A DNA stretch of 64,000 nt from positions 1 to 64,000 of the forward strand of contig JADMIG010000003.1 in assembly GCA_015478725.1 (NCBI GenBank), in the 5' to 3' direction. Below, one piece after another: positions 1 through 64,000 of the stretch (positions are counted from its first letter, which is position 1; each line of letters opens with the position of its first letter). The stretch comes from Chloroflexota bacterium. GTDB taxonomy: Bacteria; Chloroflexota; Limnocylindria; Limnocylindrales; CSP1-4. The notes below the pieces were generated by a model. It was not told the origin of the DNA. It saw nothing but the letters and a program-made list of their open reading frames with translations, and searched no databases. A program made the translations under genes and the position numbers.

Positions 1-75
1 CGCAACGATGACCCGGGGGACGCAACGATGACCCGGGGGACGCAACGATGACCCGGGGGACGCAACGATGACCCG
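1..75. repeat. 20-bp tandem repeat at window edge
   Basis: Three perfect copies of the 20-mer CGCAACGATGACCCGGGGGA occupy 1-60, and a fourth copy diverges after about 15 bases. The array probably continues upstream of the window. It sits directly before pth and resembles the other short arrays in this window that lie at gene ends. It has no spacers, so it is not CRISPR. Confidence 0.9.
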
Positions 76-93
76 CGCTGCCATGGAGACCTC

Positions 94-780
94 GTGAAGA
101 TCGTCGTCGGGCTCGGGAATCCGGGCGGCCGCTATGCCGAAACGCGTCACAACGTCGGCTGGATGGTGCTCGATCGGGTCGCTGACCGAGCGGGTTGGGC
201 GGGCCGTGGCCGTGAACGCGACGCATCGACCATCGTGAGCGGCCGATTCCGAAGTCTCGACCTCCTCCTCGCCAAGCCGCTGACGTTCATGAACGACTCG
301 GGCATCGCCGTCCGCAAGCTCCTCGCCCGGGAACGGGCGCCGCTGCCGGACCTCCTCGTCGTCGCCGACGACTTCGCCCTGCCGTTCGGGAAGTTGCGAT
401 TCCGCGAGGGTGGCAGCGCAGGCGGGCACAACGGGCTCGATTCCATCGTCGTGGAGCTCGGGACGGAGAAGTTCAGCCGGCTGCGGATCGGGATCGGCGA
501 ACCGGAGGCAGGCGCGGTCGACCACGTCCTGTCGCGTTTCGAGGCGACCGAGCGACCGCGGCTCGACGAGCTGCTCAACGCGGCTGCCGACGCGGTCGAG
601 AACTGGGCGCGCGAGGGGACGAGCCGGGCCGCCAATCGCTTCAACGCATTCGAGCTCCGACCGGCCGACGACGCGCGGACCGCTCCGCCGGGCGAGGTGG
701 ACGGTCCGCCCGACGCCGGCGGGATCCGCCGGACAAGGACCGGCTGGCGGCGCATCCGGCCCACGACACCCGAGAAGTGA
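94..780 (+). CDS. pth: Peptidyl-tRNA hydrolase
   Basis: Cytoplasmic esterase that frees tRNA from peptidyl-tRNAs dropped by stalled ribosomes. The protein (228 aa) opens with the family signature VGLGNPGGRYAETRHNVGW, which contains the catalytic His of RHNVG; KPLTFMNDSG and the GGSAGGHNGL loop also match Pth. Known Pth proteins are about 190 aa; the last 35 or so residues here are a Pro/Arg/Asp-rich tail outside the fold. The GTG start at 94 is chosen because GGAG lies at 85-88 and the signature begins at residue 2. The stop overlaps the next start as GTGA, so pth and mfd are probably translationally coupled. Pth-Mfd adjacency is common in bacteria. Confidence 0.96.
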   Translation: MKIVVGLGNPGGRYAETRHNVGWMVLDRVADRAGWAGRGRERDASTIVSGRFRSLDLLLAKPLTFMNDSGIAVRKLLARERAPLPDLLVVADDFALPFGKLRFREGGSAGGHNGLDSIVVELGTEKFSRLRIGIGEPEAGAVDHVLSRFEATERPRLDELLNAAADAVENWAREGTSRAANRFNAFELRPADDARTAPPGEVDGPPDAGGIRRTRTGWRRIRPTTPEK

Positions 781-3700
781 GCGACCCGGGGGGGTCGTCG
801 ACGGGCGCGGTTCCGGGCCACCGTGCCGGTCATCGCCCACCGGACCTGTCCGCGCTCCCGCCGCTCCTCGCGGCGACCGGCTCATTCGCCGCGCTCCGCG
901 AGCGGCTCGGTGCGCCGGATCGGCCCCCGGCAGCGGACCGACCCCCCGCGCCGGATCGGCCCCTGCCGAAGACCGGCCGCCACGCCGGCCTCACGGCCAT
1001 GCCCCACGGCGCCAAGACGTTCCTCGCCGCCGCCCTCGCCCTCGCGCCGTCCGGCGAGCGGATCTGCTGGATCGCCCGCGACTCGGAGATCGGGGACCGC
1101 GTCGCCGAGGAGCTCGGGGCGTGGCTCGGCGACCCCGGTGCCGTGGCCGTCCTCGAGCCGCGGACGGCGCTCGCCTACGAGCGGAGCGAGCTCGTTGCGG
1201 ACGAGACGGCCGCCCGGGTCGCGGCGCTCGCCGCGTGGCGGAGCGGTGCAGCCCCGGTCCTCGTGGCGAGCGTCCAGGCGCTCCTCCAGCCGACGATCGC
1301 CCCGGAGGACCTCCCGGCGAACCCGCGCCTCATCCGCGTCGGGATGCGCCTCGGCCTCGAGGTGCTGCTGCTCGAGCTCCTCGACCTCGGCTACGTTCCG
1401 GTCATGGAGGTTGCCGGACGGGGCGAGTTCGCCCGGCGGGGCGGGATCGTCGACGTGTTCCCGCCATCGAGCCCGCTGCCCGTCCGGCTCGAGTTCTTCG
1501 GCGACGAGATCGACTCCCTGCGACGCTTCGATCCGACGGACCAGCGCACCGTCGAGACGATCGACGCGGCGACCCTCCTTCCAGCGAGCGAGATCCTCGT
1601 CCCGGCGGACGGCAGCGCGGGGATCCGCGCGCGACTCGGGCGGATGGCGGGACGGCTGCCGGAGCGCCTGGCGTCCGATCTCGCCCGATTCGAGGCCGCC
1701 ACGATCCCGTCGTCGGCGGCAGTAGTGGCGGGCGCGTCGTCGTCCTCCGCCTCGACGGACGGTCGGCCCACGCGCGCCCTCGATGTCGGCGATGCCGCCG
1801 AGGTATGGGCGGGGGTGCTCTGCCAGGCGACCGGCCTCGATCACCTCGATCCGTCGACCCTCCTCATCCTCGACGAGCCCGGCGACATCGCGGAGGCGGC
1901 GGCGTTCCTCTGGCGTCAGGCGGACGAGCGAAGGGCCGATCTGGAGGCATCCGGCGAGCTCCCGGCGGGCTGGCCGGCGACGTACCTGCCACCCCGCGCG
2001 TGGAAGTCCCGGCTCCTCGGGGCCCGGACGCTCGAGCTCACCTGGGAGAGCGAGAGCTCATCCGAGTCGGCGATCGCCGGCGGCGGCCTCAGCAGCGGCG
2101 ATCTCTTCGGCTGGCGCGAGCCCGTCCTCCCAGCGGGCCGGGCCGGGCAGCTCGCCGAGGCGGTCGATCGGTGGGCGGCGGATCGCGCCCGGATCGTCCT
2201 CGCCTCGGACCAGGGCGTCCGCCTCGCCGAGATCCTCGCCGAATCGGGTCGGCCGGTAGCGGTCGTCGCCCGCATCGCGGATCCACCCCCGCCAGGCGCC
2301 ACGACGATCGTCGAGCGGAGTCTCAACGGCGGCTTCGTCGGCGGGCCGGAAGGCCTCGTCTTCGTCACGGACCGGGAGCTGTTCGGGACCGTTCGGATCC
2401 GCCGTCCCAGGGCGCTGCGGCGGGTGGTGCCCCGCGACATCCTCGAGCGTCTCGCGCCCGGCGACCTCGTCGTCCACGTGGATCACGGCGTCGCGCGGTA
2501 CGAGCGGATGATCCGCCGCGGCGGCGCGGGCGAGGATCGCGACTACCTCGAGCTGAGCTTCGCGGGTGGCGATCGGATCTTCGTGCCGCTCGAGCAGATC
2601 GATCGCGTGACTCGCTATTCCGGTGGCGAGCGACCGCAGCTGTCGCGGCTCGGCGGCAGCGAATGGGCGCGCACGAAGCAGCGCGTGAAGCGGGCCGTCA
2701 CGGATCTCGCCGATGAGCTTCTCGCGCTGTACGCGACACGGGCCGCCGCCCGCGGGCACGCCTTCGCTCCGGACACGCCGTGGCAGGCGGAGATGGAGGC
2801 GAGCTTCCCGTACGAGGAGACCGCGGACCAGCTCCGCGCCACCGAGGAGGTCAAGGCGGACATGGAGGCCGGCCGGCCGATGGATCGGCTCGTCGTCGGC
2901 GACGTCGGCTACGGCAAGACGGAGGTCGCCCTGCGGGCCGCGTTCAAGGCGATCCAGGATGGGACCCAGGTGGCCGTCCTCGTCCCGACGACCGTTCTCG
3001 CGGCACAACACCACGCGACGTTCAGCTCGCGGTTCGGGGCCTATCCGATCGTCGTCCACCTCCTCTCGCGGTTCGTGGCGCCCGCCGGACAGGCGCGGAC
3101 GATCGCCGGCCTCGCGGACGGCTCGGTGGATCTCGTCATCGGGACCCACCGCCTGCTCTCGAAGGACGTCCGGTTCCGGGACCTCGGGCTCGTGGTCGTC
3201 GACGAGGAGCAGCGATTCGGGGTCGCCGCCAAGGAACGCCTCAAGCGCCTCCGGAGCGAGGTGGACGTGCTCACCCTCAGCGCGACCCCCATCCCCCGCA
3301 CGCTCAACCTCGCCCTCGCCGGCATCCGCGACCTCAGCGTCATCGAGACTCCGCCGGAGGATCGGCTGCCGATCCAGACGCGGGTCGCCGAGGCGTCCGC
3401 CGGCCTCGTCCGCGATGCGATCCTCCGCGAGCTGGACCGCGGCGGCCAGGTCTTCTACGTCCACAATCGGGTCGAGACGATCGAGGCCCAGGCCGATCAG
3501 CTGCGGCGGATGCTGCCAGGAGTGCGGATCGTCGTCGGTCACGGTCAGATGGGGGAGGGCGCCCTCGAGCAGGTCATGATCACGTTCGCCGACGGCGCCG
3601 CGGACGTGCTCGTCTGCACGACGATCATCGAGTCCGGGCTCGACATCCCCAACGCGAACACGATCGTCATCGACCGGGCGGACACGCTCGGCCTGGCCCA

Positions 3701-4463
3701 GCTCTACCAGCTCCGCGGGCGGGTCGGGCGATCGTCCCGCCGGGCGTATGCGTATCTCCTCTACCGCCGGCGCGAGCGGCTCTCCGACGAGGCGCGGAAG
3801 CGGCTCCAGGCGATCTTCAACGCGTCCGAGCTCGGGGCCGGGTTCCAGATCGCGCTGTCGGACCTCGAGATCCGGGGGGCCGGCGACATCCTCGGCGCCG
3901 AGCAGTCGGGACACATGGCGGCCGTCGGGTTCGACCTGTATTCGCGACTGCTCGCCGAGGCCGTTGAGGAACGAAAGGCGACGTTCGAGGGACGGGAGCC
4001 GGTGGTGGTCCGCCAGGGCGCCGTCGTCGATCTGCCGGTGGAGGCGCATCTCCCGGACAGCTACGTACCTGACGAGGCCCAGAAGCTCGAGCTGTACCGG
4101 CGGCTCGCCCGTGCCCGGACTGCCGGCGACCTCGCCGCCTTCCGGCAGGAGGTGGCCGATCGCTTCGGTCCGCCGCCGCCGGCCGTCCTCCGTCTCGTCG
4201 AGGTGGCGGAGCTCCGCCTCACGGCCGAACGCGCCGGCGTCTCGTCGATCTCCCGCGAGGATGGCCAGCTTGTCATCCGGTTCGGAGCCGGGTTGTCACG
4301 GGCCATGGCGATGCGGATGCTCTCCGGGCCAGGCCTGTCCGGTGTCCGGCCGGGCGAGACCACATTCGCGAGCAACCAGGTGCGGATCCGCATACCGCGC
4401 GATCCCGCCCGTGCCTGGGGACTCACCCAGGCCGTCGTCGCACGGCTGGCGGCGAGCGAGTGA
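777..4463 (+). CDS. mfd: Transcription-repair coupling factor Mfd
   Basis: DNA translocase that removes RNA polymerase stalled at lesions and recruits UvrA. Length (1228 aa) is normal for the family. A UvrB-like N-terminal module precedes a CarD-like RNA polymerase interaction domain (about 555-650, beginning around PGDLVVHVDHGVARYERM). Superfamily 2 helicase motifs follow: Walker A GDVGYGKTEVA near 708, DEEQRFGV near 808, and RGRVGRSSRRAYAYL near 977. The C-terminal TRCF domain is at about 1075-1175 (LPDSYVPDEAQKLELYRRL). The GTG start overlaps the pth stop; the first ~55 residues are Pro/Arg-rich and poorly conserved, so the true start could be somewhat later. No frameshift is visible. Confidence 0.97.
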   Translation: MSDPGGSSTGAVPGHRAGHRPPDLSALPPLLAATGSFAALRERLGAPDRPPAADRPPAPDRPLPKTGRHAGLTAMPHGAKTFLAAALALAPSGERICWIARDSEIGDRVAEELGAWLGDPGAVAVLEPRTALAYERSELVADETAARVAALAAWRSGAAPVLVASVQALLQPTIAPEDLPANPRLIRVGMRLGLEVLLLELLDLGYVPVMEVAGRGEFARRGGIVDVFPPSSPLPVRLEFFGDEIDSLRRFDPTDQRTVETIDAATLLPASEILVPADGSAGIRARLGRMAGRLPERLASDLARFEAATIPSSAAVVAGASSSSASTDGRPTRALDVGDAAEVWAGVLCQATGLDHLDPSTLLILDEPGDIAEAAAFLWRQADERRADLEASGELPAGWPATYLPPRAWKSRLLGARTLELTWESESSSESAIAGGGLSSGDLFGWREPVLPAGRAGQLAEAVDRWAADRARIVLASDQGVRLAEILAESGRPVAVVARIADPPPPGATTIVERSLNGGFVGGPEGLVFVTDRELFGTVRIRRPRALRRVVPRDILERLAPGDLVVHVDHGVARYERMIRRGGAGEDRDYLELSFAGGDRIFVPLEQIDRVTRYSGGERPQLSRLGGSEWARTKQRVKRAVTDLADELLALYATRAAARGHAFAPDTPWQAEMEASFPYEETADQLRATEEVKADMEAGRPMDRLVVGDVGYGKTEVALRAAFKAIQDGTQVAVLVPTTVLAAQHHATFSSRFGAYPIVVHLLSRFVAPAGQARTIAGLADGSVDLVIGTHRLLSKDVRFRDLGLVVVDEEQRFGVAAKERLKRLRSEVDVLTLSATPIPRTLNLALAGIRDLSVIETPPEDRLPIQTRVAEASAGLVRDAILRELDRGGQVFYVHNRVETIEAQADQLRRMLPGVRIVVGHGQMGEGALEQVMITFADGAADVLVCTTIIESGLDIPNANTIVIDRADTLGLAQLYQLRGRVGRSSRRAYAYLLYRRRERLSDEARKRLQAIFNASELGAGFQIALSDLEIRGAGDILGAEQSGHMAAVGFDLYSRLLAEAVEERKATFEGREPVVVRQGAVVDLPVEAHLPDSYVPDEAQKLELYRRLARARTAGDLAAFRQEVADRFGPPPPAVLRLVEVAELRLTAERAGVSSISREDGQLVIRFGAGLSRAMAMRMLSGPGLSGVRPGETTFASNQVRIRIPRDPARAWGLTQAVVARLAASE

Positions 4464-4801
4464 GGCCTTGGCCGCCGGAGCCCCGGGCGGCTGGATCGGC
4501 CGGGCGGCGGGATCGGGGCGGCAGGATCGGCCCGTCCGAGCTCCGGGCGCCCGGAAAACTCGTGCATTCGTGAATGGTTCACCGCTGCACGATTGCGGCG
4601 CGCGCGGGGCCCGTGGAGCTTCCGTTCACGCGGGGCTCGCGCCCCCGGCTCGACGGGACACGGCCACGGCGGCCGAGAGGACGAGAGGCCGAGGGGCCGA
4701 GAGGCCGAGCGGGCGGCGATCGGCACGACGCGATAGGCTGAAGTGACCCTCGGCGATTCGGCGCGCTGCCGATCCCGTTCGGGGCGCCCGGGAGTGACTC
4801 G
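4464..4801. other. Intergenic region after mfd
   Basis: 338 nt without a convincing gene. It starts with GC-rich short repeats around GGATCGG/GGGCGGC (4472-4530), which can pair as GCCGCC/GGCGGC just after the mfd stop. It holds the nested stem-loop listed separately (4560-4592). Further on is a G/A-rich stretch of GAGAGGCCGAG-like repeats (4675-4710). A 127-codon plus-strand reading frame from 4743 is out of frame with the next gene and looks like chance. Confidence 0.6.
4560..4592 (+). repeat. Nested stem-loop element, copy 1
   Basis: Outer arms TCGTGCA (4560-4566) and TGCACGA (4586-4592) enclose a second perfect stem GTGAA (4570-4574), loop TGG, TTCAC (4578-4582). A related copy lies at 27054-27089. 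The two copies share the core TGAATGGTTCA but differ at paired positions, so pairing is kept. Function is unknown; it could be an operator, an RNA structure or a small repeated element. Confidence 0.7.
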
Positions 4802-5803
4802 ATGCGACCGCTGTTCGGCCTCCACCTTCCGAACTACACCTTCGCGGACGCGCCGGAGGAGGGCGCCGACGCGCGGCATGAGGGCGCCGACGCGCGGGAG
4901 GAGGGCGCGGACACGCCGCCGGAAGGGCTGTTCGGCCGGGTGGTGGAGCTCGCGAAGGCTGCCGAGGCGGCGGGCTTCGGGCTCGTCACCGTCATGGACC
5001 ACTTCTACCAGATCCGGGGTGTCGGGCCGGAGACCGAGCCGATGCTCGAATCGTACTCGACGCTCGCCGCCCTCGCCCAGCACACGTCCCGGGTCCGCCT
5101 CGCGACGCTCGTCACCGGCGTGACGTACCGCAACCCCGCGATCCTTGCCAAGACCGTCACGACGCTCGACATCCTGTCCGGCGGACGGGCGATCCTCGGC
5201 CTCGGCGCGGCCTGGAACGAGGACGAGCATCGCGGCTACGGCATCGACTTCCCACCGATCCGGGAGCGGATGGACCGGCTCGACGAGGCGCTGGCGATCG
5301 CCCGGGCGATGTTCAGCGAGGACCGTCCGAGCTTCGCCGGCGCCCACTACCGGATCGACCGGGCGCTCAACGTCCCACGGCCGATCCAGCCGGGCGGCCC
5401 GAAGATCCTCGTCGGCGGGGGTGGAGAGTTGCGCACCCTGAAGATCGCCGCGAAACACGCCGACATGACCCACTGGTTCCCGCTGGGGCTCGAGACACTC
5501 CGTCACAAGACGGATGTCCTGGCCCGCCATTGCGAAGCGATCGGCCGCGACCCGGCGACGATCCAGCGGATGATGGCCACGCCGGTCCTCGTCGTCGAGA
5601 ACGAGCGACAGGCCGCCCTAGCCCTCGACCGACTGCCGCCGGAGCGGCGCGCACACGTGACGGCGGGCCCGCCCGAGTACGCGGCCGAGGCGCTCCGACC
5701 ATACCTCGACGCGGGGTTCAGCGGCTTCACGTTTAACAACCCGTTCCTGCCGACCGCCGAGGCGATCGGCGTCGCCGGCGAGCTGCTCGCCCTGCTTGAC
5801 TGA
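4802..5803 (+). CDS. LLM-class F420-dependent oxidoreductase
   Basis: Luciferase-like TIM-barrel oxidoreductase (333 aa); members use coenzyme F420 or FMN, and the substrate cannot be predicted. Family features are the N-terminal strand FGLHLPNYTF, the VTVMDHFYQI segment, RLATLVTGVTYRNPAILAKT, LSGGRAILGLGAAWNEDEH and PRPIQPGGPKILVGGGG. Residues about 17-40 hold a repeated Glu-Gly-Ala-Asp-Ala insertion that is coded by a short tandem duplication and is not part of the normal barrel. The ATG at 4802 sits directly before the first barrel strand; no strong Shine-Dalgarno is seen. The MFS gene overlaps its end, suggesting co-transcription. Confidence 0.9.
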   Translation: MRPLFGLHLPNYTFADAPEEGADARHEGADAREEGADTPPEGLFGRVVELAKAAEAAGFGLVTVMDHFYQIRGVGPETEPMLESYSTLAALAQHTSRVRLATLVTGVTYRNPAILAKTVTTLDILSGGRAILGLGAAWNEDEHRGYGIDFPPIRERMDRLDEALAIARAMFSEDRPSFAGAHYRIDRALNVPRPIQPGGPKILVGGGGELRTLKIAAKHADMTHWFPLGLETLRHKTDVLARHCEAIGRDPATIQRMMATPVLVVENERQAALALDRLPPERRAHVTAGPPEYAAEALRPYLDAGFSGFTFNNPFLPTAEAIGVAGELLALLD

Positions 5804-7292
5804 CCGCTTCGGCGTCGCCGGACCGTCCGCTGTCCCGCCCGTGGCCGCTGTCCCGCCCGTGACCGGCGGCCTCTGGTCGCCGGCGCGGCGCGCGCTCACC
5901 GTCGGACTCGTCCTCACCATCACCCTCGTGGCGTTCGAGGCCCTCGCCGTGTCGACGGTCATGCCGGTGGTCGCCCGCGAGCTCGGCGGCCTCGACCTGT
6001 ACGGCTGGGTCTTCTCGGCGTTCTTCCTCGGCGACCTGGTCGGCATCGTGGTGGTCGGCGGCCTCATCGATCGGGGCGGGCTCATCCGGCCGTTCGTGGG
6101 CGGTCTCACCCTGTTCGGCCTCGGACTCGCCATCGGCGGCCTCTCCCCGTCCATGCCCGTCCTCATCGCCGGGCGGCTCCTCCAGGGGTTCGGTGCCGGC
6201 GCGATCGCGCCCACGGCGTACGTGGCGATCGGACGGAGCCTCCCGGAGGGCCTCCGCGCCCAGATGTTCGCGACACTGTCCACCGCGTGGGTCCTGCCAG
6301 GTGTCCTGGGCCCGGCGATCGCCGGCATCGTCGCCCAGCACGCGTCGTGGCGATTCGTCCTGCTCGGGCTTATCCCGCTCATCGTCGTCTCCGGCACGCT
6401 CGCCGTGGCCGGCCTGCGCGACGTCCCGCCCGCCGATCCGACCGCGGCGTCCGCGGAGCACCTCGTCGCGATCGATGCCCGCCGCCGCCTCCCCCGCGCG
6501 ATCGTCCTTGCCGTTGCGGCCGGCCTCACGCTCGCCGGCCTCACCGACCCGACGTCGCTCCTCTCCGGCGGACTCATCCTGGCCGGGGTCGTCGCCGGCG
6601 TCGTCGCCTTCCGGTCCCTCGTCCCGGCCGGCACGCTCCGCGCCCACGGTCGGCTGCCGTCCGCGGTCCTCGTCCGCGGCCTGGCCACGTTCACGTTCTT
6701 CTCCGTCGATGCGTACGTCTCGCTCCTCCTCGTCGGCTGGCGGGGCATCAGCCCGGCCGAGGCGGGGATCGCGCTCACGGCCGCGACCGTCTGCTGGACC
6801 GGCGGATCGTGGATCCAGGCGCGATGGATCGGCCGGCTCGGCGCCGCACGATTCGTGCGAACCGGACTGGCAGTGACGGTCGTCGGGATCGGGGCGACCG
6901 CCCTCGTGCTCCTCCCGGCCGTGCCGGTCCTGTGGGCGGTCCCGGCGTTCGCCATCGCCGGGTTCGGGATGGGACTCGCCTATTCGCCGCTGTCCCTCGT
7001 CGTCCTCGCCGAAGCGGCCGCCGGAACGGAGGGCGGGGCGACCTCCGCGCTGCAGCTCTCCGACACGCTCGGCACGGCGCTCGGGACGGGCATCGCCGGG
7101 GCCATCCTCGCCGCGGCCGCCCGGGCCGGGACGTCCATCGCCGTCGGCCTGGCGATCGCCTTCGCGCTCGCCGCCTTCGTCGGGGTCGTGGGAGCCGGGC
7201 TCGGCGGAAGGCTCGGTGGCCGACCCGAGCTCGGCGGCCGACCCGACCCCGGCGGCAGGCTCGGCGGCCGACCGGATCCGGCCGTGCGGTAG
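5796..7292 (+). CDS. MFS transporter (drug/proton antiporter type)
   Basis: Integral membrane transporter (up to 498 aa). It has about 13-14 hydrophobic helices beginning at ALTVGLVLTITLVAFEALAV, the family segment STVMPVVARELGGLDLYGWVFSAF split across helices 1-2, and an antiporter-like helix-5 run GVLGPAIAGIVAQHASWRF. This places it near the DHA2-type multidrug exporters; the substrate is unknown. The longest frame begins at TTG 5796, overlapping the LLM gene by 8 nt, but GTG codons within the next 90 nt are equally possible. The C-terminus is a Gly-Arg-Pro repeat of the form LGGRPELGGRPDPGGRLGG, coded by a short tandem repeat just before the stop. Confidence 0.9.
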   Translation: MTDRFGVAGPSAVPPVAAVPPVTGGLWSPARRALTVGLVLTITLVAFEALAVSTVMPVVARELGGLDLYGWVFSAFFLGDLVGIVVVGGLIDRGGLIRPFVGGLTLFGLGLAIGGLSPSMPVLIAGRLLQGFGAGAIAPTAYVAIGRSLPEGLRAQMFATLSTAWVLPGVLGPAIAGIVAQHASWRFVLLGLIPLIVVSGTLAVAGLRDVPPADPTAASAEHLVAIDARRRLPRAIVLAVAAGLTLAGLTDPTSLLSGGLILAGVVAGVVAFRSLVPAGTLRAHGRLPSAVLVRGLATFTFFSVDAYVSLLLVGWRGISPAEAGIALTAATVCWTGGSWIQARWIGRLGAARFVRTGLAVTVVGIGATALVLLPAVPVLWAVPAFAIAGFGMGLAYSPLSLVVLAEAAAGTEGGATSALQLSDTLGTALGTGIAGAILAAAARAGTSIAVGLAIAFALAAFVGVVGAGLGGRLGGRPELGGRPDPGGRLGGRPDPAVR

Positions 7293-7368
7293 ACTTCGGC
7301 TGCCCGCGCGCCCGCCGCGCCGTCGAGCCTCGATCAGCCCCCGAGGATCACCGGAGGATCCCGCATCG

Positions 7369-7890
7369 ATGTCCGCTGAGGACCTGCGCGCCAAGATCCG
7401 CGAGATCGCCGACTTCCCGAAGCCCGGCATCCTGTTCTACGACATCACGACCCTCCTCAAGGACCCGGCCGCGTATCGCGAGGCGATCGACCTCATGCTC
7501 GAGCCGTATCGCGACGAGCGGATCGACGTGGTCGTCGGGATGGAGTCCCGCGGCTTCATCTTCAGCGCGCCCTTGGCGTACCAGATGAGCGCCGGCCTCG
7601 TGCCGGTCCGCAAGCTCGGCAAGCTCCCGGCGGAGACGCTGACCGTCGAATACGCCCTGGAGTACGGCTCGAACACCCTGGAGATCCACCGCGACGCGAT
7701 CCGGCCGGGTCAGCGGGTCCTCATCGTCGATGACCTCCTCGCGACGGGCGGGACCGTGGGCGGGACGATCGAGCTCGTCGAGCGACTCCAGGGCGAGGTG
7801 GTGGGGCTCGCCTTCCTCGTCGAGCTCGACTTCCTCAAGGGTCGGGATCGTCTCGCCGGCCGGCGCGTGACGAGCGTCATCCAGTACTGA
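7369..7890 (+). CDS. apt: Adenine phosphoribosyltransferase
   Basis: Salvages adenine with PRPP to give AMP. The 173-aa protein matches Apt from its start (LRAKIREIADFPKPGILFYDITTLL), and shows GMESRGFIF, the PRPP loop VLIVDDLLATGGT near residue 120, and the C-terminal FLVELDFLKGR. The open frame extends upstream to 7216, but ATG 7369 is chosen because GGAGG lies at 7353-7357 and the family normally begins there. A TAGACT hexamer at 7289-7294 is a possible -10. Located next to mtnA, ahcY and metK, it fits recycling of adenine released from methylthioadenosine or SAH. Confidence 0.95.
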   Translation: MSAEDLRAKIREIADFPKPGILFYDITTLLKDPAAYREAIDLMLEPYRDERIDVVVGMESRGFIFSAPLAYQMSAGLVPVRKLGKLPAETLTVEYALEYGSNTLEIHRDAIRPGQRVLIVDDLLATGGTVGGTIELVERLQGEVVGLAFLVELDFLKGRDRLAGRRVTSVIQY

Positions 7891-7915
7891 CAGCCGCTCG
7901 AGTCGAGGCCGATCC

Positions 7916-9397
7916 GTGTCCGATCAGGGTCCAGGGGACGTCACCGAGCCGACCGCGCGATCGGACGCGCCCGAGCGGACCACGCCCGAGCCGACACCCA
8001 CGCCCGTGGCTGGCACGCCCGCCGCCGGCACGCCCGCGCCCGAGCAGACCCCCGCGGCGCGGGCCGAGCCCGCAGGAGCCGACCTCGACCGGCGACGGTT
8101 CTTCCGGCAGTTCGCCACTGACGTCGTCCACACCGCGGCCACCTTCGCCGGGATGGCCGGCGCGCTCCAGCGCACCTCCGCCGAGGCGGCGAACGCGCTC
8201 CTCGGGGGGTCCGGAGCCGGCGGATCGGGCGGCCTTTCGGCGATGTTCAGCGACGCCCTCGGCGACCCACTCGATCATGCGAACCCGGATCCCGCGACGC
8301 CGTCCGGATTCCGGACCGCATTCCGCTGGGACGGCGATCTCCTCTATCTGGTCGATCAGCGGAAGCTCCCGACCGAGCTCGTCGAGGTGAGCTGCCAGAC
8401 CGCGGCCGAGGTGGCCTGGGCGCTCCGCGAGATGGTCATCCGCGGCGCACCGGCGATGGGCCAGGCAGCCGCCGTGGGCCTCGCCCTCACCGCGGCCCGG
8501 ATGGCGGATTCCACGCCGTTCGTCCGTCGAGCGACCCTCCGGGGGAGTGCCACGGCCCTCGTGAACGCCCGCCCGACCGCGATCAACGTCCGCTGGGCGA
8601 CGGATCGCTGCCTCGCCGCGGTGGAGGCCGTCGGCGACCTCTCCGAAGATGGTGGCCTTGTCGCGGAGACGATCCGGCGCGAGGCGGAGGCGATCATCGC
8701 GGAGGCGGCGGCGGATCACGAGCGCCTCGCGACGCTCGGTCTCGCCGAGCTGCCGATCCCCCGGGGCCGGCCGCTCCAGGTCCTCACCCACTGCAACACC
8801 GGGCCGCTCGCCTGCGGCCAGTTCGGGACCGCGCTCGGCGTCGTCCAGGCGGCGGTCCACGCCGGCCGCGACATCATCGTCTTCGTCGACGAGACGCGAC
8901 CGTATCTCCAGGGGGCCCGCCTCACGGCCTGGGAGCTCGGCCAGGCGGGCGTCGCCCACACCCTCATCGCCGACGCGGCGGCCGGATGGGTCCTCGCGAC
9001 CCGCGAGATCGACGCGGTGCTCGTGGGAGCGGATCGGATCGCCGCGAACGGCGACACCGCCAACAAGATCGGGACCTACCCGCTCGCCGTGCTCGCCCGG
9101 CGCCACGGCGTCCCGTTCTATGTCTGCGCCCCGACCTCGAGCATCGACCTTGCGACCCCGGACGGCTCGGCGATCCAGATCGAACAGCGCGCGAGCGACG
9201 AGGTGACCATCATCCGCGGGGTACCGATCGCGCCGCCGGCCACACCGGCCCTGAATCCGGCCTTCGATGTGACCCCGGCGGAGCTCATCACCGCCATCGT
9301 CACCGAGGCGGGCGTCCTCCGGGCTCCCTTCGAGTCGGCCCTCGTGGAGGCCGTCGCCTCAGCCGTGGGACGGCGCCACGCCGTGGATGCCGCCTGA
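7916..9397 (+). CDS. mtnA: Methylthioribose-1-phosphate isomerase with Tat-like N-terminal extension
   Basis: The C-terminal ~360 residues are MtnA, which converts methylthioribose-1-phosphate to the ribulose form in methionine salvage. Visible motifs are [19 protein letters not shown] with the catalytic Cys near 293, [14 protein letters not shown], and [17 protein letters not shown] with the catalytic Asp near 373. The protein is 493 aa against about 345 normally. Residues 1-57 are Pro/Thr/Ala-rich; residues 58-85 contain RRRFFRQ followed by a moderately hydrophobic run and look like a twin-arginine signal. The GTG start at 7916 has only a weak upstream GAGG; an internal ATG at 8242 would give a normal cytoplasmic enzyme but has no Shine-Dalgarno. 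The stop overlaps the GNAT start. Confidence 0.9.
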
Positions 9398-10272
9398 TGG
9401 TCTCCGTCGCGCTCACCGCTCGCCAGCATCGGTCCGGCATCGTGACCGGCCCGATGACGGATCGCGTCGCGCTGCGCGCCTTCCTCGAGCGCGATCGGCT
9501 CTTCGCCGCGTACGCCATCTGCGACCTCGAGGACCGCGAGTGGTCGCGGAGCCACTGGGGCGCCGCGTGGCAGCGGGACGAGCTCATCGCGGTCGCCCTC
9601 GAATACGCCGGCCTCTCGCCCCAGCCGCTCTTCGTGGTCGGGCGACCGGATGGGATCGAGGCGATCCTTGCCGACGTCATCCATCCGCGCGCCGCCTACG
9701 TCGCGGCGCAGCCGGAGCATCTCCGAGCCGTCGCCGCCCACTATCGCGTCGACCCGGGCGTGCCGATGATCCGGATGTGGGTGGATCGCGCCCACTTCCG
9801 GCCGTTCCCGGCGGACGTCCGGCGGCTCCTGCTGGCCGAGATCGGCGACCTCAACCGGCTCTATGGGCTCGGCTTCGCCGCGTGGCTCCCGTCCTCGGCG
9901 ATCGGCGAGGGCGTCTACTACGGGATGAAGGTCGGCGGCCAGCTCATCTCGGCGGCCGGCACCCACGTCATCAGTCCGACCGCCCGGCTCGCCGTCGTCG
10001 GGAACGTCCTCACCCACACGGCATACCGCGGTCGTGGCTACGCCACCGCCACCACCGGCGCGGTCACCGCCGAGCTGCTCCGGACGAGCGACCAGGTGGT
10101 CCTCAATGTCCGTTCGGACAATCCACCCGCGCTCCACGCGTACCGCCGCCTCGGCTACCAGGAGCATTGTCGGTTCGAGGAGCGGCTCGTGCATCGGCTC
10201 GGCGCGCCGTGGCCGGCCATGCCCGGCCTACTCCGCCGATTCTTCCCCCGCAAGGAGACCCACCCTTCATGA
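9397..10272 (+). CDS. GNAT family N-acetyltransferase
   Basis: Predicted acyl-CoA-dependent acetyltransferase (291 aa). The C-terminal half has the acetyl-CoA loop [13 protein letters not shown] and the final GNAT strand/helix [17 protein letters not shown]. The N-terminal ~120 residues are a second, poorly conserved domain ([14 protein letters not shown] onward), as in two-domain GNATs. ATG 9397 overlaps the mtnA stop (TGATG), and the stop overlaps ahcY (ATGA), so it is inside the methyl-cycle operon. An ATG at 9454 is an alternative start. The substrate is unknown; context suggests a thiol or amino compound, but that is only inference. Confidence 0.88.
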
Positions 10273-11558
10273 CCGCGACCGCTCACGCGACTGCCGCACT
10301 CCCACCCCACGATGTCACCGATCTCGGCCTCGCCGACGAAGGCGTCCGGCGGATCGAATGGGCCGAGCGGGAGATGCCCGTCCTGCGGATCATCCGGGAG
10401 CGCTTCGAGCGTGAGCGGCCGCTCGCCGGCCTCCGCGTCGGCGCCTGCCTCCACGTGACGACCGAGACGGCGAATCTCATGCGGACGCTGCGCGCCGGCG
10501 GCGCGGACATCGTCCTCTGCGCGTCGAACCCGCTCTCGACGAAGGACGACGTCGCGGCCGCGCTCGTCGTCGTCTACGGCATCGGCTGCTACGCCCGTCG
10601 CGGCGAGGACCGCGACACGTACTACGCCCACCTCGGCGCGGTCGCCGATACCCACCCCGTCCTCACGATGGACGACGGCTGCGACCTCGTCTCGCTCCTC
10701 CACACGGAGCGCCCGGACCAGCTCCGCGAGGTGTTCGCCGGCACGGAGGAGACCACGACGGGCGTCATCCGGCTCAAGGCGATGGCCGCCGACGGCGCCC
10801 TCAGGTTCCCGGTCATCGCGGTGAACGAGGCGCAGACGAAGCACCTCTTCGACAACCGCTACGGCACCGGCCAGAGCACCGTCGACGGGATCCTGCGGGC
10901 GACGAACATCCTCCTTGCCGGGCGCAACGTCGTCGTGGCCGGCTACGGCTGGGTGGGGCGGGGGATCGCCTCGCGGATGAACGGCATGGGCGCCCACGTC
11001 GCGATCGTGGAGGTGGACCCAATCCGGGCGCTCGAGGCGCTGATGGACGGCTTCCGGGTCATGACCGTCGGCGAGGCGGCAGGCTGGGGCGAGCTGTTCG
11101 TCACCGCGACCGGCAACGTCAACGTGTTCCGGCGCGAGCATTTCGCGGCGATGCGCGACGGCGCGATCATGGCGAACAGCGGGCATTTCGACGCCGAGCT
11201 CGACCTGCCGGCCCTGCGGGAGATGGCCGAGGGGCACGTGCGGCAGATCCGCGATTCGCTCGTCGAATACGACATCGGCGGCAAGCGGCTCAACCTCATC
11301 GCCGAGGGGCGGCTCGTGAACCTCGGCGCGGCGGAGGGCCATCCGGCGGCGGTCATGGACATGAGCTTCGCCAACCAGGCCCTCTCGGCCGAGTACATCG
11401 CAGCTCATCATGGCGAGCTGGAGCCGCAGGTCTATGTCGTCCCCGAGGCGATCGACGCGGAGGTCGCGCGGCTCAAGCTCGCCGCGCTCGGAGTCGCGAT
11501 CGACGGGATGACGTCCGAGCAGGTCGCCTACATCGCCGCCTGGCAGCACGGTACGTAG
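10269..11558 (+). CDS. ahcY: Adenosylhomocysteinase
   Basis: NAD-dependent hydrolysis of S-adenosylhomocysteine to adenosine and homocysteine, relieving product inhibition of methyltransferases. The 429-aa protein begins with [20 protein letters not shown] and shows [16 protein letters not shown], the substrate region [15 protein letters not shown], and the NAD site [16 protein letters not shown] near 223. It is the short type found in archaea and several thermophilic bacteria, lacking the insertion of the ~470-aa enzymes. The ATG at 10269 has AAGGAG about 10 nt upstream and overlaps the GNAT stop by 4 nt. Confidence 0.96.
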
Positions 11559-11980
11559 CCGGCCGCGTGGCGCGTCGCGGCTGAAGCGGGGCGGCCAAAG
11601 CGGCTCGGCCAAGCGGCCCGGCGGAAGCGGCTCGGCCATCGGTGCCACGATAATCGCGGCCCGGCGGCAGCGGTCCGGCCATCGGTGCCACGATTAGCCG
11701 GCGTCCGGCTGGCGGGAGCGATCGTCACGCTGGCGGACGTTGTCGAACGCGGCCGGAGGGTGGAGCCCGACACTCCGAAGGTATGCGGGGTTCGTGACCG
11801 ATCGATCGACACCGCTGATCGACATGAGGGACGCCGGACTCGCGGCGGCGACGTCCTGGCCGCGAAGGCCGCCGGCCACCTCGAAACCGCACGCTCACCC
11901 GCCTGCGAAACGTCGTTCGGCCGCGCGCTAATCGTGGGGTCGATGACGCGACCTGGCTGACGCGTCGCTGCCGCCCTCGG
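11559..11980. other. Intergenic region with repeats between ahcY and kynU
   Basis: About 420 nt between the convergent genes ahcY and kynU. 11580-11690 is built of imperfect AAGCGGCTCGGCC-type repeats, including two copies of CGGCCATCGGTGCCACGAT. The segment 11688-11937 is bounded by a perfect 11-bp inverted repeat, listed separately. A 91-codon plus-strand frame (11685-11960) covers this segment but has no ribosome site or recognisable domain, and I do not call it a gene. Confidence 0.55.
11688..11937. repeat. Possible MITE-like segment with 11-bp terminal inverted repeats
   Basis: CCACGATTAGC at 11688-11698 is the exact reverse complement of GCTAATCGTGG at 11927-11937. A near copy of the left end (GTGCCACGATAATCGC) lies at 11644-11656. 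The 250-bp interior has no transposase. No target-site duplication is evident, so a mobile origin is only a suggestion. Confidence 0.4.
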
Positions 11981-12048
11981 CGATCAGGCGCCCCCGGCGA
12001 TCAGGCGCCCCCGGCGATCAGGCGCCCCCGGCGATCAGGCGCCGCAGG
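11981..12048. repeat. 17-bp tandem repeat spanning the kynU stop
   Basis: Four copies of CGATCAGGCGCCCCCGG start at 11981, 11998, 12015 and 12032, the last with two changes. On the minus strand each copy contains TGA. Because 17 is not a multiple of three, consecutive copies place stops in all three frames; kynU uses the one at 12018-12020. Confidence 0.9.
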
Positions 12049-13235
12049 CGATCGAGGCCCTCGTGCACATCGACGAAGCGGGTGTAGAGCGGCGCGAATC
12101 CGAGCCGGACCGAATCCGGCGCGCGGAAGTCCGGGACGATGCCGGCGGCGATGAGGGCGGCGCAGAGCCGCCGGGCCTGGGGATGGCGGATCGACACGTG
12201 GGCGCCACGATCGCGCGCGTCGCGCGGCGACCCCAGGTCGCACCCAAGCGGCGCGAGCCACGCGTCGTGGAGGCCGATGGCGTACTCGGTGAGGGCGATC
12301 CCCTTCGCCCGGATCCCCTCGATGCCGGCATCCGCGACGATCCTCACGCCCTCCTCGACCGCGACGATCCCGAGCACGGCCGCTGTGCCGGTCAGCCAGG
12401 CGCGGATCCCCGGGGCCGCTGCATAGCCCTGCGCCATCGCGAACTGATCCTCCCGCCCGAACCAGCCCTGGACCGGATTCCGCAGCTCGCGCTGGAGTTC
12501 CCGACGGACGTAGAGGAAGGCCGGCGCCCCGGGGCCGCCGCTCAGGTACTTGTAGGTGCAGCCCACGGCGAGGTCCATCCCGCCGGCCGTCGCCTGGACC
12601 GGGATCGAGCCGACGGAGTGGCAGAGATCCCAGAGCGTGAGCGCCCCGGACTCGTGGGCGAGGGCGCTGATGCGCGCCAGGTCCGCGATCGCCGCCGAGC
12701 GGTAGTTCACGTGGCTGAGGGCGACGAGGGCGACGTCATCGTCGAGGACGGCGGCTACGTCCTCCGCCGTCGCGCCGGCGACGGGGTCGCCATCGATCCA
12801 GCGGACCGCGAGGCCGCGGGCTGCGGCGAGCCCTTCGAGGACGTACCGATCGGTCGGGAAGTTATCGCGATCGGTCACGATCGCCCGGCGTCCGCCGCGT
12901 GCGTCGAGGGCCGCGACGGCGAGGCGGTGGAAATTCACCGTCGTGGAATCGGCGACGATCACCTCGCCCGGCCGAGCTCCGAGAAGCGCGGTTCCGATGC
13001 GATCGCCGACCCGGACCGGCAGGTCGAGCCAGTCGTCCCACCCGCGGATGAGCCGGCCACCCCAGTCCTCGCGCACGGCCGTCGCCAGACGCTCCGCCGT
13101 CGCCTTCGGCAGCCGTCCGAGCGAGTTGCCGTCGAGATAGACGAGGTCCGGATCGTCGATGACGAAGCGGTCCCGGAAGGATGCGAGCGGATCGGCCGCG
13201 TCGAGGGCTTCGGCGCGCTCGAGCGTCGTGTCCAT
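12018..13235 (-). CDS. kynU: Kynureninase
   Basis: PLP enzyme cleaving kynurenine or 3-hydroxykynurenine to (hydroxy)anthranilate and alanine in tryptophan degradation. The 405-aa protein matches along its length: [15 protein letters not shown] near the N-terminus, [23 protein letters not shown], and the PLP-lysine segment [16 protein letters not shown] near residue 227, followed by [10 protein letters not shown]. No other kynurenine pathway gene lies in the window. The start is ATG with TACACT 6 nt upstream on the minus strand, so the transcript is probably leaderless. The last codons and stop fall in the tandem repeat. It is divergent from metK. Confidence 0.95.
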
Positions 13236-13241
13236 CGCGGC

Positions 13242-13247
13242 AGTGTA
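13242..13247 (-). promoter_or_regulatory. -10 box of kynU, leaderless type
   Basis: TACACT on the minus strand, 6 nt before the ATG at 13235. No good -35 hexamer is apparent. The spacing predicts transcription starting at or next to the start codon. Confidence 0.55.
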
Positions 13248-13339
13248 GGCGCCGGATCCGCCCGGACGCCCGGCCGGACGAACGCGGATCGGCCCGGAGC
13301 GTCCTTCGTGCTACGCTCCGCGCAATCCTTGGAGGGACC

Positions 13340-14578
13340 ATGACGAGCATCGTCGACGCCGCCCACTACCTCTTCACGTCCGAGTCGGTGACCGAGGGTC
13401 ACCCCGACAAGATGTGCGATCAGATCAGCGACGCGATCCTCGACGAGATCATCGCCCGCGATCCGGACGCTCGCGTCGCCTGCGAGACGGCGACCACGAC
13501 CGGGCTCGTCCTGGTCCTCGGCGAGGTCACGACGAAGACGTACGTGGACTTCCAGGCGGTCGTCCGCGAGACGGTCCGCGACATCGGCTACACGCGGGCC
13601 GAATACGGCTTCGACTACCTCACCTGCGGCACCCTCGTGAGCGTCAAGGAACAGTCGGCGGACATCGCGATGGGCGTGGACGCCGCGCTCGAGACCCGCG
13701 AGGACGGGGCGTCCGCCAGGGAGCTCGGGGCCGGCGACCAGGGGATGATGTTCGGCTACGCCTGCCGCGAGACCCCGGAGCTCATGCCGCTGCCGATCGC
13801 CCTCGCCCATCGGATGGCACGCCGGCTCGCCGAAGTCCGCAAGAGCGGACAGCTCCAGTACCTGCGGCCGGACGGCAAGACCCAGGTCACCGTCGAATAC
13901 GAGCGCGGTGTCCCGAAGCGGGTCCGGACGGTCGTCGTCGCCGCGCAGCACGACCCCGACGCCCGGATCGAGCGGCTGCGCCGGGACATCGAGGAGACGG
14001 TCATCCTGCCCACGATCCCGCGCGAGCTCCGCGACACGGATCCGATCATGCACGTCAACCCGACCGGCCGCTTCGTCACCGGCGGCCCGATGGGCGACGC
14101 CGGCCTGACCGGGCGCAAGATCATCGTCGACAGCTACGGCGGGATGGCCCGTCACGGCGGCGGCGCCTTCTCGGGCAAGGACCCGACGAAGGTGGACCGA
14201 TCGGCGAGCTACGCCGCGCGGTGGGTCGCCAAGAACGTCGTGGCGGCGGGTCTGGCGGACCGCTTCGAGGTGGAGATCGCCTACGGCATCGGGATCGCCC
14301 GGCCGGTGAGCTTCTCGGTCGAGTCCTTCGGCACCGGAAGGATCCCGGACGAGCGGATCCAGGCGATCATCGAACACCACTTCGACCTCCGCCCGGCGTC
14401 GATCATCGCCGCCCTCGACCTCCGCCGGCCCATCTACCGGCAGACGGCGTCGTACGGGCATTTCGGCCGCCCGGAACTCGATCTGCCGTGGGAACGGACC
14501 GACAAGGCGGCCCTCCTCGCGGCGGACGCGGGCCTGCGGGAACCGTCCGCCGACGCGGTCGGAGTCGGCGCCGGCTGA
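13340..14578 (+). CDS. metK: S-adenosylmethionine synthetase
   Basis: Makes SAM from methionine and ATP. The 412-aa protein shows [48 protein letters not shown] and [20 protein letters not shown], covering the ATP, metal and methionine sites. ATG 13340 is chosen over the longer frame because GGAGGG lies at 13331-13336 and the family begins here. TACGCT at 13312-13317 is a possible -10, which would leave a leader of only ~16 nt, too short for a SAM riboswitch. With ahcY, mtnA and apt nearby it completes most of the methyl-cycle and salvage neighbourhood. Confidence 0.97.
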
Positions 14579-14651
14579 CCCACGGACGGCCCGGCGGCCC
14601 GGCGCACGGGCACCTGCATCGCCCGCTGACCGTCGGCCCCGGCGCGGCCCG

Positions 14652-14657
14652 TAGAAT
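14652..14657 (+). promoter_or_regulatory. -10 box of the GDP-mannose operon
   Basis: TAGAAT, 6 nt before the ATG at 14664. CTGACC at 14626-14631 is a weak -35 candidate at a long 20-nt spacing. Predicts a leaderless transcript. Confidence 0.55.
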
Positions 14658-14663
14658 CCACCG

Positions 14664-15740
14664 ATGTACGCCGTTATCCTCGCCGGCGGTGGCGGGACGC
14701 GCCTCTGGCCGCTGAGCACCCCGGACCGCCCGAAGCCGTTCCTTCCGCTCCTCGGCGAACGCTCGCTCCTCCAGCGGACGGTCGATCGGCTGTCGCCGCT
14801 CGTCGACGAGGGGGTCGTGACGGACGTCACGGTCGTGACGGATCGGCGGTACGTCGGCCTGGTCCGGGCGCAACTGCCGGCTTTCCGCATCCTCGCCGAG
14901 CCCACCGGGCGCAATACGGCCGCCGCGATCGCACTCGCCGTCGCCGCCATCGACCGGCCGGAGGAGGAGGTCATGCTCGTCCTGCCGGCGGACCACGGGA
15001 TCGACCCGCAGCGCGACGACGTCTTCCGCGGCGTGCTGGCGGCCGCCGAGACCGGCCTTGCCGGCGAGGCCTTCGGCATCGATGCGCCACTCGTCACGCT
15101 CGGTATCGCGGTCGATCGCCCGGCGACCGAGTACGGCTACCTCATCCCCGACCTCGAGCGGGGCGCCACGATCGAGGGCCTTCGCGCCTGCCCGCTCGCG
15201 GCGTTCGAGGAGAAGCCGCGGCCACCGCGCGCCCAGGAGCTGCTCACCCAGCCCGGCGTCGCCTGGAACGCCGGGATCTTCCTCTGGCGCCGCTCGTCGA
15301 TCCGCCTTGCGCTCGAGCGGTACACGGCCCTGCTCACCGCGATCGCGCCCGCCGTGCGCTCGCCCGTCGCCCTCGCTGCCGCGTACGACCGTCTCACCCC
15401 GATCTCGATCGACTACGCGGTCATGGAGGGCGCCGCCCGGGACGATCGCGTCGTCATGGCGGCGATGGACGTCGGCTGGAGCGACCTCGGTGGCTGGTCG
15501 TCCCTGCTCGCCGCGCTCGGGGGCCGGGCCACGGGCCGCGTCGTGCCGCCCGGCGAGGCGGTGGCGCTCGGCCCGCACGACCTCCTCATCGAGCGCCGGG
15601 ACCGCAGGCTCGCCGTGGTCGACGGCCCGCGCGGTAGCATCAGCACGGCACCCACCGCGCTCCTCGCCGGTGCCGCGCCGGACCGGTCGATCGTCGACGC
15701 CCTGATCGAACGCGTCTCAGCCCAGGAGGTCAGCGGATGA
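14664..15740 (+). CDS. manC: Mannose-1-phosphate guanylyltransferase
   Basis: Converts mannose-1-phosphate and GTP to GDP-mannose, precursor of cell-surface glycans. The 358-aa protein starts with the nucleotidyltransferase signature AVILAGGGGTRLWPLS, followed by RPKPFLPLLGERSLLQRT, EPTGRNTAAAIALA, LPADHGI and the GDP-mannose pyrophosphorylase block TEYGYLIP with FEEKP. The DVGWSDLGGWSSL segment is present. It lacks the C-terminal isomerase cupin found in bifunctional ManC/AlgA; that domain is a separate gene two positions downstream. Its stop overlaps the mutase start (ATGA). Confidence 0.94.
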   Translation: MYAVILAGGGGTRLWPLSTPDRPKPFLPLLGERSLLQRTVDRLSPLVDEGVVTDVTVVTDRRYVGLVRAQLPAFRILAEPTGRNTAAAIALAVAAIDRPEEEVMLVLPADHGIDPQRDDVFRGVLAAAETGLAGEAFGIDAPLVTLGIAVDRPATEYGYLIPDLERGATIEGLRACPLAAFEEKPRPPRAQELLTQPGVAWNAGIFLWRRSSIRLALERYTALLTAIAPAVRSPVALAAAYDRLTPISIDYAVMEGAARDDRVVMAAMDVGWSDLGGWSSLLAALGGRATGRVVPPGEAVALGPHDLLIERRDRRLAVVDGPRGSISTAPTALLAGAAPDRSIVDALIERVSAQEVSG

Positions 15741-17218
15741 CGACGATCGCCGAGGCTCCCCGCCCCACGACGATCGTCTTCGGCACGGATGGCTGGCGGG
15801 CCCGCGTGGCGGATGAGTTCACGTTCGAGAGCGTGCGTCGCTGCGCGGACGGCGTCGCGGCCTATGTCGTCGGTCGGGGTGAGCAGGCCAAGGGCGTCGT
15901 CATCGCCTATGACCGCCGCTTCGCCTCCGAGCATTTCGCCGCCGCCGCCGCGGAGGTCGTCCTCGCCCACGACATCCCGGTATCGATCGCCGCCCACGCG
16001 GTGCCGACCCAGATGACGTCGTACGAGGTCGTGGAGCGCGGCGCGGCCGCCGGCATCATGATCACCGCGAGCCACAACCCGTGGACGGACAACGGGTTCA
16101 AGGTCAAGGCGCCGACGGGATCGGCCGCCGGCCCCGAGATCATCGCCGTCCTCGAGGGTCGGATCGCGGCGAACGGCGGGACGGCGATCGCCCGTCGCCC
16201 GCTCGCGGACGCCGAGGCCGCCGGACTCGTCGAGCGCTTCGATCCGTACGACGGGTACGAGCGATACGTCCGGCGGACCGTGGACATCGATGCCCTCAAG
16301 GCCGCGGATGCGCACATCCTCGTCGAGCCCATGTGGGGCGCCGGAGCGGGATGGATCAGCCGGATCCTCGGCGGGGGCCGGATCCGGATCACGGAGATCC
16401 ACCAGGAGCGGAACCCGTACTTCGGCGGGGTGAACCCTGAGCCGATCCGACCGAACGTCGACGAGGCGCTCGGGATGCTCGCCGCCGGCGGCTACGACCT
16501 GGGTCTCTTCCTCGACGGCGACGCCGATCGCGCCGGAGCGGCGGACGAGCGCGGCACGTTCATCCACCAGCTCCAGGTCACGGGCCTGCTCATGTACTAC
16601 CTCGCCGAGCACCGCGGGCTCCGACAGCCGGTGGTCGTGAGCGTCAACAACACATCGATGGCCGGGCGCCTCGGCGTCCACTACGGGATCCCGGTCCACG
16701 AGACCTCCGTCGGGTTCAAGTTCATCGGACCGAAGATGATCGCGACCGGGGCGATGATGGGGGCCGAGGAGTCGGGCGGGTTCGGATTCGGGATGCACCT
16801 GCCGGAGCGCGACGGGATCTACGCGGACCTCCTCCTCCTCGACCTCTTCCTGCGCGAGCGAGCGGCCGGCCGGTGGCCGGTCTCGCGGGCCATCGAGCAC
16901 TTCCATGAGCTCGCCGGGCCGTCGTTCTATCGGCGGATCGACGTCCACGTCGAGCAGGCGGCCTACGCCGCCGTCAAGCAACGGCTGGTCGAGGTCCTCG
17001 GCGACACGCCGCCGACCGAGCTCGCCGGGCGGCCGGTGGTCCGGAGCCAGGCGCTTGAGACGAAGGACGGCTCCAAGTTCTTCCTCGCCGACGGTTCATG
17101 GCTGCTCGTTCGCACGAGCGGGACCGAGCCGCTCGTCCGGGTCTACACGGAGGCGACGTCCGCCGGGGTCCGCGACGCGCTGGTCGAGGCCGGGGAGCGA
17201 CTGGTCCGCGGCTCGTGA
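15737..17218 (+). CDS. manB: Phosphomannomutase/phosphoglucomutase
   Basis: Alpha-D-phosphohexomutase (493 aa) interconverting hexose 6- and 1-phosphates; the operon points to mannose, but glucose specificity cannot be excluded. Visible are FGTDGWRARVADEFT, the phosphoserine loop GIMITASHNPWTDNGFK near 110, the metal loop LDGDADRAGA near 260, GAEESGGFGFG, and the C-terminal phosphate-binding RTSGTEPLVRVY. It overlaps manC and the cupin gene by 4 nt each, giving a tightly coupled three-gene operon. Confidence 0.93.
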   Translation: MTTIAEAPRPTTIVFGTDGWRARVADEFTFESVRRCADGVAAYVVGRGEQAKGVVIAYDRRFASEHFAAAAAEVVLAHDIPVSIAAHAVPTQMTSYEVVERGAAAGIMITASHNPWTDNGFKVKAPTGSAAGPEIIAVLEGRIAANGGTAIARRPLADAEAAGLVERFDPYDGYERYVRRTVDIDALKAADAHILVEPMWGAGAGWISRILGGGRIRITEIHQERNPYFGGVNPEPIRPNVDEALGMLAAGGYDLGLFLDGDADRAGAADERGTFIHQLQVTGLLMYYLAEHRGLRQPVVVSVNNTSMAGRLGVHYGIPVHETSVGFKFIGPKMIATGAMMGAEESGGFGFGMHLPERDGIYADLLLLDLFLRERAAGRWPVSRAIEHFHELAGPSFYRRIDVHVEQAAYAAVKQRLVEVLGDTPPTELAGRPVVRSQALETKDGSKFFLADGSWLLVRTSGTEPLVRVYTEATSAGVRDALVEAGERLVRGS

Positions 17219-17607
17219 CCGACGCACCGGGCGTGGCCGGATCGGAGGCGGGCCGTCGCGTGGACAAGCCGTGGGGCCACGAGATCATCTGGGCGGAGAC
17301 GGATCGCTACGTCGGCAAGATCCTCGTCATCCTGGCCGGCCGCCGGCTCTCGCTGCAGTACCACGAGGTGAAGGACGAATCGATCCTCGTCGTCCGTGGC
17401 CGCATGCGGCTCCATCTCGCGGACGAGGCGGGGATCGTCCGGACGACCGAGCTCGGGCCGGGCGACAGGCGCCACGTCCCGCCCGGTCGGGTCCACCGCT
17501 ACGAGGCGATGGAGGACGTCGAGCTCATGGAGGTCTCCACCCCGGAGCTCGACGACGTCGTTCGACTCGAGGACGACTACGGCCGCGAGGCGACGACGGC
17601 GCCCTGA
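17215..17607 (+). CDS. Cupin of the mannose-6-phosphate isomerase (type II) family
   Basis: 130-aa single-domain cupin corresponding to the C-terminal isomerase domain of bifunctional ManC. Key segments are DKPWGHEIIWAETDRYVGK, LSLQYHEVKDESILVVRG and GPGDRRHVPPGRVHRYEA, with metal-ligand His/Glu in QYHEVKDE and the late His of VHRYEA. Likely role is isomerisation of fructose-6-phosphate to mannose-6-phosphate, supplying the two upstream enzymes. GTG 17215 overlaps the mutase stop as GTGA; the longer frame from 17098 is a shadow. Confidence 0.88.
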   Translation: MTDAPGVAGSEAGRRVDKPWGHEIIWAETDRYVGKILVILAGRRLSLQYHEVKDESILVVRGRMRLHLADEAGIVRTTELGPGDRRHVPPGRVHRYEAMEDVELMEVSTPELDDVVRLEDDYGREATTAP

Positions 17608-17780
17608 ACCGCGGCGACCGGAGGTCCGGTCGGGCAGTGACCGGATCGGGGGATGACCGGGGCCGCCGGAGGGTGTAGGCTCCGTGGTGCGACCGCCATC
17701 ACCGGTCGATGGTGCAAGGACCGGACGGCGGCCTCGTCAGCGTCCCGGATCGGGCGACCCGGGGCACGGAGGGTCACCAC

Positions 17781-18062
17781 GTGCACAGTTCCCTCATCGG
17801 CAAGGTCGAGAAGGCGAATCGCTACGCGCGCGAGCTGGACCGCATCAGCATCGACCGTCTGTCACTCACCTTCCGCGGCGACAACGACACGCACGCCGTG
17901 ACTCTCGACGCCGGTACGTGGCATTGCACCTGCCACTACTTCGCGAGTTTCGGATCGTGCGTCCATCTCCTCGCCCTCCAGAAGATCTTCGGGATCATGC
18001 TGCCCGAGGAGGCGCAGGTCTCCATCTTCGCCGCGGCCTCGCCCGAGCTCGCCGCGGTCTGA
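17781..18062 (+). CDS. Small stand-alone SWIM zinc-finger protein
   Basis: A 93-aa protein consisting of little more than a SWIM finger: C49-x-C51, then C60-x-H62 in WHCTCHYFASFGSCVHLL. SWIM fingers bind DNA or proteins and usually occur inside larger proteins such as SWI2/SNF2 ATPases or transposases. GTG 17781 is preferred because GGAGGG lies at 17768-17773; an in-frame ATG at 17709 would add 24 residues but has no ribosome site. The function is unknown. Confidence 0.75.
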   Translation: MHSSLIGKVEKANRYARELDRISIDRLSLTFRGDNDTHAVTLDAGTWHCTCHYFASFGSCVHLLALQKIFGIMLPEEAQVSIFAAASPELAAV

Positions 18063-18080
18063 CGCTCGACTGACGAAACC

Positions 18081-19109
18081 TCACGGGTCGAACCCGGCGA
18101 GGACCGCGCGGGTCGTGCCAGCCCGCAGCGGCACCTCGCCGCTGCGGGACCACCCGTCCGCCGACCAGCGGTAGACGACGATGGATTCAGGATCTCCCGC
18201 CTCGTCCAGCCAGGTCACCGCGAGGCGCACGCCCGTCCGATCGAGGAGCATCTGGCCGGCGGTCCGGCCTGACCCGTCGCCGACCGGCAGTTCGGCGAGC
18301 GATTCCCCAGCGCGGAACGCCGCGAGCGGCCCGATCCGGATCCGCCCGTCGTCGCGCGACTGATAGGCGACGACGCCGACGTCGCCAGCGGCGGAGATCG
18401 CCCCGGCGCCGGTCGCGAGCGTCGTGATCCGGTCCGTCGACAGGTCGACGATCGCGAGGGCCGGTCGGTCCTCGGCGTCGCGGACCGGGACGGCGACCGT
18501 CCGACGATCGAGCCAGAGCGCCGCCCGCCCGTCCTCCTCGAAGCCGAGTGCGATCGTTCGTGCCCGGCCGGACGTCCGGTCCGCGACGAGCAGGCGGGCG
18601 TCCCGGGCGCCGGTGCCGGGCCGACCGAAGATCGCCGCGACCTGCCGCCCGTCCGGTGAGACCGTCCCGAACGTCCACGCTCGCGCCGCGTCCGTCGCCG
18701 TGGGGCCGGTGAGGCCCACGGCCCTCCATCGTGGCGGGGCCGTGCCGGAGATCGCCCCGGCGTCGAGGAACCCTGCTCCGCGACCGAACGTGAGGACGAA
18801 GCCTTCCGCAGCATCGCCCGACGCCCACACCGGCCCGCTCGGCGTCGCCGGAAGGGCGACGGACGTCGCTCGATCGAAGGGCTGGTGCAGCTCGATCGCG
18901 TCCGCGTTCCCGCAGAGACACCAGAGGCCGATCCGCTGAGTCGCTGGGACGGGCGATGGCGACGTCGAGTGGCTCGCGCCTCCCGAGCCGCCCGTCGGCG
19001 ATGGGGGCAGGGGGCCGCCGCAGGCCGCGGCAGCGGCGAGCACGAGAGCGACCGCGAGGGGCGCGGTCGCTCTCGTGGCGTGACGGCGGTTCGGCGGGTG
19101 GGTGCTCAT
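18081..19109 (-). CDS. Lipoprotein with probable beta-propeller
   Basis: Exported lipoprotein (342 aa). A hydrophobic signal ending AAAAACGG gives the lipobox Cys, followed by a Ser/Thr/Pro/Gly linker. The rest contains repeated strands such as WTFGTVSPDGRQVAAIFG and ALWLDRRTVAVPV, typical of WD40/TolB-like propellers, but no specific family is recognised. ATG at 19109 overlaps the preceding gene's stop (ATGA), making it the third gene of a minus-strand operon of exported proteins. The longer upstream frame is Arg-rich noise. Confidence 0.75.
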   Translation of the reverse strand: MSTHPPNRRHATRATAPLAVALVLAAAAACGGPLPPSPTGGSGGASHSTSPSPVPATQRIGLWCLCGNADAIELHQPFDRATSVALPATPSGPVWASGDAAEGFVLTFGRGAGFLDAGAISGTAPPRWRAVGLTGPTATDAARAWTFGTVSPDGRQVAAIFGRPGTGARDARLLVADRTSGRARTIALGFEEDGRAALWLDRRTVAVPVRDAEDRPALAIVDLSTDRITTLATGAGAISAAGDVGVVAYQSRDDGRIRIGPLAAFRAGESLAELPVGDGSGRTAGQMLLDRTGVRLAVTWLDEAGDPESIVVYRWSADGWSRSGEVPLRAGTTRAVLAGFDP

Positions 19110-20047
19110 CGGATGACGTCGCCTGCGATGAGGGAGCCGTCGCCGGCGTCGATGGCGAGCTCGAGCCCGCCGAGTCGCTGCGCGAGTGCGCCGCGCGTCC
19201 CGACGGTCGCAACCCAGGCGAGCCGGAGGATGGACCCGGGCGCGTCCGGTCGTTCCGGCGCGAACGTGTCGTTCGGTGCCGTCCAGGCGAGGCTGAGGGC
19301 GGTGATCGCAACACCCGATCGGTCCGTCCCGGCGAACCATCGATCGAGCTGGGCCTCCACGATGGCCCGGGCCGCCGCCCTGGCGATGGCCGTCGCGGGC
19401 GCCGGAGCGAGCTCCCGTGCCGTCCGGCTCACGCTGTGGGTGGATCCGTCCGGCCAGAGCTGGATCCGGACGCCGTCACCGCGGACGGGGATCCCGCCGG
19501 CCGAGCGCTCCCAGCTGACGGTCCAGCCGGAGCCGGACGGGCCGCGGAGGATCCGGGCCCTTCCATCGGGCACGGCACCGAACGCGGCGCTGGCGAGCTG
19601 ATCGCCCCGCTGCCGAACCGCCCCCTCACCGCGAAGGGGCTGTCCGCCGTCGCCGGTCCAGCCGAAGCGGACCGCGGCGAGGAGCCTGCCGCCGCGATCG
19701 AAGCGCTGCAACGCGGTGAGCCGACCGGTCGCGTCGGCCTCGGCGACCTCGTCGTATTCCGTCGAGGCGAACCGATCCGTCACGTGGCTCACGGTCCGCG
19801 TGACGGCCGGCGGCAACCCGAGAGCCTCCGCCGACCGGGTCGCGAGGGCGATGGTCGGGCCTGCGAGCGTGCCGGCCAACGCACGGGCCTCGACACCAGG
19901 TGTGCCGGCCCTGAACGAGTCGGCCGCCGATCCCGGCGTTCCGGTGGCGAGGACCGTCATCGTGGCGAGACCGAGCGCCCCGCCGAGGGCTGCCCGGCGG
20001 GTGCGGCGACGAAGGACGGGACGAGCGAAGAAGGAACAGCGACGCAT
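19106..20047 (-). CDS. Exported protein of unknown function, PepSY/FTP-like region
   Basis: Secreted protein (313 aa) with a basic N-terminus (RRRTRRAALGG) and a hydrophobic run ending PGSAAD, likely a signal peptide, possibly Tat. The mature part alternates strand-helix segments; WERSAGGIPVRGDGVRIQLW and VSRTARELAPAPATAIARAA resemble PepSY/thermolysin-propeptide domains that inhibit or chaperone peptidases. This resemblance is by eye only. ATG 20047 is chosen because the signal peptide follows immediately. It begins 10 nt after the stop of the caspase-like gene, so a peptidase-partner role is an attractive but untested idea. Confidence 0.6.
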   Translation of the reverse strand: MRRCSFFARPVLRRRTRRAALGGALGLATMTVLATGTPGSAADSFRAGTPGVEARALAGTLAGPTIALATRSAEALGLPPAVTRTVSHVTDRFASTEYDEVAEADATGRLTALQRFDRGGRLLAAVRFGWTGDGGQPLRGEGAVRQRGDQLASAAFGAVPDGRARILRGPSGSGWTVSWERSAGGIPVRGDGVRIQLWPDGSTHSVSRTARELAPAPATAIARAAARAIVEAQLDRWFAGTDRSGVAITALSLAWTAPNDTFAPERPDAPGSILRLAWVATVGTRGALAQRLGGLELAIDAGDGSLIAGDVIR

Positions 20048-20057
20048 GTCGACTCCT

Positions 20058-20816
20058 CTACAGGCAGTTCGGGCAGGGTGGGTTGTACGGGCCGGGGAGC
20101 CCGTAGCCGTTGTAGCTGCCCCACCAGTCGGCCCGGAAGTCGCGGTGCGTGAACGATCCGAGATAGGCGATGTCGAACGCCTCGCCGACCCGGTGGTGGG
20201 ACGCGAGGGCATCCCAGAACCGCTGCTCGAACATCCACTCGTCGTTGTCGTATGCCGTTCCGAGGTAGCCGAGGAAGAACTCCGGGCCGTTCCACGCCGA
20301 CCCGGTCGCCTTGACCTTCTCGATCCCGAAGGCGGCCGGCAGCGTCGTGTTCGAGTCCCCGTTGTGGCAGGTCGAGATCACGACGAGGTTCGACTCGCGG
20401 CCGGCCCGCTTCGCGGCGATGTCCTTCGAATAGACGATCGCCTGGCTGCACGAACCGGCGTCCTCGCGGAATCCGGAGTACCGCCGCCCGTCCGGGTTGT
20501 AGTAGTAGTCGCCGTGCGAATGGACGTAGTAACCCCAGTCGTCGATGGTCCGTGCGAGCGTGTGTCGTTTCGTGAACGAGGTCCCGCTGAACGCCCCGGT
20601 CGCATAGCCGAGGCCGCTGTACGCGGCTTTCGCCGCCGTCAGCATCTTGCCCGGCAACGAGTCCGTGAACCCCACGCAGGGGGGCCTGAATGCCGTCTGG
20701 TTCGAATCCGCCGACGCCTGATACGCGGCGCGGGCCGGGCCCGCCAGCAGTGCGGTGAGGACGAGCGCGGGCAGGATTGCCGAGAGCCATCGTCGCCACC
20801 GTCGTTCGTGCGACAC
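20058..20816 (-). CDS. Exported protein with caspase/CHAT-like His-Cys motif
   Basis: 252-aa secreted protein: basic start, hydrophobic helix (about 11-25) and AxA cleavage site near residue 30. The central part resembles clan CD cysteine peptidases: a hydrophobic strand then His101-Gly102 (WGYYVHSHGDYYY) and a second strand ending in Cys150 (NLVVISTCHNGDSN), the same arrangement as the HG...CxxG pattern of CHAT and gingipain-like domains. Aromatic-rich C-terminus ends CPNCL. Catalytic assignment is inference. GTG 20816 is chosen because GGAGG lies about 9 nt upstream. First gene of the three-gene minus operon. Confidence 0.65.
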   Translation of the reverse strand: MSHERRWRRWLSAILPALVLTALLAGPARAAYQASADSNQTAFRPPCVGFTDSLPGKMLTAAKAAYSGLGYATGAFSGTSFTKRHTLARTIDDWGYYVHSHGDYYYNPDGRRYSGFREDAGSCSQAIVYSKDIAAKRAGRESNLVVISTCHNGDSNTTLPAAFGIEKVKATGSAWNGPEFFLGYLGTAYDNDEWMFEQRFWDALASHHRVGEAFDIAYLGSFTHRDFRADWWGSYNGYGLPGPYNPPCPNCL

Positions 20817-20956
20817 GATCCATGACCTCCTCCGGCGGATGTGGTGGGAGCGGCGGAGGGTGGTGGGAGCGGCGGAGGGAGGGCGAGGCGGTGATCGTCG
20901 CAGGCGTCGCTTCACTCGGACTTACCAGGCCGCGGGGACCTCGCACGCATCGCGCG

Positions 20957-20986
20957 TTGACCCTCGACCGCCGCGGCCGCTAGTCT
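20957..20986 (+). promoter_or_regulatory. Promoter of the 20993 lipoprotein gene
   Basis: TTGACC (-35) at 20957-20962, an 18-nt spacer, TAGTCT (-10) at 20981-20986, then 6 nt to the GTG at 20993. This is the clearest sigma-70-type promoter in the window and predicts a leaderless mRNA. Confidence 0.75.
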
Positions 20987-20992
20987 CAGGGG

Positions 20993-21697
20993 GTGAACCG
21001 CGCGCCCACCGGGATCCCTGTCGGGCATCGCCGGGTCCGATCGCTGCCGATCCTTGCGGCGGTCGTGCTCGTCGCCGCCGCCTGCGGATCGGTGACCGCC
21101 CCGCCGTCCGTCTCGACGAACCCGTCGGCCACGCCTGCCGGCGTCGCCTCGGCGAGCCCGGCTCTGCCCGGCGACACGGCGTCGCCCGGGCCCGGCAGCG
21201 GATCGGCGGGCCCATCCGGGTCGGGATCGCCGCCACCCACGGCGTCGGGATCGCCGGTCCCGAGCGGAGCGGATTCTGCGGCCGCGGCCTGCTCCGGCAG
21301 CGCCGCGACGAAGGATTTCTTCGTCGCGATCGCCCAGGCCGTCCAGTGGCCGGTCTACTGCGCGGTCATGCCCACCGGCTGGTCCATCGTCTCCGGGTCG
21401 TACCGGCTGGCGAACGGCGGCCAGATGAACGTGGAGTACCGCAACCAGTCCGGATGGACGTTCGAGCTCAAGGAGGGCCACTGGTGCACGGACGGCGCCA
21501 GCGCCTGCTCGCCGCACGACCTCTTCGTCGGCCCGTCCGCCTTCGGCGACCGGCAGGGGGAGCTCGGCTCACTCGGCGGTGGCTTCGTCCTCTACGTCGA
21601 TGCGGGTTCGAACCCGTCGTGGACGGCACGCGGGACCGGCCTCGACCAGGCGACGTTCAGCGCGCTCTGCGCGGCCCTCGCGTTGGTCGCCGCCTGA
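20993..21697 (+). CDS. Lipoprotein of unknown function
   Basis: 234-aa lipoprotein: signal RSLPILAAVVLVAAACGS with lipobox Cys, then about 70 residues of Pro/Ser/Gly/Thr linker, then a ~130-residue globular domain with paired cysteines (CSGSAATKDFF, YCAVMPTGW, HWCTDGASACS). No family is recognised. GTG 20993 follows a good promoter by 6 nt. The final codons and stop are duplicated by an 18-bp tandem repeat, so a second TGA follows in frame. Confidence 0.75.
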   Translation: MNRAPTGIPVGHRRVRSLPILAAVVLVAAACGSVTAPPSVSTNPSATPAGVASASPALPGDTASPGPGSGSAGPSGSGSPPPTASGSPVPSGADSAAAACSGSAATKDFFVAIAQAVQWPVYCAVMPTGWSIVSGSYRLANGGQMNVEYRNQSGWTFELKEGHWCTDGASACSPHDLFVGPSAFGDRQGELGSLGGGFVLYVDAGSNPSWTARGTGLDQATFSALCAALALVAA

Positions 21698-21715
21698 GCG
21701 TTGGTCGCCGCCTGA
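21680..21715 (+). repeat. 18-bp tandem duplication including a stop codon
   Basis: GCGTTGGTCGCCGCCTGA occurs at 21680-21697 and again at 21698-21715. The first TGA ends the lipoprotein gene; the second copy is non-coding. Confidence 0.95.
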
Positions 21716-21718
21716 GCG

Positions 21719-22912
21719 TCAGGCGCGCCGGCGCGGCAGCTCGAGGAACGGGAGCCGAACAACAGAGGCGTCCACCCGGCCTCGGATCCCCTCGACGGTC
21801 CACTCGATCGCCAGCCGCGTGCCCGGCGCCTCGAACGCCGCAGGGACCGATGCGAGGGCGATGGCACGCTTGAGGATCGGGCTCCAGCCGACGCTCGTCG
21901 CCCGGCCGATCCGCCGTCCGGAGCCGTCGAAGACCGGGACCGGCGTGCGGGAGACGATCCCCGGCGCAGCGGGCGGCAGGTCCTGGGCCGCGTGGAGCGC
22001 CTCGATCCCCGCCCAGTCGAGCTCGATGCCGACGAGGCGTCGCGGCGGGCCGCCGGCGCGAGCCTCCGCTCGGAGCGCGCGACGGCCGACGAACTCCGCC
22101 TTGTCGAGGTCGACGAGACGCCCGAGACCGATCTCCGCCGGCGAATAGGCCTGCTCGGCGTTCATGGCGTGCCGGGCGCTCGTGTAGTCGACCTCGAGGA
22201 GGATGAGTCCCGCCTCGAGACGGACGATGTCGAGGGCGAGCATTCCGGCTGGCCTGAGCCCATGCGACCGTCCGGCGTCGACGACGGTGTCCCAGACCTC
22301 CACTGCCCGCTCGGCCGGCACCCACAGCTCGAATCCGAGGTCGCCCGTGTACCCCGTCCGGCTGACGTCCACGGCGATGCCGGCGATCGTGGCCGGGCGT
22401 CGCCGGAAGTACCGCAGGTCCGTGAACGACGCGCCGGCCGCTGCCTCGAGGACGTCCCGCGAGCGCGGCCCCTGGAGGGCGAGGGCGGCCGTCCGTTCGG
22501 TCGTCTCCTCGATCGAGACATCGAGGCCGCGGGCGTTCTGATCGAGCCAGCGAAGCTGCGGGTCCGCCGCGGTCCAGCGGAAGCGATCCTCCGCGAGCCG
22601 ATGGACCGTCCCATCGTCGATGACCTTGCCGGCCTCGTCGCACCACGGCGTGTAGTACACCTGTCCCACGGCGAGATTCGTGGCGTCGCGGGTGATGACC
22701 CGGTCGACGAGTCGCAGCGCGTCGGGGCCGTGCACCTCGTACTTGAAAAGCGGACTCACGTCGATGAGCGCGGCGGCCCCGCGGATCGCCGCGTACTCGA
22801 TGTCCGGCGCGTCCGCGTACGAGCTCGAGGCCAGGTAGCCGGCCCACTCGCGCCACTGCAGCTTCCCGTTGAGCGGCGCGGTCCGCGGGTGGAACGGCGT
22901 GCCGATGCTCAC
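21719..22912 (-). CDS. Aminomethyltransferase (GcvT) family protein
   Basis: Folate-binding GcvT-fold protein (397 aa). It shows YADAPDIEYAAIRGAAALID, the family VSRTGYTGDLGFELWVP, LALDIVRLEAGLILL and the C-terminal FVGRRAL and GRATSVGWSPILKRAIALA. The family includes the glycine-cleavage T protein and several demethylases and oxidases. No gcvH or gcvP is nearby, so the exact reaction is open; a catabolic C1-transferring role is as likely as glycine cleavage. The GTG start at 22912 has GGAGGAG about 12 nt upstream on the minus strand. Confidence 0.85.
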   Translation of the reverse strand: MSIGTPFHPRTAPLNGKLQWREWAGYLASSSYADAPDIEYAAIRGAAALIDVSPLFKYEVHGPDALRLVDRVITRDATNLAVGQVYYTPWCDEAGKVIDDGTVHRLAEDRFRWTAADPQLRWLDQNARGLDVSIEETTERTAALALQGPRSRDVLEAAAGASFTDLRYFRRRPATIAGIAVDVSRTGYTGDLGFELWVPAERAVEVWDTVVDAGRSHGLRPAGMLALDIVRLEAGLILLEVDYTSARHAMNAEQAYSPAEIGLGRLVDLDKAEFVGRRALRAEARAGGPPRRLVGIELDWAGIEALHAAQDLPPAAPGIVSRTPVPVFDGSGRRIGRATSVGWSPILKRAIALASVPAAFEAPGTRLAIEWTVEGIRGRVDASVVRLPFLELPRRRA

Positions 22913-22978
22913 GACGGCGAACTCCTCCGAACTGCGGGACCGTCAGTATCGCCGAACGGGCGCGTCAGCAGGGGAGCG

Positions 22979-23356
22979 TCAGTAGGTGAGGACCGGGATC
23001 TCCTGGGAGATGAAGTCGTCCGGGTTGCGGGTGATGACGGTGGCCCCGATGAGCCAGGCGACGCTGCCGATGAGCGCGTCGCCGAGTGTCCGATGGCTCG
23101 TCTGACCGCGCCGCCGGCGGCTTTCGCCCGCCCATCGGGCGGCATCCGGTGTCGTCGCGACGTACTCGAGGACACCCAACATCGAGCGGACCGATCGAAG
23201 GTGTTCGTCCGTCCCTCGCGACAACGCCTCAGCGGTGATCGCGTCGCAGGTGAAGAGGTCGTTCGGTTCCTCGAACAGGCGGGCGACGAGCTCCACCGCG
23301 GGGCGGAGTCCGTCCGCATGGTCGATCAGGAGACACGTATCGAGGATGTATCTCAC
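22979..23356 (-). CDS. PIN-domain ribonuclease toxin (VapC type)
   Basis: 125-aa PIN domain with the expected acidic residues Asp6 (YILDTCLLID), Glu43, Asp93 (LGDALIG) and Asp114 (NPDDF). VapC toxins are Mg-dependent RNases that cut tRNA or rRNA when freed of antitoxin. The start overlaps the antitoxin stop by 4 nt, giving antitoxin-first order. It is complete and shows no inactivating change. Confidence 0.9.
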   Translation of the reverse strand: MRYILDTCLLIDHADGLRPAVELVARLFEEPNDLFTCDAITAEALSRGTDEHLRSVRSMLGVLEYVATTPDAARWAGESRRRRGQTSHRTLGDALIGSVAWLIGATVITRNPDDFISQEIPVLTY

Positions 23357-23601
23357 TCGGGGTGGTCCCAGCTCGCCCGGAGCTCCTTGGCAAAGGCGAG
23401 CGCCTCATCCGGGTTCATCCAGCCGGGCTTGCCGATCATCGCCCCGGCGGTCTCCTCGAAGACCTTCTTCTGGAGGTCGCGCCGGACCTGCTTCTCGATG
23501 ATCGAGGCCACATACGAGCTCCGGTGGCGCGGTCCCGCCACGGCATCGATCTGCGCGAGGAGCTCCTGCGGAAGGGTGATGTTCGTCCTTACCATGACCA
23601 T
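23353..23601 (-). CDS. Ribbon-helix-helix antitoxin (VapB type)
   Basis: 82-aa protein with the N-terminal strand and helices of a CopG-like fold (VRTNITLPQELLAQIDAVAG, then SSYVASIIEKQV), and a C-terminal tail (WMNPDEALAFAKELRASW) expected to wrap the toxin. ATG 23601 is preferred over the second ATG at 23595 because GGAG lies about 9 nt upstream. TATACT at 23640-23645 (minus) is the likely -10. RHH antitoxins normally repress their own operon, and the AT-rich GGTACCATAGTATAC beside it is a candidate operator. Confidence 0.85.
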   Translation of the reverse strand: MVMVRTNITLPQELLAQIDAVAGPRHRSSYVASIIEKQVRRDLQKKVFEETAGAMIGKPGWMNPDEALAFAKELRASWDHPE

Positions 23602-23631
23602 GGCGGGCACCTCCGTGTGCGAGATGATGTG

Positions 23632-23647
23632 GGTACCATAGTATACG
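23632..23647 (-). promoter_or_regulatory. vapBC promoter and candidate operator
   Basis: GGTACCATAGTATACG is an AT-rich patch in GC-rich surroundings made of two small palindromes (GGTACC and GTATAC). On the minus strand it contains TATACT as -10, about 32 nt upstream of the antitoxin start plus a Shine-Dalgarno. Autorepression is inferred from the family. Confidence 0.5.
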
Positions 23648-23756
23648 ATGCGACACACGCAGAGGGCCCGAACCGTCGGCGGGCGGAGCAGGGTGTCGGG
23701 TACAGTCAGGGCATCGGACCGGGGCGCGACGCGTCGGCCGCGCATGGAGGATCCGG

Positions 23757-25352
23757 GTGGCCGAGCGCTACGACGCGGTGATCATCGGCGGCGGCCACAA
23801 CGGCCTCGTCAGTGCCGCGTACCTCGCCCGGGCCGGCCTGCGGGTCCTCGTCCTCGAGCGGCGCCACGTCCTCGGCGGGGCGGCCGTGACGGAGGAGGTC
23901 TTCCCCGGCTTCCGGTTCTCGGTCGCGAGCTACGTCGTCAGCCTCCTCCGGCCGGAGATCATCCGCGACCTGGACCTGCCACGCCACGGGCTCGACATCC
24001 TGCCGCTCGACGGGACGTTCACCCCGCTCGATGGCGACCACCTCTGGCGGGTGAACGATCACGGCCGGACGATGCGCGAGCTTCGCCGCTGGAATCCGAT
24101 CGACGCCGAGGCGTACGAGGAGTACGGCCGGCTCATGGTGGAGATGGCCCGCTTCATCAAGCCGATCCTGTCCATCGTCCCGCCCGACCCGACCGGCCTC
24201 GACCCTCGCCAGTTCGCCCCGCTCGGGGGCCTCCTCCGCGCGTTCCAGCGCCTCCCTGAGCTCCAGCAGCAGGTGTTCGTCCAGCTCATGACGATGAGCG
24301 CGGCCGACTTCCTCCGCCAGTGGTTCACCATCGAGCCGCTCATTGCGACGATGTCCGCGTCCGGGATCATCGGCACATTCCAGGGTGTCCGGAGCCCCGG
24401 TACGGCGTATGTCCTCCTCCACCACTACATGGGCGAGATCGACGGCGCGTTCCGTGCCTGGGGCATCCCGAAGGGCGGCACCGGCAGCGTCTCGGAGGCG
24501 ATCGGGAGTGCGGCCCGTGCGCTCGGCGCGGAGATCCGCCTGGAGGCGCCGGTCGCCCGGGTCCTCGTCCGTGACGGGCGCGCCGTGGGAGTCGTCCTCG
24601 AGTCTGGAGAGGAGATCCGGACGGACGCGGTGCTGAGCTCGGTGGACGCTCGGCTCACCTTCCTTGGCCTCCTCGAGCCCGGCTCCCTCGACCCGGAGTT
24701 CGAGGCGGAGATCCGCCGCGTCCGGTTCCGCGGCAGCTCCGGCAAGGTGAACCTCGCCGTGGACCGGCTGCCGGACTTCACGTGCCTGCCCGGCGATGGC
24801 GAGCACCTCCGCGGCGCGATCAGCTTCAGCGCGAGCGTGGACGACATGGAACGCGCCTACGACGACGCGAAGTACGGCCGCTGGAGCCGCCGACCGTACA
24901 TCGACATGATCATCCCGACCCTCGTCGACCCGTCCATGGCGCCGCCTGGCAGGCACGTCATCAGCTGCTTCGTGCAGTACGCCCCATACCACCTCAATCC
25001 GAGCCTCGGGACATGGGACGACAATCGCGAGGCGTTCGGCGACGCCGTCATCGACCGGATCGCCGAGGTCGCCCCGAACATCCGGGACATCGTCCTCCAT
25101 CGCCAGGTCCTCACCCCGCTCGACATCGAGCGTCGCTTCGGGCTCACGGAGGGCAACATCTTCCAGGGCGAGCTGAGCCTCGAGCAGCTGTTCTTCAACC
25201 GCCCGGTCCCCGGCCACGCCCGCTACCGGACGCCGATCCGCGACCTCTGGCTGTGCGGCTCTGCCACCCACCCGGGTGGCGGGATCATGGGCGCGAACGG
25301 TCGACTCGCCGCGCTCGAGCTCCTCCGGACGCGTCGCCGGACCGCGGCCTGA
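23757..25352 (+). CDS. Phytoene desaturase-like FAD oxidoreductase 1
   Basis: Flavoprotein of the CrtI/PDH-like amine-oxidase superfamily (531 aa). It starts with the Rossmann FAD motif DAVIIGGGHNGLVSAAYLAR and VLVLERRHVLGGAAVTEE, and ends with the second FAD contact YRTPIRDLWLCGSATHPGG followed by GGIMGANGR. The central part carries KGGTGSVSEAIGSAARALGA. The substrate is unknown; most bacterial relatives outside carotenoid clusters are uncharacterised. GTG 23757 has GGAGGATCC about 8 nt upstream; TACAGT at 23701-23706 may be its -10. It overlaps its paralogue by 1 nt (TGATG). Confidence 0.88.
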   Translation: MAERYDAVIIGGGHNGLVSAAYLARAGLRVLVLERRHVLGGAAVTEEVFPGFRFSVASYVVSLLRPEIIRDLDLPRHGLDILPLDGTFTPLDGDHLWRVNDHGRTMRELRRWNPIDAEAYEEYGRLMVEMARFIKPILSIVPPDPTGLDPRQFAPLGGLLRAFQRLPELQQQVFVQLMTMSAADFLRQWFTIEPLIATMSASGIIGTFQGVRSPGTAYVLLHHYMGEIDGAFRAWGIPKGGTGSVSEAIGSAARALGAEIRLEAPVARVLVRDGRAVGVVLESGEEIRTDAVLSSVDARLTFLGLLEPGSLDPEFEAEIRRVRFRGSSGKVNLAVDRLPDFTCLPGDGEHLRGAISFSASVDDMERAYDDAKYGRWSRRPYIDMIIPTLVDPSMAPPGRHVISCFVQYAPYHLNPSLGTWDDNREAFGDAVIDRIAEVAPNIRDIVLHRQVLTPLDIERRFGLTEGNIFQGELSLEQLFFNRPVPGHARYRTPIRDLWLCGSATHPGGGIMGANGRLAALELLRTRRRTAA

Positions 25353-26992
25353 TGGTGGGCGCCCGGACGATCGGCGATCTCGACGCGATCGTCGTAGGCG
25401 GCGGGCACAACGGCCTCGTCGCGGCTGCCTATCTCGCTCGCGCCGGCTGGCGGGTCCTCGTCCTCGAGCGGTGCGAGGGGATCGGCGGTTCGGCCGTGAC
25501 GTCGACGCTCGGTGCCGGCTTCCGGGTCCCGACGCTCGCCCACACGGTCGGACGGCTGGGGCCCTCGGTCGTCCGGGATCTGCGGCTCCGCGATCACGGG
25601 CTGTCGCTCGTCACGCCGGAGGTCCGAGCCTTCGCCCCCGCGCCCGACGGGAGCGCCATCGCACTGTGGGCCGATGCTGCCCGGACCGCGAACGGCCTGC
25701 GGGCGCGATCGGGCCACGATGCCACGGCGTATCCCGAGTTCGACCGCCTCGTCCGGTCGCTCGGCCGGTTCATCGCGCAGCTCGCGACCATGACGCCGCC
25801 GGACATGAAGGCGCCGTCGCTCGGCGACGCGGTCGCCGGCCTGCGGCTCGGCCGCTCGTTCCGGGGTCTCGGCCGGCATGACGCGCAGGCGGTCCTGCGG
25901 GTCCTCCCGATGGCCGTCGCCGACTTCGTCGCCGAGGCATTCGAGACGGACGCGCTGCGGGCGGCCATCGCTGCCCGCGGCATCCAGTACACGGCGATGG
26001 GGCCGTGGTCCGCTGGCTCAGCCGCCGTGCTCCTCGCCGATTCGGCCGGCAACGACGGCGGGGCGGCCGGCCAGTCCGTCTTCGCTCGGGGTGGTCCTGG
26101 CGCTCTCGCGGACGCGCTCGGCGGATCGATCCGGGCGAACGGTGGCACGATCCGCACCGGCGCGGAGGTCGTCGCGGTGACCGATCGCGACGGGCAGGTG
26201 ACGGGCGTCACGCTCGCCGGCGGCGAGGAGATCCGCGCCCCGATCGTCGTCGCCGGGATCGATCCGAAACGGCTCCTCAGCCGTCTCGTCGATCCGGTCG
26301 TCGTCGGCCCGACGCTCGGCTGGCGAGCCGCCAACATCCGGACCCCCGGGACGGTCGCGAAGGTGAACCTCGCCCTCGCCGGCCTGCCGCGCTTCGTCGC
26401 CGCCGGGGACGACGGGCCGCGCCTCCTCCGGGGCCGGATCGTCATGGCGCCCGGCATCGACGCGCTCGAGCGTGCCTTCGATGCGAGCAAATACGGCGCG
26501 ATGAGCGAGCACCCGTATCTCGAGGCGACGGTCCCGTCACTCGTCGATCCCTCGCTCGTCGCGGAGGCCTCGCTGGGGCGACGGAAGGGCCCGCCGCATG
26601 TCATGAGCGTGATCGCTCAGTGGTTCCCCTTCTCCCTCCGCGAGGGCGACTGGGACAGTCGTCGCGACGAGCTCGGCGACCTCGTCGTGCGGGAGCTCGA
26701 GCGGTACGCACCCGGACTGGGGCGGCAGGTCGTCGCCCGCCAGGTCGTCACACCCCTCGACCTCGAACGCGACCATGGGCTCAGCGGTGGCCACCCGTTC
26801 CACGGCGAGCCGGGCCTCGACCAGTGGTTCCTCTGGCGGCCGCTCCTCGGCCATGCCCGCTACCGGATGCCGCTTGAGGGGCTCTACCTTGCCGGCTCCG
26901 GCGCGCACCCGGGCGGTGGCGTCACGGGAGCGCCCGGGGCGAACGCCGCCCGGGAGATCCTCGCCGACGGGCGGCGCCGCAGGCGCGGTTAG
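25352..26992 (+). CDS. Phytoene desaturase-like FAD oxidoreductase 2
   Basis: Paralogue of the preceding gene (546 aa) with the same architecture: AIVVGGGHNGLVAAAYLARA, ERCEGIGGSAVTSTLG, ARGGPGALADALGGSIRANG, and C-terminal YRMPLEGLYLAGSGAHPGGG. The pair probably arose by duplication and may act as a heterodimer or on successive steps, though this is inference. No carotenoid synthesis gene (crtB, crtE) is seen nearby. ATG 25352 overlaps the upstream stop. It ends in an Arg-rich tail. Confidence 0.88.
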   Translation: MVGARTIGDLDAIVVGGGHNGLVAAAYLARAGWRVLVLERCEGIGGSAVTSTLGAGFRVPTLAHTVGRLGPSVVRDLRLRDHGLSLVTPEVRAFAPAPDGSAIALWADAARTANGLRARSGHDATAYPEFDRLVRSLGRFIAQLATMTPPDMKAPSLGDAVAGLRLGRSFRGLGRHDAQAVLRVLPMAVADFVAEAFETDALRAAIAARGIQYTAMGPWSAGSAAVLLADSAGNDGGAAGQSVFARGGPGALADALGGSIRANGGTIRTGAEVVAVTDRDGQVTGVTLAGGEEIRAPIVVAGIDPKRLLSRLVDPVVVGPTLGWRAANIRTPGTVAKVNLALAGLPRFVAAGDDGPRLLRGRIVMAPGIDALERAFDASKYGAMSEHPYLEATVPSLVDPSLVAEASLGRRKGPPHVMSVIAQWFPFSLREGDWDSRRDELGDLVVRELERYAPGLGRQVVARQVVTPLDLERDHGLSGGHPFHGEPGLDQWFLWRPLLGHARYRMPLEGLYLAGSGAHPGGGVTGAPGANAAREILADGRRRRRG

Positions 26993-27053
26993 GGGCGCAG
27001 CCAGGCTGACCAGTCCCCCCGCAGCCAGGCTGACAGGCCCCGCGCCGCCAGAA

Positions 27054-27089
27054 ATCGTTCATCCATGAATGGTTCATCGCTGTAACGAT
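27054..27089 (+). repeat. Nested stem-loop element, copy 2
   Basis: Outer arms ATCGTT (27054-27059) and AACGAT (27084-27089); inner stem ATGAA (27065-27069), loop TGG, TTCAT (27073-27077). Compared with the copy at 4560-4592, the inner G-C closing pair is A-T here and an outer G-C pair is T-A, so both stems are maintained by paired changes. It lies between two convergent genes. Confidence 0.7.
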
Positions 27090-27100
27090 CTTCGCTTGGC

Positions 27101-27210
27101 GGTCTCACTCGGCGGGTCTCACTCGGCGGGTCTCACTCGGCGGGTCTCACTCGGCGGGTCTCGCCTGACGGTCTCACTCGGCGGGTCTCGCCTGACGGTC
27201 TCACTCGGCG
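27101..27210. repeat. 14/13-bp tandem array over the surE stop
   Basis: Unit A GGTCTCACTCGGCG (14 bp) and unit B GGTCTCGCCTGAC (13 bp) are arranged A-A-A-A-B-A-B-A. On the minus strand the last A unit supplies the final codons and TGA of surE (27201-27203), and the other copies lie beyond the stop. Confidence 0.92.
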
Positions 27211-28172
27211 GATGGTCCGGCCTCGGAACCGTCCGTCAGGTCCCAGCTCCACGTCCGGAGCCGACGGAGCAGGCGCCGGCCGGTGAGATCGAGGTGGATG
27301 GGCGTCACGGCGATCCGGCGGTTGACCACGGCGTGGAAGTCCGTCCCCTCGACGGCGACCCCGGACGGCGGCTGGCCACCGATCCAGTAGTACGGGATGC
27401 CGCGCGGGTCGCGGCGCTCGACGAGCTCGTCCTGGTAGACCCGCTTGCCGAGGCGGGTCACCTCGAAGCCGTCGCACTCCCCGGGCGCGACGGCAGGGAC
27501 GTTGACGTTGACGAGCTCGCCATGCGACAGGCCGTGCTCCAGGATGTTCCGGGCGACGGTCGCCGCCGCCTGTGCGGCGAGGGCGAAGTCCGGATGCTCG
27601 TAATACTCCTGGCTGATCGCGAACGCCGGGCAGCCGTTGATCACGGCCTCCATCGCCGCGCTGACGGTGCCGCTGTAGGTGATGTCGTCGCCGAGGTTCG
27701 CTCCGTAGTTGATGCCGGACGCGACGAGATCGAAGCCGTGCCCAAAGAAGCCGAGGAAGGCGATGCTCACCGCGTCCGTCGGCGAGCCGTCGATCGACCA
27801 GCCGACCGACCCGTCGGTGAGGGTCCGCTCGCGGACCCGCAGTGGCCGCATGAGGGTCTTCTGGTGGCCCACCGCACTCTGGTTCGTGTCCGGCGCCACG
27901 ACCGTCGTGTCGCCGATCCGGTCGAGGGCCTCCTTGAGGGCAAAGAGCCCGCGTGATTCGATGCCGTCGTCGTTCGTCACGAGGATCCGCGGACGGCTCG
28001 TCCAGTCGCGGAGAGGACGCGCTCTCGCGAGGAGCGCCCGGGGCGCGTTCCGCGGGGCCCCGCCGGCGAGCGGTTCGCCGCGCTCCTTGTCGACGTCGCG
28101 ACGCTCGCCGCGGGCCCGTTCACGGGTGCCGTCCGGATCGGCCGCCCGGTCGCGATCGCGGCCCTCCGTCAC
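27201..28172 (-). CDS. surE: 5'/3'-nucleotidase SurE
   Basis: Metal-dependent survival-protein E phosphatase acting on nucleoside monophosphates. The SurE fold begins near residue 62 with the metal loop ILVTNDDGIESRGL, then VAPDTNQSAVGH, SIDGSPTDAVSIA, SGINYGANLGDDITYSGTV and VNVNVPA. A ~60-residue charged, Arg/Glu-rich N-terminal extension precedes it. GTG 28172 overlaps the upstream permease stop as GTGA, the prevailing coupling style here; a later start cannot be excluded. The C-terminal codons lie in a tandem repeat. Confidence 0.92.
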   Translation of the reverse strand: MTEGRDRDRAADPDGTRERARGERRDVDKERGEPLAGGAPRNAPRALLARARPLRDWTSRPRILVTNDDGIESRGLFALKEALDRIGDTTVVAPDTNQSAVGHQKTLMRPLRVRERTLTDGSVGWSIDGSPTDAVSIAFLGFFGHGFDLVASGINYGANLGDDITYSGTVSAAMEAVINGCPAFAISQEYYEHPDFALAAQAAATVARNILEHGLSHGELVNVNVPAVAPGECDGFEVTRLGKRVYQDELVERRDPRGIPYYWIGGQPPSGVAVEGTDFHAVVNRRIAVTPIHLDLTGRRLLRRLRTWSWDLTDGSEAGPSAE

Positions 28173-29356
28173 GGAGCCGATTCCACGTCCGGATCGGCGC
28201 CCGGCGACGGCTCGCGCGGCACCCGGACACTGCGGCCCTCGCGCGCCTCGAGGCGGGCCGCAGCGCGGTGGGCGACCGAGGTGCCACTCCGTGCCCGTGA
28301 CAGGTAGTGGAAGAAGAACGCACTGATGACGGCGACGATCGGGATGCCGAAGATCGCTCCGCCGATCCCGCCGACCTTGCTTCCGATGAGGGCGGAGCCG
28401 ACGACCACGATCGGGTGGATGCCGACCGCCTCCTGCATGAGTCTGGGCTGGAGGACGTTCATGACGATGAACCAGCCGACGGCCATCACGAGGATCGTCG
28501 GCAGGACCGCGTCCGGCTTGAGGACGATGGCAACGAGGACCGGCGGAAGCCACGAGACGAACGGACCGAAGAACGGGATGGCCATGAGGATCCCGGAGGC
28601 GGTCGTCGTCACGGCGAGGAAGCCGAGGCCGAAGACGGCGCTCGTCCCGGCGGCCACGACCGCGTACGAGAGCCCCAGGAGGGCCTGGCCGCGGAGGAAG
28701 CCGCCGAACGAACGGGCGACGCTCGTCTCGAGGAGGCGGGCCTCGTCCGTGTAGGCCGGCGGAACGACCCGGAAGAGGAATGACAGGATGTGGTCACGAT
28801 CGACCACCATGTACAGCGAGAGGACGAGGACGAGGAGGAGGCTGCCGAAGGCGCCGAGGCTCGCCACGGCGAGCTGCTGGAGCGGCCCGACGAGCTGGGC
28901 GGCGTAGTCCTTGAGGTTGGCGAGGAAGGCCTCGGCCTGAGCGACGAGGTCGATCTGGCCGAGTCCCACGGCGGAGAGCCGGCTCTGCCACGGCCCGAGG
29001 ACCGTCGGCAGGTCGTGCTTGAGCTGTGGCACGCCGGCGATGAACTCGCTGATCGAGCCGGCGAGGGCCTGGGCCACGACGATGACGAGGATCGAGATGG
29101 CGCCGAGGAGGAGGGCGTAGACGAGGACGACCGCGACGACCCGGGGCAGGGCGGGAATCCGCCGGGCGATCGCGCCGACGAGCGGGCTCAGGATGAAGGC
29201 GAGGAGCCAGGCGAGGAAGAAGACGAGGACGATGTCGCCGAAGAAGAAGAAGAGGTTCGCGGCGAACGTGGCGACGATGAACGCCGCGGCGACGGTGGCG
29301 AGCACGAGGAGCGTGTCGAGCCAGCGCCGCTCTCTGTCCGTCAGGGTCGTCGACAT
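28169..29356 (-). CDS. AI-2E family (UPF0118) permease
   Basis: Polytopic membrane protein (395 aa) of the AI-2E/PerM family, which includes AI-2 exporters and Na+/H+ antiporters. Hydrophobic helices include LDTLLVLATVAAAFIVATFA and ILVIVVAQALAG; the soluble middle contains SLYMVVDRDHILSFLFRVVP; the family signature VLQPRLMQEAVGIHPIVVVG and GGIGGAIFGIPIVAVISAF are near the end. ATG 29356 is chosen because hydrophobic sequence starts ~15 residues later and the upstream extension is Arg/Pro noise. It overlaps surE by 4 nt. The substrate is unknown. Confidence 0.88.
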   Translation of the reverse strand: MSTTLTDRERRWLDTLLVLATVAAAFIVATFAANLFFFFGDIVLVFFLAWLLAFILSPLVGAIARRIPALPRVVAVVLVYALLLGAISILVIVVAQALAGSISEFIAGVPQLKHDLPTVLGPWQSRLSAVGLGQIDLVAQAEAFLANLKDYAAQLVGPLQQLAVASLGAFGSLLLVLVLSLYMVVDRDHILSFLFRVVPPAYTDEARLLETSVARSFGGFLRGQALLGLSYAVVAAGTSAVFGLGFLAVTTTASGILMAIPFFGPFVSWLPPVLVAIVLKPDAVLPTILVMAVGWFIVMNVLQPRLMQEAVGIHPIVVVGSALIGSKVGGIGGAIFGIPIVAVISAFFFHYLSRARSGTSVAHRAAARLEAREGRSVRVPREPSPGADPDVESAP

Positions 29357-29474
29357 CGGTCGGGCCGTGCCTCTGTCCGCGGGGAGTGCCAGTATCCGTG
29401 GGGGAGTGGCGGGCCCCTCCCCATGCCGTGATGGTAGACCGCCCCGATCGACGGCCGCTCGCCGCCGCACGAGG

Positions 29475-30494
29475 TCAGCGCAGGCCCATCTTCTCGCGGA
29501 CCTCGGCCATCGTCGCCTCGGCCATCGGCCGGAGCCGGTCGGCGCCGGCCTCGAGGACTCCGGCGACCTCTCCCCGATGCTCCATGAGCTCGCGATAGCG
29601 CTCGCGGGCCGCGGCGTAGCGGGCGACGATCCGGTCGCCGAGCAGCCGCTTCATGTCCACGCAGCCGGTCCGTGCCGTCCGCTCGCCGTCCCAGAGCTCG
29701 TCGTAGTCGTCGCCGAAATGGCGCTGCAGCTGGCAGACGTTGCAGACCTCCGGCCTGCCGGGGTCCGTCCGCAGGATCCGCTGCGTGTCCGTGACCATGG
29801 ACATGACCTGCTTCCGCACGACCGCCGGCTCGGCGAAGATGTCGATCGTGTTGCCGAGTGACTTGCTCATCTTCCTCACGCCGTCCGTGCCGATGACGAC
29901 GGGCGCCTCCGTGAAGACGGCCTGCGGCTCGGGGAACGTCTGGCCGTAGCGGGCGTTGAAGGCGCGGACGATCTCCCGCGACAGCTCCAGGTGAGCGGCC
30001 TGGTCGCGCCCGACGGGGACGAGCGACGCCTTGTAGATGACGATGTCGGCGGCCTGCAGGACCGGGTACGTCAACAGGCCGTGGTTGATGTCATCCGGCT
30101 GGTTCGCCTTCTTCTCCTTGTACGTCGGGGTCCGCTCGAGCCAGCTCACCGGCGTGACCGTGCAGAGGAGCCACGCGAGCTCGGTGTGCTCGGGGCGATG
30201 ACTCTGCACGAAGAGGGTGCAGCGGTCCGGGTCCAGGCCGAGGGCGAGGAGCGAGGCCGCCATCTCGATCGTGCGGCGGCGCAGAAGGTCCGGATCGTGG
30301 CTGCTCGTGAGCGCGTGGTAGTCGACGATGCAGTAGATCGCCTCGTACTCCCACTGGAGCGTCACGTAGTTCCGGATCGCGCCGAGGTCGTTGCCGAGGT
30401 GGACGATCCCGGACGGCTGGATGCCGCTGAAGATCCGCGGCCGGGCGGACGTCCCGGCGAGGGGAGCGGGAGCCGGAGCGTGGTCGATGGCCAT
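29475..30494 (-). CDS. trpS: Tryptophanyl-tRNA synthetase
   Basis: Class I aminoacyl-tRNA synthetase (339 aa) charging tRNA-Trp. The HIGH-equivalent PSGIVHLGN is at about 27-35 and KMSKS near 210 (DGVRKMSKSLGN). LTYPVLQAADIVIYKASLVP and VGRDQAAHLELSREI line the active site. ATG 30494 is preceded by TACACT (minus strand) with an 8-nt gap, so the mRNA is probably leaderless. It is divergent from the hom-thrC-thrB block. Confidence 0.96.
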   Translation of the reverse strand: MAIDHAPAPAPLAGTSARPRIFSGIQPSGIVHLGNDLGAIRNYVTLQWEYEAIYCIVDYHALTSSHDPDLLRRRTIEMAASLLALGLDPDRCTLFVQSHRPEHTELAWLLCTVTPVSWLERTPTYKEKKANQPDDINHGLLTYPVLQAADIVIYKASLVPVGRDQAAHLELSREIVRAFNARYGQTFPEPQAVFTEAPVVIGTDGVRKMSKSLGNTIDIFAEPAVVRKQVMSMVTDTQRILRTDPGRPEVCNVCQLQRHFGDDYDELWDGERTARTGCVDMKRLLGDRIVARYAAARERYRELMEHRGEVAGVLEAGADRLRPMAEATMAEVREKMGLR

Positions 30495-30502
30495 GGTCGG
30501 CG

Positions 30503-30508
30503 AGTGTA
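30503..30508 (-). promoter_or_regulatory. -10 box of trpS, leaderless type
   Basis: TACACT on the minus strand, 8 nt before the ATG at 30494. It is the same hexamer as the kynU -10. Confidence 0.55.
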
Positions 30509-30531
30509 CCCGAGGCGGACCGTCGCTCGGC

Positions 30532-30537
30532 TACCAT
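30532..30537 (+). promoter_or_regulatory. -10 box before hom
   Basis: TACCAT lies 7 nt before an ATG at 30545, which opens an 11-residue frame that ends at the hom start. By the spacing seen elsewhere, transcription would begin at that ATG, not at the hom GTG. Confidence 0.5.
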
Positions 30538-30544
30538 CGCGGGC

Positions 30545-30580
30545 ATGGCCCAGTCTCCCCCGCTCCCGCCCGTCCCGTGA
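30545..30580 (+). CDS. Possible leader peptide overlapping hom
   Basis: Eleven-codon frame coding [11 protein letters not shown], ending in TGA that overlaps the hom GTG (GTGA). Its ATG has the leaderless -10 spacing. The Pro-rich run might slow ribosomes and couple translation to hom. It contains no Thr or Met, so it is not a classical threonine attenuator. Chance occurrence is quite possible. Confidence 0.3.
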   Translation: MAQSPPLPPVP

Positions 30581-31914
30581 CTCGGACCGCGCTGCGGGTC
30601 GCCCTGCTCGGGGCCGGGACCGTCGGGCGCGAAGTCGCCCGGGCGTTCGAGTCGTTCCCCGACCGGCTCGCCGTGCACGGCGGACCACGCCTCGCCCTCG
30701 CCGGCATCGCCGTCCGCGACCTCGATCGAGCCCGTCGCTCCGGCCTCCCTCCCGAGCTGCTCACTGACGCTCCCGCGCACCTGGTCGCGGCGCCCGACAC
30801 GGACGTCGTCGTTGAGGTGATGGGTGGCGACGAACCGGCTCGCACCCTCATCGCTGCGGCCCTCGCGGCCGGCAAGCCGGTGGTGACGGCCAACAAGCAC
30901 GTCATCGCCCATCACGGCGCCGAGCTCGAGGCGATCGCCCGATCGACGGGGGCGACCTTCCGCTTCGAGGCGGCGGTCGGGGGCGGGATCCCGATCCTCG
31001 GACCGCTCGCGGCGGACCTCGCGGCCAACCGGGTGAGCAGGGTCCGCGGCATCGTCAACGGGTCGACGAACCTCATCCTGAGCCGGATGGCGTCGGACGG
31101 AGGCGCCTACGCGGACATCCTCGCGGAGGCCCAGGCGGCCGGCTTCCTCGAGGCCGACCCCTCCGCGGACGTCGAGGGCACCGACGCGGTCAACAAGCTC
31201 GTCATCCTCATCCGGCTCGCCTTCGGGGTGTGGGTCGATCCGACCGCGATCGTGCGCCGTCCGCCGGTCGTCGGCGCGGGCACCGGCCCCGCCCCGGGTG
31301 GCGTGCCCGGGCGACCCGGGATCACCGGCATACGGGCGATCGACATCGCCGCGGCGGCCGCGCTCGGATCGGCGATCAGGCTCGTGGCCGATGCCCGGCG
31401 GCTGGACGACGGGCGGATCGCGGCATCCGTCCTGCCGACGCTCGTTCCCCTCGCCGACCCACTCGGCCGGACGGCCGGGGCGATGAACCGGATCGAAGTC
31501 CGGGCGGACCCGATCGGGAGCGTCGCGATGAGTGGACCCGGCGCGGGCGGCGCCGCGACCTCGAGCGCGGTGCTCGGCGACCTCATCGCCGTCGCCCGGG
31601 GCGCGGGAAGCACGTGGGCCGGCCTCGCGCCCGCATCCCGGGCCCAGGACGGCGTCCTCGTCGGGCCACCGGACGCGGCCCCGGATCGCGGCTGGTTCGC
31701 GGTCGTTCCCGGAGCCGCGCCGGCCGACCTGGCGGCGATGGCCGGCGACGGTGTGGCGGCGATGGCCGGCGTCCGCGTGGTCGCCCTTGACGGGGGCACC
31801 GCGATCCACGTCCCGCGCGTCGCCCTGGAGGTCGTCCGAGCGTCGCTCGCCGGCGCGGGCGTCCCACCGAACGAGGCGATCCTCCCGGCCGACGAGCCCG
31901 CGCCCCGCTCCTGA
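30577..31914 (+). CDS. hom: Homoserine dehydrogenase
   Basis: NAD(P)-dependent reduction of aspartate semialdehyde to homoserine, the branch point to threonine and methionine. The 445-aa protein shows the nucleotide site [66 protein letters not shown] and the [14 protein letters not shown] segment. The C-terminal ~100 residues match the position of a regulatory ACT domain but are Ala/Pro-rich and weakly conserved. The GTG at 30577 is selected because the Rossmann strand begins 8 residues later. Confidence 0.93.
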
Positions 31915-31968
31915 CCGCCGCCCGGCGGGCCGCTGCCCGCCGCCCGTCGCTCGTCGGCGCGTCGCCCG

Positions 31969-31974
31969 TACAAT
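31969..31974 (+). promoter_or_regulatory. -10 box of thrC, leaderless type
   Basis: TACAAT, 7 nt before the GTG at 31982. It lies in a 67-nt gap after hom, so thrC-thrB can be transcribed separately from hom. Confidence 0.6.
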
Positions 31975-31981
31975 CCACCGT

Positions 31982-33070
31982 GTGACCCCGACTTCCGCCG
32001 GCCTGCTCGGGCCCGCTCGCCCTCGCCTCGTCGAACGCTACCGGCGCTTCCTCCCGGTCACCGACGCCACGCCGGCGCTCACCCTCGGCGAGGGTGGCAC
32101 GCCGCTCGTCCATCTCCGTCGTCTCGGGGCGGAGCTCGGGCTCGACCGCCTCCACGTCAAGGTGGAGGGGCAGAACCCGACCGGTTCGTTCAAGGATCGG
32201 GGCATGGTCGTCGCCGTCGCCAAGGCGCTCGAGGCGGGGGCGCGGGGGATCATCTGCGCCTCGACCGGCAACACGTCGGCCTCCGCCGCCGCCTATGGCG
32301 CGGCCGCGGATCTCGAGGTCGTCGTTGTCCTGCCGAAGGGCCAGATCGCCCTTGGCAAGCTCCTCCAGGCGCTCGTGGCCGGAGCGCGAGTGGTCGCCAT
32401 CGACGGGAATTTCGACGAGGCCCTCGCGGCGGTCCGCACCCTCGCCGAGCAGGGCGATCATCCGATCACGCTCGTTAATTCGGTGAACCCGTACCGCCTC
32501 GAGGGCCAGAAGACGGCCGCCTTTGAGGTCTGCGACGACCTGGGCCGGGCGCCGGACATCCTCGCCATCCCGGTCGGCAACGCCGGCAACATCAGTGCCT
32601 ACTGGGCCGGGTTCCGCGCCTATCGCGAGGCCGGCATCGTCGTCGCCGTGCCGCGGATGTTCGGGTTCCAGGCCGCCGGCGCAGCGCCGATCGTGGCTGG
32701 CCACCCGATCGAACGCCCGGAGACGATCGCGACGGCGATCCGGATCGGCAACCCCGCTTCCTGGACGAAGGCGACGGCCGCCCGCGACGAGTCCGGCGGC
32801 CTCATCGAGGCGGTCACCGATGAGGAGATCCTCGCCGCGTACCGCGGCCTGGTGCGGACCGAGGGCGTGTTCTGCGAGCCGTCATCCGCGGCGTCGGTCG
32901 CCGGCATCGCGAAGCTCGCGCGGGCAGGTCGACTGGACCGCGACGCGCTCATCGTCTGTGTCCTCACCGGCAACGGCCTCAAGGATCCGCACACCGCCGA
33001 ATCGATCGTCTCGCCCATCCTCGAGGCCGGACCGAGCGTCGCCGCGATCGCCGGTGCCCTCGGGTGGTGA
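31982..33070 (+). CDS. thrC: Threonine synthase
   Basis: PLP enzyme converting O-phosphohomoserine to threonine (362 aa). [16 protein letters not shown] and the PLP-lysine loop [15 protein letters not shown] are followed by [16 protein letters not shown] and the phosphate-binding [22 protein letters not shown] and [11 protein letters not shown] complete the fold. GTG 31982 is 7 nt after the -10 box, and the longer frame upstream is a shadow. The stop overlaps thrB by GTGA. Confidence 0.95.
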
Positions 33071-34038
33071 TCCACTGGCTTGCCGAGCTCGACGGCCGGC
33101 GGATCTCCGTGGAGGTGCCGGCCTCGTCGGCCAATCTCGGTGCCGGATACGACTGCCTCGGCCTCGCCCTCGCGAAGGTCGACCGGATCGACCTCGAGGT
33201 CCGCGGCTGGAGCCGCGGCGCGATCGATCTCGTCGTCCACGGTGAAGGCGTCGGCGAGTTGCCGTCCGATCGTACGAACCGCTTCGTCCGCGGACTCGAG
33301 GCGGTCCTCGAGGAGGTCCGCGGACCGCTCCCCGAGGGGATCGGCTGGCGGATCGAGATGCACAACCGGATCCCGCTCTCGCGCGGGCTCGGGTCGTCCG
33401 CCGCCGCGACGGTCGGCGGCGTGCTCGCCGGCAACGCACTGCTCGGTGAGCCCCTCACCGCGCCCGACCTTCTCCGCATCGCCTCGGCGATCGAAGGGCA
33501 CCCGGACAACGCCGCCGCGGTCCTCCTCGGCGGCTTCACGGTCGCCGCGCCAATGGACGACGGTCCCTCGCCGCGCATCGAGGCGCTCCGCTTCGACTCG
33601 CCGCGCGACCTCCGCGCCGTCCTCTTCATCCCGGAGCTCCGCCTGTCCACCGCTGAGATGCGGCAAGCCCTCCCGGCGGTCGTACCGCTCGCCGACGCGG
33701 TCGCGAACATCGGGCGCGTCGCGGTCGGCGTCGCCGGCCTCGCGACGGGTCGCACGGATCTCCTCGCCGCACTGACGGTCGATCGGCTTCACGAGCCATA
33801 TCGCGCGGCCGCCTATCCCGAGCTGCCACTCCTCATCGCGGCGGCCCTGGAGGCCGGGGCGATCGGGGCGTGCCTATCCGGCGCCGGGTCCACCGTCATC
33901 GCCTTTGCCGACTCCGTCTCCACCCTGAGCCGGATCGAAGGCGCGCTCGCGGCGCTCGCGGCGGACCGCGATCTCGTCGGGCGCGTGGAGGTCGTGAGCC
34001 CGCGGAACACCGGGGCGCGGATCCTCAGCCGCACCTGA
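33067..34038 (+). CDS. thrB: Homoserine kinase
   Basis: GHMP kinase phosphorylating homoserine, the substrate-supplying step for ThrC (323 aa). Hallmarks are [19 protein letters not shown] at the N-terminus, the ATP loop [16 protein letters not shown] near 102, and the C-terminal [15 protein letters not shown] 33067 gives the GTGA overlap common in this genome; the adjacent GTG at 33064 adds one residue and is equally possible. It completes the hom-thrC-thrB set, with lysC 2.6 kb downstream. Confidence 0.95.
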
Positions 34039-34196
34039 GGGCCTCGTCCGCGCCGGCGCCGGTCGGCTCGCGCCGGGCCCGCGCTCGGTCCGCCCACTCC
34101 GGGCAGGCTCCGGTCCGCCCTTCGGAACCGGTCCCCCGGCCCGCGCGTCCGGGACCCACCGCCGACGGCTCCGCCGGCGACTCGGAGGTCCTCTCG

Positions 34197-35249
34197 ATGC
34201 CGTCCACTTCCCGCACCCGATCCCGGCGCACCCTCGTCCGGGGCATCGGGGTCGCGTCGATCCTCGTCGTCATGGCCGTCGTCGCCGCCTGTTCGAGCGC
34301 CGCCGCCCCGGTGTTCCGCAGCCTCGCGAGCGGCGGCACCACCGGCTCGGCGGACGGTGGTACCGGGATCACCGGACCCGCGGGCGGACCTGTCGCGGTC
34401 CCGGCCGCAGGTGCCGCGGCCACGGCGGCTGCCGGGGCCGCCGTCTCGAACGGAGGGACGGGCACGGGCGCCGGGACGACCAGCCCGGGCGTCGTCACGA
34501 ACACGACATACATTGTCAGGACTGGCTCCCTGACGATCGAGGTCCCCGTTGTGGGCGATGCGCTCCTCCGGGCGCGGACCGCGATCCTCGGCCTCGGCGG
34601 TTACGTCAGCGGTTCCGTCGAGTCGAACTCCGGCGACCGGGCGATGGCGTCGGTCACGTACCGTATCCCGGCCGATCGCTGGGAGAACGCGCTCGATGCC
34701 CTCCGCGGCATCGCCACCAAGGTCGACGACCTGAAGACCGATTCGTCCGAGGTCACCGGCCAGGTGCTCGATCTCGGTGCCCGGCTCGACAACCTCCGGG
34801 TCACCGAATCTGCGCTCCAGGCGATCATGGCGAAGGCGACGAAGATCCAGGACATCCTCGACGTGCAGAACCAGCTCACCGCCGTCCAGGGCCAGATCGA
34901 GGAGCTGTCCACGCAGCAGGCGCACCTCAAGGATCAGGCGGCGATGTCGAGCCTCACCGTCCTCTTCCAGGCGCCGCCGCCGGCCGCCGTGAAGGAGACC
35001 TCGAAGGGCTGGGATCCAGGTGCCGAGTTCGACCGGGCGGCCGCTCAGCTCCTCGGCCTCGGTCAGGGCCTCGCGACGGTGGGGATCTGGATCGCCGTCG
35101 TCGGCCTGCCGATCCTGATCGGACTTCTGCTCGTGCTCCTCGTCCTCGCGTTCCTCGTCCGCCGGATCACCTGGCGGTCGTCGCCGCCGGTCGGTCCCGC
35201 GGGACCGCCGGATCAGGCCGGCCCACCCGCTCCGGCCGGCGCCGTGTGA
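34197..35249 (+). CDS. DUF4349 lipoprotein
   Basis: 350-aa membrane-anchored protein. A lipoprotein signal (ILVVMAVVAACSS) is followed by a Gly/Ala/Thr linker, then the DUF4349 domain from about residue 100: YIVRTGSLTIEV, YVSGSVESNSG and TYRIPADRWENALDALRG. A coiled-coil stretch follows (LDNLRVTESALQAIM through DVQNQLTAVQGQIEEL), and one C-terminal transmembrane helix (ATVGIWIAVVGLPILIGLLL). Relatives are anchored envelope proteins of unknown function. ATG 34197 has GGAGG about 12 nt upstream. Its 3' end overlaps the convergent hydrolase by 37 nt. Confidence 0.85.
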   Translation: MPSTSRTRSRRTLVRGIGVASILVVMAVVAACSSAAAPVFRSLASGGTTGSADGGTGITGPAGGPVAVPAAGAAATAAAGAAVSNGGTGTGAGTTSPGVVTNTTYIVRTGSLTIEVPVVGDALLRARTAILGLGGYVSGSVESNSGDRAMASVTYRIPADRWENALDALRGIATKVDDLKTDSSEVTGQVLDLGARLDNLRVTESALQAIMAKATKIQDILDVQNQLTAVQGQIEELSTQQAHLKDQAAMSSLTVLFQAPPPAAVKETSKGWDPGAEFDRAAAQLLGLGQGLATVGIWIAVVGLPILIGLLLVLLVLAFLVRRITWRSSPPVGPAGPPDQAGPPAPAGAV

Positions 35250-36007
35250 GCCCGGATGAAGGCAAGCGTCCGGGCCCAGGCGTCCGCCGATGCCCCGGCG
35301 TGCTCCTCGAACGTCCGGTCGAAGAATGAATGCGGCGCATCCGGGTACGTCACGATCTCGTGCTCGACGCCGCCCTGGGCGAGGGCAGCCTCGAACGCGG
35401 CGACGGCGTCCGGACCGATCGCCCGATCCGCCCCACCGAAGAGCCCGAGGATCGGGCAGCGCATTCGATCGGCGACCTCGACCGGGACCGGGGCGTCATT
35501 GCGGCCGGAGCCGGTCGGCAGGCCATAGAAGCCGATCGCGCCGGCGATGCCGATATCGAGCGAGGCGGCGTCGAATGCCAACCGGCCACCGAAACAGAAG
35601 CCGACCACGAAGACGGACCGCGGCGCTCGGTCCTTCGCCGATCGGAGGCGCTCGATCGTGGCATCGAGGTCCGCCCGGATGCCGAGCCAGGTGGTCTGCC
35701 CGGCGTGCTCCATGCCGTTGAAGTCCGACCCTCGCTCGGCGACGGGCCCTGCGGTCCGGCCGTAGAAGTCGAACGCGACCGCATGCACGCCGGATTCGGC
35801 GAACCGGAGGGCGAGCTCCTCGTAGAAGGGACTGAGGCCCCGGATGTCCGGGATGATGACGATCGCCGCGCCGGTGGGGTTCGCGGGCCGTGCCGCGAAC
35901 GCGTCGAGGCGGGCGCCGTCGCTCGTCGTGAGGACGAATGTCGACGAATCGAGTGCGCCGCCGGCGATCCGGGCGATCGGCGGAACGGCCCCGTCAGGGA
36001 AGCACAT
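35213..36007 (-). CDS. Dienelactone hydrolase family protein
   Basis: Alpha/beta hydrolase (264 aa) with the dienelactone hydrolase triad Cys138 (VGFCFGGRL), Asp194 (GGADRAIG) and His226 (DAPHSFF). The family hydrolyses dienelactones in chlorocatechol breakdown, but many genomic members act on other esters. ATG 36007 is chosen because AGGAGGG lies about 10 nt upstream on the minus strand; the frame continues far upstream through repeats and is not coding there. It is convergent with the DUF4349 gene, overlapping by 37 nt. Confidence 0.9.
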   Translation of the reverse strand: MCFPDGAVPPIARIAGGALDSSTFVLTTSDGARLDAFAARPANPTGAAIVIIPDIRGLSPFYEELALRFAESGVHAVAFDFYGRTAGPVAERGSDFNGMEHAGQTTWLGIRADLDATIERLRSAKDRAPRSVFVVGFCFGGRLAFDAASLDIGIAGAIGFYGLPTGSGRNDAPVPVEVADRMRCPILGLFGGADRAIGPDAVAAFEAALAQGGVEHEIVTYPDAPHSFFDRTFEEHAGASADAWARTLAFIRAHTAPAGAGGPA

Positions 36008-36177
36008 GGTCGGACCCTCCTGGGGAGTCGCGGGAGCAGGGGGCGGCGTCGCGGATGGGCGTGACGGATCGCGTGGCACCGCGGATCGGCGTCGCGGTTC
36101 GGCCGTGACGGATCGATGTGCCGCGGATCGGCGTCGCGGTCGGGCGAGCATACGTCGGAGCGGCCCAGAGCGGTGCG

Positions 36178-36340
36178 CCCGTACCCGGTCGGATGGCCGG
36201 AACCCCTCGCCCGGCCGGATGACCCGTACCCGGTCGGATGACCCGTACCCGGTCGGATGACCCGTACCCGGTCGGATGGCCGGAACCCCTCGCCCGGCCG
36301 AACCCCTCGCCCGGCCGGAACCCCTCGCCCGGCCGGAAGC
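36178..36340. repeat. Compound tandem array of 19-bp and 18-bp units
   Basis: Four copies of CCCGTACCCGGTCGGATG(A/G) alternate with four copies of GGAACCCCTCGCCCGGCC; the first unit appears as 1+3 copies and the second as 1+3. No spacers separate the units, so it is not CRISPR. Confidence 0.88.
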
Positions 36341-36618
36341 TGTCAAATGGTCTCCACGCGGGCGTTGGTCGGCGGGTGCATTGTCCGGGAGAACCCGGTC
36401 CGGGTGCGTCGTGCGTGACCCGGCCCACCTCTCGGACCGGCGAACCGTCACCTGCTCATGTGGCGGGCATCCGGCAGGATTGGACGGACGAGCGACCGCC
36501 TGGTGAGCAGATGGCAGGATCGGAGGGAGGCAGCGCCTCGCGACCGACGCCCCGCCTCTTGGCCCCGCCTCGCGCCCGCACTGCCGCCGCCCCGTGGGGT
36601 GCCTTCGGAGCCCGCTGC

Positions 36619-36624
36619 TAGAAT
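36619..36624 (+). promoter_or_regulatory. -10 box of lysC, leaderless type
   Basis: TAGAAT, 7 nt before the ATG at 36632. The same hexamer precedes manC at nearly the same distance. Confidence 0.6.
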
Positions 36625-36631
36625 CCCCGCG

Positions 36632-37897
36632 ATGCCAGCCCCCCTCGTCGTCCAGAAATTCGGCGGTTCGTCGCTCGCCGATGCGGACCGCATCCGCCGG
36701 GTCGCGCGGCGGATCGCCAGCGAGCGCGCGGCCGGCTCCGAGCTCGTCGTCGTGGTCTCGGCGATGGGCGACACGACGGACGAGCTCCTCGAGCTCGCTG
36801 CCGCCATCACGGACGAGCCGGACTCCCGGGAGCTCGACGTCCTCCTCGCGACGGGCGAGCACCAGAGCGCAACGCTCGTCTCCATGGCACTCCACGCCAT
36901 CGGCGTCCCGGCGATCAGCCTGACGGGCGCCCAGGCCGGGATCACGACGGACGGACGGTACGGCAAGGCCCGGATCGCCGGAGTCGAACCCACCCGGGTC
37001 CGACAGGAGATCGATGCCGGCAAGGTGGTCATCGTCGCCGGCTTCCAGGGACTGAGCCAGCCCGCCGGCGAGGCGGGTGAGACGACGACGCTCGGGCGCG
37101 GCGGCTCGGACACGACGGCCGTCGCCCTCGCCGCGCGGCTCGCCGCCGATCGCTGCCAGATCTTCACGGACGTCCGGGGCATCTACACGGCGGACCCGCG
37201 GATCGTCCCGCACGCCCGCCAGCTCGACCGCATCGGCTACGAGGAGATGCTCGAGCTCGCCCACCAGGGCGCCCAGGTCATGCAGACGAGAGCCGTCGAG
37301 CTCGGCTGGGTGAACGGCGTCATCATCGAGGTCCTCAGCTCCTTCGAGGACGCCCCGGGGACGCTCATCGCGGAGGATCCGCTCGTGGAACAACGGAACA
37401 AGGTCAGGGGACTCGCCCACGATCGGAACGTGGCCAAGGTCACCCTCGTCGCGGTCCCGGATCGGCCGGGCGTCGCCGCTGCCGTCTTCGGGCCGCTCGC
37501 GGACGCCGGCATCAATGTGGACATGATCGTCCAGAACGTTGGCCACGACGGAGCGACGGACCTCTCGTTCACCGTGCCCCGGATCGAGCTGGCCAGGACG
37601 CGCCGGCTCCTCGAACCCACCGTGGGGGAGCTCGGATTCCGGGAGCTGACGGTGGATCCGTCCGTCGCCAAGGTGTCCATCGTGGGAGCCGGGATCCAGA
37701 ACGCCCCGGGCTACGCGGCCCGGATGTTCGGGGCCCTCGCCGACGCCGGTGTGAACATCGAGATGATCTCGACATCGGAGATCCGGATCACGTGCATGAT
37801 CGCCGAGGAGGACGTGGAGACGGCGGTCCGCGCGCTCCACGCGGCATTCGAGCTCGAACAGCCGGACGCCATCGGCGCGGTCCCGGCGACCGCGTGA
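36632..37897 (+). CDS. lysC: Aspartate kinase
   Basis: First enzyme of the aspartate family pathway (421 aa). The kinase domain begins VVQKFGGSSLADADRI and includes VVVSAMGDTTDELL, ATGEHQSATL, TTLGRGGSDTTAVALA and FTDVRGIYTADPRIV. Two C-terminal ACT domains (about 265-421; KVTLVAVPDRPGVAAAVF, then KVSIVGAGIQNAPGYAARMF) indicate feedback control by lysine and/or threonine, as in monofunctional aspartokinases. ATG 36632 sits 7 nt from the -10 box. It is coupled to birA by a GTGA overlap. Confidence 0.96.
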   Translation: MPAPLVVQKFGGSSLADADRIRRVARRIASERAAGSELVVVVSAMGDTTDELLELAAAITDEPDSRELDVLLATGEHQSATLVSMALHAIGVPAISLTGAQAGITTDGRYGKARIAGVEPTRVRQEIDAGKVVIVAGFQGLSQPAGEAGETTTLGRGGSDTTAVALAARLAADRCQIFTDVRGIYTADPRIVPHARQLDRIGYEEMLELAHQGAQVMQTRAVELGWVNGVIIEVLSSFEDAPGTLIAEDPLVEQRNKVRGLAHDRNVAKVTLVAVPDRPGVAAAVFGPLADAGINVDMIVQNVGHDGATDLSFTVPRIELARTRRLLEPTVGELGFRELTVDPSVAKVSIVGAGIQNAPGYAARMFGALADAGVNIEMISTSEIRITCMIAEEDVETAVRALHAAFELEQPDAIGAVPATA

Positions 37898-38850
37898 TCG
37901 CCCACGCCGCCGACACCGTCGACGCCGTGAGCCCGGCCACGTCCCCCGAGGGGGCCTCGCCCACGGCGACGCCGACCGAGGGTACGCCGTCCGAGGCGCA
38001 GTTCTTCAGCCGGGCCGAGCGCTTCGCGGTCGTGGGCTCCACGAACGACGTCGTCCGCGACTGGCTCGCGACCGGGAGCCCCGAGGTCTGCCTCGCGATC
38101 GCGGACGAGCAGACCGCGGGCCGCGGTCGTTCCGGCCGAACGTGGCGGGCTCCCGACGGCGCGGCGCTGCTCCTCTCGCTCGGCTTCCGTCCCACGTGGC
38201 TCCCCCCGGAGCGGACCTGGCAGCTGGCGGCCGTCGTCGCGCTGGCCATGGCGGACGCGGCGGAGGAGGTGGCCGTCCTCCGCGATCGATCGATCCGCCT
38301 CAAGTGGCCGAACGACCTCGTCGTCGAGGACGGCGGGCCGGCCGATCCACGCGCGGGCGCGCTCCGCAAGCTCGCCGGCGTGCTCGGTGAGACAGGCGGT
38401 CTCGGGACCAGCGATCCCCGGGCGATCGTGGGCATCGGCGTGAACGCCGGCTGGCGGCCGGACGCCTTCCCGGCGGACCTCGCCCCGACGATGACGAGCC
38501 TCGCCGAGGTCTCCGGCGGCCGCCCGATCGACCTCGCCTTCCTCCTCGACGCGTTCACGGCGCGAGTCGAGCCCCGCGTCCTCGCCCTCCGGAGCGGGCG
38601 CTTCGACGCCGGCGACTGGGTGACCCGGCAGGTGACGACCGGACGGGACGTCCGGCTCGTCGGCGGCGCGGTGAATGGCACGGCCACCCGCGCGGTGGAT
38701 GGCACGGTGGATCGCGATGAGGTGGTCCGCGCCCTCGGCGTGGACCCCCGCTCCGGGGCGCTCGTCGTCGCGGATCCGGACGCCCCCCACGGCGAGCGGC
38801 ACGTGATGAGCGGCGAGATCGTCAACCTTCGTCTCGCCGGACCGGTGTAA
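37894..38850 (+). CDS. birA: Biotin-[acetyl-CoA carboxylase] ligase
   Basis: Attaches biotin to BCCP through biotinyl-AMP. The 318-aa protein has the signature GRGRSGRTWRAPDGAALLLS and the catalytic-lysine segment RLKWPNDLVVED, plus GVLGETGG and IVGIGVNAGW. There is no N-terminal DNA-binding domain, so it is a monofunctional ligase, not a BirA-type repressor. The first ~35 residues are a Pro/Thr/Ala tail. Its position before accD-accA-accC fits its role in making active acetyl-CoA carboxylase. Confidence 0.93.
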   Translation: MIAHAADTVDAVSPATSPEGASPTATPTEGTPSEAQFFSRAERFAVVGSTNDVVRDWLATGSPEVCLAIADEQTAGRGRSGRTWRAPDGAALLLSLGFRPTWLPPERTWQLAAVVALAMADAAEEVAVLRDRSIRLKWPNDLVVEDGGPADPRAGALRKLAGVLGETGGLGTSDPRAIVGIGVNAGWRPDAFPADLAPTMTSLAEVSGGRPIDLAFLLDAFTARVEPRVLALRSGRFDAGDWVTRQVTTGRDVRLVGGAVNGTATRAVDGTVDRDEVVRALGVDPRSGALVVADPDAPHGERHVMSGEIVNLRLAGPV

Positions 38851-38854
38851 CGGG

Positions 38855-39514
38855 ATGGCCCGCCTGGTGTTTGGAAGGGTGAGCGCCGCGGAGGAGGCGG
38901 GACGCTCGCGGGTGCGCCATCTCGATCGCGACCGCGCGCTCGTGGAGGCGGCCCGTCGCGACGCCTCCGCGTTCGAACCCCTCTATCGCAGGTACCTTGC
39001 CCAGGTGTATTCCTACGCGTACTACGAGCTCGGCGACCATCACGATGCCGAGGACGCCACCGAGCGGACGTTCCTCCTCGCATTCACCCATCTCGGGCGC
39101 TTCGAGGAGCGTGCCCGGCCGGCGGATGGTGAGGGCGCCTCGACGTTCCGGGTCTGGCTCTTCCGGGTCGCTCGCAACGTCGTCGCGAACCAGCGCCGCG
39201 CTCGCCGTCGACACCCCACGACGACACTCGATGCGGCGACCGCCGTCGCCGATCCGCTCGATCTCGAGGGACGGGTGACGGATCGTGCCGAGGCCGCGGC
39301 CGCGTGGCGCGCCGTGGGGCGGCTGCCGGCCGACCGCCGTCGGGCCCTCGTCCTGCGGTTCGTCGAGGAGATGTCCACGGCCGAGATCGCCGGCATCCTC
39401 GGCCGCTCGGAGGGCGCGGTCCGCGTGCTCATCCATCGCGCCCTGCGGAGCGTCGCCCGCGACCTCGGCGGGCGCGACCTCGGTCACCGCGACCTCGGCG
39501 GCCGGGGCCGGTGA
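38855..39514 (+). CDS. ECF-type RNA polymerase sigma factor
   Basis: 219-aa sigma factor with region 2 (FEPLYRRYLAQVYSYAYYEL, then DAEDATERTFLLAF) and region 4 helix-turn-helix (MSTAEIAGILGRSEGAVRVL). It starts 5 nt after birA, and its stop overlaps the next gene (GTGA), so it may be co-transcribed with birA and the acc genes. The C-terminus ends in a GGRDLGHRDLGG repeat coded by a small tandem repeat. The partner membrane protein at 39511 may be its regulator. Confidence 0.88.
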   Translation: MARLVFGRVSAAEEAGRSRVRHLDRDRALVEAARRDASAFEPLYRRYLAQVYSYAYYELGDHHDAEDATERTFLLAFTHLGRFEERARPADGEGASTFRVWLFRVARNVVANQRRARRRHPTTTLDAATAVADPLDLEGRVTDRAEAAAAWRAVGRLPADRRRALVLRFVEEMSTAEIAGILGRSEGAVRVLIHRALRSVARDLGGRDLGHRDLGGRGR

Positions 39515-39951
39515 GCCCGTTCCCACTGCCGCGACCGGCCGCCGAGGCGTTGCGGACGGAGCGCTACCTCGACGCGCTCCTCGCCGCCGGCGATCGGCAT
39601 GCGATCGACGTCCCGGCGCCGAGCGACCTCGACCCGGCCATCCGGATCGCGGCCCGACAGCTCGTCGCGGAGCTCGGCCGGGTCCACCCATCGTTCCGCT
39701 TCGAGGAGCGCCTCGCGACGCGGCTGGCGAGCGTCGGCGTCACTTCCGCACGCGTCGGTGTCACCTCCGCGGGCGCCGCGGCCGTCGTCCCGTGGCCCGA
39801 CCTCGAGGAGCGACCGGCGGTGGGCTCGGAGGCCGCCCGGCGTGTTCGTCCGCTCCTCATCGGCGGTGCCCTCACCTCCGCCGCGCTGTCGCTCGCCGGT
39901 GCCGCCTTCTTCGCCTGGCGGCACACCCGTCCCAGCCGGGGACTCGGCTGA
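39511..39951 (+). CDS. Single-pass membrane protein next to ECF sigma factor
   Basis: 146-aa protein with a soluble N-terminal part (ERYLDALLAAGDRHAIDV) and one hydrophobic segment near the C-terminus (LLIGGALTSAALSLAGAAFF). No zinc-binding HxxxCxxC is present, so it is not a standard ZAS anti-sigma factor. Translational coupling on both sides (GTGA with the sigma gene, TGATG with accD) suggests a sigma-linked regulator; function otherwise unknown. Confidence 0.7.
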   Translation: MSPFPLPRPAAEALRTERYLDALLAAGDRHAIDVPAPSDLDPAIRIAARQLVAELGRVHPSFRFEERLATRLASVGVTSARVGVTSAGAAAVVPWPDLEERPAVGSEAARRVRPLLIGGALTSAALSLAGAAFFAWRHTRPSRGLG

Positions 39952-40997
39952 TGCCGATCAAGCTGCCCTCGTTCCGCCAGCGCCGCGACAGCTACCCGCC
40001 GGACCTGTGGACGAAGTGTCCATCGTGCGAGGAGCTCCTCTTCAACAAGCAGCTCGACAAGCAGCACCGGGTCTGCCCGAACTGCGGCCACCATTTCCGG
40101 CTGTCGGCGAGCGCGCGGATCGGGCTTCTCCTCGACCCGGGCTCGTTCGAGGAACGCGACGAGGGGCTCCAGTCCGTCGACCCGCTCGGGTTCGTGGACC
40201 AGAAGGCGTACCCGGATCGGGTCGCCGCGGCACAGGTCGCGACCGGTATGCGCGACGCGGCCATCTGGGGCCTCGGGGCGATCGGGGGCCGGGCCGTCGC
40301 CATCTGCGTCATGGACTTCGCGTTCATGGGCGGGTCCATGGGGGCGGTCGTCGGCGAGAAGGTGACCCGCTCCGCGGAAGCCGCCCTCGAGGCGCGGATC
40401 CCCCTCATCGTCGTCTCGGCGTCCGGCGGCGCCCGGATGCAGGAAGGGACGCTCGCCCTCATGCAGCTCGTGAAGACGGTCGCGGCGCTCGAACGACTCC
40501 GCGCCGAGGGCGTGCCGTACGTCTCGATCCTCACGGACCCGACGACCGGAGGCGTCTTCGCCTCCTTCGCGGTCCTCGGTGACGTCAACCTCGCCGAGCC
40601 GAACGCGCTCATCGGGTTCGCCGGCGCCCGGGTCCAGGCGGGCACGATCGCCACGGAGCTGCCGCCGGGCTTCCAGCGGAGCGAGTTCCTCTTCGAGCAC
40701 GGGTTCCTCGACCGGGTCGTGCCGCGGATGGAGCTTCGGGCGGAGGTCTCGGCGCTCCTCCGGTATCTCGTCCCGGCGACGTTCGAGACGCCACCATCCG
40801 ACACGCTCGGCCTGCCGGGCTTCCGTCCGCTGTCGTTCCTCTCCGCGCTCGCGGAGCGGGTGATCCCGGACTCGGAACCGCCGAACGGAACGACGACCAC
40901 CGCGCCCGTCGTGACCGCCCCGGCCCCTGGAACGACGGCCACCGCGCCCGTCGTGACCGCCCCGCCGCCCGTGGAGCGCGAGGCCGGTCGTGGTTGA
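39951..40997 (+). CDS. accD: Acetyl-CoA carboxylase carboxyltransferase beta subunit
   Basis: With AccA transfers CO2 from carboxybiotin to acetyl-CoA. The 348-aa protein has the N-terminal zinc ribbon (C23-x2-C26, C42-x2-C45) and the crotonase-like core: FAFMGGSMGAVVGEKVTR, VSASGGARMQEG, LTDPTTGGVFASFA and IGFAGARVQAGTI. The C-terminal ~40 residues are a Thr/Ala/Pro repeat. ATG 39951 overlaps the upstream stop. It overlaps accA by 8 nt. Confidence 0.96.
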   Translation: MPIKLPSFRQRRDSYPPDLWTKCPSCEELLFNKQLDKQHRVCPNCGHHFRLSASARIGLLLDPGSFEERDEGLQSVDPLGFVDQKAYPDRVAAAQVATGMRDAAIWGLGAIGGRAVAICVMDFAFMGGSMGAVVGEKVTRSAEAALEARIPLIVVSASGGARMQEGTLALMQLVKTVAALERLRAEGVPYVSILTDPTTGGVFASFAVLGDVNLAEPNALIGFAGARVQAGTIATELPPGFQRSEFLFEHGFLDRVVPRMELRAEVSALLRYLVPATFETPPSDTLGLPGFRPLSFLSALAERVIPDSEPPNGTTTTAPVVTAPAPGTTATAPVVTAPPPVEREAGRG

Positions 40998-41976
40998 CCG
41001 GATCCGGACGCGCCTCGGCCTCGAAGAAGCCGGATCGGCGGCGAGCGCGCCCGTCGCGCTCGGGCCGACCGAGGAACGCGAGGCGGTCTGGGCCCGCGTC
41101 CAGCACGCACGGAACGTGCGGCGCCCGCATGCGCTCGAGCTCATCGCCGGGATCACGGACGACTTCATCGAGCTTCACGGGGACCGCCACTTCGGCGACG
41201 ACGCCGCGCTCGTCGGCGGGTTCGCCCGGATCGGGGAGCGGCGGATCGTCGTCCTCGGCCAGCAGAAGGGCGCCGAGACCGAGGAGAACATCCGCCGCAA
41301 CTTCGGGATGCCCCACCCGGAGGGCTACCGTAAGGCGATGCGGCTCATGGAGCTCGCAGAACGCTTCGGCATGCCGGTCGTCAGCCTCGTCGACGTGCCG
41401 GGCGCCCACCCGGGACCCGAATCGGAGGAGCGCGGCATCGCCGAGGCGATCGCCCGCTCGATCGGCCTCATGGCCCGCCTGCGAACGCCGATCGTCGCGG
41501 TCATCACCGGGGAGGGTGGTTCGGGTGGGGCGCTCGCCATCGCCGTCGGCGACGTCGTCATCGCCCTCGAGAACGCCGTCTACAGCGTGATCAGCCCGGA
41601 GGGCTGCGCGTCCATCCTGTGGCGGACGCCGGATCGCGCCGCCGATGCCGCCGTGGCGATGAAGATGACGGCGGCGGACCAGCTCGCCCTCGACGTCGTG
41701 GACGTCGTGGTGCCCGAACCGCCGGGCGGCGCCCAGAACGATCACGCGGAGACGGCGCGACGGCTTCGGGCCACCATCGTCGAGCACCTCGATGCGCTCG
41801 CGGCGATCCCGCTCGACGAGCTCGTCGACGCCCGCTACCGGCGCTACCGCACCTTCGGCGCCTACACGGTCGTGGAGCGCGTGGCACCGCGCCCGGCGGA
41901 ACGGCCCGGGTTCACCGAGCGACTGCGCGGGTTCTTCGGCCTGCCGGGCGACACGTCCGGGCGCGAGGACTCGTAA
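40990..41976 (+). CDS. accA: Acetyl-CoA carboxylase carboxyltransferase alpha subunit
   Basis: Partner of AccD (328 aa). Visible are RPHALELIAGITDDFIELHG, GQQKGAETEENIRRNFGMP, the SLVDVPGAHPGPESEERG loop (conserved as DTPGAYPG in most species) and ITGEGGSGGALAIAVGD with ISPEGCASILW. The N-terminus is shorter than in E. coli. GTG 40990 lies inside the end of accD. The next gene begins immediately after its stop. Confidence 0.95.
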   Translation: MVDRIRTRLGLEEAGSAASAPVALGPTEEREAVWARVQHARNVRRPHALELIAGITDDFIELHGDRHFGDDAALVGGFARIGERRIVVLGQQKGAETEENIRRNFGMPHPEGYRKAMRLMELAERFGMPVVSLVDVPGAHPGPESEERGIAEAIARSIGLMARLRTPIVAVITGEGGSGGALAIAVGDVVIALENAVYSVISPEGCASILWRTPDRAADAAVAMKMTAADQLALDVVDVVVPEPPGGAQNDHAETARRLRATIVEHLDALAAIPLDELVDARYRRYRTFGAYTVVERVAPRPAERPGFTERLRGFFGLPGDTSGREDS

Positions 41977-42609
41977 GTGGCGCCCGCCGACGACCACCGC
42001 AACGAGACGAGCCGAGCCCGGGATCACGCGGCGATCGATCGACTCGCGGACGAGCTGCTCCCCGCGCTCGTCGCCAAGCTCGCAGCAAGCCGCCTCGGCG
42101 AGATCGAGGTCCGCGAGGGCCCATGGAAGGTCCGCCTCCGGGCTCCGGCCGGGACCGGGCACCTATCCGGGTCCGGGACGGCCTCCGGCTCCGGGACGCC
42201 GTCCGGCGCACGCGACCGTCGCACCCTCGACCGCGCATCCCGGCTCTCGTCCGGCCACGGGGCGACCGGCTCGTCCACTCCGACTGCCGGACCGCCGCCC
42301 GGTGCCCGCGACGGGTTCGCGCCACTGACCCCGGTCGGACCTGGCCACCCGCGCCCGGCCGGTGAAGCGTCCGACGTGTCGCGCCGGGCCGTCGCGACCT
42401 CGCCCGCCGTCGGCGTCTTCCAGCCGCGTCCGGACGTGCGGCCCGGGATGCGGGTCCGGGCCGGCGACCGCCTCGGCGACGTCGATGTCCTCGGCGTCCT
42501 CCAGGAGGTCGTGAGCCCCGTCGACGGGATGGTCGGCGGGACCCTCGTCGATGCCGGCGACGCGGTCGAGTACGGCCAGGAGCTCATCCACGTCGAGGTG
42601 GGCGCGTGA
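41977..42609 (+). CDS. BCCP-like protein lacking the biotin-accepting lysine
   Basis: 210-aa protein in the usual accB position between accA and accC. It has BCCP architecture: an N-terminal helical segment, a ~90-residue Gly/Ser/Thr/Pro linker, and a C-terminal biotinyl-like barrel from about 142 (SPAVGVFQP through YGQELIHVEV). The conserved EAMKM turn is replaced by DVLGVLQEV (170-178): the modified Lys aligns with Gly173. The rest of the hammerhead fold is recognisable, so this looks like specific loss, not decay. A canonical BCCP lies at 46626. Plant BADC proteins are similar lysine-less BCCP homologues that inhibit plastid acetyl-CoA carboxylase; a like role here is inference. Confidence 0.82.
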   Translation: MAPADDHRNETSRARDHAAIDRLADELLPALVAKLAASRLGEIEVREGPWKVRLRAPAGTGHLSGSGTASGSGTPSGARDRRTLDRASRLSSGHGATGSSTPTAGPPPGARDGFAPLTPVGPGHPRPAGEASDVSRRAVATSPAVGVFQPRPDVRPGMRVRAGDRLGDVDVLGVLQEVVSPVDGMVGGTLVDAGDAVEYGQELIHVEVGA

Positions 42610-43982
42610 TGTTCAGCAAGATCCTCATCGCAAACCGCGGCGAGATCGCCCTCCGCATCCTCCGCGCCTGCCGCGCGCTCGGCGTGGGATCCGTCGTCGT
42701 CTACAGCGAGGCCGATCGCGAGAGCCTCCCGGTCCAGCTCGCCGACGAGGCGATCTGCATCGGGCCGGCGGATGCGAAGCGGAGCTACCTGTCCGCGCCC
42801 TCCATCATCAGCGCCGCCCTCATCACCGGCTGCGACGCGATCCATCCGGGCTACGGCTTCCTGTCCGAGGACGAGGGTTTCGCCGAGGTCGTCCGGGCCC
42901 ACGAGCTCACCTTCATCGGGCCGCCGCCGAGCGTCCTCGAGCGGTTCGCCTCCAAGGAGGCGACGCGCCGCCTCCTCGGTGCCCACGGCCTGCCGACGAT
43001 CCCGGGATCGAACGGCATGCTGCGCGACGACGCCCACGCCCTCGACGAGGCGGATCGGATCGGGTTCCCGGTCCTCATCAAGCCATCCGCCGGCGGGGGC
43101 GGCAAGGGGATGCGGATGGTCCGCACCCCCCGCGAGCTCGAGACGGCGCTCCGGGTCTGCCGCTCGGAGGCGCGGGCCGCCTTCGGCGACGATTCGCTCT
43201 ACCTCGAGAAATGGCTCGAGGACAATCGGCACGTCGAGATCCAGATCGCGGTGGATCGGCATGGCAGCGGAGTCCACCTCGGCGAGCGCGACTGCTCCGT
43301 CCAGCGCCGCCACCAGAAGATCATCGAGGAGTCGCCGACGCCGGCCCTCTCCGCGATCGCGCGCGAGGAGCTTGCGGAGCGGGCCGTCCGGGCCGCGATC
43401 GCCGCCGGCTACGAGAACGTCGGCACGCTCGAGTTCCTCGTCGACGGTCGGGGCGACGCCTGGTTCATCGAGATCAACTGCCGGATCCAGGTCGAACACC
43501 CGGTGACGGAGATGCTCACCGGCATCGACCTCGTGACGACCCAGATCCGGATCGCCGCCGGCGAGCCGCTCGAGTTCGCCCAGTCGGACGTCGTGCTCCG
43601 CGGCCACGCCATCGAGTTCCGCATCAATGCCGAGGACCCGGCGGCGGACTTCCGGCCGGAAGCCGGACGCATCGAGCGGTATCTCGTGCCCGGCGGACCG
43701 GGCGTCCGGATGGACTCCCACCTTTTCGTCGGCTACGACGTTCCGCCGTACTACGACTCGCTCCTCGGCAAGCTCATCGTCTGGGGTCCGGACCGGCCGA
43801 CGGCGATCGCCCGCTCGCGGGTCGCCCTCGACGAGCTCGTCATCGAAGGTCTCGCGACCAACATCCCCATCCACCAGGCGCTCCTGGCGAACGAGATCTT
43901 CCTCGAGGGCCGGATGACGACGAACCTCCTCGACCGGGTCGGCGCGGCGGCGTTCCTCGCCGCCGGCAGCCGGTCCTCGTGA
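42606..43982 (+). CDS. accC: Biotin carboxylase
   Basis: ATP-grasp enzyme carboxylating biotin on BCCP (458 aa). It begins FSKILIANRGEIALRILRAC and shows IHPGYGFLSED, the Gly-rich ATP loop PSAGGGGKGMRMV, ERDCSVQRRHQKIIEESP, and FIEINCRIQVEHPVTEM, where most species have NTRIQVEH or NPRIQVEH; Cys at that position is unusual but outside the Arg-Glu-His triad. GTG 42606 overlaps the BCCP-like stop; ATG 42609 is the alternative start and gives the standard MFSKILIANRG. A 109-nt gap follows. Confidence 0.95.
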   Translation: MMFSKILIANRGEIALRILRACRALGVGSVVVYSEADRESLPVQLADEAICIGPADAKRSYLSAPSIISAALITGCDAIHPGYGFLSEDEGFAEVVRAHELTFIGPPPSVLERFASKEATRRLLGAHGLPTIPGSNGMLRDDAHALDEADRIGFPVLIKPSAGGGGKGMRMVRTPRELETALRVCRSEARAAFGDDSLYLEKWLEDNRHVEIQIAVDRHGSGVHLGERDCSVQRRHQKIIEESPTPALSAIAREELAERAVRAAIAAGYENVGTLEFLVDGRGDAWFIEINCRIQVEHPVTEMLTGIDLVTTQIRIAAGEPLEFAQSDVVLRGHAIEFRINAEDPAADFRPEAGRIERYLVPGGPGVRMDSHLFVGYDVPPYYDSLLGKLIVWGPDRPTAIARSRVALDELVIEGLATNIPIHQALLANEIFLEGRMTTNLLDRVGAAAFLAAGSRSS

Positions 43983-44091
43983 CGGGGCGGCAGGCGCGCG
44001 CAACGTCATGCACGACTGCACGCATCCGGCCGTTCCTCCGGCCGTCTGCCGGGCACACTGAACGCACCCCAGGAATGGAGAAGAGGCGCCC

Positions 44092-44598
44092 GTGACCGAG
44101 ACCCCCACCGCCATCCCCGCCGCCATCCCGCCCGCGACATCGGGCGCCGGGCCCGTGCACACGACCCGCGAGATCGAGGCCCTCATCCCGCATCGCTGGC
44201 CGTTCCTCCTCGTCGACCGGATCGTCGAATACGACGCGGCGGCGCGGCGGATCGTCGGCCTCAAGGCGGTGACCGCGACCGAGTGGTACTTCCAGGGCCA
44301 CTTCCCCGGGCTGCCGGTCATGCCGGGGGTCCTCCAGGTGGAGGCGCTCGCCCAGACGATGGCGGTCTACGTCGGCAAGCAGCCGGGCTTCGGCGATCGG
44401 ATCGGCCTCTTCGCCGGCATCGAGGAGTGCCGCTTCAAGCGGGTCGTCGCTCCGGGCGACACGCTCCGGCTCGAGGTGACGATGGAGAAGCTCGGCCGGC
44501 GCTTCGGGCGGGGGAGGGCGGTCGCCACGGTGGACGGCGAGGTCGCCTGCGAGGCGGTCCTGAGCTTCATCATCCCGGACGCCTCGGTGCTCCGATGA
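44092..44598 (+). CDS. fabZ: 3-hydroxyacyl-ACP dehydratase
   Basis: Hot-dog fold dehydratase of fatty-acid elongation (168 aa). Catalytic His is in [20 protein letters not shown] with the Glu six residues after [16 protein letters not shown] is the N-terminal family signature and [13 protein letters not shown] the later strand. The first 20 residues are an Ala/Pro tail. GTG 44092 follows GAGAAGAGG by ~8 nt. It opens the fab operon and overlaps the phosphoesterase by 4 nt. Confidence 0.95.
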
Positions 44599-45341
44599 CC
44601 GCCCGGATCGCCGTCTTCTCGGACGTCCACGGCAACGCCGTCGCCCTCGCCGCGGTCCGCAAGGCGGTGAAGGCGGCGAAGCCGGACGCCATCGCGGTCG
44701 CCGGGGATCACGTGCTCAACGGTCCGGACCCGGCGGCCGTCGTGGACGGCCTCCGCGAGATGGAGGCGGACGGGGCGCTCATCATCCAGGGCAACACAGA
44801 CATCGCCGTCGCCGACTTCGATTATGGGGCGGCCTTCCCGTGGTACACGGACGACGTGCCGGAGACGATCGTGCGGGCCGCGGAATGGGCCCACGAGGCG
44901 CTCGGCGAGGAGCGCCTGGACTGGCTCCGCCGGTTGCCCGCCGAGCGGCGCATCCGCCTCGACGAGACGCTCGTCCTCGTCACCCACGCCTCGCCGGGCT
45001 CCCAGACGGCCGGCTTCGACCGCGACCTGGACCCGTCCGTCACGATCGAGCGCCTGGCCCGGACGGACGCCCGGATCGTCTGCTGCGGCCACACCCACGT
45101 GCCGGAGATCCGCGACTTCGGCTGGCGCCAGCTCGTCAATGGCGGCTCGGCCGGCTACGTCTTCGACGGGGACCCCACGGCGTCGTGGGCGCTCCTCGAG
45201 GTTCACGGCGACGAGATTCAGGCGGAGATCCGGCGGACCGAGTTCGACGCGCTCGCCGTGAGCAACGCCCTCACCGCCCGCGGCCTCCCTGGCGACATCT
45301 ATCGGGCAGCCACGGTCCGGACGGGGAAGCTCGTCCGGTGA
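44595..45341 (+). CDS. Metallophosphoesterase (YfcE/calcineurin-like)
   Basis: 248-aa phosphoesterase with the dimetal motifs FSDVHGN (Asp10, His12), [26 protein letters not shown] and CCGHTHVPE in order. Family members are phosphodiesterases or protein/nucleotide phosphatases; the substrate is not predictable. Its placement between fabZ and fabF, with coupled translation, is unusual and hints at a role tied to lipid synthesis, for example on phosphopantetheine or nucleotides, but this is speculation. Confidence 0.9.
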
Positions 45342-45360
45342 GGATCGCGAGGCGCGCATC

Positions 45361-46629
45361 GTGAGCGTGAGCGTCGCACCGGTGCGACGGGTGGTCGTCA
45401 CCGGCATGGGGGCGGTGAGCGCCCTCGGCAATGACGTCGCCTCCACGTGGGCAGGTATGGTGGCCGGCCGCAGCGGCATCCGGACCATCGAGGCATTCGA
45501 TCCGGCGCGACTCACGTCGCGGATCGCCGGTGAGGTCCGCGATCTCGACGCGAGCCATGTCCTCGACCGCAAGGAGCTCCGCCGGACGGACCGCTACATC
45601 GCCCTCGGCCTGGTCGCGACGCGCGAGGCGATGGATGCGGCGGGCCTGCCGGCGCGTCTCGAGGGCGCACTCGCCGAGGAGACCGGCGTCATCCTCGGCA
45701 CCGGGCTCGGCGGCATCGGGACGGTCATCGACAACGTGACCACGAGCGTGGAGCGCGGCCCGGATCGGATCAGCCCGTTCTTCATCCCGATGGGCATCCC
45801 GAACGTGGGAGCTGGCCAGGTCGCCATCTCGACCGGCGCCAGTGGCCCGAACTTCGCGATCGCGTCGGCCTGCGCGACGGGCGGTCACGCGATCGGCGAG
45901 GCGTGGGAGACGATCCGTCGCGGGGACGCCGCGGTCATGCTCGCCGGCGGAACGGAGGCGGGGATCCACGAGGAGCTCGTCGGTGGCTTCTGCGCCATGC
46001 GTGCGCTCTCGACGCGGAACGACGATCCCGCCGCGGCGTCGCGTCCGTTCGATGCCGGCCGTGACGGCTTCGTCATCGGCGAGGGCGCCGGCATGCTCGT
46101 CCTGGAGTCGCTCGAGCATGCCGATGCGCGCGGCGCCGAACCGCTCGCCGAGCTCGTCGGCTACGGGGCCACCGCGGACGCCTCCCACCTCACGCTCCCC
46201 GCGCCCGGCGGGATCGGAGCGGTCCGGGCCGCCCGGCGGGCACTCGCGAAGGCCGGCCTCGCGGCGAACGAGATCCAGCACCTCAACGCCCACGCGACGT
46301 CCACGGTGGAGGGGGACAGGGCCGAGATCGAGGCGATCCGCACGATCTTCGGCGAGCACGCGGCGCGGGTCGCCGTGACGGCCAACAAGAGCATGATCGG
46401 CCACACCCTCGGGGCGGCCGGGGCGATCGAGGCGATCGCAACGATCATGGCGATCCGGACCTCCCGCGTCCCACCCACGATCAACCTCGTCGACCCGGAT
46501 CCGGCGGCGGCCGGCCTCGACCTCACCCCGAACGTGGGCCGATCGGTCGCGATCGAGGCGGCGTTGAGCAACTCGTTCGGCTTCGGGGGCCAGAACAGCG
46601 CCCTCGTCTTCCGGCGGTGGGCCCGATGA
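45361..46629 (+). CDS. fabF: 3-oxoacyl-ACP synthase II
   Basis: KAS II condensing enzyme (422 aa). RRVVVTGMGAVSALGNDV at the N-terminus; catalytic Cys in ASACATGGHAIGEA near 170, His in NAHATSTVEGD and His in NKSMIGHTLGAAGAIEA; FGFGGQNSALVF at the end. GTG 45361 is about 20 nt after the phosphoesterase stop; the second GTG at 45367 is an alternative. It is coupled to the canonical BCCP gene by ATGA. Confidence 0.96.
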   Translation: MSVSVAPVRRVVVTGMGAVSALGNDVASTWAGMVAGRSGIRTIEAFDPARLTSRIAGEVRDLDASHVLDRKELRRTDRYIALGLVATREAMDAAGLPARLEGALAEETGVILGTGLGGIGTVIDNVTTSVERGPDRISPFFIPMGIPNVGAGQVAISTGASGPNFAIASACATGGHAIGEAWETIRRGDAAVMLAGGTEAGIHEELVGGFCAMRALSTRNDDPAAASRPFDAGRDGFVIGEGAGMLVLESLEHADARGAEPLAELVGYGATADASHLTLPAPGGIGAVRAARRALAKAGLAANEIQHLNAHATSTVEGDRAEIEAIRTIFGEHAARVAVTANKSMIGHTLGAAGAIEAIATIMAIRTSRVPPTINLVDPDPAAAGLDLTPNVGRSVAIEAALSNSFGFGGQNSALVFRRWAR

Positions 46630-47234
46630 CGGACGAGCGATCGCACGACGACCCGACGAGCGACCCGACGAGCGACCCGACGGGGGAGGCGGCGGGGGAG
46701 CCGACGCCCGGCGACGCCTCGTCCGCGCCCGAGATCTCCCCGCTCGCGCCCGGCGACGCGTCGCTCCTCGCCCTCATCGACCGGCTCGCCGGCCTCCTCG
46801 AGCGGAGCGACCTGGACGAGCTGGAGGTCCAGGCGGGCGGGACGGGCCTCGTCCTCCGCAAGCCTTCGGCGCTCGCCGTCGCCGCGGTCGTCGCGCCCGG
46901 TGGGCACGAGACCCCGACTGCCGCTGGTTCGACGCCCGCGACCACGGCCGGATCCGCGAGTCGCGACGGTCTCGCGGCCACTGCCGGATCCGGGCCACCG
47001 TCCGTCAAGGCGCCGCTCACCGGCATCTTCTACAACGCCCCGGCGCCCGGCTCCGCGCCGTTCGTGAACGTCGGCAGCGAGGTCGCCGTGGGCACCGTCA
47101 TCGGCCTCATCGAGGCGATGAAGCTCTTCAACGAGATCAAGAGCGATCTCGCCGGTCGAGTCGTCCGGGTGGTCGCGGAGAATGGCGCGCTCGTCAAGGC
47201 GAAGCACCCGCTCATCGAGGTCGAGCCGCTGTGA
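46626..47234 (+). CDS. accB: Biotin carboxyl carrier protein of acetyl-CoA carboxylase
   Basis: Canonical BCCP (202 aa): helical segment near 45-80, Gly/Thr/Pro linker, biotinyl domain from ~127 (VKAPLTGIFYNAPAPGSAPF) with the biotin site IGLIEAMKLFNEIKSD, Lys166. The thumb-like insertion is present. The N-terminus includes a short DPTSDPTSDPT repeat coded by a 12-bp tandem repeat. It is displaced from the acc operon, lying between fabF and fabH, while a lysine-less homologue occupies the usual place. It is the evident substrate of the BirA ligase at 37894. Confidence 0.95.
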   Translation: MTDERSHDDPTSDPTSDPTGEAAGEPTPGDASSAPEISPLAPGDASLLALIDRLAGLLERSDLDELEVQAGGTGLVLRKPSALAVAAVVAPGGHETPTAAGSTPATTAGSASRDGLAATAGSGPPSVKAPLTGIFYNAPAPGSAPFVNVGSEVAVGTVIGLIEAMKLFNEIKSDLAGRVVRVVAENGALVKAKHPLIEVEPL

Positions 47235-48445
47235 CCATCAAGGCCCACGTCACCGGCTGGGGCCGTTATGCCCCGTCGCAGGTCCTCACGAATGCCGACC
47301 TCGAGCGGATGGTCGAGACATCGGACGAGTGGATCCGCTCGCGGACGGGCATCCGCGAGCGGCGGGTCGCGGCGGCCAACGAGACCACCGCCTCGATGGG
47401 GGCCGTGGCGGGTCGCCGGGCGATCGAGGTCGCCGGCCTCGCGCCGAATGACATCGACCTCATCCTCCTCGCCACCCTCACCCCGGACTACTGGATGCCG
47501 TCCACCGCCGCGCTCGTCAAGGAGGCGATCGGCAACACGCGGGCTGCGGCCATGGACGTCTCGGCGGCGTGCAGCGGCTTCGTCTACGCGTACGCGAGCG
47601 CCCACGCCCACATCCTGAGCGGGATGGCGAAGCACGTCCTCGTCATCGGCTCGGAGACGCTCACCCGGTTCCTCGATTACACGGACCGCAACACGTGCAT
47701 CCTCTTCGGCGACGGGGCCGGGGCGATCGTCCTCTCGGCGTCGGAGGAGCCGGGCGGCGGGCTCGGCATCGAGCTGACGACGGAGCCCTCCGGGGCGTAC
47801 ATGATCTGGCTGCCGGCGGGCGGGGCGAAGGCACCGCCGTCGACGGGAACGGTCGCCCGGCGCGAGCACTACATGCGGATGGAGGGCAAGGAGACGTACC
47901 GCTTCGCCACCCGGACGCTCGCCTCCACGGCCCTCGCCGCGATCGAGCGGGCCGGGCTCAAGCCGGAGGAGATCGACCTCATCATCCCGCACCAGGCGAA
48001 CATCCGGATCATCGAGGCGGTGGCCAGGGGTCTCGGCCTGCCGATGGAGCGGATGTTCGTCAACGTGGAGCGCTACGGGAACACGTCCGCGGCGTCCATC
48101 CCGATCGCCCTCGCCGAGGCCGTCGACGCCGGGCGGGTGAAGATCGGCGACCGGATCGTCATCGTCGCCTTCGGGGCCGGCTTCACGAGCGGCGCGGTGG
48201 CGATCGAATGGACCGCCGATCCGGCGCGGGGCGTCGGCGTCGATGAGCGGATCCGGCCGGAGGACATCGCCGTCCGGCTGCCGGTCGACTGGGACGCGGT
48301 GGACCCGATCCCGGCGGCGCTCGCCTCGATCATGGCGACGCCGGTCGCCGGCCGCCAGATCGACCTCTCGGACGTCGTGCCGGGCGAACCCCCGGTGGTC
48401 GAGGCGGCCGATCCCGCGGCCGCGGAGACGGCCCGGACCGGCTGA
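47231..48445 (+). CDS. fabH: 3-oxoacyl-ACP synthase III
   Basis: KAS III initiating fatty-acid synthesis from acyl-CoA and malonyl-ACP. Catalytic Cys near 113 (VSAACSGFVYAYAS), His near 251 (IIPHQANIRIIEAV), Asn near 281 (YGNTSAASIPIAL). TSDEWIRSRTGIRERR is the N-terminal family signature. At 404 aa it exceeds the usual ~325: the last ~75 residues (RIRPEDIAVRLPVDWD onward) form an extra tail with no recognised domain. GTG 47231 overlaps accB as GTGA. Confidence 0.95.
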   Translation: MTIKAHVTGWGRYAPSQVLTNADLERMVETSDEWIRSRTGIRERRVAAANETTASMGAVAGRRAIEVAGLAPNDIDLILLATLTPDYWMPSTAALVKEAIGNTRAAAMDVSAACSGFVYAYASAHAHILSGMAKHVLVIGSETLTRFLDYTDRNTCILFGDGAGAIVLSASEEPGGGLGIELTTEPSGAYMIWLPAGGAKAPPSTGTVARREHYMRMEGKETYRFATRTLASTALAAIERAGLKPEEIDLIIPHQANIRIIEAVARGLGLPMERMFVNVERYGNTSAASIPIALAEAVDAGRVKIGDRIVIVAFGAGFTSGAVAIEWTADPARGVGVDERIRPEDIAVRLPVDWDAVDPIPAALASIMATPVAGRQIDLSDVVPGEPPVVEAADPAAAETARTG

Positions 48446-48542
48446 TCGCAGCGCGCGGCGGTCGTCCGCGCCTTACGCAGCGCTTACGGACGCCGTCCGG
48501 TCGGCCGTTGTCGCCCGGTCGGCAGGTCCGCATGCTCCGGCC

Positions 48543-49763
48543 GTGGTGACCGATCGCGCACTCATCGCGCATCTCCTCCGGCGGGTCTCGTTCGGTCCGC
48601 TCCCGGGCCAGGTGGACGCGCTCGCGCCAGGCGGCATCGCGGCGGCGATCGAGACAGTCCTCTCCGCCTCGCCGCTGCCGATCGGCCCGGCCCCGGACCT
48701 GTCCCCGCTCCCGAACCGCGCACCGATCGGATGGTGGCTCGCCCGGATGGGCGACCCGAACGCCGGCCTGACCGAGAAGCTCACCTGGTTCTGGCACGGC
48801 CACCTGACCTCCAGCCAGGCCAAGGTCCGCGACTGGGGCGCGATGTGGCGACAGCACCAGCTCCTCGCGACCGACGCGCTCGGCGACTTTCGGACCATGG
48901 TCCAGAGCGTCACCACGGACCCGGCGATGCTGCGCTACCTGGACGGGAGCGGCTCCGAGGCGGCGGCCCCGAACGAGAACTACGGACGCGAGCTCATGGA
49001 GCTCTTCACGCTCGGCCGCGGCAACTACACCCAGACTGACGTTCACGCGGCGGCCATGGCTCTCTCCGGCTGGCGGCTGGACCCGCGGGCACCCGGCGGG
49101 TCGCGGTTCGTGGCGTCCCGCGGTCTGTCCGCGCCGGTCACCCTCCTCGGTCGCGCGGTGCAGACCGCCGCGGACGTGGTCAACACCGTCTGCGATCAGC
49201 CGGCCTGCCCGCCGTTCATCGCCGGCGAGCTCTTCGCCTACCTCATGGGCACGGATCCCACGCCGCCGCAGCGCCAGCAGTACGGCGACCTGTTCCAGGC
49301 CGTCGGTCTCCAGATCCGGCCGCTCGTGGAGGGGATCCTCAAGGATCCGGCCTTCCTCCTCGCCCGCCAGACGCGACCGCGGTATCCGGTCGAATGGCTG
49401 ACCGCCGCCATGGGCGCCCTCGGGCTCCAGCAGCCGTCGCTCGCCGCCCAGCTGTGCGTCCGCATGGGTCAGGTCCCGTTCTTTCCGCCGAACGTCGCCG
49501 GCTGGCCCGTGGGTCTGCGCTGGCTCGCGCCGAGCTTCGCGCTCGTGCGGGCCGCGCTCGGTGCGCGCGCCAGCGGCATCGCGGAGGTGGCCGGCGCGGC
49601 GGATCCTGTCGCGGCGACCCTCCACCGGTGCTCCATCGAGGAGGTCACGCCGGCCACGCAGCAGGCCCTCGAGACGAGCGCGACCGCCCTGTCCGACCCG
49701 CACGAGCGGGCGGCCATCCTGCTCGGCCTGGCCGTGGGCTCGCCCGAATTCGCGCTCGCCTGA
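48543..49763 (+). CDS. DUF1800 family protein
   Basis: 406-aa protein of the DUF1800 family, usually encoded beside DUF1501 proteins, as here. LIAHLLRRVSFGPLPGQV at the N-terminus, EKLTWFWHGHLTSSQAKV and ENYGRELMELFTLGRGNYT are the family blocks. No signal peptide is clear. GTG 48543 (or the adjacent 48546) is chosen because the first family block starts within six residues; the open frame upstream is a shadow of fabH. The function of this pair is unknown; export of surface or storage material has been suggested for relatives. Confidence 0.88.
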   Translation: MVTDRALIAHLLRRVSFGPLPGQVDALAPGGIAAAIETVLSASPLPIGPAPDLSPLPNRAPIGWWLARMGDPNAGLTEKLTWFWHGHLTSSQAKVRDWGAMWRQHQLLATDALGDFRTMVQSVTTDPAMLRYLDGSGSEAAAPNENYGRELMELFTLGRGNYTQTDVHAAAMALSGWRLDPRAPGGSRFVASRGLSAPVTLLGRAVQTAADVVNTVCDQPACPPFIAGELFAYLMGTDPTPPQRQQYGDLFQAVGLQIRPLVEGILKDPAFLLARQTRPRYPVEWLTAAMGALGLQQPSLAAQLCVRMGQVPFFPPNVAGWPVGLRWLAPSFALVRAALGARASGIAEVAGAADPVAATLHRCSIEEVTPATQQALETSATALSDPHERAAILLGLAVGSPEFALA

Positions 49764-49789
49764 CGGATCGGACACGACGGAGGCAACCG

Positions 49790-51109
49790 ATGCGCACCCC
49801 GAGAATGAAGCTCCTGAGTCGTCGCCAGTTCCTCGGCTACGGCCTCCTCGCGGGCGCCGCGACGGTGGGTGCGGGCGGGCTCGTGGAGGCGCTCGGACGG
49901 AACGGCGCCGCGGTCGCCGGTGGACCGGCTCCGTCCGGGCTGGCTCCGTCCCAAGCGGCCCTCCATCCGAGCTTCGGCACGGCTCCGGCCATCCGGGCCG
50001 CGGACGTCTCGGTCCGCCGTCTCGTCGTCATCGACATGGCCGGCGGCAACGACGGGGTCTCGATGGTCCCGCCCATCGGCAACCCGCTCTACGCGAAGCT
50101 GCGCCCGCGGACCTCCCTGGATCCGGCAACGGTCCTGCCGCTGACGGCGCAGGTGGCGCTCCATCCGTCGCTCACCAGGCTCCACGGCCGGGGCCTCGCC
50201 ATCGTCCAGGGGGTGGGGGTTCCCACGCCGGACCTGTCCCATTTCGAGATGCTCCGGCGCTGGTACGCCGGCGACATGGACAGCACGACGGACACCCTGA
50301 CCGGCTTCCTCGGGCGCCTCTGCGACGCCATCGGCGACGCCTCGGCCACGGCGGTCGGCGTCTCCCTCGGCTACGGTCCCACGCCGGCCCTCGTCTCTGC
50401 GAAGGTCTCGACAGTGTCCATGGACCCGTACGGCACGGGCGGCTTCCCGGCGCCGCACCAGCTCGCCGCTGCGGACGTCTGGACGACCGCCTGGAAGTCG
50501 ATGGCCGAGTACGGCCCGTCCGATCCGGTGCCCTTCTGTTCGGCCCGCAAGGGCGCCGCCTATGCGGTCCGGTTCAGCGACGTGGCGAAGGGCTTCCCGG
50601 CGGCCGATCCCGGTTTCCCGACGACCGAGCTCGGCGCGCAGCTCTCGCTGGCGGCCCGGATCCTCGCCCAGGACAACGGCGTCCGGGTGCTCCACGTGCC
50701 GTTCCTCGGCGATTTCGACACGCACCAGGATCACCTCGCCCGGCACGCGGCGCTCATGACCCAGCTGGACGACGGGCTGGACGCGTTCCTCTCGGATCTC
50801 CAGCGGCGCGGCATCGCGGACCGGGTGCTCGTCGCGACAACCTCCGAGTTCGGACGACGGATGCCGGACAACGCGTCGGACGGTCTCGATCACGGCGCGG
50901 CCTCGTTCGCCCTCTTCAGCGGCCCGGTGACGCCCGGGCTCTACGGCGCGTATCCCCGGCTCGACGCGCTCGATCGGAACAACGACCTGGTGGCCCAGGT
51001 CACGATGGCCCAGTACTACGCGACGATCGCCGAAGGCTGGTTCGGCGTTCCGGCATCGGAGGTGGTCGCGGGCTCGGCCACGCCGCTCACGGGGATCGTG
51101 GCGAGCTGA
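49790..51109 (+). CDS. DUF1501 family protein with Tat signal
   Basis: 439-aa exported protein. The N-terminus carries a twin-arginine motif (LLSRRQFLGYGLLAG) and hydrophobic run, then the DUF1501 (alkaline-phosphatase-like) domain: VVIDMAGGNDGVSMVPP, HFEMLRRWYAGD, FLGDFDTHQDHLARH, TTSEFGRRMPDNASDGLDHG. Relatives are folded before export and partner with DUF1800 proteins. ATG 49790 has GGAGG about 8 nt upstream. 26 nt separate it from DUF1800, so the two are one transcription unit. Confidence 0.9.
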   Translation: MRTPRMKLLSRRQFLGYGLLAGAATVGAGGLVEALGRNGAAVAGGPAPSGLAPSQAALHPSFGTAPAIRAADVSVRRLVVIDMAGGNDGVSMVPPIGNPLYAKLRPRTSLDPATVLPLTAQVALHPSLTRLHGRGLAIVQGVGVPTPDLSHFEMLRRWYAGDMDSTTDTLTGFLGRLCDAIGDASATAVGVSLGYGPTPALVSAKVSTVSMDPYGTGGFPAPHQLAAADVWTTAWKSMAEYGPSDPVPFCSARKGAAYAVRFSDVAKGFPAADPGFPTTELGAQLSLAARILAQDNGVRVLHVPFLGDFDTHQDHLARHAALMTQLDDGLDAFLSDLQRRGIADRVLVATTSEFGRRMPDNASDGLDHGAASFALFSGPVTPGLYGAYPRLDALDRNNDLVAQVTMAQYYATIAEGWFGVPASEVVAGSATPLTGIVAS

Positions 51110-51171
51110 CCGGCGAGGCCGGGCGGTAAGGTACGCGTGACCTGCCGAGTCCACGCCCGAGGAGCCCTGCC

Positions 51172-51921
51172 GTGATCGATCTGTCCGGGAAGCACGCCGT
51201 CGTCACCGGCGGATCGCGCGGTATCGGCCGGGCGATCGTCCTTCGCCTCGCGACCCAGGGCGCGGACGTCGCCTTCAGCTATCGCGGCAACCAGGCTGCC
51301 GCCCAGGAGACTGCCGCGGCGGTGGAGTCGATGGGCCGTCGTGCGCTCGCGATCCAGGGCGATGTCTCGGACCCGGTGGCCGCGGAATCGGTGGTCGCGG
51401 CGGCACTCGCAGCGTTCGGGACCATCGACATCCTCGTCAACAACGCCGGGATCACTCGTGACGACCTCATCATGCGGATGAGCGTGGAGGCCTGGCGCGA
51501 GGTCCTCGAGACGAATCTCTTCGGCGCGTTCTACACGACGAAGGCGGTGACCCGACCGATGCTCAGGGCGCGGCGGGGCCGGATCGTCAACATCACGAGC
51601 GTGTCCGGGCAGGCGGGCCAGACCGGCCAGGCGAACTACTCGGCGGCGAAGGCCGGGCTCATCGGCCTGACGAAGGCCACGGCCCGAGAGCTCGCATCGC
51701 GCGGGATCACCGCGAACGCCGTCGCGCCCGGGTTCGTGCTCACCGAGCTGACCTCCGGGCTGCCAGAGGCGCTCACCGCGGAGATCACCGCGCGGACTCC
51801 CCTCGGCCGCTTCGGCACGACCGATGAGATCGCCGCGGCCGTCGCCTTCCTCGCCTCGGACGAGGCCGCGTTCATCACCGGCCAGGTCCTCGCCGTGGAC
51901 GGCGGCCTCGTCATGATGTGA
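51172..51921 (+). CDS. fabG: 3-oxoacyl-ACP reductase
   Basis: SDR-family NADPH reductase of the fatty-acid elongation cycle (249 aa). NADP motif VVTGGSRGIGRAIVLRL, LVNNAGITRDDLIMRM, the catalytic Ser/Tyr/Lys in NITSVSGQAGQTGQANYSAAKAG, and the C-terminal FLASDEAAFITGQVLAVDGG. NNAGITRDxLxMRM is diagnostic for FabG over other SDRs. GTG 51172 has GAGGAG about 8 nt upstream. It lies at the end of the fab block after the DUF1800/1501 pair. Confidence 0.93.
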   Translation: MIDLSGKHAVVTGGSRGIGRAIVLRLATQGADVAFSYRGNQAAAQETAAAVESMGRRALAIQGDVSDPVAAESVVAAALAAFGTIDILVNNAGITRDDLIMRMSVEAWREVLETNLFGAFYTTKAVTRPMLRARRGRIVNITSVSGQAGQTGQANYSAAKAGLIGLTKATARELASRGITANAVAPGFVLTELTSGLPEALTAEITARTPLGRFGTTDEIAAAVAFLASDEAAFITGQVLAVDGGLVMM

Positions 51922-52288
51922 TGTGGGCGGGGCATTCGGCGGTCCCGCCGACTCCGCCCGCCGCCGGCCCCGCCGACTCCGCCCCGCCGGCTCCGGCCCC
52001 GCCTCCGACGAGCTCCAACATCGCCCATTTCCCATCTCGCGGGCGTTATCCGGGTCCGCGTCGTCTCGGGCCGGCCTGACGATGGCCGGTAGTCGGCTAA
52101 CGACCGTTGAGCGGGCGTTAGCTCGAAAGCGACGCCGAATCGGCCATGGATCGATCGGGGATCGACCGTTGCGGGGCGACGGCGACCGCTTCGTCCGCCC
52201 GACACTCGGATACGTCCCACTGCCCGGGAGTTCGCCCACATTCGGGGCCGCCGCCCGCCGCGCGACGGCCAGGTGGCCCCGTCTCGGG
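51922..52288. other. Intergenic region with an inverted repeat after fabG
   Basis: 367 nt between fabG and the convergent XRE gene. 51945-52010 is a CCGCCGACTCCGCCC-type repeat. A perfect 7-bp inverted repeat GCTAACG/CGTTAGC (52096-52102, 52116-52122) could form a weak hairpin with a 13-nt loop; there is no T-tract. No gene is supported. Confidence 0.5.
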
Positions 52289-53266
52289 TCACGATGTCGC
52301 CCCGCCGCCGCCCGACCCCGATCCGCCCAACCCCGCGCCGCCCAACCCCTCGCCGCGGGCCGAGCTGCGCCCTCGTCGAGGCCGGACCCGGCGGACGGCG
52401 GCGAGCGGTCGCGATCCCGACGACGCCGCCCGCGCGCCTTGCGAGCCGGATCGGGCTGCGGGGACGGGGTCGGTCTGCGTCGGGGCGCCCGGATCCGGAC
52501 CGATGAATGACATGCACGCGATCGGGGCACGGGGATCGGCGAGCCAGCCGTCGATGGCGCGGCCGTCGGTCGGGAACGCGTTCCGGAGGAGGGCCCGGTG
52601 CCGGGTGACCTGGCGCCGGTTCATGGAGGATTCGGCGACGACCACCCACCGGCTCACCACTGCCCCGCCGCCAGCCGCCCGGCTCACCGCTGCCCCGCTG
52701 CCACCTGCCCCGCTGCCACCCGCCCCGCGGACCAGCGGACCGCCACCCGCTACCCACCCTCGCTCCGCCGCGACGGTCCTCGCGAGCCGCACGTACCGAT
52801 CCACCTGCGCGACCAGGCCGGCGGGATCCGGGATCTCCGTCTTGAGCTCGACCACGAGCAGCGAACCGGACGCCGCGTGGAACGCGAGGAGGTCGATGGA
52901 CCCACGCTCGCCGTAGATCGAAAACGTCACCTCCGCCTCCGTGGTCCAGCCGGACAGCCGAGCGAGTCGCGCGGCAACCACCTCGTGCATCGCCGTGTGA
53001 CCGGCATTGACGACCCGGTCCAGGTCGCCGCCGCGCCACCACGGCGCGAACTCGAGGCGGATGTCCAGGGCGGCGCCGAGGGCGCGGATCGCAGGCACCG
53101 ACACTTCGTCGAGGCGCCCGAGCTCGGCGCGCGAGACGGTGGACGTGGACTGGCCGGCCGCCGCCGCGAGATCCCGCTGCCGCCAGCCGCGTTGGACTCG
53201 GACCGCCCGAATGAGGGCGCCCACCCGCCGATCGTCCACGAGCGCATCCTGGGCGCCCGCGCTCAC
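52289..53266 (-). CDS. XRE-family HTH protein with nuclease-like domain
   Basis: 325-aa protein. Residues ~16-70 are a Cro/C1-type helix-turn-helix (LIRAVRVQRGWRQRDLAAAA). Residues ~85-160 resemble a PD-(D/E)xK nuclease core: Glu111/Glu113, Asp125 (RGSIDLLAFH), and Glu140-Leu-Lys142 (LLVVELKTEIPD). A Gly/Ala-rich linker and a second conserved piece (SSMNRRQVTRHRALLRNAFP) follow, then a low-complexity C-terminus. Catalytic activity is inferred from the motif only. GTG 53266 has TAGAGT 5 nt upstream (53272-53277, minus), a leaderless arrangement. Confidence 0.75.
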   Translation of the reverse strand: MSAGAQDALVDDRRVGALIRAVRVQRGWRQRDLAAAAGQSTSTVSRAELGRLDEVSVPAIRALGAALDIRLEFAPWWRGGDLDRVVNAGHTAMHEVVAARLARLSGWTTEAEVTFSIYGERGSIDLLAFHAASGSLLVVELKTEIPDPAGLVAQVDRYVRLARTVAAERGWVAGGGPLVRGAGGSGAGGSGAAVSRAAGGGAVVSRWVVVAESSMNRRQVTRHRALLRNAFPTDGRAIDGWLADPRAPIACMSFIGPDPGAPTQTDPVPAARSGSQGARAASSGSRPLAAVRRVRPRRGRSSARGEGLGGAGLGGSGSGGGGATS

Positions 53267-53271
53267 CGCCG

Positions 53272-53277
53272 ACTCTA
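53272..53277 (-). promoter_or_regulatory. -10 box of the XRE gene
   Basis: TAGAGT on the minus strand, 5 nt before the GTG start. Confidence 0.45.
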
Positions 53278-53409
53278 CAGCCGCCCATCGCGCGACTCAC
53301 CGCCGACTCGCCCGGCGACCGGGCTACACCCCTTGGCAGCGTGCGTGGGACCATCGGGCGAGGTGGCCATCCGCCGTCGCGTGTGGCAGACTGCGGTCGG
53401 GGCCCGTTC

Positions 53410-53512
53410 GGCGTGCCGGCGAGAACCGGCGTACCAGTGAGAACCAGCGTGCCGGCGCCAACCAGGCGTACCGGCGCCAACCGGCGTCGACGCGTCGACG
53501 CGTCGAGGCGAC
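53410..53512. repeat. 18-bp degenerate tandem repeat upstream of the ECF gene
   Basis: Four imperfect units of GGCGTGCCGGCGAGAACC type (53410-53482), followed by the self-complementary run GTCGACGCGTCGACGCGTCG. It lies 50 nt upstream of the sigma factor gene in an otherwise empty 296-nt gap (53267-53562). Confidence 0.75.
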
Positions 53513-53562
53513 CACGTGAACCGGGGAGGTGTCGCCGCACCGGCGGCCCGCGCGGAGGGATC

Positions 53563-54294
53563 GTGAACGAACCAGGCAGGGACGAGCGAGAGCTCGTCCG
53601 GCGGTGCAGGGAGGGCTCCGAGTCGGCATATGCCGAGCTCGTGCGCCGACACCGGCCGCGCCTGTACGTCCTGGCCCATCGGCTCGTCGGTGACCGCGAG
53701 ACTGCCGAGGATGTAGTCCAGGAGACGTTCCTCGCCGCCTTCCGGTCGATCGAGAAGGTGGATCCGCGCCCGTCGCTCGATCCGTGGCTCAACACGATCG
53801 TCCTCCGCATCGCCGGTCGTGCCGCCTCGCGCCAGCGCGCGCGCCCGAAGTCCTCCATCGACGAACTCTCACTGCACGAGTCCCTCCACGAGACCGGCCT
53901 CGGGGCATCGATGAGCTCCAACGGCGCAGGTCTCGCCCCCGGGATCGCCGGCTCGATCGCGGGCTTGATCGCCTTTGGCGACCCCCAGGAAGCCGCCGAA
54001 GCCGCCGAGCTGCGCGGCGATCTCGCGGCCGCCGTGGACCGCCTGCCGTACAAGTACCGCGCCGCCGTGGTCCTCCGCCACGTCATGGACCTCGACTACG
54101 CGGAGGCCGCCCGCGAGCTGGACATCCCGCTCAATACGTACAAGAGCCACCTCCTCCGCGGGACGCGCCTGCTCCGCGAGGATCTCGCGGATCGACTCGG
54201 GCCGACCGACGAGGCCCTCCCGCTCGCGAGGTCCGCCAAGACGGGTCCCGCCAAAGTGGGGGCCGGCCTCGCCGGGAGCGCCGACCGCCGCTGA
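53563..54294 (+). CDS. ECF-type sigma factor
   Basis: 243-aa sigma factor: region 2 (CREGSESAYAELVRRHRPRL, then DRETAEDVVQETFLAAFRS) and region 4 (DYAEAARELDIPLNTYKSHL). The linker between them is longer than usual (~60 residues, SIDELSLHESLHETGLG through GLIAFGDPQEA). GTG 53563 has GGAGGG at 53554-53559. ECF genes are normally followed directly by their anti-sigma gene; here the nearest zinc-finger anti-sigma gene is 4.2 kb away (58452), beyond a toxin-antitoxin-type island. Confidence 0.92.
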   Translation: MNEPGRDERELVRRCREGSESAYAELVRRHRPRLYVLAHRLVGDRETAEDVVQETFLAAFRSIEKVDPRPSLDPWLNTIVLRIAGRAASRQRARPKSSIDELSLHESLHETGLGASMSSNGAGLAPGIAGSIAGLIAFGDPQEAAEAAELRGDLAAAVDRLPYKYRAAVVLRHVMDLDYAEAARELDIPLNTYKSHLLRGTRLLREDLADRLGPTDEALPLARSAKTGPAKVGAGLAGSADRR

Positions 54295-54369
54295 GGGGAA
54301 TCCGTCGGCGGTGCCCACGCATCGACGGCCCACGCATCCACAGCCCACGCACCGACCGGCTGGACCGTC

Positions 54370-54393
54370 TGATAATGATGTTATCATGACCAT
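54370..54393 (+). promoter_or_regulatory. Promoter and palindromic operator of the AbiEii module
   Basis: TGATAA (54370-54375) and TTATCA (54381-54386) form a perfect inverted repeat around TGATG. The right arm overlaps the -10 box TATCAT (54382-54387), which is 6 nt before the ATG at 54394. A repressor bound here would block transcription; autorepression by the HTH protein is the likely arrangement. Confidence 0.65.
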
Positions 54394-54963
54394 ATGGGGA
54401 ATGGATGCCGCATCCGTCGGCTCGCCAGGTTCGGCTGGTCCGTAGAGACAGCCGACGGTGCGATCAGCGCATTCAAGCGCGACGACGGAACCGTTCTCCG
54501 CGTGGCCGACCGGCTGATGGGGACTCGTGAAGCGGCGCGTTACCTTGGCGTCCTGCCGCCGAACTTCGTTCGCGATTGGGCCTCGCGACTCGACTTTCCG
54601 TCGCCATTGGCGACCCTGTCGAGCGGACGAGTCTGGCTGGCGTCCGACATCGAGCAGTATGCGGCCGGCCGTCGCTCGCCGAAGCCGACTGACGATCGCA
54701 TCGCGGAGATCGCGCGGCGCATCGTGTGGTGGCAGAAGCCGGAGACGACGCTTGAACGCAGGCTCGAGTTCGTTGCTCGTGTCATGGCATCCGGCTCGCT
54801 GGACGAGGTCCGGGACGTCGAGCATCACTTCGGTCGAGCAGTGCTCCGCGAGGCCGTGGTCAAGGCGCCGGCGGGCGTCTTCGATCGGCGTTCGTGGAGC
54901 TACTGGTTGCTCGTTCTTGGTCTCGAGCGGACGACGCCGCTCCCTGTGAGGCATGTGCCGTGA
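54394..54963 (+). CDS. HTH protein, putative antitoxin of AbiEii-type module
   Basis: 189-aa protein with two parts. Residues ~41-90 are an AlpA/MerR-like helix-turn-helix (GTREAARYLGVLPPNFVRDW, then SGRVWLASDIEQYA). Residues ~118-180 (EFVARVMASGSLDEVRDVEH, RAPAGVFDRRSWSYW-like segment at 158-171) resemble the small proteins usually encoded just upstream of AbiEii/DUF1814 nucleotidyltransferases. I infer an antitoxin fused to its own DNA-binding domain. The start is set by the -10 box 6 nt upstream. Base composition is visibly less GC-rich than the flanking core genes. Confidence 0.75.
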   Translation: MGNGCRIRRLARFGWSVETADGAISAFKRDDGTVLRVADRLMGTREAARYLGVLPPNFVRDWASRLDFPSPLATLSSGRVWLASDIEQYAAGRRSPKPTDDRIAEIARRIVWWQKPETTLERRLEFVARVMASGSLDEVRDVEHHFGRAVLREAVVKAPAGVFDRRSWSYWLLVLGLERTTPLPVRHVP

Positions 54964-55661
54964 GTCGCGAGCGCCGGTTGGAGCGCTTCTCGCACCTGCC
55001 CGTTCTCGATCCGGAAGCCGGGATCCTTTCCGGGCCCCAGGCAGGACTATGGCCGAAGCTCGGAGATACTCCGGACCACTTCGTCCTGTATGGCGGCACG
55101 GCTCTGGCCTTGCGTTTCGGTCACCGCGCGTCGGTGGACTTCGACTTCTTCTCGGCCTGGTCCTTCAGCCCGACGGAACTGCTTGCCGACCTTGCCTGGC
55201 TCGGGAGGGTGACCATCAACCGCTCGTCTCCGAACAACCTGGAGTTCACGACCGCGAGTGATGTCCGGTTCTCGTTCCTCGGTGGGATGAGCCTCCAGTG
55301 TGTCGCGGAGCCGTCGATCGTCGAGGAGAACGGGCTCGTCGTCGCCTCGGTCTTCGACCTCGCCGGAACGAAGGCGAAGGCCCTCCTCGATCGATCCGAG
55401 TGGAAGGACTACGTCGACATCGCGACCCTCCTCCGCCACGACCAGACGCTGGCCGACATCATCGGCTATGCGACGACGATCTTCGATCCGCAGTTCGAGT
55501 TCCCGGCCGCGGCGTTCCTGCGATCGCTCGTCTACTTCAACGAAGGCACCGCGCCGGAGGTTCCGGAGGAGCTGCAACGGGAGCTCGAAGCGGCGGTCGC
55601 GCGCACCGAGCGGGAGCCGATCGCGGTGTTCGAGCCGTACTCGGCCTCGATTCTGCCGTAG
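54960..55661 (+). CDS. AbiEii/AbiGii-family nucleotidyltransferase toxin
   Basis: 233-aa protein of the DUF1814/AbiEii (MenT-like) family. The nucleotidyltransferase signature is YGGTALALRFGHRASVDFDFF with Gly45-Gly46 and Asp60/Asp62, and the later family block is FDLAGTKAKALLDRSEWKD. Known members act as toxins in type IV-like toxin-antitoxin or abortive phage infection systems by transferring nucleotides to tRNA or other targets. GTG 54960 overlaps the antitoxin stop (GTGA), antitoxin first. It is full length with intact active-site residues. Confidence 0.85.
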   Translation: MSRERRLERFSHLPVLDPEAGILSGPQAGLWPKLGDTPDHFVLYGGTALALRFGHRASVDFDFFSAWSFSPTELLADLAWLGRVTINRSSPNNLEFTTASDVRFSFLGGMSLQCVAEPSIVEENGLVVASVFDLAGTKAKALLDRSEWKDYVDIATLLRHDQTLADIIGYATTIFDPQFEFPAAAFLRSLVYFNEGTAPEVPEELQRELEAAVARTEREPIAVFEPYSASILP

Positions 55662-55714
55662 CCCCGTGCACGTTTTGCCGCGGCCACCGCACGGCAGTCA
55701 GGTGAGTCCCAACA

Positions 55715-55796
55715 ACGGCGAGCGCCTCCGTGACCGGGCCGACGTGACCCACGCCCGCAGTGCCGGCTTGCACAGGACGCGACCGGTGGACTCCAA
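55715..55796 (+). repeat. ~82-bp direct repeat, copy 1
   Basis: Begins ACGGCGAGCGCCTCCGTGAC and ends GGTGGACTCCAA. It matches 56728-56808 at all but four positions (one 1-nt gap, three transitions). It lies 53 nt after the AbiEii gene and 39 nt before the DUF433 gene. Confidence 0.95.
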
Positions 55797-55835
55797 GGCT
55801 GACCGAGGGTAGTCTTGCGGCGGAGGTCAGGCTCG

Positions 55836-56054
55836 ATGGACCGCAAGGGGAAGCCAGCGATCACGCGCGATCCCGAGACGCACAGCGGCGCGCCCGTTTT
55901 CAGCGGGACGCGGATCGCCGTCAAGGTGCTCTTCGACTACCTCGAGGATGGCCAATCGGTGGACGATTTCGTGAAGCACTACCCGTCGGTCTCTCGCGAG
56001 CAGGCCATTGCCGCGCTTGACGAGGTCGAGGCGCTTCTCGAGACGACGGCGTAG
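55836..56054 (+). CDS. DUF433 antitoxin-like protein
   Basis: 72-aa protein of the DUF433 family: ITRDPETHSGAPVFSGTRIA, then DYLEDGQSVDDFVKHYPSVS and EQAIAALDEVEALL. These small winged-helix-like proteins are typically paired with a DUF5615 PIN-like partner and predicted as antitoxins. ATG 55836 has GGAGG at 55822-55826. The next gene starts 4 nt after its stop. Confidence 0.88.
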   Translation: MDRKGKPAITRDPETHSGAPVFSGTRIAVKVLFDYLEDGQSVDDFVKHYPSVSREQAIAALDEVEALLETTA

Positions 56055-56058
56055 GCGG

Positions 56059-56694
56059 ATGCGCGTCGTTATCGACGAGGACATCCCGAAAGAGTTGACC
56101 CCGCTCTTCGCGCGACCCGGGCTTCTCGTAGACCATGTCGAGGATATCGGGCTGAAGGGCACGAAGAACGGCGTCCTGCTCGCCGCGCTCTCTGCCAACT
56201 GCGACATCCTCGTCACTGGCGACACCAACGTCGGGCACCAGCCGAACCTCGGCAAGTTCGATCTCGCCATCGTGCTCATCCATCCGCGGCGGCTCGTCGT
56301 CGAGCTGATCACGCCCCTGATCCAGGCCGAAGCGTGGGCAGTCCTCGACGGACGGCTGAGTGAGGCCCTGCAGATCGGGCCCGCTGTCGTCATCGGGCCC
56401 ACGTCGTCATCAGCCCCACGACTAGCGCTAAAGATCGCCGAGACCGTCGGCCTCAGTCGCCTCCCAGGTGGCGCGCTCGCTGAGCTCGGCAACCCAGGCG
56501 TCGGGATCGCTGCGAACGTGCTGGTAGGCCGCGTCAGCGTCCGCGAAGAACCGCTCGGTCCGGGCCGCCTCCACGAGCTCCTCGACCACTCGGCTCATCG
56601 GCTCGCCGCGCTCCTCCGCCAGGCTGCGCAACGCCGCCTTCGTCCGCTCGCTGATCCGCAGCATCGTCATGCGCCCACTCCACATGGATGTTGA
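56059..56694 (+). CDS. DUF5615 PIN-like toxin, C-terminally extended
   Basis: Residues 1 to ~107 are DUF5615: RVVIDEDIPKELTPLFARPG with acidic residues, then LLAALSANCDILVTGDTNVG and RRLVVELITPLIQAEAWAV. The family is PIN-like and predicted nuclease toxin of the DUF433 pair. Normal length is about 110-125 aa, but the frame runs on to 211 aa. The extra ~90 residues are antisense to the orphan antitoxin gene (56428-56685), so the natural stop was probably lost by frameshift or fusion near 56400. Whether the protein is functional is uncertain. Confidence 0.75.
   Translation: MRVVIDEDIPKELTPLFARPGLLVDHVEDIGLKGTKNGVLLAALSANCDILVTGDTNVGHQPNLGKFDLAIVLIHPRRLVVELITPLIQAEAWAVLDGRLSEALQIGPAVVIGPTSSSAPRLALKIAETVGLSRLPGGALAELGNPGVGIAANVLVGRVSVREEPLGPGRLHELLDHSAHRLAALLRQAAQRRLRPLADPQHRHAPTPHGC
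56428..56685 (-). CDS. Orphan ribbon-helix-helix antitoxin
   Basis: 85-aa protein with MLRISERTKAALRSLAEERG and PMSRVVEELVEAARTERFF, an RHH-type DNA-binding antitoxin, then the C-terminal toxin-wrapping tail ending WEATEADGLGDL. Such antitoxins normally precede a MazF/PemK- or PIN-type toxin; none follows here, because the frame runs into the convergent DUF5615 gene. TAGTCA (56692-56697, minus) lies 6 nt before ATG 56685, supporting a leaderless start and continued expression. Confidence 0.72.
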   Translation of the reverse strand: MWSGRMTMLRISERTKAALRSLAEERGEPMSRVVEELVEAARTERFFADADAAYQHVRSDPDAWVAELSERATWEATEADGLGDL

Positions 56695-56727
56695 CTACAG
56701 AGGAGTATGCGTGAGCTGTAGACCGAG

Positions 56728-56808
56728 ACGGCGAGCGCCTCGTGACCGGGCCGACGTGACCCACGCCCGCAATGCTGGCTTGCACAGGACGCGACCGGTG
56801 GATTCCAA
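56728..56808 (+). repeat. ~82-bp direct repeat, copy 2
   Basis: 81 bp matching 55715-55796 with one deletion and three transitions. It lies 30 nt before the 3' end of the DUF4143 ATPase gene. The two copies bracket the DUF433/DUF5615/orphan-antitoxin segment. Confidence 0.95.
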
Positions 56809-56837
56809 CAAGATGCGGCGCTCCCTCGCTGCTGCCT

Positions 56838-58250
56838 CTACGACCCGAGCAGCCATGCAAGCAGCGCGGACGGGACGGCGAGCATGTCCTCGTCGAGCGC
56901 GAACGCGCGGCGGGTAGCGACAACACCACCGACACCCCGAGCCGCGATCGCCCGACTCGCACCGCGCCAGCCCGTGTCCACGTACTTCGACTCGAAGCCG
57001 AGCCCCAGCCGTGAGCCGACGAAGTCGATCTCGGTCTTCGAGTTCGGGTTCACCCAGTACCGCACCTCGGCCATCCCCACGAACGCGCCATGCATCTCGC
57101 GCTCAATCGAGCGATGCAGGGCGAGCGCCATCTGCTGCTCGCTGACGTTGGGGACCACTGGCTCGACCGCGCTTGGATCCACGAGGTGGGGCAGACGCGC
57201 CAGGAGCGGGTCCGTGAAGTAGAACTTCCGCTGTGCCTTCATGTTCGGCCGGCCGTCGTTGTCCTTGTAACAGCGGAAGCCGAGGAATGCGGTGACGAGC
57301 TCGGTGATGCGTGCGTCGGCCTGCTCGTTGTCAGTGAAGCCCACGTCGCGGGCCAGGTCGGAGAGGTTGATCGGGCCTGAGAGTGAGAGTGCCAATCGCT
57401 CGATGAAGGCGAGAGCTTCCGGTGGCGTGGTCCGCATCGACCGAAACGCTTCGCCTCGGACGACATTCCAGAGGTCGCGGACGAAGGCCGGGGCGATGTC
57501 GCCGGTGTCCATGAACGAGGAGACGACCTTCGGGTACCCGCCGACGTGAAGGTAGTTCTCCCAGGCGTCGGCGAGTTGGGGGATGAACACCTGAAGCTCC
57601 TCGAGGAGCGGTGGCGCGTCGGAGAACACGTCTCGCGGACGCAAGGCTGGGATCGGGGGGACGTTGGCGTCCGCGCCCGTCACGGCGCAGAAGGAGCGGA
57701 ACGACATCGGGAGCAGGAGGCGCTCGCCCGCATCGGCCGGCTCGCCGTGGCGGCCGGCCAGGTTGGCGACTCCGTCCTGGATCCCGGCCGACGAAGAGCC
57801 GGTGAGGACGACACAGTCCTCGCGGAAGGCCGTCGTGTCCCGCTCGTCCTTGACGATCGCGTGCCAGTCGTCGATCGCGGTGATCTCGTCGATGAACCAG
57901 TGGCGCGGCCCTGCGATGGCGGGAAAGCGGCTCCGCCCGAGGTGGAGCATCCGCCGGAGGTCAACACCCCGGAGCCCGTCACATGAGAAGTAGAGGATGG
58001 AGCGCGGGTTGGCGGCCCCTGACACGGCCGCCGCGATGGCTCGCTTCAGCTCGACGCTCTTGCCAACGCGCCGTGGGCCGAGCAGCAGGTACAGCCCGTT
58101 GGGCCGGATGTCGGCAAGAGGCGCCGGCTCGTACACGATGGAGACTGCACGGACCGCCTTAAGGTCTGGATCGTCCCGCTCCCAGCCGGCCGGATCGCGC
58201 CACCAGGTGCACTTCTCGGAAAGCCGGGCGAAGAGTTGTGCGTCGTTCAC
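56838..58250 (-). CDS. AAA ATPase with DUF4143 domain
   Basis: 470-aa protein: Walker A LLLGPRRVGKSVELKR (58-65), Walker B HWFIDEITAIDD (117-123), arginine-sensor LTGSSSAG, then the DUF4143 C-terminal domain with a PD-(D/E)xK-like core TEIDFVGSRLGLGFESKYV near 405-425. The family (COG1373) is widespread in accessory islands and of unknown function, possibly linked to toxin-antitoxin or mobile elements. GTG 58250 has only a weak ribosome site. It is divergent from the anti-sigma gene, with two palindromes in the gap. Confidence 0.87.
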   Translation of the reverse strand: MNDAQLFARLSEKCTWWRDPAGWERDDPDLKAVRAVSIVYEPAPLADIRPNGLYLLLGPRRVGKSVELKRAIAAAVSGAANPRSILYFSCDGLRGVDLRRMLHLGRSRFPAIAGPRHWFIDEITAIDDWHAIVKDERDTTAFREDCVVLTGSSSAGIQDGVANLAGRHGEPADAGERLLLPMSFRSFCAVTGADANVPPIPALRPRDVFSDAPPLLEELQVFIPQLADAWENYLHVGGYPKVVSSFMDTGDIAPAFVRDLWNVVRGEAFRSMRTTPPEALAFIERLALSLSGPINLSDLARDVGFTDNEQADARITELVTAFLGFRCYKDNDGRPNMKAQRKFYFTDPLLARLPHLVDPSAVEPVVPNVSEQQMALALHRSIEREMHGAFVGMAEVRYWVNPNSKTEIDFVGSRLGLGFESKYVDTGWRGASRAIAARGVGGVVATRRAFALDEDMLAVPSALLAWLLGS

Positions 58251-58275
58251 AGGTCCGCCAGCGAGGGTATGGTTC

Positions 58276-58325
58276 TGGCCGTCATGTCGGCAAACAGGGT
58301 ATCTCTTTTGCCGTCATGTCGGCAA
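58276..58325. promoter_or_regulatory. Two palindromic sites spaced 32 bp
   Basis: TTGCCGTCATGTCGGCAA (58308-58325) has arms TTGCCG/CGGCAA; TGGCCGTCATGTCGGCAA (58276-58293) is the same with one arm mismatch. Each is followed by CAGGGTATCTC, so the whole ~32-bp unit is duplicated, and a third half-site TTTGCC follows at ~58339. The 32-bp spacing is about three helical turns. The sites lie between the ATPase gene and the anti-sigma gene and look like tandem operators. Confidence 0.65.
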
Positions 58326-58451
58326 CCAGGGTATCTCGTTTGCCAATAGGCACGATCATGGCGACGGAATCCGCACCGTCAAGCGCACAGCGGCGCGCCC
58401 GTTTACGCCCACCCGTGCAACTTTTTCGCACCCGGCGGTCATGTACATGGT

Positions 58452-59240
58452 GTGACCGAGCATCCGATCGACCACGTCGCCGCGCGCCGCCTCATCGACG
58501 CCTATCTCGTCGACGATCTCGACGCCGCCGGCGCGACCCGCCTCGCCGCCCACCTCCACGGCTGCCCCGCGTGCGCGGCGGAGCTCGGTGGCAGCACCCG
58601 GGTCCTCGCCCTCCTCGCGACCCTCTCCACGCCGCGGCCCACGCCGGACCTGGATGAGCGGATCCTCGTCGCCGCGCTCGCCGATCGGGCCCGCCGGCAC
58701 GAGCACCGGTCGTGGCTCTCGGATCTCCGCACGCAGGTCCTTCGCGGCGCGATGCGGACCACCGGCACCGTCGTCGTGACCATCGTGACCGTCGCCCTCC
58801 TCGGCGGCGCATTCGTGTTCGCGGCCACGTGGGTCGGCTCCAACCTTCCGCGCTTCGCGTCGAGTGATACCATCCGGCCCGTGGCGACGCCGACGCTCAC
58901 ACCGACTCAGACTGCCCAGAGCACGCCGGCACCGATCACGACACCGCGCGTGACTCCGGCGGCTTCGGCGACCCCGGTCCCCGCCGCTCCCACCGCGAGC
59001 CCGGCACCCACGCCGACGCCGAGCGCGTCGCCGTCCCCGAGCGCCACGCCCACGCCGAGCCCGACGCCGACTCCCACGCCGACGCCGAGCCCGACCATCG
59101 GGCCCTCGCCGACGCCGACCGCGACGGCCACCCCCACGCCAACACCCACCCCCTCGCCGACGGTCAAGCCGCGTCGCACGCCGCCTCCGTCGGCCTCACC
59201 CGCAGCGACGCAGGGCGCGTCGTCCAGCACATCGCCGTAA
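58452..59240 (+). CDS. Zinc-finger anti-sigma factor
   Basis: 262-aa membrane protein. The N-terminal ZAS domain has His34-x3-Cys38-x2-Cys41 (AHLHGCPACAAEL), which binds zinc and an ECF sigma factor. A single transmembrane helix at ~102-125 (TGTVVVTIVTVALLGGAFVF) is followed by ~130 extracytoplasmic residues of Thr/Pro/Ser repeats, as in wall-spanning regions. GTG 58452 is the only reasonable start, since the ZAS domain begins within 15 residues. The presumed cognate sigma factor is at 53563, separated by the toxin-antitoxin island. The next gene encodes a surface protein. Confidence 0.88.
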   Translation: MTEHPIDHVAARRLIDAYLVDDLDAAGATRLAAHLHGCPACAAELGGSTRVLALLATLSTPRPTPDLDERILVAALADRARRHEHRSWLSDLRTQVLRGAMRTTGTVVVTIVTVALLGGAFVFAATWVGSNLPRFASSDTIRPVATPTLTPTQTAQSTPAPITTPRVTPAASATPVPAAPTASPAPTPTPSASPSPSATPTPSPTPTPTPTPSPTIGPSPTPTATATPTPTPTPSPTVKPRRTPPPSASPAATQGASSSTSP

Positions 59241-59419
59241 CTGCAGGGCGCGCAGGGCGCGTCATGCCGTTCCGGGCCTTCCGGAAGGCATCGGTAGCAG
59301 GAAACCACAGCCGGATCGGGGACTGACGAAAGGAGCAGAGGGGCCGATCCGAACCCGGGAGCGCGGCTTCCGGATCACCCAGGAATCGTCAAACGTAACC
59401 CTCACTGGAGGAACACCAC

Positions 59420-61960
59420 TTGAGTATCAAGAAGAAGGCGTTGAGCATCGGCATGAGTGCCGGGCTGATCGCCTCACTCTTCGCAACAGCGGTCGCGCCG
59501 ACCGCGCTGGCGGCGATCACCGTCGGCAACGCCGGCAACGTGCCGGTCGGCGGCACGTCAGCAGCCAACGTGAGCTTCACGTTCACCGAGCAGGCGATCG
59601 CCTCGCTCTCGAACAATCCGGGCACGTTCACCGTCACGATCCTTCCCGCCCTCCCCGGAGCGGGCAGCGTGAGCTTCGTCGGCACCCCGAGCACCGCCGG
59701 ATCCACCGGTTCGCTCGGCGCGTACGCGAGCATCGCCGGCAATGCGCTGACCATCGGCATCTCCGGCTCCGATGTGAACAACATCGAGTCGATCTTCATC
59801 AGCGGCCTGAAGATCTCGGCCGCACCTGGCACCACCCTCGGCCCCATCAGGGCGTCGATCACCGCGGCCACCGCGCCCCAGTTCGCGAACGCCGGCGCCG
59901 CAGCGGCTGCCTTCTCGGGCGGCGGCACTGCGACCGGCACCATTTCGGTCGGCATCGGTTCCGGCGCAACCTCCGTCATCGTCAACAACACCAGCCCGGG
60001 CTGCCTCTTCAGCAGCGCCGGCACCCTCACCTTCGCCACGAGCCCTGAGTCCGTCGCCCTGACGACGGCCAGCGCGGCGAACACGCCGGCTGCGGGCCAG
60101 CAGACCCTCACCATCGGCGCGACGGCCAACGTCCACGGTGCCAATGAGGTCGTGAGCGAATCGAACGGCTGCGCGGTGTCGACCACGCTCGCATCCCCCG
60201 GCACCGTCGTCGCCGCCGTCAGCTACGGCTCGTCCGGTAACGCCACGGTCTACCCGGGTGAGAGCAGCCAGTTCGCCAGCAACCTGTTCTTCACCGAGCC
60301 TTCCGCGGGCTTCCTGCTGGCCGGTTCGACCTTCACCTTCACGATCCTGACGCCGGGCGTCGTCTTCTCGACAGCACCCGTGGTCAGCGACAACAACGGC
60401 GCGATGACGCTGTCGGCACCCGTCATCTCGGCGAGCCGAACCACCGCGACCGTCACGGTGAATACAGCGTCCACGGGCACTGCCGCCACGATCACCCTTG
60501 GGTCGACCGGTTTCTCGGTCCCCCCGATCCTCTATGACGTCGCCTCGAGCGTCGCTCCCGGCACGTTCATCTCCGTCGGCCTCACGACGAGCGCGGCGCA
60601 GGCCGTTCTCCCGCCGACCAACACGAATGCCGTCGTCTTCCGTGGGATCGCCGCCTCGGCGCCGAGCCCGACGGTCTACATCGGCGAGAACAACCAGACC
60701 GCCGGCCTGATCACGTTCAAGGAAGCCGCCGCGGGCTTCTTCACGGACGGTATCGGCACGGCGACCAACACCTTCGAGATCTGCCCGGTCGGCGTGACCT
60801 ACGCCTTCACGCTGGCCCCAGTCGCGATGGTCGTCGGTGGCACGGGCGGCGGCAACCTCATCCTCCGGGATGGCGCCGCAGCCTCGACCACCAATATCGT
60901 CGTTGGCACCAACATCGGCGGCGGTTGCTACATGTGGACCGTCTGGACCGCCAGCACCACCGCGTCGACGATCGTCATCGGCGCTGCGCCGAGCGCGGCG
61001 ACCGGCGCGCTCATCAACGTGACCTCCGATCAGGCCCCCGGCGGCGTTGCCGCCGGCCTGTACATCGGCTCGTCGTCCTTCGTCAGCTCGCTCACGCTCG
61101 CCGCGACCGTACAGTTCGCGACGGCGGTCTATCGCAACCAGGTCGTGGTGACCGCGCTGTCGCAGCCGGCCATCGCGCCCGGAACCACCAGTGCCGCCGC
61201 CGGCAGCATCTCCATCGCGGAGACCGGCATCGGCCAGCTGAAGGCCAACGAGGTCATCTGCGTCGAGATCCTGCCACGCTCCGCGGCGCAGCTGATCCAG
61301 GACACGTTCCTCGAGGCCTCTGACATCGCCAGTGTCCCGGTCGTCACCGCGTCCGGGAGCGGCCTCGTCATCGGCCCGGTGGACGTGTTCACGCCGTGCC
61401 GCGCGACGGGCGAAGTGCTGACGAGGTATTCGACGTCGTTCAGCTTCACCGTCCTCCAGCAGTCCACAGGCGGCAACGGCACGCTTGTGATCAGCAACAT
61501 CCACTACACGACGACGGCCGACGCCCACCTGGGCACCGTCCTCGTCCGTGTCTCCGGACAAGACATTCACCTTGGCGGTACGACGCAGGACTTCCTCTCG
61601 ACCGTCTCCAACGCCACCATCGGCAGCCCGGCCCCGATCTCTGCCGCGAACGCCCTCGGCATTCCGCCGAACCAGGGCCCGTGGTCGACCGCGACCAAGC
61701 TTCCGGTCCGTGGCCAGTACGTCACGTGGCAGTTCAATGGCGGCTCCAGCCAGGCTGGCAAGCTCATCCAGATCTGGTTCGCCAGGAAGAACTCGGCCGG
61801 TGGTTGGGGTGCGTTCACCCTCCTCACCTCCCGACTCGCCAACTCCGCCGGAGTCGCGAACTTCTGGTGGAAGTCCTCGACCCCGGCCTGGGTCTCCGTT
61901 CGCGCCTACAGCGCGACGACGGGAACCTGGTCGGCGGCCGTCCAGGCTCGCTGGCGATAA
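59420..61960 (+). CDS. Large secreted surface-layer-like protein
   Basis: 846-aa exported protein: signal peptide 1-32 (KKKALSIGMSAGLIASLFAT to ALAA), then a long Ala/Thr/Ser/Gly/Val-rich beta-type region with few charges, typical of S-layer or surface beta-sandwich proteins. Similar segments recur (TVYPGESSQFASNLFFTEPS near 275, TVYIGENNQTAGLITFKEAA near 420), suggesting repeated domains. The C-terminal ~100 residues (GQYVTWQFNGGSSQAGKLIQ onward) form a separate domain resembling the C-terminus of the next protein. The TTG start at 59420 is chosen for its GGAGG ~10 nt upstream and signal peptide. Function as a structural coat protein is inference. Confidence 0.75.
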   Translation: MSIKKKALSIGMSAGLIASLFATAVAPTALAAITVGNAGNVPVGGTSAANVSFTFTEQAIASLSNNPGTFTVTILPALPGAGSVSFVGTPSTAGSTGSLGAYASIAGNALTIGISGSDVNNIESIFISGLKISAAPGTTLGPIRASITAATAPQFANAGAAAAAFSGGGTATGTISVGIGSGATSVIVNNTSPGCLFSSAGTLTFATSPESVALTTASAANTPAAGQQTLTIGATANVHGANEVVSESNGCAVSTTLASPGTVVAAVSYGSSGNATVYPGESSQFASNLFFTEPSAGFLLAGSTFTFTILTPGVVFSTAPVVSDNNGAMTLSAPVISASRTTATVTVNTASTGTAATITLGSTGFSVPPILYDVASSVAPGTFISVGLTTSAAQAVLPPTNTNAVVFRGIAASAPSPTVYIGENNQTAGLITFKEAAAGFFTDGIGTATNTFEICPVGVTYAFTLAPVAMVVGGTGGGNLILRDGAAASTTNIVVGTNIGGGCYMWTVWTASTTASTIVIGAAPSAATGALINVTSDQAPGGVAAGLYIGSSSFVSSLTLAATVQFATAVYRNQVVVTALSQPAIAPGTTSAAAGSISIAETGIGQLKANEVICVEILPRSAAQLIQDTFLEASDIASVPVVTASGSGLVIGPVDVFTPCRATGEVLTRYSTSFSFTVLQQSTGGNGTLVISNIHYTTTADAHLGTVLVRVSGQDIHLGGTTQDFLSTVSNATIGSPAPISAANALGIPPNQGPWSTATKLPVRGQYVTWQFNGGSSQAGKLIQIWFARKNSAGGWGAFTLLTSRLANSAGVANFWWKSSTPAWVSVRAYSATTGTWSAAVQARWR

Positions 61961-62012
61961 CCTTCGAGCACTCCCTCGGTGATGGCCCTCCGGGTCATCG
62001 CTGAGACAGATC

Positions 62013-62042
62013 GAACGGCCGGGGCTTCCGCCCCGGCCGTTC
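62013..62042 (+). terminator. Strong hairpin terminator after the surface protein gene
   Basis: Perfect 13-bp stem GAACGGCCGGGGC (62013-62025), loop TTCC, GCCCCGGCCGTTC (62030-62042), 53 nt after the stop. No T-tract follows, which is common in GC-rich genomes. Confidence 0.8.
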
Positions 62043-62070
62043 GGCATCTCAGGGGTATCCTCCGTTGACC

Positions 62071-63678
62071 ATGCAGCGCTCGACCGTCGGCCATCGCCTC
62101 ATCGTCACCCTCGCCTCGGTGGTACTGGGGGCATCGTTGCTCGTTGCCGTCCCCGTGCCGGTGCTCGCCGACAGCTCGTCGAACATCCCAGGGACGCCGT
62201 TGCCGGGACCGCTCGTCAGCGGCACGCTCGGCGGTCCGATCTACGACGTCGTCTACCGCCTGTATGTCCAGCCCGGCCGGATCATCCTCGTCAGCCTGAC
62301 GGGGACGAGCGGCACGGACTTTGACCTCTATCTCTTCGATGCGACGGCCACCACCGTCTACGGCACCACGGGCCTCGTCGCGAAGTCCACCGGTCCCACG
62401 AGCACGGAATCCCTCTCCGTCGCGTCCCCGCTCGGCGGGACGTACTACCTCGATCTCAACGGTGCGTCCAACGTGGAGGGGACGTTCCGTCTCGTCGTCC
62501 AGCAGGTCCCGGACAACACCCCACCCACCGTCTCGATGAGCCTGGCCGGCGGGCGCCCCGCGACGAACCAGCTCATTGTCCCGGTCCAGGTGCAGGGCGC
62601 GGACGACCTCTCGGGCGTCGTCGCGATGTCGTTCAGCCTGGACGGCGTCGCGTGGACGAACTGGACCCCGTATCAGACGCAGACCGCGTGGACGTTCCAG
62701 CCCGGCGACGGTCCCCGAACGCTGTGGGCCCGCGTCCAGAATGGGGTGGGCCTCGTCTCGCCGGCCGTGAGCGCCTCGATCGTCATCGACACGGTCGCTC
62801 CGCTGGCGGTTGAGATCCAGCCGCCCCCGAGTGGGCAGGTCGGGGGTCCCAGACCCACGCTCACGATCCGCTTCAACGAGCCGATGGATCCCGCCTCGTG
62901 GATAGCCGGCGGGATGATCGTCCAGGCCGCGGACGGCAGCCTCATTGCGGGGACGTATACCTATGACGCCACGACGTGGACGGGTTCGTTCGTCCCGTCG
63001 GCACCGCTCACCGCGGGCGCCCTGTACATCGCGACGCTCGGGATGGTGACGGACATCGCCGGCAACGCGCCGGCTCCCCTCGGATCGTGGGTCTTCACGG
63101 ATGTCGCGGCGACCTCGATGACCGTGTCCGCGACGCCGACGACGGTCTTCGCGGGGGCCTCCGCGCGACTGACCGTGACGCTCGGCGGCGCGCCGAGCGT
63201 CACGGTGGAGGTCCTGTCCATGCCGCGCGGAGCGACGGCCTTCACGTCGATCGGGTCCATCTCGCTGACGGACGGCCAGGGGTCCGTGTCGGTCGCCCCA
63301 TCGTCGACGACGACATACCGGCTGGCGTACGCCGGGACGAGCGCGCTCGGAGCGTCCTCCGCGGACGTGCTCGTCTCTGTGCGCCGGGGCATCAAGGTCT
63401 CGGCGCCATCGTCCGTCGTTGCCGGTCGCGCGGTTCGGGTGACGGCGTCCGTCTCGCCGGCTGGCGCCGTGGGCGTCTCGTTCCGGCTGTACCGCTACGA
63501 CCCCTTTCGCCGGACGTACGAGTACGCGGGGAGCTGGGGCCGCCTGACGTCGGCGTCCGGCGTGGCCGTCTTCGACTGGCTGCCGCGATCGGGGAGCTGG
63601 TACTGGCGGGCCGTCGTGACCGGCACCGCGTCGTACGCGACGAATATGAGCCCGGTGGTCCGCGTCGCCGTCCGCTGA
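62071..63678 (+). CDS. Secreted protein with PPC and Ig-like domains
   Basis: 535-aa exported protein. Signal peptide ~1-33 ending VPVLADSS. Residues ~45-145 resemble a bacterial pre-peptidase C-terminal (PPC) domain (GTDFDLYLFDATATTVYG, GGTYYLDLNGASNVEGTFRL). Then Ig-like strands, a Big_5-type domain near 245-345 (LTIRFNEPMDPASWIAGGMI through VTDIAGNAP), and further Ig-like C-terminal domains. Likely a cell-surface or adhesive protein. ATG 62071 has TATCCT 9 nt upstream (62056-62061); an in-frame TTG at 62065 adds two residues. It follows the terminator, so it has its own promoter. Confidence 0.8.
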   Translation: MQRSTVGHRLIVTLASVVLGASLLVAVPVPVLADSSSNIPGTPLPGPLVSGTLGGPIYDVVYRLYVQPGRIILVSLTGTSGTDFDLYLFDATATTVYGTTGLVAKSTGPTSTESLSVASPLGGTYYLDLNGASNVEGTFRLVVQQVPDNTPPTVSMSLAGGRPATNQLIVPVQVQGADDLSGVVAMSFSLDGVAWTNWTPYQTQTAWTFQPGDGPRTLWARVQNGVGLVSPAVSASIVIDTVAPLAVEIQPPPSGQVGGPRPTLTIRFNEPMDPASWIAGGMIVQAADGSLIAGTYTYDATTWTGSFVPSAPLTAGALYIATLGMVTDIAGNAPAPLGSWVFTDVAATSMTVSATPTTVFAGASARLTVTLGGAPSVTVEVLSMPRGATAFTSIGSISLTDGQGSVSVAPSSTTTYRLAYAGTSALGASSADVLVSVRRGIKVSAPSSVVAGRAVRVTASVSPAGAVGVSFRLYRYDPFRRTYEYAGSWGRLTSASGVAVFDWLPRSGSWYWRAVVTGTASYATNMSPVVRVAVR

Positions 63679-63714
63679 TCGCAGGCGGTTCGGCCAGGAT
63701 TCACGGTCCATTCA

Positions 63715-63738
63715 CACGCCGATGGGATGATCGGCGTG
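63715..63738 (+). terminator. Hairpin after the Ig-domain protein gene
   Basis: Perfect 9-bp stem CACGCCGAT/ATCGGCGTG with loop GGGATG, 36 nt after the stop. It is a probable terminator; no T-run follows. Confidence 0.6.
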
Positions 63739-63878
63739 ATCTCGCCGTAGCCCCGGGCGGGTTTCCATCCTATGAAGAGGCCTGCGGCCTCGATACGCTC
63801 GGGGTTGGCCGCGGACCGACGGGTGCCGTTCGACGGATCGGCCGCCGGCGCCCATCATTCGCCCTGGAGGTATTCGTC

Positions 63879-64000
63879 ATGCAACAACCGACTCGACCAA
63901 CTCGACGTGGATTCTTCGGGGCCATCGCCACCGCGGCGCTCCTCGCATCGCTGCTGCCGGGGGTGGCCAGCGCGGCAGGTCCCGCGACGCACCTGGCGTT
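63879..64000 (+). CDS. Exported protein, truncated by window end
   Basis: First 40 codons only. ATG 63879 has CTGGAGG about 10 nt upstream. The N-terminus has a basic stretch with a twin-arginine-like TRRGFFGAIA and a hydrophobic core ending LPGVASAAG, a signal peptide. The mature protein is outside the window, so the function is unknown. It follows two other exported proteins. Confidence 0.75.
   Translation, partial: MQQPTRPTRRGFFGAIATAALLASLLPGVASAAGPATHLA

What the first reader, a model, noticed from the sequence alone, without database searches (positions are those of the whole stretch)
41977..42609. BCCP homologue without biotin lysine inside the acetyl-CoA carboxylase operon
The gene in the accB slot keeps the BCCP layout (helical start, flexible linker, biotinyl-like barrel), but EAMKM is replaced by DVLGV and the acceptor Lys aligns with Gly173. 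A second, canonical BCCP with IEAMKLFNEI sits at 46626. In plants, BADC proteins are lysine-less BCCP homologues that inhibit plastid carboxylase by taking BCCP places. A bacterial equivalent, co-translated with accA and accC, would be a built-in brake on fatty-acid synthesis. The plant fact is established; the role here is inference.
Basis: partly seen in the sequence, partly recalled or inferred. Interest (0 to 1): 0.78.

Follow-up and report, generated by a model that had tools for sequence, protein, structure and literature searches.

The report
Conserved biotin-less BCCP subunit in bacteria
A gene inside the operon for the first enzyme of fat synthesis makes a copy of the enzyme's biotin-carrying arm that cannot carry biotin, and this dead arm is conserved throughout the bacterium's class, with counterparts in other bacterial groups, so it probably helps build or tune the enzyme, as a similar protein does in plants.

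Summary
ORF 41977-42609 is a full-length BCCP homologue (N-terminal helix and hairpin, linker, barrel) in which the biotin-acceptor Lys is Gly173. It lies between accA and accC; a canonical BCCP lies 4 kb downstream. Orthologues occur in 24 of 25 genera searched in its order and in other families of its class. The acceptor column is Gly in 28 of 28 aligned rows of the order, and the protein is under purifying selection (omega mostly 0.04-0.2).

Across Chloroflexota, and in Armatimonadota, a 'type-1' BCCP (slot pepP-efp-accB) has lost its Lys (now G, N, R, Q, T or D). In Chloroflexota the loss goes with a second, Lys-bearing 'type-2' BCCP: 84 of 84 scored Lys-less genomes have one elsewhere; in 25 of 25 scored Lys-keeping genomes one gene is best hit to both profiles. 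Many Lys-less barrels have also shortened the BCCP 'thumb'.

It cannot carry biotin. Best reading: a non-catalytic acetyl-CoA carboxylase subunit, analogous to (not shown to be related to) plant BADC, more likely an assembly or stoichiometry subunit than a simple brake. Binding to AccC or type-2 BCCP is inferred. I found no bacterial case in the papers held here.

The parts
41977..42609 (+). Lysine-less type-1 BCCP homologue (210 aa), between accA and accC
41995..42090 (+). N-terminal helix (residues 7-38), part of the BCCP N-terminal domain
   Evidence: AF2 model; full-length profile match to E. coli AccB 4hr7_B (E 9e-20)
42100..42141 (+). N-terminal beta hairpin (residues 42-55), motif LGEIEVREGPWKVRLR, matches ELEISEGEESVRISR of E. 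coli AccB
42142..42384 (+). Low-complexity flexible linker (residues 56-136)
   Evidence: mostly low pLDDT
42385..42597 (+). Biotinyl-like barrel (residues 137-207) with shortened thumb
   Evidence: pLDDT about 97-98; Foldseek best hits are BCCP biotinyl domains; thumb length
42484..42498 (+). DVLGV (residues 170-174) at the place of EAMKM; acceptor Lys replaced by Gly173 (42493-42495)
46617..47234 (+). Canonical type-2 BCCP (accB2; start GTG 46617 or ATG 46626), acceptor Lys in IEAMKLFNEI
39951..40997 (+). accD, carboxyltransferase beta subunit
   Evidence: ORF, start placed; identified by sequence and operon position
40990..41976 (+). accA, carboxyltransferase alpha subunit
   Evidence: PF03255 1.3e-113
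42606..43982 (+). accC, biotin carboxylase; start overlaps the stop of the Lys-less gene (GTGA)
   Evidence: TIGR00514 2.6e-189; junction
44092..44598 (+). fabZ
45361..46629 (+). fabF
47231..48445 (+). fabH
37792..38850 (+). birA, biotin-protein ligase, upstream of the acc/fab cluster
   Evidence: TIGR00121 2.1e-29, over its cut-off

Best explanation
[quoted passage not shown] SHOWN: homology to AccB over its whole length, the BCCP fold, absence of the acceptor Lys in every orthologue read in the class, presence of a separate Lys-bearing BCCP, coupling to accA and accC, and long-term purifying selection. INFERRED: once a second BCCP (type-2, fabF-linked) was available, the ancestral efp-linked type-1 BCCP gave up carboxyl carriage. 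It kept its N-terminal domain and barrel surface, through which it joins AccC and/or the type-2 BCCP. By filling BCCP positions it sets the assembly and stoichiometry of the AccC-BCCP subcomplex, the 'glue' or 'cap' role proposed for plant BADC. Direct inhibition by occupying BCCP sites is a possible consequence but is not required.
For: Gly at the acceptor in 28/28 rows of the order and in families f3, f4 and f5 of the class. Full-length profile match to E. coli AccB, E 9e-20. AF2 and Foldseek give the BCCP barrel. Between accA and accC wherever contigs of the order allow, and after accA in other families of the class. In a large f21 genome the order is accD-accA-accC-[Lys-less]-[canonical BCCP]. 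In Chloroflexota, 84/84 scored Lys-less genomes have a second BCCP gene elsewhere and in 25/25 scored Lys-keeping genomes the same gene is best hit to both profiles. omega is 0.04-0.19 in 21 of 23 computable close pairs. The thumb is shortened in 58 of 106 Lys-less Chloroflexota barrels and in none of the 29 Lys-bearing ones. Of the 106, 44 have no Lys in the barrel at all, so these cannot be biotinylated or lipoylated there. BADC-as-glue in plants: PMC11926652.
Against: No interaction, expression or biochemical data. In many Chloroflexota the Lys-less gene sits by efp and xseA, away from accC, so operon linkage to ACC is not universal. No complex could be modelled here. Why such a subunit goes with a type-2 BCCP is not explained.
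Confidence: 0.55

Rival explanations
1. Inhibitory brake: the Lys-less protein competes with biotinylated BCCP for AccC (or for the CT) and lowers malonyl-CoA output, as first proposed for plant BADC and by the first reader.
For: It keeps both the N-terminal domain and the barrel of BCCP, so competition is structurally plausible; early plant in vivo data are cited as inhibition in PMC11926652.
Against: Fixed co-translation with accA and accC leaves little room for regulation at the level of expression. Retention throughout the order suggests a constitutive need. PMC11926652 argues against displacement for plant BADC. No evidence of regulation was found here.
Confidence: 0.2
2. Regulatory docking subunit: a BCCP-shaped receptor for a signal protein (such as PII/GlnB, which is reported to bind BCCP) or for membrane or metabolite cues, not primarily structural.
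For: PII-BCCP interaction is reported in Synechocystis (PMC5080355, title and abstract); a non-biotinylated BCCP could be such a receptor.
Against: No conserved ligand site was identified; untested.
Confidence: 0.12
3. Function outside ACC: the protein was recruited to a different complex and stays in the acc operon, or by efp, only through inherited gene order.
For: Outside Limnocylindria the gene is usually next to efp and xseA rather than accC, the probable ancestral accB slot.
Against: At least two lineages place it directly in acc operons: accDA-X-accC in Limnocylindria and accDAC-X-accB2 in f21. In one armatimonadote it is directly upstream of accC. Conservation of the BCCP N-terminal domain also argues against it.
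Confidence: 0.1
4. Decaying pseudo-paralogue, or an annotation or sequencing artefact.
For: Only the missing Lys itself.
Against: Open and conserved in 24 of 25 genera searched; omega mostly 0.04-0.2; the replacement motif D-x-L-G is itself conserved.
Confidence: 0.02

Closest known systems
BADC proteins (BADC1-3) of plant plastid heteromeric ACC
   Same: Lys-less homologues of BCCP that coexist with biotinylated BCCP; 25-30% identity to BCCP; proposed non-catalytic subunits binding BC and BCCP (PMC11926652).
   Different: Bacterial; encoded inside acc operons or in the efp-linked accB slot; replacement motif and thumb shortening of their own. The cyanobacterial genomes sampled have one BCCP each where found, with EAMK in 29 of the 30 loci read, so no shared plastid-line origin is indicated. 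Independent origin is likely but untested, because no plant sequences were held.
BCCP / AccB (TIGR00531; E. coli AccB, PDB 4hr7, 1bdo)
   Same: Full-length homology, N-terminal domain, linker, barrel fold, operon position.
   Different: No biotin-acceptor Lys, thumb shortened, TIGR00531 score 34 against a cut-off of 115.
Type-2 BCCP of the same genomes (fabF-accB2-fabH)
   Same: Same fold; the carrier of biotin in these genomes by inference.
   Different: Keeps EAMK and thumb, lacks the VEYGQ tail typical of type-1.
Non-catalytic 'glue' subunits of bacterial acyl-CoA carboxylases
   Same: Accessory non-catalytic subunit that helps the holoenzyme assemble (mentioned in PMC11926652).
   Different: From general knowledge (epsilon subunits of actinobacteria) these are unrelated small proteins, not BCCP paralogues; not compared here.

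Membership tests
BCCP (AccB) of acetyl-CoA carboxylase | Biotin-acceptor Lys in the EAMKM hairpin | tested here: not met
   Gly173; Gly in 28/28 rows of the order
BCCP (AccB) of acetyl-CoA carboxylase | Barrel-sandwich biotinyl fold | tested here: met
   AF2 pLDDT about 97-98; Foldseek to 1bdo and 4hr7
BCCP (AccB) of acetyl-CoA carboxylase | N-terminal helix and hairpin domain | tested here: met
   Profile match to residues 29-176 of 4hr7_B; AF2
BCCP (AccB) of acetyl-CoA carboxylase | Thumb insertion | tested here: not met
   Shortened (25-32 residues, mostly 27, between strand-1 Gly and acceptor column) in 58 of 106 Lys-less Chloroflexota rows, against 33 in all 29 Lys-bearing type-1 rows; gap in the window protein seen in the alignment
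BCCP (AccB) of acetyl-CoA carboxylase | Score over the TIGR00531 equivalog cut-off | tested here: not met
   34.3 against 115.2 bits; the canonical BCCP of the window also falls slightly short (106.5)
Plant BADC | BCCP homologue lacking the biotinylation motif and coexisting with a biotinylatable BCCP | tested here: met
Plant BADC | Nuclear-encoded plastid protein of the green lineage | tested here: not met
   Bacterial chromosomal gene in an acc operon
Plant BADC | Phylogenetic kinship with plant BADC | not tested
   No plant sequences held; cyanobacteria sampled show one BCCP each where found
Plant BADC | Physical binding to BC and BCCP; effect on ACC activity | not testable with these tools
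   Only single chains could be modelled
Lipoyl/biotinyl domain with another cofactor | Modifiable Lys in the hairpin | tested here: not met
   No Lys in the barrel of the window protein; none in 44 of 106 Lys-less barrels

The most novel reading that the evidence does not exclude
In Chloroflexota and Armatimonadota, heteromeric acetyl-CoA carboxylase is built with two BCCP-type subunits, a biotin carrier (type-2) and a dedicated non-carrier (Lys-less type-1). The non-carrier arose by loss of the acceptor Lys, perhaps several times, after a second BCCP became available: a bacterial and independently evolved counterpart of plant BADC that makes the glue-versus-brake question testable in a bacterial system.
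Probability: 0.6. Interest if true: 0.82.

Novelty: new variant of a known kind. Interest (0 to 1): 0.74.

Why it matters
Non-catalytic BCCP-like subunits are described as unique to plant ACC (PMC11926652). A conserved bacterial counterpart, present in whole groups of Chloroflexota and in Armatimonadota, would change the accepted subunit list of bacterial ACC (AccA, AccB, AccC, AccD). It would mean that genes annotated accB in these bacteria are often not biotin carriers, and it would give a recombinant, operon-encoded system for testing whether a Lys-less BCCP assembles or inhibits the enzyme. The tie between Lys loss and a second BCCP is a clear candidate for subfunctionalisation of a catalytic subunit into a structural one.

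Tried and rejected
Sequencing error or recent mutation: rejected by orthologues and omega. Alternative modification (lipoyl, or biotin elsewhere in the barrel): rejected for the window protein. Restricted to the own family: rejected. A bacterial Lys-less BCCP in the literature: full-text searches gave plant BADC papers and ordinary bacterial BCCPs only; the Chloroflexus ACC paper (PMC11077971) deals with Lys-bearing BCCPs. Two searches for E. coli ACC cryo-EM papers gave nothing useful. The E. coli ACC review PMC8483704 is not held. A one-loss origin of all Lys-less proteins is not rejected (p-AU 0.32) and not shown; the best tree needs 5 changes. Candidate Lys-less hits in Aquificota were dismissed: they read EALKV, so a Lys is present. 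A cyanobacterial Lys-less BCCP (possible root of plant BADC) was sought and not found in 59 genomes.

Full report
THE OBSERVATION. The ORF at 41977-42609 (+) encodes 210 aa and sits directly between accA (40990-41976) and accC (42606-43982), abutting the first and overlapping the second in a GTGA junction. The cluster reads birA (37792-38850) ... accD (39951-40997) - accA - X - accC - fabZ - phosphoesterase - fabF - accB2 (46617-47234) - fabH. X matches Biotin_lipoyl just above its cut-off and TIGR00531 BCCP far below it (34.3 against 115.2 bits). A profile of its orthologues matches E. coli AccB (4hr7_B) over residues 29-176 with E 9e-20. AlphaFold2 gives an N-terminal helix (7-38), a hairpin (42-55), a disordered linker and a barrel at pLDDT about 97-98. 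Foldseek finds BCCP biotinyl domains, including 1bdo and 4hr7. The acceptor Lys is Gly173, inside DVLGV.

CONSERVATION. Forty relatives were searched. Matches were found in 24 of 25 genera of the order; the one genus without (G011) is represented by a 66%-complete genome. Where contigs reach, the gene lies between accA and accC. In an alignment of 28, the acceptor column is Gly 28/28, the residue before it Leu 28/28, and the -3 residue Asp 27/28. A contig of equal length (65,624 bases) with the same gene identifies one member of the family as Chloroflexi bacterium CSP1-4 (L074 and G007:C13). Other families of the class also have Gly there: f3 (VEMLGVRHDV) and f4/f5 (QSLGH), again after accD-accA. 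Close pairs show omega 0.04-0.19 in 21 of 23 computable cases (two at 0.32 and 0.37, one further pair saturated), so the protein is maintained.

WIDER DISTRIBUTION. A search of 301 Chloroflexota genomes showed that the type-1 BCCP lacks the Lys in many other families, with Gly, Asn, Arg or Gln instead. Where the neighbours were scanned they are elongation factor P, a metallopeptidase M24 and the exonuclease VII large subunit. From my own knowledge (not from a tool), efp-accB-accC is the ordinary accB place in many bacteria. A second profile for the fabF-linked type-2 BCCP let me ask which genomes have two genes. Of the genomes whose type-1 sequence was read and whose coordinates were listed for both searches, all 84 Lys-less ones have their type-2 gene elsewhere, and in all 25 Lys-keeping ones the same gene is best hit to both profiles (coordinates transcribed). 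Ten genomes could not be scored; in G022 and G023 a contig ends at the operon. G125 and G173 hold several Lys-bearing copies, and the f46 genome G162, one of the 25, likewise holds extra Lys-bearing copies. The Fisher p treats related genomes as independent and should not be taken literally.

ARMATIMONADOTA AND CYANOBACTERIA. In the phylum of an armatimonadote (G328), 81 of 81 genomes matched, most with two BCCPs. Of 30 first copies read, 19 lack the Lys (9 G, 7 R, 2 T, 1 D) and 11 keep it; of 22 second copies, 21 keep it. Two of the 11 first copies with Lys (L299, L313) group with type-2, and the single second copy without Lys (L351) groups with type-1. In 59 cyanobacteria the search found one full BCCP per genome where it found any, and EAMK was read in 29 of 30 loci.

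HISTORY. On trees built without the motif columns, Lys-less Chloroflexota and armatimonad type-1 proteins, Lys-bearing ones included, fall on one side of a branch with support 93 (not starred). Type-2 proteins of both phyla fall together (95, starred). The best tree needs 5 changes between Lys and no Lys; a single loss is not rejected (p-AU 0.32). Alignments have about 138 columns, so these results are weak.

A SECOND LOST FEATURE. The stretch from the strand-1 Gly to the acceptor column is 33 residues in all 29 Lys-bearing Chloroflexota type-1 rows, all type-2 rows and all outgroup rows, but shortened (25-32, mostly 27) in 58 of 106 Lys-less ones. This is the region of the BCCP thumb, whose mutation disrupts E. 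coli BCCP (Cronan 2001, as cited in PMC11926652). The Asn and Arg types mostly keep the length but not the usual sequence. Of the 106 Lys-less Chloroflexota barrels, 44 contain no Lys at all.

MECHANISM. Without Lys the protein cannot carry biotin, so it cannot do what AccB does. It keeps the N-terminal domain and the barrel, is made in step with AccA and AccC, and in the f21 genome G306 is encoded between accC and the canonical accB2 (accD-accA-accC-X-accB2). The simplest reading is a non-catalytic subunit of the carboxylase that occupies BCCP-type positions. The plant analogue BADC was first read as an inhibitor and later as a glue or cap for the BC-BCCP subcomplex. Fixed co-translation and near-universal retention fit the second role better, but neither was tested. 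Steps shown: homology, predicted fold, absence of Lys, coexistence with a Lys-bearing BCCP, operon coupling, selection. Steps inferred: binding, assembly role, and absence of biotin in vivo.

NOVELTY. BADC is described as unique to the plant enzyme, and no bacterial counterpart was found in the papers held here. The library is partial, so prior description cannot be excluded. It is filed as a new variant of a known kind: it works, by inference, like BADC, but membership in BADC is not claimed.

Noticed in passing
37792-38850: birA stands at the head of the acc/fab cluster; the family matches cover only the catalytic part of the ligase.
   Followed up: partly
38855-39514: An ECF-like sigma factor ORF lies between birA and accD and could tie the cluster's expression to a signal; identified by reading the sequence only.
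   Followed up: no
44595-45341: A metallophosphoesterase-like ORF ([14 protein letters not shown]) is inserted between fabZ and fabF, overlapping the fabZ stop.
   Followed up: no
48243-51109: Two ORFs that look like a DUF1800/DUF1501 pair follow fabH; read by eye, not scanned.
   Followed up: no
L193:5296-6383; L192:5630-6265: In an 8.9 Mb Chloroflexota genome (G306) there are two Lys-less BCCP genes: one in accD-accA-accC-X-accB2, one about 1 Mb away.
   Followed up: partly
L081:4355-4777; L111:5911-6333; L285-L314: Most Armatimonadota genomes searched have two BCCPs, with Lys kept in some type-1 copies and replaced by G, R, T or D in others: a phylum in which the loss could be followed.
   Followed up: partly
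G162 and G125 (loci L315, L326, L333, L317, L327, L332): Some Chloroflexota carry three Lys-bearing BCCP copies, the opposite situation.
   Followed up: no
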